33,867 nt of DNA from Candidatus Saccharimonadota bacterium (GTDB lineage Bacteria > Patescibacteriota > Saccharimonadia > Saccharimonadales > UBA4665), in NCBI GenBank assembly GCA_027365445.1, contig DAHXNJ010000064.1, positions 1-33,867 of the forward strand, given 5' to 3'. The first letter of the stretch is position 1. Every line of letters begins with the position of its first letter. The translations under genes and the position numbers were made by a program. This document shows, in pieces, positions 1 to 33,867 of this stretch. The notes under the pieces were generated by a model that had not been told where the DNA came from, did no database searches, and saw only the letters and a list, made by a program, of their open reading frames with translations.

Positions 1-1030
1 CATCATCTAAAAATAGAATGACGTGCCCGGCATGGGATGCTTCGTTGACGATACGAATAAAGATATTTTCCAGATCACCTTGTTTTTTTGCATTTGAAAT
101 AATTGAGGAGGCATCAAGCTCTAAGATTTGATGGTAGGCTACTTTTTTAGTGGAACGTCCTTCAATTAATCGTTGGGCTAAGGCATAAACTCTTGAGGTC
201 TTACCGATACCGGTTGGTCCTATTAATGCGATCGCACCTGAGTTATTTGATAGTGCATTTTCAATTGAGATGACGTCGTTTGAATTAGTTAGCCAGCCAA
301 AATTAGAACCGTAGTTTAATATTTCGAGACTTAAATTTCGCGCAAAATGATTTAAAAAATTAGTAAAACCATATGACCAATCTCTACCTATGCCTCCATA
401 ATTTTGTTTTCGATAGTGGATTAAAGTTAGTATTCTGGCTAGCCAACTGGCTACTTCTTCTACGTCGTTAGTAGTTAGTTTTGCTTGAATTAGGTAATCG
501 TTAAGCGGTTGGGAGGTTAGTAATAAGCCAGCCGCTAAGTAACCAATTTCAATGGCTAGACTATTGTTGGCATCAGCTAGCTGGGCTGCTTTATTGAGAG
601 CTACTTCTAGGCTTTCCGGTTTATTATCTAGCATAGTTTCAATAACTTGGGGAGAAATGAAAAGATGGTTCGAATAAAAGTAGCATTGCCAATGGTTTGA
701 GATTCTATTCCAGACGGTCTTAGGATCATTATCTGTTTTATTAAGTCTAGCTAATAGCTCACCAGATAAACGACTAGTCAGGTCTTTGGTGGATTGTGGC
801 TTAAGGACTAATAATTCCCATTTGGTCCAACTGGCAAACATAAATAACAAAATAGAAAGAGCGACAAGTAAGTAGCCATAGTGAATTTTTGAAATTATAA
901 TAACGGCTAGACCAGAAACTAAAAACAGCGTAGCTAATAGGAATAAAAGGTCAACGAATTTAGGCCCTATTGCATGCCCAAGCCTTGCTTTGCGTGCCCG
1001 TTCGGAATTTAAGTCAATAACTGGTTTCAT
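1..1030 (-). CDS. AAA-family (Clp-ATPase-like) ATPase with N-terminal membrane segments, truncated by the window edge
   Basis: Own minus-strand translation from ATG at 1030: MKPVIDLNSERARKARLGHAIGPKFVDLLFLLATLFLVSGLAVIIISKIHYGYLLVALSILLFMF..., with Walker A 'ALIGPTGIGKTS' and Walker B-like 'HVILFLDD' at the edge. Absent from the ORF track because it is open-ended. Confidence 0.8.
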   Translation of the reverse strand, partial: MKPVIDLNSERARKARLGHAIGPKFVDLLFLLATLFLVSGLAVIIISKIHYGYLLVALSILLFMFASWTKWELLVLKPQSTKDLTSRLSGELLARLNKTDNDPKTVWNRISNHWQCYFYSNHLFISPQVIETMLDNKPESLEVALNKAAQLADANNSLAIEIGYLAAGLLLTSQPLNDYLIQAKLTTNDVEEVASWLARILTLIHYRKQNYGGIGRDWSYGFTNFLNHFARNLSLEILNYGSNFGWLTNSNDVISIENALSNNSGAIALIGPTGIGKTSRVYALAQRLIEGRSTKKVAYHQILELDASSIISNAKKQGDLENIFIRIVNEASHAGHVILFLDD

Positions 1031-1389
1031 TTTATAAATCCTAAGATAATCGTCAACAGGAATAAAGGAGGCAGTAATGGCCAAATAATTATTTGAACAA
1101 TTCCGATGATGCTAATAATAAGAGTAGTTACAAGGGCTGCTATAAGAACCAGGATTCTGACAAAAAAACCAACGATCCGACTGATGGCATTATCTAAACT
1201 CGCTTGAGCATGCGCTGAGATACCAACGCCAGGATTTGATACGATACGTTTCCATGGTTCGAATAGGGTCTTTAGTAAAATACTAACTGAGAATGTTTGA
1301 ACGTTACGGGATACCATTAGTGGCATTCTATTAATAGTTAGTTGCCATCCACGGCCGTACCACCAAGAAAAGAACGCTAATGCTAACAT
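1027..1389 (-). CDS. Small membrane protein, coupled (ATGA overlap) to the downstream AAA ATPase
   Basis: 120-aa ORF with hydrophobic C-terminal half. Its TGA overlaps the ATG of the ATPase gene (1027-1030). Confidence 0.75.
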   Translation of the reverse strand: MLALAFFSWWYGRGWQLTINRMPLMVSRNVQTFSVSILLKTLFEPWKRIVSNPGVGISAHAQASLDNAISRIVGFFVRILVLIAALVTTLIISIIGIVQIIIWPLLPPLFLLTIILGFIK

Positions 1390-1645
1390 GCTGTTATTGT
1401 AACATTTTGAATAAACTAGAGTTTATTTATCTATGTTTATCGATGGTTTTTTTGTAATTATGAAGAATAGTATGAAGGATGGGATTATGAGCTGATAGTC
1501 ATAACATCGGCTCTATATACATTTTGCCAAGAATATAATCATCTCAGTATTACCGCCAGAACTCTGATAGTTTAAATTTTTATCTTCTTTGAAATATGAT
1601 AGATAACAAGCTTTTAGTTTAGGTAGATAAGCTATTTTAAAAAAA

Positions 1646-1734
1646 TGGCGGAGGGAGAGGGATTTGAACCCTCGAGGGCTATTAACCCAACACGCTTTCC
1701 AAGCGTGCGCCATAGGCCACTAGGCGACCCCTCC
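1646..1734 (-). tRNA. tRNA-Ser(GGA), CCA encoded
   Basis: Minus strand GGAGGGGTCGCCTAGTGGCCTATGGCGCACGCTTGGAAAGCGTGTTGGGTTAATAGCCCTCGAGGGTTCAAATCCCTCTCCCTCCGCCA. Acceptor GGAGGGG/TCCCTCC, anticodon loop CTTGGAAAG, long variable arm, T-loop GGTTCAAATCC, 3' GCCA. Confidence 0.95.
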
Positions 1735-1827
1735 GCACCAGTTTTTTATTATACAGATACCTTCGACTAAATTACTACAATAAAACTTGCAGTAAAGCAA
1801 ACTTAGGAAGTAAACTGTTAGATAAGA

Positions 1828-2700
1828 ATGGCTTTAATTAATTTAGAAGACGTCAGCAAACTGTACGGCTTCGGCGATGCCACTACCCTGGCATTAGACG
1901 AAGTTAGCCTTAGTATTAATAAAGGCGAGTTTGTGGCGATCATGGGCCCGAGCGGTTGTGGCAAAAGTACGCTGCTTAATATTATGGGATTATTAGATCG
2001 TCCAACTCACGGGTCGTATAAGTTAAGTAACCGTTTAGTCGAAAGGTTAAGTCCTAGTCGAGCGGCTAAATTACGACGAGATACGATTGGTTTTATTTTC
2101 CAATCATATAATTTACTTCCGCGCTTGACGGTTTTAGAGAACGTTGCTTTACCGTTAGCCTATAAAGGTTATTCTCTGACTAGGAGATTAGAATTAGCTT
2201 CAAGTATGCTAGAACGTGTTGGAATGCAAAATCGTGAATACTTTTATCCTTCCCAGTTATCTGGTGGTCAAATTCAATGTGCTGCTATTGCAAGAGCTTT
2301 AGTTAATGATCCAACTATTATTATTGCCGATGAGCCAACCGGTAATTTAGATAGTAATGGTAGTCGGTTGGTAATGGAGCTTCTAAGTGAAATACATAAA
2401 ATGGGCAATACGGTTATATTTGTCACTCATAATCCAGAACTTACAAGATATGCCACAAGAGTTGTTTATATGCACGATGGTTTAGTAGTTCAAGATGAAA
2501 CCTCTGATCTTGGACAGGTTGCTAAAACAGCTAGAAGAAATCTATATTCAGTGCCACGAAAATCAGTTGAAGATGATTTGGCTGGAGTTTCGCTTTTAAT
2601 GAAGGTAATGCCAGAAGATGATAAAAAAGATGAATTAGCGGAAGAGAAACCAAAATCTAAAAGAAGAAAAAGAGGCACTACTATTAGGAGACGGTCATGA
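1828..2700 (+). CDS. MacB/LolD-type ABC transporter ATP-binding protein
   Basis: Walker A GPSGCGKST, signature LSGGQ, Walker B IIIADEPT, H-loop VTHN. Stop overlaps start of the permease. Confidence 0.95.
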   Translation: MALINLEDVSKLYGFGDATTLALDEVSLSINKGEFVAIMGPSGCGKSTLLNIMGLLDRPTHGSYKLSNRLVERLSPSRAAKLRRDTIGFIFQSYNLLPRLTVLENVALPLAYKGYSLTRRLELASSMLERVGMQNREYFYPSQLSGGQIQCAAIARALVNDPTIIIADEPTGNLDSNGSRLVMELLSEIHKMGNTVIFVTHNPELTRYATRVVYMHDGLVVQDETSDLGQVAKTARRNLYSVPRKSVEDDLAGVSLLMKVMPEDDKKDELAEEKPKSKRRKRGTTIRRRS

Positions 2701-3905
2701 GTTTTAGCCCCGGTCATATTAAGGGGGCTATTGTGACGATGAGAGCCAACCGTTGGCGTAGCTTGCTTACCATGTTTGGAATTATTGTTGGAGTAGCCAG
2801 TGTAATAGTCATAATTGGTATAAGTCAAGGAGTTAAGCGTGATATAACCAATCAGGTTAATTCTTACTCTAAAAATGTAATAACTGTTAGTTCTAGAGCG
2901 GCGAGTGTATCAAGTTTTGGGTTTTCTACTGTGCCGGCCGTTTCGACCTTAACTAACCAAGATGTAAAGGCCTTAGCTCATTTAAAAGGCATTAGAGCAA
3001 GTGTTCCTCTTTATTTATTATCTGGCGTAGCTACGGGCGATCGAAGCTATCCTTCGGGCGTAGTAATCGCAACTAACCAAAATTTGCCACTAGTTCTTAA
3101 TCAGTCTTTGGCCTATGGTGCTTTTTTTAATGATCAGAATTCTAATGGCTTTAGTGCTGTATTAGGTAATAATGCCGCGCGAGCCTTATTTAAAGGCTCA
3201 ATTCCTCTTGGTTATAGTTTTACTTGGGGTGGTCAACAATTTGTAGTCGATGGTGTGTTAAATAAGTTCAATGTTACGCCGTTTTCTAATAATACTATAT
3301 ATAATGACGCTATTTTTATTCCAGATATAGTAGCATCACAGTTTAATCACGGATCAAGCTCAGTATTTCAAATTTTAGTAAAAGCTAAAAGTTCAGCTCA
3401 ATTACCTTCTCTAGCAAAGCAAATATCTTTAACATTACTTCGAACTCATTCTGGTCAACATAATTTTTCTGTTTTACTACCTAGTCAGATTGCTTCTAAT
3501 AGTACAGGGATATTAGGGTTGTTAACTGAGTTAACGATTGGTATAGCTGTTATATCTCTATTTGTAGGTGGTGTTGGGATAATGAATGTAATGTTAGTCT
3601 CAGTAACCGAAAGAATGCATGAAATTGGCATCAGGAAAGCAGTAGGTGCAAGTAATCGACAGATATTGATGCAGTTTTTAATTGAGTCTACAACGGTTAG
3701 CGTGGCCGGTGGTCTAATCGGTATTATATTAGCATTGTTAGTTGATGTAGGGCTTAGAGACACTACTAACCTATCACCTGTTATAAGTTGGCAAGTAGTA
3801 CTGATTTCGGCTTTAATTTCGATAATGATTGGCATAGTTTTTGGTTCTGTGCCTGCCTTTAGAGCTTCTAAAAAAGAACCAATTGATGCACTTAGAAATG
3901 ACTAA
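2697..3905 (+). CDS. MacB-like ABC transporter permease (FtsX-type domain)
   Basis: N-terminal MANRWRSLLTMFGIIVGVASVI pattern and C-terminal GGVGIMNVMLVSVTERMHEIGIRKAVGAS motif; ATGA overlap with the ATPase. Confidence 0.95.
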   Translation: MSFSPGHIKGAIVTMRANRWRSLLTMFGIIVGVASVIVIIGISQGVKRDITNQVNSYSKNVITVSSRAASVSSFGFSTVPAVSTLTNQDVKALAHLKGIRASVPLYLLSGVATGDRSYPSGVVIATNQNLPLVLNQSLAYGAFFNDQNSNGFSAVLGNNAARALFKGSIPLGYSFTWGGQQFVVDGVLNKFNVTPFSNNTIYNDAIFIPDIVASQFNHGSSSVFQILVKAKSSAQLPSLAKQISLTLLRTHSGQHNFSVLLPSQIASNSTGILGLLTELTIGIAVISLFVGGVGIMNVMLVSVTERMHEIGIRKAVGASNRQILMQFLIESTTVSVAGGLIGIILALLVDVGLRDTTNLSPVISWQVVLISALISIMIGIVFGSVPAFRASKKEPIDALRND

Positions 3906-4045
3906 TTGTTAGCTAGCTTATTATTGAGCAATGCTATATTAAAAGCTTTTATTAAAGTGTAGATAAAATACTTGGAAGAACGTTTCTTAATGAACTTAAT
4001 GTCTTATATTCTTTCTTTTATCTTATCAAAGGGGCCTATTTTATG

Positions 4046-5212
4046 TTATTCAGCGCAACTACCACTACCAACTGGCTGATTACTGGTCGAGGCATTATTT
4101 ATTATCTTTACTATTGGTTGGCTAACTAAGGCATAGCCGACTTGGTTATATTCAGTTGATTGAGCAAAGACAACCCCAATTACAGTACCATTGGTCGTAA
4201 TAAGAGGACCACCGGAATTACCGGGGATAATATTAGCCTCTATTTCATATATTTTTCGATTAGTAGTTCCTTGTGCGTAGATATTGCTACCGGTTGCGTT
4301 AAATTCATTCATAACGACTGCTGGATCTGCTTTAAATCCACCTCCTCCTGGATAGCCTAATGCACCGGCATTGGTATTGTTGGAGGCAATAGAACTGCTA
4401 ACATTTAATGGTTTACCGGCTAGATTAGAGACTCTTAGTAAGGCAAAGTCCAAGTTTGGATTAAAGTATATGACGGAAGCTATGTGGTTACCATTTGCAT
4501 CTTCAACGTAAGGTTGGGCGATACCGGCAACAACATGAGCGTTGGTTGCCACTATTCCCTTTTTGACTACAAACCCAGAGCCTTCAACGATGCCACCACA
4601 ACCATTGCCAACTATTTTAACGACCGATGGGCGATCTTTATTGATGGCATATGCAAGGGTGCTTATGGGCGGTAATTTAACAGCATTTGGAGGAGCTGGT
4701 TCGTTGCCGTTAAAGACTCTAGGAAATCCGTTTGGATCTACTAAGTGGCTTAAATCAGCAATAATATTAGGTGCTGGTGGTAGATGACGGTCCAAGGCAG
4801 CGATAATCTTAGAAGATTTTAGTTCATTTTGAAATGATACATAAGGTAGTGTCCTTAAAATTGATGCTCCTAGCCAAACTCCAATTAAAACAGAGACGAC
4901 ACTAATTAAAGAGCCTAATAGGTTGTCAAATTTATTAAGCTTAAATCTAACAACTTTATGTTTTAAAAAGATACCAAAGTATTCACCGACTGTTAGTAGG
5001 ATAAATGCCATACCTAAGGTGGTTGCCAATGTTATTAGCGAACGAGCTAACTGTGTATGACCTAATGCAACGGTATATGGTTCAATTAAGGCACCTATTA
5101 GTAAGCCGCCAAAAAAACCAATTGTAGAAAGAGCTTGTTGGACAAAGCCGATTTCTTTACCGCGAATTACGGCACTTATAAGCAGGATGATAATTATTAT
5201 GTCTAAAATCAT
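4046..5212 (-). CDS. CvpA-domain membrane trypsin-like serine protease (MarP-like architecture)
   Basis: N-terminal multi-TM CvpA-like region; trypsin-fold motifs TNAHVVAG, NLDFALLRV, IIPGNSGGPLI. Confidence 0.9.
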   Translation of the reverse strand: MILDIIIIILLISAVIRGKEIGFVQQALSTIGFFGGLLIGALIEPYTVALGHTQLARSLITLATTLGMAFILLTVGEYFGIFLKHKVVRFKLNKFDNLLGSLISVVSVLIGVWLGASILRTLPYVSFQNELKSSKIIAALDRHLPPAPNIIADLSHLVDPNGFPRVFNGNEPAPPNAVKLPPISTLAYAINKDRPSVVKIVGNGCGGIVEGSGFVVKKGIVATNAHVVAGIAQPYVEDANGNHIASVIYFNPNLDFALLRVSNLAGKPLNVSSSIASNNTNAGALGYPGGGGFKADPAVVMNEFNATGSNIYAQGTTNRKIYEIEANIIPGNSGGPLITTNGTVIGVVFAQSTEYNQVGYALVSQPIVKIINNASTSNQPVGSGSCAE

Positions 5213-5268
5213 AAGTTTATAGATTAGCTACTATAGTTATTTTTGCTTCTTCCCTTTAAATTAATCTG

Positions 5269-6687
5269 CTAATTAAGTTTATCAGAAACGGTATCATTCA
5301 ATATAGTTATAGCTGGCCCTTGACTGCCTGATTTATATATACGAAGATCATCGTTATTTGTTTGCCAGCTATTTAAGATTGGCTGTAATAGGTGCCATGA
5401 AGTTAAGATTTCTTTTTTGGTTGCAAATAAAAGTTTATCTCCACGAATAGCGTCGACCAAAACTCTTTCATAAGCATCGTGACTATCGTCAAAATCTTGA
5501 CTGTAACTAAAATTCATTTTCACTGTTCTTAAGTTATGAATAAAGCCCGGCTGTTCAATTATTAAATTAATATCTATACCTTCGTCTGGCTGAATTCTAA
5601 AGGTCAGTATATTAGGGTTAGAATCGCCAAAATAAACTTGAATGATGGTTGCTTTCTCGTCTAGTGACTTACCGGTAGTTAGTTGAAATATACAATTTTT
5701 CCATGTTGGATTGTTGCTTTTCAGTATCATGGATACAAAAGTTTCAGTTGCTGAATGAGGGTTATTTACCTCTTCCTTATAACTGTCATATTGTCCTCTT
5801 ATTACTGAATTTAAGACTTCTTCTCTAACGGTCTGCGGTATAAGCGAAGCTAAAAATTCGTATTTCTTAGAATGAACTTCATCACTGGTTAGTTCTTGAG
5901 GCATATCCATAGCCGTAAGGGCAAGAAGCTGCATAAGATGACTTTGAATTAAGTCTCTCATTGCCCCTACGTTTTCATAAAAGTTGACTCTATTCTCAAT
6001 TCCTATTTTTTCTTTGGCTATTACGTGTATGCGACTAATGTGTTTAGCATCCCATTGGCTAGAAAAGACAGGATTATGTCTTCTGAATTTTAAAATGTTT
6101 TGAGCTGTTTCTTTGGCTAGATAGTGATCAATTCTAAAAATTTGCTCTTCACTAAATACTTTTTCAGTTTCGTTTATAAGCTCTTCAGCAGAGGTAATAT
6201 CGTAACCAAATGGCTTTTCAACTAATAATCTAGTTACTGCTTTTTGGTGTTCGCAGCTGGAATTCAAACCGTGTTTTCCTAAACTAGTGATGATTGGACC
6301 ATAAACTTGTGGGGGTATCGATAAATAAAACAGACGATCCATGCACTTGCCTGCTGCTTGTTCTATTGAAGATAGATAATGGGATAAATTAATATAGTCT
6401 TCGTCTACTAATGGATCGAGCTTAAACATTTCTAGCCACGAACTTAGCTTATGGATAATGTCAGGATCGCAAACGTTATTTTCTTCGCTAACGCATAAAT
6501 TCACCGTATCTAAAATCTCATCTTTGGATACTTCGCGGCGACTAATTCCTATTATTTTGGTCCCTTCAGGCAGTAGGTTGTCTTTGCAGAGTCGGTAAAT
6601 TGCCGGGAGTACTTTCCTTTTAGCCAGATCTCCGGTTATGCCGAATATAATTAAGATTGAACTTTCTAATTTTGGATTTTGAGACAT
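5269..6687 (-). CDS. zwf: Glucose-6-phosphate dehydrogenase
   Basis: IIFGITGDLAKRKVLPAIYRL nucleotide-binding motif; RIDHYLAKETAQNIL active-site motif; adjacent to gnd and pgl. Confidence 0.96.
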   Translation of the reverse strand: MSQNPKLESSILIIFGITGDLAKRKVLPAIYRLCKDNLLPEGTKIIGISRREVSKDEILDTVNLCVSEENNVCDPDIIHKLSSWLEMFKLDPLVDEDYINLSHYLSSIEQAAGKCMDRLFYLSIPPQVYGPIITSLGKHGLNSSCEHQKAVTRLLVEKPFGYDITSAEELINETEKVFSEEQIFRIDHYLAKETAQNILKFRRHNPVFSSQWDAKHISRIHVIAKEKIGIENRVNFYENVGAMRDLIQSHLMQLLALTAMDMPQELTSDEVHSKKYEFLASLIPQTVREEVLNSVIRGQYDSYKEEVNNPHSATETFVSMILKSNNPTWKNCIFQLTTGKSLDEKATIIQVYFGDSNPNILTFRIQPDEGIDINLIIEQPGFIHNLRTVKMNFSYSQDFDDSHDAYERVLVDAIRGDKLLFATKKEILTSWHLLQPILNSWQTNNDDLRIYKSGSQGPAITILNDTVSDKLN

Positions 6688-6693
6688 TTTAGA

Positions 6694-7605
6694 TTAATCG
6701 TCCTTATTAAAAGCGTGGCCACCAAATTTATTACGCATTGCTGATAGGAGTTTTGTAGCAAAGTTAGTCTCACCAGCTTGGGAGGCTATGCGTACATCGA
6801 GAGCTGCTTTAATAGAAGGCATTTTTATTCCTTGATCTGCTGCGGCTTCCAGGGTCCATCTAGCTTCACCATTTTCTGCTACATAACCATTTATGCCATT
6901 TAGCTCAGGATTCTCTTTTAAAGCGTCTCGACATAACTGATTAAGCCATGATGTAATAACGCTATGATGTTGCCAAACTTCACCGGCATCGCCAAGATTA
7001 ATGTTCTTATAAGGCCCTTCTTTAAGCATTCTATATCCTTCGGCTAGACTTTCCATCATGCCATACTCTATGGCGTTATGGACCATTTTAACGAAGTGTC
7101 CGCTACCGCTAGGGCCAAAATAGGCATATCCACCTTCTGGTTGAGCTAAGCATTTTAGAGCGGGTTCAACTTGATCAAAAGCTTCTTTATTGTTAGCACC
7201 TGCCATCATTGAAAAGCCGTTATCGTAGCCCCAGACTCCTCCACTAACGCCGACATCTACTAAATAGTGACCCTGTTCTTCTACGCGTTGGCTTAATTTT
7301 TTAGTTAATCTGAAGTCTGAATTTCCACCATCTATTAGGATGCTATTTTTAGGTAATAATTTAAACCATTCATCAACTTGTTCATCGACAACATTAGCAG
7401 GAAGCATTAACCATAAGATTATTCTTTCATTATTAAAAGCTGCTATGACTGCTTCTTTTGTATCAGCTTTAATGGCTCCAAAAGTAACTGCCTCGTCAAT
7501 TTTTTCTACTGAGCGGTTATGGGCAATAACTTCTATGTTTGCGTCACACAGTTTATTGGCTATCTGCATACCCATTCTACCTAGACCATGGATGGCTATT
7601 TTCAT
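6694..7605 (-). CDS. gnd: 6-phosphogluconate dehydrogenase, decarboxylating (short type)
   Basis: MKIAIHGLGRMGMQIA Rossmann motif; ILIDGGNSDFRLTKK; DVGVSGGVWGYDNGFSMMAG; GHFVKMVHNAIEYGMM. Confidence 0.95.
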   Translation of the reverse strand: MKIAIHGLGRMGMQIANKLCDANIEVIAHNRSVEKIDEAVTFGAIKADTKEAVIAAFNNERIILWLMLPANVVDEQVDEWFKLLPKNSILIDGGNSDFRLTKKLSQRVEEQGHYLVDVGVSGGVWGYDNGFSMMAGANNKEAFDQVEPALKCLAQPEGGYAYFGPSGSGHFVKMVHNAIEYGMMESLAEGYRMLKEGPYKNINLGDAGEVWQHHSVITSWLNQLCRDALKENPELNGINGYVAENGEARWTLEAAADQGIKMPSIKAALDVRIASQAGETNFATKLLSAMRNKFGGHAFNKDD

Positions 7606-8276
7606 TGTTTCCCCTCTATCTGATCGTTGTATATATACGATTCGCTAATTTGTTTTATTATTTGGGCTGGTTGTTCGCTTAATGTTAAGTCTTGATTTAT
7701 TAAGCGTTCAAGTTGAACTTTCTTCTCTTCTCCGGTTGCAATTAAGAAAGCGGTAGTTAATTTTCTAAAAGTATTGAAGGTTATAGTAATTCGCGTAAAT
7801 GGAGTTGCCTCATAGCCAATGACAAGTTCGTTTGTCTCCTGGGTGGCAATCGAGCCAGGCAAAATACCGGCGATATGACCATCACTACCCATGCCAAATT
7901 GACCAATAATAGACATTGACTCATCGATGGAGCTCATTAATTCTTGCTTGAATTTAGCTAATGTAATTTCAAGATTATTAGAATCTGGTGTTAATACTTC
8001 AATCAACTTAGCGTTCTTAGCATCGAATCCAGCGTTCATTAATTGAGCCCAGTTGGAGTTTGGATGATTATATGCTCCATATCTTTCGTCAACTAAGGAT
8101 ATAGTTAAGTTTGATGATAGTTCGCTGTCTATTCTTTCCATAATTTCAACGGAAAGTTTAATGTTACTTCCTCCAGACACTAACCAAAGGGTAGGTCCTA
8201 AGTAAAGTGCGCTTTTGAGTTTAGAAGCTATTGGACTAATGGCAATCTCGGCAATACCTATTTTATATACCTGCAT
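7602..8276 (-). CDS. pgl: 6-phosphogluconolactonase
   Basis: LWLVSGGSNIKL, LVDERYGAYNHPNSN, FGMGSDGHIAGILPGS motifs; 4-nt overlap with gnd. Confidence 0.9.
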   Translation of the reverse strand: MQVYKIGIAEIAISPIASKLKSALYLGPTLWLVSGGSNIKLSVEIMERIDSELSSNLTISLVDERYGAYNHPNSNWAQLMNAGFDAKNAKLIEVLTPDSNNLEITLAKFKQELMSSIDESMSIIGQFGMGSDGHIAGILPGSIATQETNELVIGYEATPFTRITITFNTFRKLTTAFLIATGEEKKVQLERLINQDLTLSEQPAQIIKQISESYIYNDQIEGKQ

Positions 8277-8333
8277 ATTTACTACTATACCTTTAAAACT
8301 GAGATTACGGCTAGATTTTAACTGATATAAATT

Positions 8334-8375
8334 AAAAAACCTATCACTTAGATTATAAGACGATAGGTTTTTTTT
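8334..8375 (-). terminator. Intrinsic terminator downstream of the RRM gene (sequence symmetric, potentially bidirectional)
   Basis: AAAAAACCTATC-(15-16 nt)-GATAGGTTTTTTTT stem with A/T tracts on both sides. Confidence 0.85.
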
Positions 8376-8392
8376 CGCAAAAGTAGGTTTAT

Positions 8393-8653
8393 TTACGAGC
8401 GAGGAACTTGAGGACGAGCTTCGCTTACAGCGATTGCACGACCCTTTAAATCTTTGCCGTTAAGCTGGTCGATGGCAGCCTTAGCTTCATCGTCATTGCT
8501 CATTTCTACAAAACCAAAGCCTTTGCTTCGGTTAGTGTCACGATCGACAATTACTTTTGCAGATACGACTGTTCCTGCTTCGCTAAAAAAGCTAGCTAGG
8601 TCGTCGTCAGTGGCAGTCCAAGCCAATGAGCCGACAAATAGTTTATTTGCCAT
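8393..8653 (-). CDS. RRM-domain RNA-binding protein (cold-inducible Rbp type)
   Basis: RNP2 KLFVGSLAW and RNP1 KGFGFVEM in an 86-aa protein. Confidence 0.95.
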   Translation of the reverse strand: MANKLFVGSLAWTATDDDLASFFSEAGTVVSAKVIVDRDTNRSKGFGFVEMSNDDEAKAAIDQLNGKDLKGRAIAVSEARPQVPRS

Positions 8654-8720
8654 AATAAAATTTTTACCTCTTTCTTCGCCTTGAGGTAAGTCGCACTACT
8701 GTCGCTTAGCTGCACCTCAT
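8654..8720 (-). promoter_or_regulatory. Candidate RNA leader that sequesters the Shine-Dalgarno of the RRM gene
   Basis: On the minus transcript GAGGT (8718-8714), TTACCTC (complement of 8689-8683) and GAGGTAA (complement of 8670-8664) can pair in two mutually exclusive ways. Confidence 0.45.
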
Positions 8721-8881
8721 TATCCGAAAACTTAATGTTAATACTATCTAGAACTTCTCTAATACAGATTTACTAGCAGCTTCTTCTAGTGTGGCATTAT
8801 TGTTGCATAAACGCATATGTTTTGCAAGCACATGCGTTTAGAATCCAATAAATATCTAAAAAGTTAATAAATATTAGCTAA

Positions 8882-9601
8882 TTAACTGGGTAAATCAATG
8901 CGCATAAAACCTTCAGCTAGTTTATAGCCGGCCTTTTTGCCACTTAATATAGCCATGCTATGAAATCTTTCTTGTGTTGTCTTAAAGTCTTTTATTTGGC
9001 TAGCGTGCGATTTTAATGCTTGCATTTTATTGTCGAAAGTTTCGGTTATATCTTCATAGTAATTTTGCTCATCAAAATTTGTTAATAAGAGGGTCTTTAC
9101 TTTATGGGGCTTCAATCCCTGCTCGTAAAGGTCTGGAAACGTTAGGTGGTCTCTTGCCAATGGGAAAACAGCATCAAGAGTTGCTTGTCCGGCGGCTCGA
9201 TGATCAGGGTGATTAACAAAACTTCTGGTTTTTGAATAGATGACGCTTGGATCCATCGTTATTACCACGTCTGGTTTTAGGCGTCTAATCTCTTTAACAA
9301 TTTGTTTTTTTAGATCCATTGTTATTTCTAATGCTCCATCAGGGTAATTTAAAAAAGTTACTCCCTTACCGCCAAGGGACAAAAGAGCGGCTCGTTGCTC
9401 CTCTTGGCGTATTTTTATTAGCTCTTCGCTAGATATGTTTTGGTCATCAGTTCCTTTACTACCATCAGTCAATAAAAGGTAGTATATTTCTGCTCCTGCT
9501 TCGGCATATTTAGCCATAGTTGCCGATGAGCTAAAGTCTAAATCGTCTGGGTGGGCAGCAACTCCTAATACTATTTTTGGATTTAATTGATCAAACTGCA
9601 T
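8882..9601 (-). CDS. PIG-L/LmbE family deacetylase
   Basis: GVAAHPDDLDFSSSATMAKYAEAGAEIYYLLLTDGSKGT; VNHPDHRAAGQATLDAV metal-site motifs. Confidence 0.93.
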   Translation of the reverse strand: MQFDQLNPKIVLGVAAHPDDLDFSSSATMAKYAEAGAEIYYLLLTDGSKGTDDQNISSEELIKIRQEEQRAALLSLGGKGVTFLNYPDGALEITMDLKKQIVKEIRRLKPDVVITMDPSVIYSKTRSFVNHPDHRAAGQATLDAVFPLARDHLTFPDLYEQGLKPHKVKTLLLTNFDEQNYYEDITETFDNKMQALKSHASQIKDFKTTQERFHSMAILSGKKAGYKLAEGFMRIDLPS

Positions 9602-9745
9602 ATAAACCTCGTTTAGAATATATTAAACTTATTATAGCTATACTTATTGTTTAATTTGGGTCGTATATAATTTAAGTTATGATTTGGGCGAAAACTTAAA
9701 TAAATATTTGATCGTAGCCATAAATATAGCAGGCAAATTATTTTT

Positions 9746-10528
9746 ATGATAGAGATTCTTAATCTTAAAATCGGTCGATTTGGCTTTTTGCTGAAAGGCT
9801 TAAGGCTTATTAGTAGTTCAAAACTATCTTTATTTCTTAGTCTTGCTACCTTATTGGCGTTGGTAGCAACCAGTCATTTACCACTGACTCATGATCTAAC
9901 GATAGATATTTCCTGGCCTAATTGTTCTCGTTTGAGTTCAGTCGGTAGTTATAGCGCAGCTATTATTGGTGCTAATGGTGGTTTAGATTTTAGGCCTAAT
10001 CCTTGCTTAGGGCTTGAGGGTAAGTTGACAAATAGTCTAGCTACTTATGCCAACACAGGTGACCCAGGCTTTCCGCGAATTCGTCAATTGGGTAAAAGCC
10101 CGTTGAATTGCAAAAATAATAATCAATTAATTTGTTATTCATTTAACTATGGCTATCAGGCAGCTTTGTATTCATTAAAACAAGCTAATCTAGCCGATAT
10201 TCATAGTTCTTTTTGGTGGCTAGATGTCGAATCTATTAATAGTTGGACTACTTCTGTTATGGCTAATAGAGCCGATATTATGGGTATGATCTATGCCATA
10301 AAAACGGTGCGTTTCCTAAGGCCCAAAATTGGCATCTACACAACCAATAATCAATGGGTGGCAACCGTAGGCCATTGGAATATTAATCTTCCTCTATGGC
10401 TAGGAACTGGGCAGACAAATGCTCAGGCAGCAGCAAAGTATTGTAATCAGCGATCGATTATTGGTTCAAATATAGTACTGACTCAATATACTATCGGAAG
10501 GCTGGATTACGATTATCGCTGCCCCTAA
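9746..10528 (+). CDS. Exported protein with a GH25-like (glycoside hydrolase-like) barrel domain
   Basis: Hydrophobic N-terminal segment; DISWPNC..., FWWLDVESINSW, IGIYTTNNQW, LWLGTGQ, TQY motifs; six Cys in the exported part. Confidence 0.65.
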   Translation: MIEILNLKIGRFGFLLKGLRLISSSKLSLFLSLATLLALVATSHLPLTHDLTIDISWPNCSRLSSVGSYSAAIIGANGGLDFRPNPCLGLEGKLTNSLATYANTGDPGFPRIRQLGKSPLNCKNNNQLICYSFNYGYQAALYSLKQANLADIHSSFWWLDVESINSWTTSVMANRADIMGMIYAIKTVRFLRPKIGIYTTNNQWVATVGHWNINLPLWLGTGQTNAQAAAKYCNQRSIIGSNIVLTQYTIGRLDYDYRCP

Positions 10529-10548
10529 GCAAGAAGATATCTTTATTA

Positions 10549-11523
10549 TTAGCGATTGACAGTAGACATGTCGGCGTATCTTTGGCCGGCAGTTGATCCA
10601 ACTGGTGCAACTTCGTCTATTCTTTTTAAGTCTTCTGCAGACAGCTTAATATCTACGGCAGCAATGTTTTCTTTTAGATATTCTATATGCTTAGTGCCTG
10701 GTATAGGTACAATATCTTGTCCTTGAGCCAATACCCAAGCTAGTGCTAGTTGACCAGGTGTAACTGATTTTTCGATAGCAATTTGTTTTAATTTATCTAC
10801 TAGCTCTAGATTCTTGTAGAAGTTGTCGCCTTGAAATCTTGGATGATTACGTCTAGTGTCGTTTTCAGGAAGATCTTCTGGTCTTTTATATCTACCGGTT
10901 AGAAACCCACGGCCCAAAGGACTATAAGCGACAAAACCAATACCTAATTCACGTACTGTGTCTAATAATTCAGCCTCAGGGTCTCTAGTCCATAAACTAT
11001 ATTCGGTTTGTAAAGCGGTAATTTGATGAATTTTAGCAGCCCTTCTTATGGTTTCAGGTGCGGCTTCACTCATGCCTATATACCTAACTTTTCCTTCTTT
11101 AACTAATTCCGCCATCGCCTGAATAGTTTCTTCAATTGGCGTATCTTTGTCGACTCGGTGTTGATAGTAGAGGTCGATGTAATCAACATTAAGTCTTTTT
11201 AAGCTTTCTTCACAAGATTTTTTTACGTACTCAGGTTTACCGTTAACACCTAAAAAATTACCTTGAGTATCTCTTACATTGCCGAACTTAGTGGCAAGAA
11301 TTAACTTATCCCGGCGATCTTTAATTGCTTTACCGACGAGTTTTTCATTAGTAAAGGGACCATACATGTCCGCTGTATCTAAAAAGTTAATACCGTTATC
11401 TAATGCATAATGTATCGTTTCAATTGCTTCGCTTTCACTAGCTTGTCCATAAAAATCACTTAGCCCCATGCAGCCAAAACCGATGGTTGAGACTTCTAAT
11501 GCTCCTATTTTTCGTGTATTCAT
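10549..11523 (-). CDS. Aldo/keto reductase
   Basis: [52 protein letters not shown] motifs; SD AGGAGGG upstream. Confidence 0.96.
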
Positions 11524-11774
11524 TTATTCCCTCCTGTATTAACTTGATATTTGGTTTTATAGCATATTAAAGTACATGCAACCTTAATATTATCCTAGAA
11601 GCCTGAAGAATGACTATAAGATAATAAACTTTAGTGTATCTTATTCATTTGTTCTTAATTTTAAAGCTAGTGGATAGCAAATTCACGATAAAAATACTTA
11701 CAGTTAATAAGCCAAAAGATTTACAGCAAAGTCTATGGAGAAAGTTTTAAAATAAAAATATATTTTTTATTAGG

Positions 11775-11784
11775 TACTTAAGTA
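11775..11784. promoter_or_regulatory. Palindrome TACTTAAGTA upstream of the PfpI gene; candidate operator
   Basis: Perfect 10-bp palindrome whose ACTTAAGT core matches the duplicated core upstream of marR (33497-33536). Confidence 0.35.
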
Positions 11785-11803
11785 ATTAAAAGGAGTAAAT
11801 TCA

Positions 11804-12448
11804 ATGGATTTAAGTGGCAAACATGTTGCAGTGTTAGTTGATAATTATTTTGAACAAAGCGAATTCAAAGAGCCAGTTGGGGCGATGAAGGATGTTGGAG
11901 CAGAAGTGACTGTAATATCTACTAAAGAAAAAGAAGTGTGGGGTATGATTCATGCTGAGCTAGGTGATAAGTTTAGTGTCGATCTAATTATTGATCAAGC
12001 GGAGAGTGGAGATTATGATGCTTTAATAATTCCTGGAGGTGTTATTAATGCCGATAAACTAAGGATGAATGAGATTGCACAAGCTTGGGCAACGGACTTC
12101 TTATCTACAGATAGACCATTAGCTATAATTTGTCATGCTCCTTGGTTATTGGTTTCTGCTAATAGTATTAAGGGTCGTAGATTAACTAGTTATTACACGA
12201 TTCAAGATGATATAAGAAATGCTGGAGCAGAATGGGTAGATTTAGATGTTGTAATTGATGAAAATCTAATCACTAGTCGTAATCCTAACGATTTACCAAA
12301 CTTCAATAAGGCAATTATTAAAATGCTTAGCGGTAAATCGACTACTGCATCAGCTAATGTAATAGATATGCCGTATGTGGTAAGTGAGGATAAATTAGAA
12401 GAAGATATTCGGCTTAGATCTTTAGGTTATAGTGAAGAGCAGGATTAA
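11804..12448 (+). CDS. DJ-1/PfpI family protein (type 1 glutamine amidotransferase fold)
   Basis: KHVAVLVDNYFEQSEFKEPVGAMKDVGAEVTVIS; YDALIIPGG; IICHAPWLL nucleophile elbow; SD AAAAGGAG. Confidence 0.92.
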   Translation: MDLSGKHVAVLVDNYFEQSEFKEPVGAMKDVGAEVTVISTKEKEVWGMIHAELGDKFSVDLIIDQAESGDYDALIIPGGVINADKLRMNEIAQAWATDFLSTDRPLAIICHAPWLLVSANSIKGRRLTSYYTIQDDIRNAGAEWVDLDVVIDENLITSRNPNDLPNFNKAIIKMLSGKSTTASANVIDMPYVVSEDKLEEDIRLRSLGYSEEQD

Positions 12449-12659
12449 CCGAGCGATGACGATCGAATAGAATTGCAAATGACGACTACTTATTGGTTAA
12501 ACTTAATTTTCTTTAGGGCTTGTTGGTTATATTTCTTAAGTCTCTGTAAAAAAACCAGCTAACGGTTGGGTAGCTAAAATTACAGACCGACAATCCCCTT
12601 TTACCTATACTTAAATAAGTGCTAAAAGCTGAAGTTAGAAGAAGGGAGAGTGTATAGAT

Positions 12660-12863
12660 ATGGGAAGTATATTAAATCGTAGTTTTGTAAGCATGGATCC
12701 AGATACCAGAAGCTTTTATGCTAGCATTGGAGGTCATAAGAGTGGTGGCAATTTTGCGAAAGATCATGCTCGAGCGAGTGCTGCTGGTAGGATGGGAGCC
12801 GCCAATCAACCGCTTAGTGCTAAAAAGCGCGGCGGACTTAATAGTCATAGAAATAGAGGTTAG
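12660..12863 (+). CDS. KGG-motif/Con-10-like general stress small protein
   Basis: 67 aa; repeated GG-K/N-FA-x-D-x-x-x-A pattern (HKSGGNFAKDHARASAAGRMGA); SD GAAGGGAG. Confidence 0.7.
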   Translation: MGSILNRSFVSMDPDTRSFYASIGGHKSGGNFAKDHARASAAGRMGAANQPLSAKKRGGLNSHRNRG

Positions 12864-12872
12864 AAACTAATT

Positions 12873-13025
12873 ATGGGAAAACATGGATCTAGAACGAGTC
12901 AAGAAGTTGAAGAGACAATGCATGAGTATAAGTATCAAGGAAAATTTAAAAATAGGGCGCAAGCAATCGCTGTTGGTTTAAGTAAAGCAAGAAGAACTGG
13001 CGATAAAGTCCCTAAAGAAAGATGA
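12873..13025 (+). CDS. 50-aa small basic protein, DUF6496-like (below ORF-track cutoff)
   Basis: Own translation: MGKHGSRTSQEVEETMHEYKYQGKFKNRAQAIAVGLSKARRTGDKVPKER*; MHEYK...RAQAIAVGLSKAR pattern; AGAGG upstream. Confidence 0.75.
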   Translation: MGKHGSRTSQEVEETMHEYKYQGKFKNRAQAIAVGLSKARRTGDKVPKER

Positions 13026-13035
13026 GGTAAATTTT

Positions 13036-13299
13036 ATGATTTTAATACTATGGTTAATTATAGGTGCAATAGTTGGTTGGTTAGGTGCGAGGATTGCGGG
13101 ACGTCATGAAGGGTTAATTGCAAGCATAATTATTGGCATAGTTGGTGCATTCATTGGAAGCTTTATAGGTCGAGCTTTAGGCAGTGGAGGCGTAAGCTAC
13201 CTAACGTTTACTTGGGCTGGATTCCTTTGGTCATTAATTGGTGCCATCGTTTTGTCTGCCATTTTGAATATGTTCAATAGAAGGAGGAGTCATGTTTAA
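13036..13299 (+). CDS. GlsB/YeaQ/YmgE family stress-response membrane protein
   Basis: LWLIIGAIVGWLGARIAG...IIIGIVGAFIGSFI...TWAGFLWSLIGAIVLSAI three-helix pattern. Confidence 0.9.
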   Translation: MILILWLIIGAIVGWLGARIAGRHEGLIASIIIGIVGAFIGSFIGRALGSGGVSYLTFTWAGFLWSLIGAIVLSAILNMFNRRRSHV

Positions 13300-13432
13300 T
13301 AACTGTAGGCCTACTCTTAATGCCAACCTTGGCATATGGAGTCCAAAAGAATGGTCTATTTCATCTTTTGATGAGGCTGAATCTTTTAAGGATCAATTGG
13401 CTTTAGATCGGAATAGTTTGCGCGTTGCATAA
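13292..13432 (+). CDS. 46-aa orphan small protein overlapping the end of the GlsB-like gene
   Basis: ATG 13292 to TAA 13432: MFNNCRPTLNANLGIWSPKEWSISSFDEAESFKDQLALDRNSLRVA; strong SD AAGGAGGAG just upstream; followed by a terminator. Confidence 0.55.
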   Translation: MFNNCRPTLNANLGIWSPKEWSISSFDEAESFKDQLALDRNSLRVA

Positions 13433-13450
13433 TTACTACTAAGTTAATCT

Positions 13451-13489
13451 AAAAAGCGCTTTCCTGATAAAAAAGGAGGTGCTTTTTTA
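13451..13489. terminator. Intrinsic terminator between the small-protein operon (+) and dinB (-)
   Basis: AAAAAGCGCTTTCCT-loop-AGGAGGTGCTTTTTT stem flanked by A/T tracts; located between convergent genes. Confidence 0.8.
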
Positions 13490-14728
13490 GTTAGTGTCTA
13501 CGCTACCAAACGCTACTCGCTTGATTATGATGTCTTGCATGTTGGCCATCAAAGCTGGAATTAAGGTAAACTCACCGTAATGGTCATTAATGCTATCGGC
13601 AGCGAAAGCTAATGAACGTGAGTCAAGTCTAGTGTCATCAAATAATCCTAATTGCATAGGTGTGGTTGAGTTTAAGTTAAAGACAGTTACGGCTATGTTG
13701 GTAACGCGACTCGTTAACTGGGATTGAAGTAATAGCCTTTGTGATTGACTAAATATGTCTTGGGTAGAATAGATAGCAGACTTAAGTTGCTGTCTCTTAG
13801 ACCAGTAGTCTCGGTTTTCAAATCCCATCCAAAGTTGTATTCCTCGGGCTTCATAACCTTGGGATCGTAAGCGTCGACCGGCCTTTTCAGATAACTTCAT
13901 TAGTAGTCTAGCTAACTCTTGTTTATTAGCAGTTTTTTGGCCTAAAGCGTATTGTTGACTAAAGCTTTTGCGATCAAAATTTACTGAATCGATCTCATGA
14001 CCCCTTAATCTTAGGTACCAATAGAATCCGACTATGCTATGGAATACTTCATTTTTTAGTTTCCATAGTGGTGCATCTAGAAACTGCAAAGGACTATATA
14101 TTCCAGCTAAGTTTAATCTAGCGGTGTATCTGTGGTTAATTCCTGGTAGGTCCATAAGTTCTAGGTGGCTATATATCTCTCTTAGGTTATCGGCAGTGAT
14201 TTTATCCATTCCGTTGGGCTTGTTAAGTCCGGCTGCTAATTTGGCTAGGAATCGATTAGGTGCTATGCCTATATTGACGGTTATATATTCACCAAGCTCA
14301 CGTTTTATATCTTCTTTAATACGTTGGCCTATTGTTTCTAATGGTAAGCCTTTTTGGACGGCCGTTGAGCCGCTAAAATTAATAACAAATTCATCAACGC
14401 TTTTAGGAGTTATATTGTCGGTATAGTTAAGTAAGACTTTCTTAAAACGACGGTGAGCATCAAAGTATTTGTCTGGATCGGGCGTCATAATAATAATGTC
14501 AGGACAAATTAGCTTAGCTTCTCGTACATTGACGCCAACTTTAATACCTAGTGCTTTAGCTTCATAGCTGGCAGCCAATATTATGCCTTTGGGTGTATCG
14601 TAGGCCGCTACGGCTACCGGCTTGTATCTAATGAGCGGGTTGGCCTGTTGTTCAATCATGGCAAAACAAGAATTTAAATCAACGTGCATTATTAAAGGCT
14701 GACGATAGCTTAGATCTAGATCTATCAT
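13487..14728 (-). CDS. Y-family DNA polymerase (DinB/UmuC type)
   Basis: HVDLNSCFAMIEQQANP, KPVAVAAYDTPKGIILAASYEAKALGI, SVDEFVINF, GIAPNRFLAKLAAGLNKPNGM; SD AAAAGGAG. Confidence 0.93.
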   Translation of the reverse strand: MIDLDLSYRQPLIMHVDLNSCFAMIEQQANPLIRYKPVAVAAYDTPKGIILAASYEAKALGIKVGVNVREAKLICPDIIIMTPDPDKYFDAHRRFKKVLLNYTDNITPKSVDEFVINFSGSTAVQKGLPLETIGQRIKEDIKRELGEYITVNIGIAPNRFLAKLAAGLNKPNGMDKITADNLREIYSHLELMDLPGINHRYTARLNLAGIYSPLQFLDAPLWKLKNEVFHSIVGFYWYLRLRGHEIDSVNFDRKSFSQQYALGQKTANKQELARLLMKLSEKAGRRLRSQGYEARGIQLWMGFENRDYWSKRQQLKSAIYSTQDIFSQSQRLLLQSQLTSRVTNIAVTVFNLNSTTPMQLGLFDDTRLDSRSLAFAADSINDHYGEFTLIPALMANMQDIIIKRVAFGSVDTN

Positions 14729-14755
14729 GACTAACTCCTTTTGTTATAGTTAATG

Positions 14756-15022
14756 CTAAGATACTAAACCATCACTTATGGCTTCTAATCTCCAGTGTAA
14801 GTTGGATGTATTGAGATCTAATTTGAACCAAAGACTCTCTTTGTCGTCTACTAACTCGAAAACGTGATGAAGAGTGGTGCCTTGCTTGATTGTGTGATGG
14901 TAACCTATTTTACCTACGTTATAATCTTTATTTTGCCAGTGGATAAGATGGGGTAATGCTATTCGCTTAGTGGCACTATAATACATAACCACACTTACCT
15001 CTTCATTAATTTGTTCACGCAT
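14756..15022 (-). CDS. 88-aa protein upstream of dinB; probable co-transcribed partner
   Basis: MREQINEEVSVVMYYSATKRIALPHLIHWQNKDYNVGKIGYHHTIKQGTTLHHVFELVDD...; same strand, 27-nt gap to dinB; GAGGG upstream. Confidence 0.65.
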   Translation of the reverse strand: MREQINEEVSVVMYYSATKRIALPHLIHWQNKDYNVGKIGYHHTIKQGTTLHHVFELVDDKESLWFKLDLNTSNLHWRLEAISDGLVS

Positions 15023-15101
15023 AATAAATTACTATTCCCTCGCCTGTTAAGGTTAAATGTTTATAAAATTATCTAAAGTGTTCTTAAAAGCAATATATTG
15101 T

Positions 15102-15191
15102 GACCGGATAGATGTTATGGTTAGGGTTTTTAGTTCCCTAGTTGATGTGATCCTTTTATACAGCGAAACGTTAAGCGGTATAAATCCGGTC
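15102..15191. ncRNA. Candidate structured RNA element 1 (three-way-junction-like)
   Basis: Closing helix GACCGGAT(15102-15109)/ATCCGGTC(15184-15191); hairpin TAGGG(15122-15126)/CCCTA(15136-15140); hairpin TTATAC-A-GC(15156-15164)/GC-G-GTATAA(15175-15183). By eye only. Confidence 0.4.
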
Positions 15192-15247
15192 GAATTAATC
15201 GTTTCCGCATAAAGGAGATTTGAAAATTGTAGTGTATATTAAGTCGA

Positions 15248-15330
15248 TATTCCTTTAAATTAAAGGATGGCTCCGAACTTAATTGAGTGTTATTAATGAA
15301 GGAATAAGCAGGGACCGTAGTATGCTTTCC
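15248..15330. ncRNA. Candidate structured RNA element 2 with competing helices
   Basis: TCCTTTA(15251-15257)/TAAAGGA(15261-15267) competes with TATTCCTT(15248-15255)/AAGGAATA(15299-15306), which competes with GGA-AT-AAGCA(15301-15310)/TGCTT-TCC(15323-15330). Confidence 0.35.
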
Positions 15331-15407
15331 TAGACTTTATTATACGCCCATAAATGATTGTTAAAAAATATACCGAATCAATTAAGAGGCTAGTTTAAAA
15401 TTTTATA

Positions 15408-16199
15408 ATGAATAAAAGAAGGAATAAGATAATGCGCAAAATAGAGCTTATATCGTTGTTTTTAATGTTAAGCGGTAGTCTCGTGTATTACGGAGTAAAT
15501 AATCCAGTTCAAAATAGTGATAATAAGACCAAGATTGTTAGTAGTAAAACGGTCTCGCCACCTAATATAAAGACTAAGACAGCGCCCAAGGCAACTAATG
15601 TTAGCCCAGTAATAATAAATTATGATCAGTATGGGTTTCAGCCTAATCAATTTAGGGTGCCGATAGGAACAACGATTGGTGTAAAGAATAATAGTAATAC
15701 AATTTTGGATTTCCAGGCGCTACCTAATCAACCGAATCAGCTCAAGGGATTAAATATAGGTAATATTAATTCTGGTCAAACTAAATACTTTAAGCTGACA
15801 AAAATAGGTAGTTGGCAGTTTCAGGCAAACTCCAATCCGGCAATAAGGGGGGATGTCAGTGCAACTCCTGCTGGTCAATCAAGTGTTAGATTAAGCCAGA
15901 ACGAGATGCCGGTATATAATCCAACAAATAAGACTTTACTGCTTAACTATACTAATTATGGATTTTTGCCTAATATGGCTAAAGTGCCGGTGGGTACAAA
16001 AGTCACTGTTCGTAATTCAACTACTCAAGGGGGTATGTATTTTATGGAAAGCTCCACTGACAGCATCCAGAATCCAAGCCTTAATCTAGGCTATATTGCC
16101 AAGGGCTCATCAGTTTCTTTTGTTCTTAATCAGCCGGGTACTTGGCATTATGTTAATACATGGGAAACGACGGATCGAGGACAAATTACCGCCTATTAG
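15408..16199 (+). CDS. Exported tandem cupredoxin-like domain protein
   Basis: N-terminal hydrophobic segment; two homologous blocks: INYDQYGFQPNQFRVPIGTTIGVKN... and LNYTNYGFLPNMAKVPVGTKVTVRN.... Confidence 0.7.
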   Translation: MNKRRNKIMRKIELISLFLMLSGSLVYYGVNNPVQNSDNKTKIVSSKTVSPPNIKTKTAPKATNVSPVIINYDQYGFQPNQFRVPIGTTIGVKNNSNTILDFQALPNQPNQLKGLNIGNINSGQTKYFKLTKIGSWQFQANSNPAIRGDVSATPAGQSSVRLSQNEMPVYNPTNKTLLLNYTNYGFLPNMAKVPVGTKVTVRNSTTQGGMYFMESSTDSIQNPSLNLGYIAKGSSVSFVLNQPGTWHYVNTWETTDRGQITAY

Positions 16200-16262
16200 G
16201 TTATAATCTAGGAAGTTATGTCTTTTAAGGTTATTCTAATCTATTAGTAGCAATATATTAAT

Positions 16263-17075
16263 ATGAGTAAATCTATTAAACAATTAAGTTTTGTGATTGT
16301 AGCCTTGATTTGCGGCTTAGCTAGTGGCATAGGAGGAGCCTATTGGTATCAATCGGAGCATCCTTATGGTGGTACGGTGATCGAAAGTCAACCGGCTCAA
16401 CCAAAAATAGTTGAAGCAACTAGTAAATCAGGCTTGACTATACCCGCACTCGTAAAACAATATTCGCCTGCTATAGTCGCGATTACTACTCAAAGTACAT
16501 CGTATAGTTTCTTTGGCGGACCACTTACTCAAGAAGGTGAAGGTACCGGCATGATATTAACAAGTAATGGCTATATATTGACTAATAATCATGTGGTTCC
16601 TCAGAATTCTCAGTCACTTACAGTTACTCTAACCAATCAGCAAACTTATAAAGGAACAGTCGTTGCAGCCGATCCAACAAACGATTTAGCGTTAGTAAAA
16701 ATTAATGCTAATGGTCTTAGTACTGTAAAATTGGGTAATTCGAACTCTATCGTAGCTGGTGATAAGGTTATTGCCATTGGCAATGCCCTTGGCCAGTTTC
16801 AAAATACGGTTACTAATGGCATAATTTCAGCTACGAATCGATCGATAACGGCGAGTGATAGTAGTAGTCCTTCGGGCAGCGAATCACTTAGTGGTTTATT
16901 TCAAACAGATGCCGCAATTAATCCTGGTAACTCCGGTGGTCCACTAATTACTACTAATAATGGCCTTGTTATAGGCATTAATACGGCAACTTCCTCGCAG
17001 GGACAGAATCTTGGCTTTTCGATTCCGATCAACATAGCTAAGACTTTCCTAACCCCATATATTAGTAATATTTAA
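16263..17075 (+). CDS. HtrA/DegP-like S1C serine protease, membrane-anchored, no PDZ domain
   Basis: N-terminal TM; ILTNNHVV (His), DPTNDLALVKI (Asp), INPGNSGGPLI (Ser); ORF ends soon after the protease fold. Confidence 0.92.
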   Translation: MSKSIKQLSFVIVALICGLASGIGGAYWYQSEHPYGGTVIESQPAQPKIVEATSKSGLTIPALVKQYSPAIVAITTQSTSYSFFGGPLTQEGEGTGMILTSNGYILTNNHVVPQNSQSLTVTLTNQQTYKGTVVAADPTNDLALVKINANGLSTVKLGNSNSIVAGDKVIAIGNALGQFQNTVTNGIISATNRSITASDSSSPSGSESLSGLFQTDAAINPGNSGGPLITTNNGLVIGINTATSSQGQNLGFSIPINIAKTFLTPYISNI

Positions 17076-17182
17076 TAGCTATATAGGGTAAAAAAAGATT
17101 GTCTAGTATGTTGAGTTTTAGTGTTGATCATTTTAGACTTGAACCCTCTATAAACTAAACAATATGAATTAAGAGATTTATA

Positions 17183-17374
17183 TTATAGTTTTAGCGGGAC
17201 TTTTTTTGTATTAAGCCGAGAACGAGAATGTGCTGGCGTTTGATCGGCGAGATATCCTACGTGTGCATAGGGAGACAAACCAAGCTCTTTGAATCTTTGC
17301 TTAGCAGCAAAGTCATAGTCTTCATAGACATCTTTTATTAACCTTTTGGGCTTATATAGTTCACTGTTATCCAT
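17183..17374 (-). CDS. 63-aa hypothetical protein
   Basis: MDNSELYKPKRLIKDVYEDYDFAAKQRFKELGLSPYAHVGYLADQTPAHSRSRLNTKKVPLKL; flanked by AT-rich promoter-like sequence; no recognised family. Confidence 0.45.
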   Translation of the reverse strand: MDNSELYKPKRLIKDVYEDYDFAAKQRFKELGLSPYAHVGYLADQTPAHSRSRLNTKKVPLKL

Positions 17375-17539
17375 ATATATTTATAATATACTGTTGGAGC
17401 TTTTGCATAAGTAAAAATTTGTACTATAGAACAGAATAATAGCTTATTGCTAATTAACTTACAGACTTTTGCTATATAATTGGACAAAATATACAAAACA
17501 TACTATTGTAACTTAATAGTCCTATAGGAGTATAACTTT

Positions 17540-17950
17540 ATGGAAGAAAACAATAATATGAAATGGTCAATAAGTAGAATAATTTCAGCTGTGGTACTAG
17601 TCTTAATCGTATTAGGGGCAATCGCCTATGGTATTTATAGTTTGACTCAATCCAGTAGTCCAAGTCATAATCAGACGGCGACCACTACTCACTTAACTGC
17701 TCCGTCTCCTAATACTAAATCTAAAAGTAGTTCTAAGAATAAAACCAATGCTGCAGCTAATAAACAACCAGTTGCTTCTGCTAATACTGCACCATCTACT
17801 ACTAATCAACCTTCATCGTCTACGGTTAGTGGATCTTCAAAGCAGTTAACAAACACCGGTCCTGGCGAAACTGCTTTATATGGTTTTATCCTAGCTAGTA
17901 TTATTGGCTATTCTATTCACTTCTTCTGGCGTAAAATTCAGAATTCATAA
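17540..17950 (+). CDS. Cell-envelope protein with LPXTG-like C-terminal sorting signal
   Basis: N-terminal TM, Ser/Thr/Asn-rich linker, then QLTNTGPGE + hydrophobic helix + WRKIQNS tail. Confidence 0.65.
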   Translation: MEENNNMKWSISRIISAVVLVLIVLGAIAYGIYSLTQSSSPSHNQTATTTHLTAPSPNTKSKSSSKNKTNAAANKQPVASANTAPSTTNQPSSSTVSGSSKQLTNTGPGETALYGFILASIIGYSIHFFWRKIQNS

Positions 17951-17972
17951 CAGACTCAATTAAGCTATATTG

Positions 17973-18428
17973 TTAGTTAAGACTAAACTTTTCAACAATT
18001 TGATTATGATTATTGTCCATCTTTGCTACTAATAATAGTTCAGTTAAAACGATAGTCATATTTTGTTCTAAGCTTTGATCGTCTTTATTAAACGTGACAT
18101 GCGGCTTGAAATCTTTGTATGTTTCAATCGGTATTGCTTGGCATGCCTCAGTAGCTTGGATAAGTTTCTCTCTTAGTGAGCTCAACGCATCATTAGGTTT
18201 AAGCTCCATGACCTTTATAGTGTTGCTTTCACCATAGTAATTGATATTGGCTGCAGTAATCTTGATTGGCTCTAAACCGGCGATGATTTTTTCGATGGCT
18301 GCTATGAATCGAGGCATTTCTAAGTTGCGAATTTCAAACCACGATACAATCGTTACGTGTAACGGCCAACTGCTAAACTTTTGATGCAGCCTTACCTTGT
18401 CGAGCATCATACAGACTAGCAGGGTCAC
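17973..18428 (-). CDS. 2H phosphoesterase / 2'-5' RNA ligase-like protein (true start possibly internal, MLDKVRLHQKF)
   Basis: Two HxT motifs: PLHVTIVSWF and KPHVTFNKDD with conserved spacing. Confidence 0.8.
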   Translation of the reverse strand: MTLLVCMMLDKVRLHQKFSSWPLHVTIVSWFEIRNLEMPRFIAAIEKIIAGLEPIKITAANINYYGESNTIKVMELKPNDALSSLREKLIQATEACQAIPIETYKDFKPHVTFNKDDQSLEQNMTIVLTELLLVAKMDNNHNQIVEKFSLN

Positions 18429-18455
18429 TTTAAATAATCAGCTAAGTTAACGATT

Positions 18456-18704
18456 TTATGAAAGCTGGTCGTTTATTTGATTGTTAATGCTATCTGATGT
18501 ATTGGCTACTTTATCTTTAGCCCCCTGTTTCATGTCATTCATCTTATCTTTTGCATGACCAACAGAGTCCTTGGTCTTGCTAGCTATGTCTGCTCTAGTT
18601 CTTCTACCACTTTTGGGAGCAAATAATATTCCGGTAGCTACTCCTACTGCTGATCCTACGACTATTCCTGCGGCGACTGCACTTTTATATTTCACATTGC
18701 TCAT
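18456..18704 (-). CDS. YtxH domain-containing protein
   Basis: AAGIVVGSAVGVATGILFAPKSGRRTRADIASK pattern plus amphipathic tail; SD AAGGAGGG. Confidence 0.9.
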   Translation of the reverse strand: MSNVKYKSAVAAGIVVGSAVGVATGILFAPKSGRRTRADIASKTKDSVGHAKDKMNDMKQGAKDKVANTSDSINNQINDQLS

Positions 18705-18920
18705 AAACTAACCCTCCTTGAAATATTAACTTTATTACTAGTTATTAATGGTAAGGTTAAAGTCAGACTCTATACAGTTAGTATTATTACTCCAAGCAAA
18801 ATGTATCTAAAGTTTGATGTATTTTTGTTTTAAAGTAACCATTCTCATAGTAAATGAATAGCTATAGCTAATAATGATGGGTATCGTAATTGATGATCTT
18901 TTTAAATAAGGGGGTATGTT

Positions 18921-19286
18921 ATGGGCTATAAGGAATTAATAAAAAAAGTGCAAATATATTCTGGATTTTCAGATAGCGAAAGTAAAGATGCGCTTGATTG
19001 CTTAGTGGAAACGTTAGCCGTCAGACTAGATGAGACTGAGCGAAAGGATTTCGCGCGTTATTTACCTCAAGAATTGCAAGATATGGCTTTGACGGTTTAT
19101 CCGTCAACGGAGAATTCTTCGAAAGACATTCTCCAGCAATTTATGGAATTTCAGAACGTTAAAGAATCTAGGGCTAAAAAACAAATCTTGTCGGCTTGGC
19201 AGGCATTAAAGGATAATAACCCAAAAAAAGAAATTGAACATATGCAATCGATATTGCCAAAACAATTAAGATATTTGCTGAGTTAA
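18921..19286 (+). CDS. DUF2267 domain-containing protein
   Basis: 121 aa; ETLAVRLDETERKDFARYLPQELQDMAL motif; SD GGGGG. Confidence 0.85.
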   Translation: MGYKELIKKVQIYSGFSDSESKDALDCLVETLAVRLDETERKDFARYLPQELQDMALTVYPSTENSSKDILQQFMEFQNVKESRAKKQILSAWQALKDNNPKKEIEHMQSILPKQLRYLLS

Positions 19287-19301
19287 AAAGACAAAAAGCT
19301 T

Positions 19302-20993
19302 TTATGATTCTTGGTGTACGTATTTCCCGCCTCTTAGGTAGGAAGCAAATGCAGCGACTAAGCAGGCTATAATAGCAAACGTTAATACTACTATTAAGCC
19401 GTGTTTAAATGGTGAGCTTATAAGTTTTGGAAAGAATTGTTTAGATGTTATTCTGGCGGCTGCTTGATGAGGCAATGATCCAAGTACTGATTTTCCGAGT
19501 AGTGTTTTTAGTGGATTGTATCCAAGAAAAGCTGCGAATAGATAGCTTATAGCTGGTAAGTGCGAAAGATGAGTTGCTAAAGCAGCATGTATTCCATTGG
19601 CTGTTAAGCCATGATAAATACTACCAGGTACTGTAGCTGTTAGTCCGATGATCATTAAGGTAAAGAATATTCCAATCGATAATGGCATACCTACATTCAT
19701 GAAAGTAGCCCTCATTCCAGAAGCGACTCCTCGGAAATCTGCTGGTACTGAATTCATAATTCCGGCTGTATTTGGTGATGAGAACATACCGAAGGCTAAT
19801 CCATTTAGAAGTAGAATTAATGCGAACAGAAGATATGGGAAATTTACTGGAAGAAACATCATTAAACCAAAACTTAAGGCTGCCAAGATCATGCCACCGG
19901 TGGCAAATGGCCGAGCGCCATATTTATCTGACAAGAAGCCAGACAGTGGACCAGCAATTAGAAAGCCGACGGTTGTTGGCAGCATATAAATCCCGGCCCA
20001 AAGAGGAGTTTCGGTAAAAGCATAACCATGCAGAGGTAGCCATATGCCTTGTAGCCACATGATTAGCATAAATTGCAATCCTCCCCTACCCATGGCGGCT
20101 AATAATCCAGCAATATTGCCGGCTGTAAAAGCCCTAATTTTAAATAGTGCTAAATTAAACATTGGATCTTTAATTTTATGTTCCAGGATGACAAATAGGA
20201 TTAAGACCACTACACCGACTGAGATTAAAGATATTACTAACGGGCTTGTCCAGCCCATAGGTGATGTACCATAAGGCTTAATTCCATATGTAATACCAAT
20301 GAGTACCATAGCTAAACCGGCTGCAAATGTTAAGTTACCAATCCAGTCGATCTTTGAGGGATGAAAAACATCAATTTCTTTTAGGGCTACATAAGACCAG
20401 ATAATGCCAATGATTCCAACCGGAACGTTAAACAAGAATACATAGCGCCAAGAAAATTGAGCTAGTATTCCTCCAACTAAAATACCGAAGAAAGAACCAG
20501 CCAATGCGGCAATTTGATTAATGCCAAGTGCCATACCTCGTTGATCTTGAGGAAAGGCATCAGTTAGTATAGCTGCCGAGTTGGCCATCAATAGTGCACC
20601 ACCAATAGCTTGAACCATTCTAAATACTATTAATTCAATCGCCCCGCTTGAGCCGTGGCTCCAAGTTAGTCCAGCAAGTAAAGCTCCAACCGAGAAAATA
20701 ACAAATCCAAGGTTATACATCTTAACTCTACCGTACATGTCCCCTAGTCTTCCTAGTGAAACTACTAATACAGCAGTAACTAGCATATATCCAAGTAATA
20801 TCCATAATAAGTAAGAAAAACTACTTGGGCTTAAGGGGTTAATTCTTATTCCTCTAAAAATGACCGGTAGCGCAATAATTAAGCTAGTTGCATTAATCGA
20901 GGCCATCAACATCCCCAAAGTGGTATTTGATAGTGCAACCCATTTATAGTGCGGACTAGCCTTCTCGGTGTGTTGCTTTATCTTATTTAGCAT
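19302..20993 (-). CDS. MFS transporter, DHA2-like (14-TM)
   Basis: SLGRLGDMYGRVKMYNLGF, GGALLMANSAAILTDAFPQDQRGMALGI, SDKYGARP motifs. Start placed at ATG 20993 rather than 21032 because AAAGG sits 7 nt upstream of 20993. Confidence 0.92.
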   Translation of the reverse strand: MLNKIKQHTEKASPHYKWVALSNTTLGMLMASINATSLIIALPVIFRGIRINPLSPSSFSYLLWILLGYMLVTAVLVVSLGRLGDMYGRVKMYNLGFVIFSVGALLAGLTWSHGSSGAIELIVFRMVQAIGGALLMANSAAILTDAFPQDQRGMALGINQIAALAGSFFGILVGGILAQFSWRYVFLFNVPVGIIGIIWSYVALKEIDVFHPSKIDWIGNLTFAAGLAMVLIGITYGIKPYGTSPMGWTSPLVISLISVGVVVLILFVILEHKIKDPMFNLALFKIRAFTAGNIAGLLAAMGRGGLQFMLIMWLQGIWLPLHGYAFTETPLWAGIYMLPTTVGFLIAGPLSGFLSDKYGARPFATGGMILAALSFGLMMFLPVNFPYLLFALILLLNGLAFGMFSSPNTAGIMNSVPADFRGVASGMRATFMNVGMPLSIGIFFTLMIIGLTATVPGSIYHGLTANGIHAALATHLSHLPAISYLFAAFLGYNPLKTLLGKSVLGSLPHQAAARITSKQFFPKLISSPFKHGLIVVLTFAIIACLVAAFASYLRGGKYVHQES

Positions 20994-21140
20994 AGCTATG
21001 CCTTTCTTTTTTCTCTTTATAATTGTGTACATATTTATACATACGACAATAGATTCGTATGCTTACTATACTTTATATATTATTCAATATTGTGCTTTGA
21101 TACAAGCTATTATTAATATTATTTAACTATATATATTTTA

Positions 21141-21422
21141 TTAAGGTATTTTAGTTATATTTGTAGGTAGTGAGCTTAAACTGGTTTGATTTGATTTTAA
21201 TTGAGTATTGATGTTGTTTAAGTTTTTATTAATATTTTTAACTTCTGTATTAAAACTGTTAACTTTTGACGTAAAGGTGCTTGTGTCACGCCTGATTTTA
21301 TAGCCAGCATATAACAGCATGACAAAGATTGCAGCTAGTATTATTACGCCTACTGTCATGGCTACGTTTTGATAAAGCAATACTGCCCGATTGTTATTAT
21401 TTATTGTTTTGTTATCGTCCAT
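21141..21422 (-). CDS. Single-TM small protein with Asn/Thr-rich coiled-coil-like tail
   Basis: AMTVGVIILAAIFVMLLYAGYKI TM then repeated N/T/K heptad-like tail; 3-nt gap to upstream gene. Confidence 0.6.
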   Translation of the reverse strand: MDDNKTINNNNRAVLLYQNVAMTVGVIILAAIFVMLLYAGYKIRRDTSTFTSKVNSFNTEVKNINKNLNNINTQLKSNQTSLSSLPTNITKIP

Positions 21423-21425
21423 TTT

Positions 21426-21899
21426 TTATTGTCCCTCTCTGCTGATTAAGTGATCTACTAATTGACCTGCTTGTTCATAAAAGGATGGTCTTTTTGCCTT
21501 TTCTCTTTTAATTGTTTTATGAAGTTTATGAAAAGCTGCCGGCCTTTCGAGCTCGGATAATAGTTTTTGAAATTCTTGATCTAAGTCGGCTAATTCATCG
21601 TCTGTTAAACTTTCAAGACCGATAAAAGAATCTCTGGCTTTTTGATCGGCTGAAATAAGTTCGTTAAGTTTTAGTTGGATTGCTTTACTGTCTCTGAATT
21701 GAGTGTTTTGTATTGAAAAAACCATTAAGAATATTATGACATCTGTAATGGTCGCAATGGATATTAGCCAAGTATTTGAAAAACCATAAATTGGTCCAGA
21801 TATTAACCATAGAAGGATGATGATAGTGGCTATCGCAAAGGATACAGGAGATCCAGCCCAATGAGATATTTTTATAGATATATGATGAATTTGCTTCAT
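21426..21899 (-). CDS. Low-affinity iron permease family-like membrane protein
   Basis: GSPVSFAIATIIILLWLISGPIYGFSNTWLISIATITDVIIFLMVFSIQNTQFRDSKAIQLKLNELI pattern. Confidence 0.8.
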   Translation of the reverse strand: MKQIHHISIKISHWAGSPVSFAIATIIILLWLISGPIYGFSNTWLISIATITDVIIFLMVFSIQNTQFRDSKAIQLKLNELISADQKARDSFIGLESLTDDELADLDQEFQKLLSELERPAAFHKLHKTIKREKAKRPSFYEQAGQLVDHLISREGQ

Positions 21900-22047
21900 T
21901 TTTTATTTGATTGCTTCATTTTCTATATTAGCATATTTTTTATTAGACAATAAAAATTGTTAGAGTTCTTACATCGTATAATAGAGCCTATAGCTTAAAT
22001 TTATAGTAAGCTTATAAATCTAGCGTACTAGCTAAGAAGGATTGTCA

Positions 22048-22509
22048 ATGAAACAAGCACCGAACTTTAATCTATTAGATCAGAATGGAACGAAACATGA
22101 ATTAGCCGATTATAGTGGTAAATGGCTGGTCTTATATTTTTATCCAAAAGATTCTACACCAGGATGTACTAAAGAAGCTTGTAGTTTTAGAGATGCTCGA
22201 GCAGATATAGAGCAAGAAGCTAATGCCTCAGTTGTAGGTATAAGTAAAGATAGCGTTGAATCGCATAAAAAGTTTTCTGATAAGTATCATTTAAATTTTA
22301 CTTTGCTTAGTGACCCAGAGCATCAGGTTATTGAAGCCTATGAATCGTGGAAACCGTTGAAATTTATGGGTAAAGAATATATGGGAACACAACGTAATAC
22401 TTTTATAATTGGTCCAGACGGTGGAATATATAAACAATATATCGGTGTTGATCCTAAAGATCATGCTAATCAAATCATTAAAGATTTGAAACAATTGCAG
22501 GCAGCTTGA
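22048..22509 (+). CDS. bcp: Thioredoxin-dependent peroxiredoxin (BCP/AhpC-TSA)
   Basis: APNFNLLDQNG, YFYPKDSTPGCTKEACSFRD. ATG 22048 preferred over TTG 22042 based on AGAAGG spacing. Confidence 0.96.
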   Translation: MKQAPNFNLLDQNGTKHELADYSGKWLVLYFYPKDSTPGCTKEACSFRDARADIEQEANASVVGISKDSVESHKKFSDKYHLNFTLLSDPEHQVIEAYESWKPLKFMGKEYMGTQRNTFIIGPDGGIYKQYIGVDPKDHANQIIKDLKQLQAA

Positions 22510-22516
22510 GTATTAT

Positions 22517-22936
22517 TTAAGAATTTTTAAAAGGTAATATGGTTGCGTTTATAGAATCATCATTTTGATTTAATTCAATTACACTACATGCTGAACCGAT
22601 TTTATTAAATCTCCTAAGAGAGAGCTCGTTTGAATGATCTGAAGACATAGATTCTTCTAGCGAGGATAAGCCAAGACCTTTTAAGAATACGCCACCTATT
22701 TCACTTGCCAATACATTTTCTATAACTTGATAGGATTCGGAAAAGGCCCCTTCCATATCGTAATTAATAAAATTTAGTAAGTTTAATATACTTCTTTTTT
22801 TTGGGTTAGCTTGGATTATTGGATCTCTGTCTTTGGTACAGTTATAGATTATTTTTGTTGCTATAATGAATGAGTCATCAGGACTTTCTGTGTATCCAAA
22901 TAGTAATGCAGCTGTTCAATTACCTATTTTATTCAT
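22517..22936 (-). pseudogene. ORF interrupted by in-frame TGA at codon 7 (nonsense mutation or recoding); 139 positions if read through
   Basis: ATG (22936-22934) AAT AAA ATA GGT AAT TGA (22918-22916), then open in the same frame through MEGAF... to 22517: MNKIGN*TAALLFGYTESPDDSFIIATKIIYNCTKDRDP... Confidence 0.55.
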
Positions 22937-23022
22937 TTTGTATGATTATATAAGAAATATTAAAAAAATGTGAAATATATTATATTTTAACGACATTTTT
23001 TAGGTTCCGTATGGAGTAAAGA

Positions 23023-23499
23023 TTAAAATTCTGCCGTTATTAAATTTTTGTAATCAATCTTATTTTCTACCACTACCTTTAAAGAGTTTAAGTCCATCTT
23101 TAGTTCATTATTGGCTAGTCGGGTTAATACGGGGGTAGTTAATCCTAGGATTTGACTCTTAGTTATGATATCGACTTTTAGTTTTAGAATAGTGTAGATA
23201 TTTCTAGATCGTTTAAGATTATAGATTTGCTTATATTTAATTAAGCCAAAACTATTTTCAAAAACTATTTTTTTGTCTTCTATGTAATCCGTTACAGTGT
23301 TGTTACTTTTAATGCTAATGTTTTTTAAAATTACGCTTTCAGATTCAAATTGACTATTTAATTTTAGCGGTTTATCGCTTGATAGACTTCTAAGAGAAGG
23401 ATTCCATAAATAAAAATATTTAGGTTGAGAGATGTATTTAAAAACATCTTTTGGTTCTGCTTTAATGGTAATCGATGAGGAAGCGGTTATTTTGTGCAT
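23023..23499 (-). CDS. SRPBCC (polyketide cyclase/START-like) family protein
   Basis: 158 aa; SSSITIKAEPKDVFKYISQPKYFYLWNPSLRSLS N-terminal pattern and C-terminal helix. Confidence 0.75.
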   Translation of the reverse strand: MHKITASSSITIKAEPKDVFKYISQPKYFYLWNPSLRSLSSDKPLKLNSQFESESVILKNISIKSNNTVTDYIEDKKIVFENSFGLIKYKQIYNLKRSRNIYTILKLKVDIITKSQILGLTTPVLTRLANNELKMDLNSLKVVVENKIDYKNLITAEF

Positions 23500-23656
23500 G
23501 TCTTTATGATACTTCCCTTCTAATCATCAAGAATCTTATGCTTTAGATCCACTCAACATCTTTATTGATATATTATATTACGATTTTAATGAGTATAAAT
23601 TTTTATATAATATTGGCGATATATATTACTAAAATTTACTTTTTGTAATATTAAGG

Positions 23657-24958
23657 TTATTTTCGATCATTTATATTTTCAATTATGGACTTATAGAAAT
23701 AAGCGCTTGGGCGTGGTTTTCTCTCCATTGTTTGTCGGTCGATTTCTATTAAGCCAAATTTAGGCCACCAACCACTATTCCACTCAAAATTATCCATCAG
23801 ACTCCAATGAAGATAGCCTCTTATGTCTATGTCTTCATTAATTGCTTTTTGAATTGATGTTAAAGTTTTGGCAATAAACCATGAACGATAAGTATCTTTT
23901 GCATCGGCTAATCCGTTTTCGGTAATAATTATCGGCTTTTTATAATGGGCTAAGCCTTTTAATACCCGATACATGCTATCTGGATTAAGATACCATCCCA
24001 TGTCTGATCTTGGTTCTTTAGTATCGTTTTTAAAAAAGCCAAGGTTTGTTACGCAGTGCATATAGTGGTTGAGGGCAATAAAATCAGTTTGGTCTATGGT
24101 AGCTTCATAAAACCAACTATTGACTAGTTTTTCGCCAGTCCATGCAAGTAACTTATTGATTTGGAAGAATGAACCATTTCTTGGCTCAAAGTCAGTGTAA
24201 TTAACGGTTGATGATACAAGGGCGTTGTTATCGATGTCCTTAATTGTTTGATAGCCAATTTTATGAGCTTTAATTAGGTTTTTTTGGACTTTTCTATAGG
24301 TCAAAGGGTTGGTTTTATTCGGAGGCCATTCCCCTGTTATGTAGCTTCCACCAGCATAAACGTTAGGCTCATTAATTATTAGATAATGAATGCCCTTGTT
24401 TTTAGGCATTACACTAATTGCTTGATTAACATATTCATTAAAAAGATGAGGAGTTGACGAATTTTCCCAACCACCTATTTCGGATAACCAGATAGGATTT
24501 GTAAAATGATGGAGGGTTATAAAAGGAGTTATTCCTTTATCGATACAATATTCGGTATATTGTCGGTAGTGATCAAGAGACTTTTCATCAAAAGTCTTGG
24601 CATTGGGCTGGATACGTGACCATTCCAAAGAGTATCTTAATGCATTAAAACCAAAAGATTTTGCGAGGTCAATATCTTCCCTCCATCTGTTCCAATGATC
24701 TACTGCTCTGCCCGATAGGTAGTTATTAGGATTGGCTGCTAGTAGTTTTTGATCCTCCCAGTTAGGAGGAGGTCCATTAGTATAGAACTTATTTGCTGAA
24801 GGATTAGTGGCTAGTTGGGTATAGTTATGTTTTTCCCAAATAGTCCAGTCATTATTATTATTACCTTCAACTTGATGAGCGGCAGTAGCGGCGCCCCACA
24901 AAAAATCTGAAGGAAGATTTAAGATTGGTAAATTTGGTTGCTCTATGCCATTGGTCAT
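23657..24958 (-). CDS. Glycoside hydrolase family 1 (beta-glucosidase-like)
   Basis: LPSDFLWGAATAAHQVEG; NALRYSLEWSRIQP; LIINEPNVYAGG; PIIITENGLAD; YLHWSLMDNFEW. Confidence 0.96.
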   Translation of the reverse strand: MTNGIEQPNLPILNLPSDFLWGAATAAHQVEGNNNNDWTIWEKHNYTQLATNPSANKFYTNGPPPNWEDQKLLAANPNNYLSGRAVDHWNRWREDIDLAKSFGFNALRYSLEWSRIQPNAKTFDEKSLDHYRQYTEYCIDKGITPFITLHHFTNPIWLSEIGGWENSSTPHLFNEYVNQAISVMPKNKGIHYLIINEPNVYAGGSYITGEWPPNKTNPLTYRKVQKNLIKAHKIGYQTIKDIDNNALVSSTVNYTDFEPRNGSFFQINKLLAWTGEKLVNSWFYEATIDQTDFIALNHYMHCVTNLGFFKNDTKEPRSDMGWYLNPDSMYRVLKGLAHYKKPIIITENGLADAKDTYRSWFIAKTLTSIQKAINEDIDIRGYLHWSLMDNFEWNSGWWPKFGLIEIDRQTMERKPRPSAYFYKSIIENINDRK

Positions 24959-25402
24959 TTATGACACTAATGGTGTTTTTAATACTTGTTCTGCATATTC
25001 ATTTTGGCAACGTTCAAGTTCATTAGGAAGAATGAGGCTAGGTGTTGGTTTTTCTAGTTGAAAAAATTTATCAATAAGCCATTTTGCAAACCTATTTCTA
25101 TTTTGATGCATTTCATATGCCGGATTAGGAACAATAATTGGAGCTTCCGTACTAGTTCCGTCACAAGTATTTACCGCTCCTTGAAATAAACTTACAAGGT
25201 TAATCTTTTCATCGTACCATTTCTTAAAGTCACCTAAGTTATATGCTTCAACATAAATGCTTTTATTTCCTATTGCCCTTGGTGACGAAAGATTTTCGCG
25301 CATAATTTTATTGATTTTATTTGTTGCTTGACCGCTTGCAATAAGTTGATTTAACGGACAGTGATTGCAAGATTTACATTCAATTTTTGGTGCTTCTATC
25401 AT
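24959..25402 (-). CDS. Hypothetical protein with N-terminal Cys cluster, immediately upstream of the GH1 gene
   Basis: 147 aa; IECKSCNHCPLNQ (CxxCxxCP); zero-gap junction with GH1. Confidence 0.6.
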   Translation of the reverse strand: MIEAPKIECKSCNHCPLNQLIASGQATNKINKIMRENLSSPRAIGNKSIYVEAYNLGDFKKWYDEKINLVSLFQGAVNTCDGTSTEAPIIVPNPAYEMHQNRNRFAKWLIDKFFQLEKPTPSLILPNELERCQNEYAEQVLKTPLVS

Positions 25403-25464
25403 AATTTGATGTTAACATAAAAATAACCTGATATCTAAATAATTATCTATAGTTATTTATGTAA

Positions 25465-25875
25465 GTGAAGTATTAATACCTAGATACAAAATTATTTGGT
25501 ATGACGAACCTGGACCGGTTTTGTTCATTAAGTACTTAGTTGGTAAGGCAGGTATTGCTTTTAAGGAATATAAGTTTAGGAGCATGTGTATCGGATCTGC
25601 ATTAGGCGAGATTGAAAATAAGCAAAAAGACGGACGATTAATTAGGGTCGGAGCGTTTATGAGAAAGAGTCATTTGGATGAGCTGCCGAAGTTATTTAAT
25701 ATCTTAAAGGGTGAAATGAGTTTAGTTGGCCCAAGACCACTTAAGAACTATTGACGAATTAGAATCCGATAAAGAATATATAAGCAAAAGAAGTTTTATT
25801 TTAGATATAAAGATAATTTTACAATCAATTTTTGGAACAATTAGCCAGAATCATAAAAGTGGGTACCATAAATGA
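25465..25875 (+). pseudogene. Degraded bacterial sugar transferase (polyprenyl-phosphate hexose-1-P transferase)
   Basis: WYDEPGPVLFIKYLVGKAGIAFKEYKFRSM...RLIRVGAFMRKSHLDELPKLFNILKGEMSLVGPRPL, frameshift, then IDELESDKEYISKRSFILDIKIILQSIFGTI. Membrane N-terminus and GITGLxQV segment missing. Confidence 0.8.
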
Positions 25876-25899
25876 AGTCAATTTAACTGAAAGCAAAAA

Positions 25900-26172
25900 T
25901 TATTTTTTAATAGTACTTTTTTTGATTGGTTTTTGTTTATTCTGCTTGTATTTTTGAACAGCTAAAATGGTCCAAAAAACTGTGTTTAAGCCTGCAGATA
26001 CCGCTGCTATAGGAAGTGATAAGGTAATATATGTAATGGCGATGCTGAAGGCTACCAAACCAGTTAGTATACTTGTCCATATTTCTGGCTTATCTTTACT
26101 AAATACGGATGGCAATAGGGCAATAATAAAAATTATTTGTCCTAAAGTCAGAATTATTTCTTGCCATTTCAT
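25900..26172 (-). CDS. Small 3-TM membrane protein
   Basis: 90 aa with three hydrophobic segments and a basic tail. Confidence 0.6.
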   Translation of the reverse strand: MKWQEIILTLGQIIFIIALLPSVFSKDKPEIWTSILTGLVAFSIAITYITLSLPIAAVSAGLNTVFWTILAVQKYKQNKQKPIKKSTIKK

Positions 26173-26267
26173 AGTTTTTTAGATCTTTATTGAAATATCT
26201 AGCGATTTGCTTATGGTTACTGTATCATAAAAATTAAAAGATAGATAAATAAATGGGGGGGGCATAA

Positions 26268-27050
26268 GTGAATATTTCTTTAGAAGGTAAAAGAGCCCTA
26301 GTCACTGGCGGAAATAGTGGTATTGGTGCATCAATTGCTCATGAATTAGCTAATGCCGGCGCTAAAGTAGCAATTAACTATTTATCGCATGAAGAAGTAG
26401 CGCAACAAATGGCTCAAGCTATATGGGATAAAGGCGGTGATGCAATAATAATTAAGGCCGATATATCTAATCAAAAATCAGTTGATTTGATGTTTCAGAA
26501 AATGGATGAAACTTGGGGAGGCGTTGATATATTAATAAATAATGCTGGAATTGATGGAGCTTATGCGACTGCTTGGGACTCCGATATCGATAAATGGAAA
26601 CAAGTTATAGATATAAATTTATTAGGTTCGTTTTATTGCTCAAAACAAGCTTTATCAAGAATGGTTAAACAAAAACAAGGAGTCATATTATCGACCTCTT
26701 CTGTTCATGAGATTATTGCTTGGACTGGCCATAGCGCCTATACCGCCAGTAAGGCTGCACTTTCAATGTTAACCAAGACAATCGCTCAGGAGGCAGCACC
26801 ATATAATGTAAGGGTTCTAGCCCTTGCACCTGGAGCTGTTAAGACTACTATTAATGAAAATGTTTGGGATAATGAAAAAGGCTTAAAGGATTTATTAGAA
26901 AAAATACCTATGGGTAGAATTGGAGAACCTGAAGAGATTGCTAAGATGGCCGTGGTTTTAGTATCGGATGTTGCGTCTTATGTTACTGGTAGAACTATTT
27001 TTGTTGATGGCGGGATGACAGATTATCCTGAATTTGCTCATGGCGGATAG
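26268..27050 (+). CDS. SDR family oxidoreductase (glucose 1-dehydrogenase-like)
   Basis: GKRALVTGGNSGIGASIA; NNAG; YTASKAAL; VRVLALAPGAVKT; VTGRTIFVDGG. GTG start preceded by a G8 tract. Confidence 0.95.
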   Translation: MNISLEGKRALVTGGNSGIGASIAHELANAGAKVAINYLSHEEVAQQMAQAIWDKGGDAIIIKADISNQKSVDLMFQKMDETWGGVDILINNAGIDGAYATAWDSDIDKWKQVIDINLLGSFYCSKQALSRMVKQKQGVILSTSSVHEIIAWTGHSAYTASKAALSMLTKTIAQEAAPYNVRVLALAPGAVKTTINENVWDNEKGLKDLLEKIPMGRIGEPEEIAKMAVVLVSDVASYVTGRTIFVDGGMTDYPEFAHGG

Positions 27051-27076
27051 GCAGGATAAGGAAAGGAGGTATTTTA

Positions 27077-29464
27077 GTGTCTGAAGTTAAGGTTGCTCCA
27101 GGGGCTCCAGGAGATAAACCGTTTTGGTCTCCAGGACCTAAAAGTGCGGTAGGTACAGCGATTAGTAGTGATAGTAATGTATGGTTTTCAGTAAGTCATG
27201 GAATTATAAATGAGGTTTATTTTCCTCGAAATGATACTCCAGCCATTAAAGATATGGGTTTTATTATTACCGATGGAATAAGTTATTTTTCGGAAGAAAA
27301 AACAGATAGCGAATCAAAAGTAGAATGGGAAGTACCCGGAATACCCCTCTTTAAGGTAACTAATAAAAGTACTGATGGGTGTTATGTTATTGAAAAAACT
27401 GTTTTAACAGATCCTTATCGTGATTCGATGGTTCAACAAACGACCATACAATGGGAAGAACAGTCTATAGATAAAATAAAACTCTATAATTTATTGGCAC
27501 CCCACTTAGGTAACAAAGGTCAAGATAATTCAGCATGGGTTATTCATAAAAAAGGTATAGAAATACTGGTGGCTAAACGAGAGGATAGTGCTCTGGCCAT
27601 GGTATGTTCCCTTCCATTTATCAATTCTTCGGTAGGATATGTAGGAATATCTGATGGATGGCAAGACCTTCATGCGCATAAAAAAATGGACTGGAATTAT
27701 GAAGAAGCTACTAATGGTAATGTTGCCTTATGCGGCGAAATAGATATAAGCTCAAATAAGAGCTTTACCTTAGTTTTGGGTTTTGGTAGTGATATTGATT
27801 CGGCAATTAAAAATGCGCTAGATAGCTTGCATGATGGCTTTGATAAGATAAAAGCAAGTTATATTAAGGGCTGGAAAGATTGGCATGATAGAGGGTCAAG
27901 AAATGATCTTATTTCAGATTTTGAGCTTAATAGTGTCGCTGTCTTAAAGACTCATGAATCTAAGAATCCTAATGGTGGTATTATAGCGGGTTTGGCAAGT
28001 CCTTGGGGCTATAGTCGTAGTGATGATGACCCTATTGGTTATCATATAGTATGGACTAGAGATATGGTGGAAGTTGCCGGAGGTCTGTTAGCAGCGGGAA
28101 GATATGATGACATTAGGGATATGATTGGCTATCTGGATTCAACTCAACAAATAGATGGTCATTGGCCGCAAAATATGTGGCTTAGTGGTGAGTCTTACTG
28201 GAATGGAGTCCAGATGGATGAAACGGCTTTGCCAATATTGTTAATTAATTTAGCTAGAAGAGAGGGAGCTATTAATGACAATGATGTATTAGATTTTTGG
28301 CCAATGGCCAAAAAAGCCGCTGGATATATTGTTCGAAATGGTCCAGTTACTAGGCAAGACAGATGGGAGGAAGATCCAGGATATACTCCTTTTACGCTAT
28401 CTTGTGAGATAGCTGCTTTGCTAGCCGCCGCCGATTTTTCAGAGTTGAATCAAGAAAAAGATGTGGCTTTGTATTTACGTCAAACAGCAGATAATTGGCA
28501 TGATGCATTAGACAGGTGGATGTTTACTATGGATAGCGAATGGACAAAAGAATATGGAGTAGATGGTTATTATGAAAGGATTGCTTTGGTAGATAGAGCA
28601 ATAGTCTCTAGATTCCAAAATACCGTTCATGTAAAGAATGTTCCGGTTGAAGACTCGATGTTAAAAGCTGCTCATTTAATTAGTCCGGATGCTTTAGCTT
28701 TGGTTCGTTTCGGACTTCGCCGAGCCGATGATCCAAGAATTCTTAACACTATTTTATTAATCGATAAGTTACTTAAGATAGATACCCCAAGCGGTACAAC
28801 ATGGCATCGATATAATGATGATGGTTATGGCGAACAATTAGATGGTAGTGCGTTTAATGGTACGGGTATTGGTAGAGGGTGGCCTTTATTAAGTGGTGAA
28901 CGTGGTCATTATGAGTTAGCTAAGGGTAATCCGCAAGAGGCCACAAACTTACTTCAATATATGCAAAATTTTGCTTGTGAATCATCGTTGATTCCTGAAC
29001 AAGTCTGGGACTCTTCACCGATACCGGAATTTGAGTTGGAACTAGGGCGACCATCCGGTTCAGCTATGCCTCTGGCATGGGCGCATGCAGAATACTTGAA
29101 ATTAGCCCGCTCTATAAAAGATGGTAAAATTTTTGATTTACCTGATCAAACTGTTCAGCGGTACTTAGTTAATGAGACCGAATCATCTTTGCGCTCTTGG
29201 AGATTTAATCACAAGATAAAGAATATGGAAGTAGGTAAGAAATTGAGAGTTGAAACGCTTGCTTCGGCAAGTGTTCATTGGACTCATGATGGCTGGAATA
29301 CAAGTCATGATCAAGTTTGTCTTAATAGCGGTTTAGGCGTATTTTATGCTGATTTAGATACAGATAAACTAGTCCCAGGAACGATTGTTACTTTTACTTT
29401 TTATTGGGAAAACGCAGATCACTGGGAGGGAGTAGACTACTCTGTTGATATTAGTATTAAATAG
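27077..29464 (+). CDS. Glycoside hydrolase family 15 (glucoamylase/glucodextranase-like)
   Basis: PGAPGDKPFWSPGPKSAVGTA N-terminus; HIVWTRDMVEVAGGLLA; QNMWLSGESYWNGVQMDETALPI; PEQVWD; SAMPLAWAHAEYLKL. SD AAAGGAGGT; GTG start. Confidence 0.95.
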   Translation: MSEVKVAPGAPGDKPFWSPGPKSAVGTAISSDSNVWFSVSHGIINEVYFPRNDTPAIKDMGFIITDGISYFSEEKTDSESKVEWEVPGIPLFKVTNKSTDGCYVIEKTVLTDPYRDSMVQQTTIQWEEQSIDKIKLYNLLAPHLGNKGQDNSAWVIHKKGIEILVAKREDSALAMVCSLPFINSSVGYVGISDGWQDLHAHKKMDWNYEEATNGNVALCGEIDISSNKSFTLVLGFGSDIDSAIKNALDSLHDGFDKIKASYIKGWKDWHDRGSRNDLISDFELNSVAVLKTHESKNPNGGIIAGLASPWGYSRSDDDPIGYHIVWTRDMVEVAGGLLAAGRYDDIRDMIGYLDSTQQIDGHWPQNMWLSGESYWNGVQMDETALPILLINLARREGAINDNDVLDFWPMAKKAAGYIVRNGPVTRQDRWEEDPGYTPFTLSCEIAALLAAADFSELNQEKDVALYLRQTADNWHDALDRWMFTMDSEWTKEYGVDGYYERIALVDRAIVSRFQNTVHVKNVPVEDSMLKAAHLISPDALALVRFGLRRADDPRILNTILLIDKLLKIDTPSGTTWHRYNDDGYGEQLDGSAFNGTGIGRGWPLLSGERGHYELAKGNPQEATNLLQYMQNFACESSLIPEQVWDSSPIPEFELELGRPSGSAMPLAWAHAEYLKLARSIKDGKIFDLPDQTVQRYLVNETESSLRSWRFNHKIKNMEVGKKLRVETLASASVHWTHDGWNTSHDQVCLNSGLGVFYADLDTDKLVPGTIVTFTFYWENADHWEGVDYSVDISIK

Positions 29465-29508
29465 ATTCTTTAGGCCCAGTTTTTGGTAGGATGATATATA
29501 ATAAAGTC

Positions 29509-29805
29509 ATGGTAACAAAAGCTATTTTTGCTAAGATCATAGCTAAAGAAGGCAAAGAGAAGGAAGTTGAAGAATTCTTACGTAGTGCTAGGGGCTTAAT
29601 TCTCGAAGAAGAAGGTACTATTAACTGGTATGCGGTTAAAATTAGCGAACTAGAGTATGGAATATTTGACACTTTTCAGGATAATAGCGGCAGATTAGAG
29701 CATTTGCACGGTAAAGTCGCTAAGGCCTTAATGGAGCGAGCTCCTGATCTCTTTAACAAGGCTCCTAGTATAGAACAATTTGATATTATCGCTGACAACA
29801 ATTAA
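29509..29805 (+). CDS. ABM-domain (antibiotic biosynthesis monooxygenase-like) protein
   Basis: MVTKAIFAKIIAKEGKEKEVEEFLRSA...EEGTINWYAVKISELEYGIFDTFQDNSGRLEHLHGKVAKAL. Start placed at 29509, 6 nt after TATAAT. Confidence 0.85.
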   Translation: MVTKAIFAKIIAKEGKEKEVEEFLRSARGLILEEEGTINWYAVKISELEYGIFDTFQDNSGRLEHLHGKVAKALMERAPDLFNKAPSIEQFDIIADNN

Positions 29806-29832
29806 ATCGGCTTTTAGTTACTTACTATCAGA

Positions 29833-30375
29833 CTATTCGTTAATAAGGAAGTTTTTAATTTCAGCAAGTGGTTTAATTTTAAAATAAGTAGATTTATATT
29901 GCTTATTGTTTAAACTTGCTCTGGTAATATCATAACCATTGGCTATGAATATCTTGTCCCAACCATAGCCATTATCTCCTGATGGATGATCGGCAATTTG
30001 TCCATCTAGTTTTCCTTTAAAGAAAGTAAAGTCCATACCGTCATAGTAAGCAAAAACGCATTTTGCTATAGCTTCCCGATTAAAGCTATCTAGTGATCGA
30101 CAAATTTTTTCTAATGGTAGTTCATCAATATAAAATTTAATGAAAGTACCGGGTAAACGACCAAAAGCTTTAAACTCTAGGGAGACATCTTCTACTAAGA
30201 TGGGTGATCTAAGATGCTTATAGGCAATGACAGCTTTGTGTTTTACTACTTCGATTAAATCTAATGATTGTATCTCTTGTTGTTGAATATCTTTATGTTT
30301 AATTTCTATCCCAATATATTTCGCTAGGTATTTGGCTTTATCAATATTCCCAGTTATGTATGTTACGTCTCTCAT
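29833..30375 (-). CDS. Ham1/RdgB-like non-canonical purine NTP pyrophosphatase
   Basis: YITGNIDKAKYL; VEDVSLEF; LPGTFIKFYI; DHPSGDNGYGWDKIFI. Confidence 0.82.
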   Translation of the reverse strand: MRDVTYITGNIDKAKYLAKYIGIEIKHKDIQQQEIQSLDLIEVVKHKAVIAYKHLRSPILVEDVSLEFKAFGRLPGTFIKFYIDELPLEKICRSLDSFNREAIAKCVFAYYDGMDFTFFKGKLDGQIADHPSGDNGYGWDKIFIANGYDITRASLNNKQYKSTYFKIKPLAEIKNFLINE

Positions 30376-30409
30376 GTGGCTGTATTATATATCTTTTACT
30401 TAGTTTGTA

Positions 30410-30685
30410 TTATTCATTGCTTGAGTTATTCTCATCAAGGAACATCTTTTGCAATTTCTCTGTTCTAATTTTTATTAGTTGTAGCTCACTATTAATGAGA
30501 CCAGTAGATAATTTTATGAGCCCCATGTCGTATTCAATTCTCTCTAGTCTTTCAGCTAGGAGAGATATTTTATTAAAATTTTCTTTATGACTTGAAAGTA
30601 ATTCTAGTATTTTATGAATATCCTCTTGCATAGAAACATAAAGTATATTTATTCTTTTGAGTAATTCGTCAGGATTATTTTTCAT
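30410..30685 (-). CDS. Small coiled-coil-like hypothetical protein
   Basis: 91 aa, Leu/Ile heptad-like, no recognised domain. Confidence 0.45.
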   Translation of the reverse strand: MKNNPDELLKRINILYVSMQEDIHKILELLSSHKENFNKISLLAERLERIEYDMGLIKLSTGLINSELQLIKIRTEKLQKMFLDENNSSNE

Positions 30686-30772
30686 ACTTTGATTATATAA
30701 TTAAAGGATATAAAAATATCTTGCTAGTGCTTTGTTATTAATAACTATTTAATATTATAAATTAATAATAGT

Positions 30773-31057
30773 TCAAGACTTACTTCTTAAGCTAAGTACA
30801 TTTTTATCTAGTTCTTCCCTAGTTAAAGTGCATCCTGCGAGTCCAAGTAGATGATAGATTCTATCTTTGATGTCGGTAGAGATAATAATTTGTCTATCCA
30901 TTACTGAATCTATCGCCTCACCTCTTTTTATAGATTCGAATCCTATGTTCGCTAAACGATCTTCGGCCAATAAGATTTTCTTAAGGCTATAGCTACAGAT
31001 GGCTTGTTTATGCCAATTATCAATACAATATTCGCATCTTTTTATGCTATTTTCCAT
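30773..31057 (-). CDS. Cys-rich small protein, paralog A
   Basis: IKRCEYCI...ICSYS...LANIG...RIYHLLGLAGCTLTREELDKN; aligns with 33527-33778. Confidence 0.65.
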   Translation of the reverse strand: MENSIKRCEYCIDNWHKQAICSYSLKKILLAEDRLANIGFESIKRGEAIDSVMDRQIIISTDIKDRIYHLLGLAGCTLTREELDKNVLSLRSKS

Positions 31058-31134
31058 AATTAAATAACCTTAAAATTCTTAAATTATTTTAACAAAAAAT
31101 AAGTATGACCTTTTAATAAATTATTTATAGACAT

Positions 31135-32418
31135 TTAATTATTTATTTGCTCTTTATTTTTTTGCAGTAATTCAGGTGCAAATCTTTTACTTAATATAAA
31201 CCCGATAATGGCAACGATTAAACTGACGATGCCGCCAAAAATTATTGGTGACCTACCGCCCAATTGTGATGCCATGTAACCTAATATTGGTCCACCTATA
31301 GCCGTAGGGCCAGCTAGTAGTACTGTCTGTAGGGCTAAAACTCGTCCTCGCATATTAGCAACTGATTCGACTTGGGCTATTGTAGTTGTTGAGGTTGTAT
31401 ATAAGATGGATGACATGCCTAATAAGATGACTGCCGGTAAGGCAAAAGTAGAATTTGGTACGGCAGCTAGAAGTAACATTGTTATGCCTAAAGTTAAAGC
31501 CCCTAGGATCACGTGCATCATTTTAACATGTGAACGATGTGCCAGTAGAAGGCTGGCTATTACTGCCCCAAAACTATAGGTTGAGTAGATTATTGTATAC
31601 ATAACGCTTGAAGTGTGAAGACTTTGAGTAGTAAAGATAGGAAGTGTTATATTGAAGTTGTAAGACAATGTTCCTATCACTGCTAGCATAGCAAAGCTTA
31701 TCCATAGTAGGGGCACTTGGGTTACGTAGCGTAAACCGGCCTTTACTTCCCCTTTAACTTTAGCTTTAATTTTATGCCTATATAGTTCATTTGGCCGCAT
31801 CTTAAATAGACTGAGTAAAACAGCTATATATGAAATAGCATCAATTGCAAAACACCATCCATAACCTAGCGATGCGATTAATACGCCCGCTAAGGCAGGT
31901 CCAAATATCCTAGACACATTTAGTATGGTGCTATATAGGACGACGGCGTTAGGTATGTCCTCTTGAGGGACCATTTCACTAACGAAGGAACGTCTCAGTG
32001 GATTGTCGAATGCTAGAAAAAGTCCCCCTGCTAATGCAAGAATAAATAAGCCATCTATAGGTGGGCGTGGCATAAAAGCAAGTACTGCTAAACCTATCGA
32101 TTCGGCCATTTCTAAAGACTGAGTTATGTATAATAGATTGCGCTTATTTGCCCTATCGGCAACTGCACCAGCATAGGCGGAGAAAAAAAGTATTGGTCCA
32201 TATTGAAATACGGCCAATAAGCCCACCGCTAGGTCACTTTTTGTTACTTTCAAAACTAAAAGTGTAATAGCTATATTAGTAAGCCAGTTACCTGTATTGG
32301 ATATAAGTTGACCGCTAAAATAGAGCCTAAAATTCCGATGCTTAAGAGACAAGAAAGTTTTCTTAAAAGCTCGAGTTAATCTAGGTGATTCTAGGTCATT
32401 AGATAAGTCGGGATTCAA
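31135..32418 (-). CDS. MFS transporter (enterobactin-exporter-like)
   Basis: FRLYFSGQLISNTGNWLTNIAITLLVL; GAVADRANKRNLL; FDNPLRRSFVSEMV motifs; overlaps the upstream gene by 4 nt. Confidence 0.93.
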   Translation of the reverse strand: MNPDLSNDLESPRLTRAFKKTFLSLKHRNFRLYFSGQLISNTGNWLTNIAITLLVLKVTKSDLAVGLLAVFQYGPILFFSAYAGAVADRANKRNLLYITQSLEMAESIGLAVLAFMPRPPIDGLFILALAGGLFLAFDNPLRRSFVSEMVPQEDIPNAVVLYSTILNVSRIFGPALAGVLIASLGYGWCFAIDAISYIAVLLSLFKMRPNELYRHKIKAKVKGEVKAGLRYVTQVPLLWISFAMLAVIGTLSYNFNITLPIFTTQSLHTSSVMYTIIYSTYSFGAVIASLLLAHRSHVKMMHVILGALTLGITMLLLAAVPNSTFALPAVILLGMSSILYTTSTTTIAQVESVANMRGRVLALQTVLLAGPTAIGGPILGYMASQLGGRSPIIFGGIVSLIVAIIGFILSKRFAPELLQKNKEQINN

Positions 32419-33011
32419 TCTTTTGTCACTAACGTATTAAGATTTTCACTAGTTATGATACTAGCTTGACGTGGAAATATCTTACTCATGAGCATTTGAT
32501 GTACGTCTTCTTCCGGATCAGCACAACAATCACTCAATACGAAAATGTTATAGTCTTTATCGGCTGCATCTTTAATAGTAGATAAGACTACTCCACTCGT
32601 ACTTAGGCCAGCCAAGATCAATGTATCTGTATTATTGTCTTTTAATTGCTTATCTAAATCGGTAGTAGAGAAGGCGCCAGTTCTAGTCTTTCTAACTACT
32701 ATATCGTTTTTACTTGGGGCAAGTTCTTGGTGTATTTGAGCCTCTGGACTGTCGATATACATACGACGACTGGTTGCCATTTCTTTAAATCTTTTATTAT
32801 TGGCTGGCACCTTACCATAATCTTGATCCGAAAAAGCTACCCAAACATAGCCAACTTTTATTCCTTTTTCTCTTACACGTTCAATTGTATTTGACATTCT
32901 ATCTATGAGTTCTTGCTTATTTTTAAACATTCCAAGAATACTGGTTTGATAGTCCATTATTAATAAGATTGCTTTGTCTTTTTTAATCATTTCTTTACTA
33001 CTGTTGTTCAT
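32415..33011 (-). CDS. Isochorismatase-fold (cysteine hydrolase family) protein
   Basis: AILLIMDYQTSIL; VVRKTRTGAFSTTDLD; LILAGLSTSGVVLSTIKDAADKDYNIFVLSDCCAD. SD AAAAGGAG. Confidence 0.9.
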   Translation of the reverse strand: MNNSSKEMIKKDKAILLIMDYQTSILGMFKNKQELIDRMSNTIERVREKGIKVGYVWVAFSDQDYGKVPANNKRFKEMATSRRMYIDSPEAQIHQELAPSKNDIVVRKTRTGAFSTTDLDKQLKDNNTDTLILAGLSTSGVVLSTIKDAADKDYNIFVLSDCCADPEEDVHQMLMSKIFPRQASIITSENLNTLVTKD

Positions 33012-33033
33012 GAAAGTACTCCTTTTCTAGTTG

Positions 33034-33492
33034 CTATATTGATTCGACCAATCTTTCTAATAAATCTACTGAATTTTTTAAAATTATTTGATCATTATAA
33101 TTTAAGTTTTTTTCTATTGCCTGTTTAAGCCATAGATTTCTATCGTTAATAACACTTTGTCTAATTTTATTGCCTTTGGTTGTGATGTTGATGACAGTTT
33201 TCCTTTTATCGGTAAAGTCATTAGTCATTTTAATTAAACCCATGTCTTTAAGTGGTGTTATTGCTTGGGCAATTGCTTGTTGAGTTATATGTTCATATTC
33301 AGATAGTGTAGATGCCGTAAGTGGGCCTTTAACAGAAATATTTTGAAGTATGCCTAATTGAGATAAAGTTAATCCTTGTGAATTGAGGGAAACTTCCTCT
33401 TTAAGCCTAGACTTTAATCGCTTGATTACGAGTATAAGTCTTAGAGATGTAGTTTCGAGATCAAGGTCATTTTCAGGCACACACAATAGCAT
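33034..33492 (-). CDS. MarR family transcriptional regulator
   Basis: LTLSQLGILQNISVKGPLTASTLSEYEHITQQAIAQAITPLKDMGLIKMTNDFTDKRKTVINITTKG winged-helix pattern. Confidence 0.92.
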   Translation of the reverse strand: MLLCVPENDLDLETTSLRLILVIKRLKSRLKEEVSLNSQGLTLSQLGILQNISVKGPLTASTLSEYEHITQQAIAQAITPLKDMGLIKMTNDFTDKRKTVINITTKGNKIRQSVINDRNLWLKQAIEKNLNYNDQIILKNSVDLLERLVESI

Positions 33493-33496
33493 ACAT

Positions 33497-33536
33497 TACT
33501 TAAGTTACTTGAACAAGTTACTTAAGTTATTTACTT
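33497..33536. promoter_or_regulatory. Candidate MarR operator array of three palindromes
   Basis: TTACTTAAGTTACTTGAACAAGTTACTTAAGTTATTTACT: two ACTTAAGT palindromes flanking ACTTGAACAAGT, beginning 4 bp upstream of the marR ATG. Confidence 0.6.
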
Positions 33537-33778
33537 ACCTTTATGGCTATATTGTTGTCGAACTCTGCTCTAGTAAGACTACAGCCATTATCTTTAATTA
33601 GATTATAAAGTATATTTCTTGTGTCAGCGTCTTCTTTTGAAGTAGTATTTAAGCTTATTTTACCAATATCACTTAAAGTTTTTTCTGTTGTAGTTACCAT
33701 GTCATAGCTAAAGTCGCATAATGATTTAACTAATTTGTCTTTTAAACAAGTTTCGCATCGTTTTATTTCATTACTCAT
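33527..33778 (-). CDS. Cys-rich small protein, paralog B
   Basis: IKRCETCL...LCDFS...LSDIG...NILYNLIKDNGCSLTRAEFDNN; SD TAGGAG; aligns with 30773-31057. Confidence 0.7.
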   Translation of the reverse strand: MSNEIKRCETCLKDKLVKSLCDFSYDMVTTTEKTLSDIGKISLNTTSKEDADTRNILYNLIKDNGCSLTRAEFDNNIAIKVSK

Positions 33779-33867
33779 TAGTAGTGCTCCTATTTTTATG
33801 TAATAATTATATATAAATTAATAATTTATTCTGTAATTTTGTTTACTAAAATTATATGTAGATTCTT

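Follow-up and report, generated by a model that had tools for sequence, protein, structure and literature searches.

The window, by which we mean the whole 33,867-nucleotide stretch of DNA that was analysed, is one contig of an 834-kb genome that is 84% complete and whose relatives are Candidatus Saccharibacteria / Saccharimonadia MAGs. It contains a non-coding gap at positions 15023-15407. On one side of this gap is a minus-strand operon with a gene for an 88-aa protein (14756-15022) followed by dinB (13487-14728), which encodes a Y-family translesion DNA polymerase (PF00817, E 4e-35; PF11799, E 1.5e-15). On the other side is a plus-strand gene for a cupredoxin-like protein. The gap had been described as free of convincing open reading frames, and this is borne out; a 51-aa plus-strand frame at 15057-15212 matches no family. 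The plus-strand region at 15408-17075, which is divergent from the dinB leader, encodes a secreted protein with two cupredoxin-like segments, whose PF13473 score is just under the cut-off, and then a trypsin-like (HtrA-type) protease. Elsewhere on the plus strand, three small consecutive genes at 12660-13299 look like a stress cluster; they encode a glycine-rich, KGG-like protein of 67 aa, a basic one of 50 aa and a membrane protein of the Transgly_assoc family (PF04226). The 136-aa protein encoded at 17540-17950, also on the plus strand, has an N-terminal membrane segment and a sortase-substrate-like C-terminus (an LTNTG-hydrophobic-basic tail).

A preliminary description had placed an RNA resembling a three-way junction at 15102-15208. 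Both of its pairings are exactly as claimed: GACCGGAT (15102-15109) pairs with ATCCGGTC (15184-15191) at 8 of 8 positions, and GCGAAACGTTAA (15163-15174) forms a bulged pairing with TTAATCGTTTCCGC (15195-15208). Compared with dinucleotide shuffles, folding of 15102-15191 stands out on the minus strand (z -3.5; 0/200 shuffles) and less so on the plus strand (z -2.2; 6/200), and on the plus strand the full 15102-15208 segment is unremarkable (z -1.5). No clear DNA-level relative of this segment was found when the gap was compared by blastn with 100 related genomes. The only conserved part of the gap is instead at about 15298-15348, for which many of these genomes have a strong match. The segment is not supported as a unit in itself: the leader to which it belongs spans 15023-15331, and the most conserved piece, a hairpin that we call H1 (15300-15331), is outside the region first delimited. 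In summary, the original observation was real, but the element had to be assigned to the other strand and its limits and nesting revised.

The corrected element is the whole 5' leader, about 309 nt on the minus strand, of the operon formed by the 88-aa gene and dinB. Every close relative examined has the same arrangement, consisting of a -10 box, H1, a leader of 200-380 nt and the start codon of the 88-aa gene. On the minus strand, the conserved block reads TATAAT, 7 nt, then AGGAAAGCAUACUACGGUCCCUGCUUAUUCCU. H1 is a 32-nt 5'-terminal hairpin (AGG-A-AAGCA-U-AC-UACG-GU-CCC-UGCUU-..-CCU in the window) that is built from an AGG/CCU outer stem, an inner one of AAGCA/UGCUU, an asymmetric internal loop and, above it, two further pairs capped by a UNCG tetraloop. 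In the internal loop, which we denote Y/CMC and which is invariant, a single pyrimidine faces CCC or CAC. A covariance model built from 15 sequences matches the window copy, the only one in its genome, with E 5.7e-11. The model also has matches in 44 of 93 genomes of the family (E <= 0.3) and in 72 of 391 genomes of the order (E <= 0.02), mostly with a single copy per genome. In several hundred genomes outside the order there were 4 weak matches (E <= 0.01), which is at chance level, and these are in unrelated contexts.

Covariation supports H1 as a structure. Among 62 aligned copies, 8 of the 10 pairs have double changes, the number of double-change cells is 117 versus 28 after shuffling, and the covariation score is 0.559 versus 0.171, a value reached in none of 500 shuffles; a point against the case is that alignment A8 was fitted to the structure of the model. 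When the partner is slid by 1-3 columns as a control, the score falls to 0.15 or less, and covariation is also present in the first set of 15 sequences. The pair above the internal loop, for example, is A-U in 44 copies, C-G in 10 and G-C in 7. The core stem accepts G.U pairs (30 cells at pairs 2-30, 6-25, 7-24 and 8-23, versus 5 non-pairs), which fits an RNA of the minus strand. Bases A9, C12, G16, G17, C19, C21 and U22 are invariant, and the apical loop is enlarged in some copies (L024, L029, L086-L089, L104). It is thus shown computationally that H1 is an RNA hairpin under selection. At five loci (L027, L030, L032, L033, L034), a different hairpin follows the -10 box at the position of H1 (AAGC..GUAAGA..UCUUUCUUAC.AAGCUU); it is perhaps a diverged or replaced H1.

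The remainder of the leader is best understood in relatives whose leaders are compact, mostly 100-210 nt. In 35 leaders, the strand that follows H1 pairs with the Shine-Dalgarno/AUG region better than permuted combinations do (mean duplex energy -9.3 for the leader's own region versus -7.0 +- 0.4; 0/5000 permutations as good). Two separate strands of this kind were found in 25 of these leaders, where 0/10000 and 109/10000 permutations, respectively, are as good; the second, which accounts for the value of 109/10000, is between hairpin H2 and the pseudoknot in a subset of leaders. The pseudoknot itself joins an NNNCGG sequence in the H2 loop with CCGNNN 36-46 nt downstream, in variants such as UAAGCGG/CCGCUUA, UGACGG/CCGUCA, CAACGG/CCGUUG and GAGCGG/CCGCUC. 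Its flanks covary (83 of 99 flank cells are paired versus 67.5 +- 2.8 on permutation, 0/10000), in a test whose anchors were picked by rule and are in some cases misplaced. After the pseudoknot, a terminator-like hairpin, H3, with a U tract is enriched in 25 compact leaders (mean score 6.7 versus 2.6 shuffled). All of these parts are present in the leader of locus L168. Tests of homologous leaders for covariation were thus positive for both H1 (62 homologues) and the pseudoknot (compact relatives). However, short leaders of family f35 retain H1 and the start-site pairing and have no pseudoknot, so the pseudoknot is not essential everywhere.

These relatives give a different meaning to the two pairings in the window. 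The presumed alternative pairing corresponds to H2, whose 5' arm GCGGAAACGAUUAA (15195-15208, extendable to 15216 as UCCUUUAU) pairs with the 3' arm UUAACGUUUCGC (15163-15174, extendable to 15151), and an equivalent hairpin with a pairing loop is present in relatives. On its own, H2 of the window has moderate stability (-7.3 kcal/mol). The presumed closing helix corresponds to the pseudoknot, with the 5' strand GACCGGAU in the H2 loop (15184-15191) and the 3' strand AUCCGGUC (15102-15109) at the positions of GAACGG and CCGUUC in relatives. There the two helices coexist, and are not mutually exclusive as alternatives would be. The suggestion of a pseudoknot or two-state switch therefore fares well, given that relatives have both a covarying pseudoknot and strands that pair with the ribosome-binding site. 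Likewise, a structured RNA element is upheld, while a simple three-way junction as its conserved fold is not. The minimum-energy nested fold of the window's leader is in fact the multibranch fold first described, but a program restricted to nested structures is blind to the pseudoknotted alternative.

In a blind search for H-type pseudoknots in the minus-strand leader, the best candidate was GACCGGAU/AUCCGGUC with its flanking stem, and 6/500 shuffles were as good; on the plus strand the corresponding fraction was 38/300. When each leader of the genus was searched in this way, about one third, including the window's, beat at least 24 of 25 shuffles. Several leaders of the genus, read by eye with no alignment, have the layout of the window in differing sequences. 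One such reading is that of L028, which has the same layout in another sequence, CCUUA-AUUAGGUCA-UAAGG...UGACCUAAU. Between H2 and the 3' strand of the pseudoknot, sequence and folding predict a small hairpin (CUAGGG-aacuaaaa-CCCUAA, 15121-15141, minus strand). Directly after the pseudoknot, where compact relatives have the terminator-like H3, there is a weak hairpin, CAAUAUAUUG with CUUUU (15086-15100, minus strand), which is a putative counterpart of H3. The ribosome-binding region of the 88-aa gene, as judged from its sequence, is GGCGAGGGAAUAG (15032-15044, minus strand). Sequestration of the Shine-Dalgarno sequence is not significant in the window's genus, where 3011/5000 permutations are as good. 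Because the sequestering and terminator parts are divergent in this genus, we claim only H1, H2 and the pseudoknot helix there.

The main rival explanation is that the leader is a small-molecule riboswitch, in which H1 and the pseudoknot together would bind a metabolite or ion as the aptamer, with the Shine-Dalgarno/terminator part as the expression platform. An H-type pseudoknot that abuts a terminator-like hairpin and strands that pair with the Shine-Dalgarno sequence is a typical expression-platform layout, and H1 has invariant unpaired bases. In riboswitches of the preQ1-I type, for example, the loop of a hairpin pairs with sequence immediately 3' of that hairpin, beside a terminator or Shine-Dalgarno sequence, and the present leader's pseudoknot is similarly placed. 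However, the present leader is much larger than a preQ1-I riboswitch, has H1 as a separate domain, conserves another sequence, belongs to DNA-repair operons and has no match in Rfam. Moreover, few bases look conserved beyond H1 and the CGG/CCG core, the f35 leaders lose the pseudoknot while keeping H1, and the downstream genes are repair genes and small uncharacterised ones as opposed to metabolic or transport genes. We therefore consider a riboswitch of this kind unlikely.

Neither library searches nor the literature point to a described RNA. No signature of tmRNA, RNase P, SRP, 6S or hammerhead RNA had been recognised in it at the outset, and the Rfam covariance models give no family for the gap. 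With Rfam 15, no family in the window is above the gathering threshold except one tRNA, and a permissive scan of the gap gave a single chance match (E 4) and, in twelve relatives, nothing relevant. A search for tmRNA and tRNA-like RNAs (ARAGORN, Rfam) found only tRNA-Ser at 1646-1734. In open-licence papers, we found no report of a leader RNA or riboswitch in front of dinB or umuDC operons, nor of one in Saccharibacteria. The element looks like an undescribed RNA switch that controls error-prone polymerase genes, its folded leader being conserved within a single order of tiny parasitic bacteria.

A predicted -10 box of the operon promoter, TATAAT at 15339-15344 on the minus strand, ends 7 nt before H1, and the transcript is predicted to start at or near 15331 (minus strand). 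Among 65 loci, 35 have a hexamer resembling TATAAT whose end is 5-9 nt before H1, most often 7, and none has such a hexamer at the control spacings of 15-19 or 22-26 nt. The computation therefore shows H1 at the predicted transcript start in about half of loci. Several lineages among the rest probably have their promoter 70-100 nt upstream of H1, behind a further hairpin. Since transcription seems to begin at that distance in some members of the family and order, H1 is not universally at +1. A second leader group (L081-L088, L155, L160, L169) has an extra 5' element after an upstream -10 box, either UAGCCAUGU..GGGCU or AUGURAGU..ACUYAC, as well as CAGRCUUUAU or CAGACUUAU ahead of H1, and several of its members have a start-stop (AUGUGA/AUGUAA). 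At L035 / L046 (G038:C2, ~30900-31950), about 770 nt separate H1 from the 88-aa gene downstream, and this interval contains an SRAP/HMCES-like gene on the opposite strand, so that the dinB leader would be antisense to that gene.

It might be supposed from the frequent placement at the predicted very 5' end, and from the extra-stable UNCG loop, that H1 is only a stabiliser or processing element that shields the operon mRNA from decay and senses no signal. However, such an element would need neither an invariant Y/CMC internal loop nor restriction to a single operon type at about one copy per genome, and in other lineages H1 is internal. This explanation is accordingly improbable.

H1 points toward, and nearly always directly precedes, a gene of the 88-aa family, whose homologues (81-106 aa) come after H1 across the order. 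The family member is usually followed by dinB, or by genes for a UmuD-like protein and UmuC (L068-L075, L106, L110). At five loci (L095, L101, L108, L112, L115), no polymerase gene is behind the family member in the stretch examined. There are two exceptions to the rule. At L113, H1 is before a 51-aa gene, homologues of which carry the same leader (L168) or directly precede a gene of the 88-aa family (L169). At L093, H1 is before an unrelated 58-aa open reading frame that has no relatives in 60 genomes; in the genome of L093, another copy of H1 precedes an 88-aa gene (L154). Three loci that combine H1 with the 88-aa family occur in one genome (L103, L105, L164). At L095 (G071:C19:11221-11289), two tandem copies of H1, 5 nt apart, precede the 85-aa family member, and at L056 (= L017) a 90-aa paralogue of the family is between the leader and the 88-aa gene. 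Because the whole family is too divergent, the 88-aa loci of relatives were searched with a profile of a closer subset.

This linkage bears on whether the RNA acts on a flanking gene. A stand-alone non-coding RNA had been envisaged. Such an RNA, with its own promoter and upstream of the 88-aa gene only by position, could account for the terminator-like hairpins ahead of the coding region in compact leaders and for the length of the leaders (309 nt here, ~770 nt in L035). However, H1 is tied constantly to one gene family in one orientation, and leaders are complementary to the start region of their own gene, a match that is lost on permutation; we thus regard a stand-alone RNA as very unlikely. 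The proposal of a leader for either flanking gene holds for the minus-strand operon of the 88-aa gene and dinB and is not supported for the cupredoxin gene: conservation, the spacing of the -10 box, the G.U pairs and the gene linkage each point to the minus strand, so that a plus-strand cupredoxin leader is rejected.

A DNA operator, bound by a repressor or activator, is an extremely unlikely reading of the conserved block. In its favour, the block lies shortly after the -10 box and forms an interrupted inverted repeat, and LexA-type winged-helix proteins are encoded by most relatives. However, the arms of the block vary freely with pairing kept, its spacer is the most conserved part, G.U is tolerated and some copies are away from any detectable -10 box. 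Judged against a LexA operator, the arms of this block covary, G.U included, around an invariant spacer, and do not behave as half-sites. Short LexA-type open reading frames are found in most relatives, and longer ones in some. The one in the window's genome encodes 154 aa (L165, G000:C58:2191-2655, plus strand) and may be without the self-cleaving peptidase half.

The constant position and orientation of a covarying structure (H1, and the pseudoknot in compact relatives) 5' of particular genes lead us to conclude with high confidence that the element is a cis-acting leader. On the best reading, it controls the operon of the 88-aa gene and dinB here and umuDC-type operons in relatives. More specifically, we give a probability of roughly 60% to the hypothesis that it is a cis-regulatory leader RNA that gates translation and/or termination of translesion-polymerase operons in Saccharimonadales. 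Features of an expression platform are present in compact relatives, but in the genus of the window the pairing with the Shine-Dalgarno sequence does not reach significance. Judging from the compact leaders, the leader probably acts under the pseudoknot's control, by masking the ribosome-binding site, by terminating transcription or by both.

We suppose that the invariant Y/CMC internal loop of H1 would be recognised by a trans-acting factor, for which a protein is a likelier candidate than a metabolite. Binding would shift the pseudoknotted domain between two states: one in which the ribosome-binding site is hidden and/or transcription is terminated, and one in which the polymerase operon is expressed. 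The first candidate for such a factor is the 88-aa protein, since its gene follows H1 even in the absence of an adjoining polymerase gene; autoregulation by this protein through H1 is accordingly a tentative first hypothesis. However, the protein shows no recognised RNA-binding fold, which makes autoregulation only a guess from co-occurrence. An AlphaFold model has six beta strands (pLDDT 90), and PDB searches by sequence and fold gave no match (best fold match E 0.25). The 88-aa proteins have no significant family in Pfam or NCBIfam; one member of the family has a weak match to DUF6504 (E 0.076). Y-family polymerases have short uncharacterised partner proteins, such as DUF6504 and YolD-like proteins, encoded alongside. 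The 88-aa protein is similarly short, uncharacterised and encoded beside a Y-family polymerase, but differs from these partners in that its family lacks a significant match.

A parallel may be drawn with autoregulatory ribosomal-protein leaders, e.g., that of S6:S18 with its CCG bulge, in which a short hairpin, invariant in its asymmetric internal loop, is near the 5' end of the operon. H1 is likewise near the 5' end of an operon whose first gene would encode the likely binder. However, no ribosomal protein gene is in the operon, the Rfam models are unmatched and RNA binding is not known for the 88-aa protein.

The same translesion polymerases are regulated in LexA/SOS control of dinB and umuDC, but the element here is an RNA and not an operator, and the LexA-like frame of the window's genome is short for a full LexA, in a genome that is 84% complete. 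LexA may control the operon alongside the leader. A fuller scenario, to which we would give less than even odds, is that mutagenic polymerase operons in Saccharimonadales are gated by the leader, with H1 sensing a trans-acting factor (perhaps the 88-aa partner) and the pseudoknot switching both access to the ribosome-binding site and termination, so that LexA control would be in part replaced or overlaid; this would amount to a new class of translesion-synthesis control by RNA.

Regulation by structured leader RNAs is well established; judging by the open-licence papers searched, the dinB/umuDC context and the Saccharibacteria host appear to be new. The structure of the leader is specific enough for reporter and binding assays. 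If our reading is true, RNA would control a DNA-damage polymerase system in bacteria that have very small genomes and few known regulators, and there would be a lead to the function of an order-wide family of small uncharacterised proteins.
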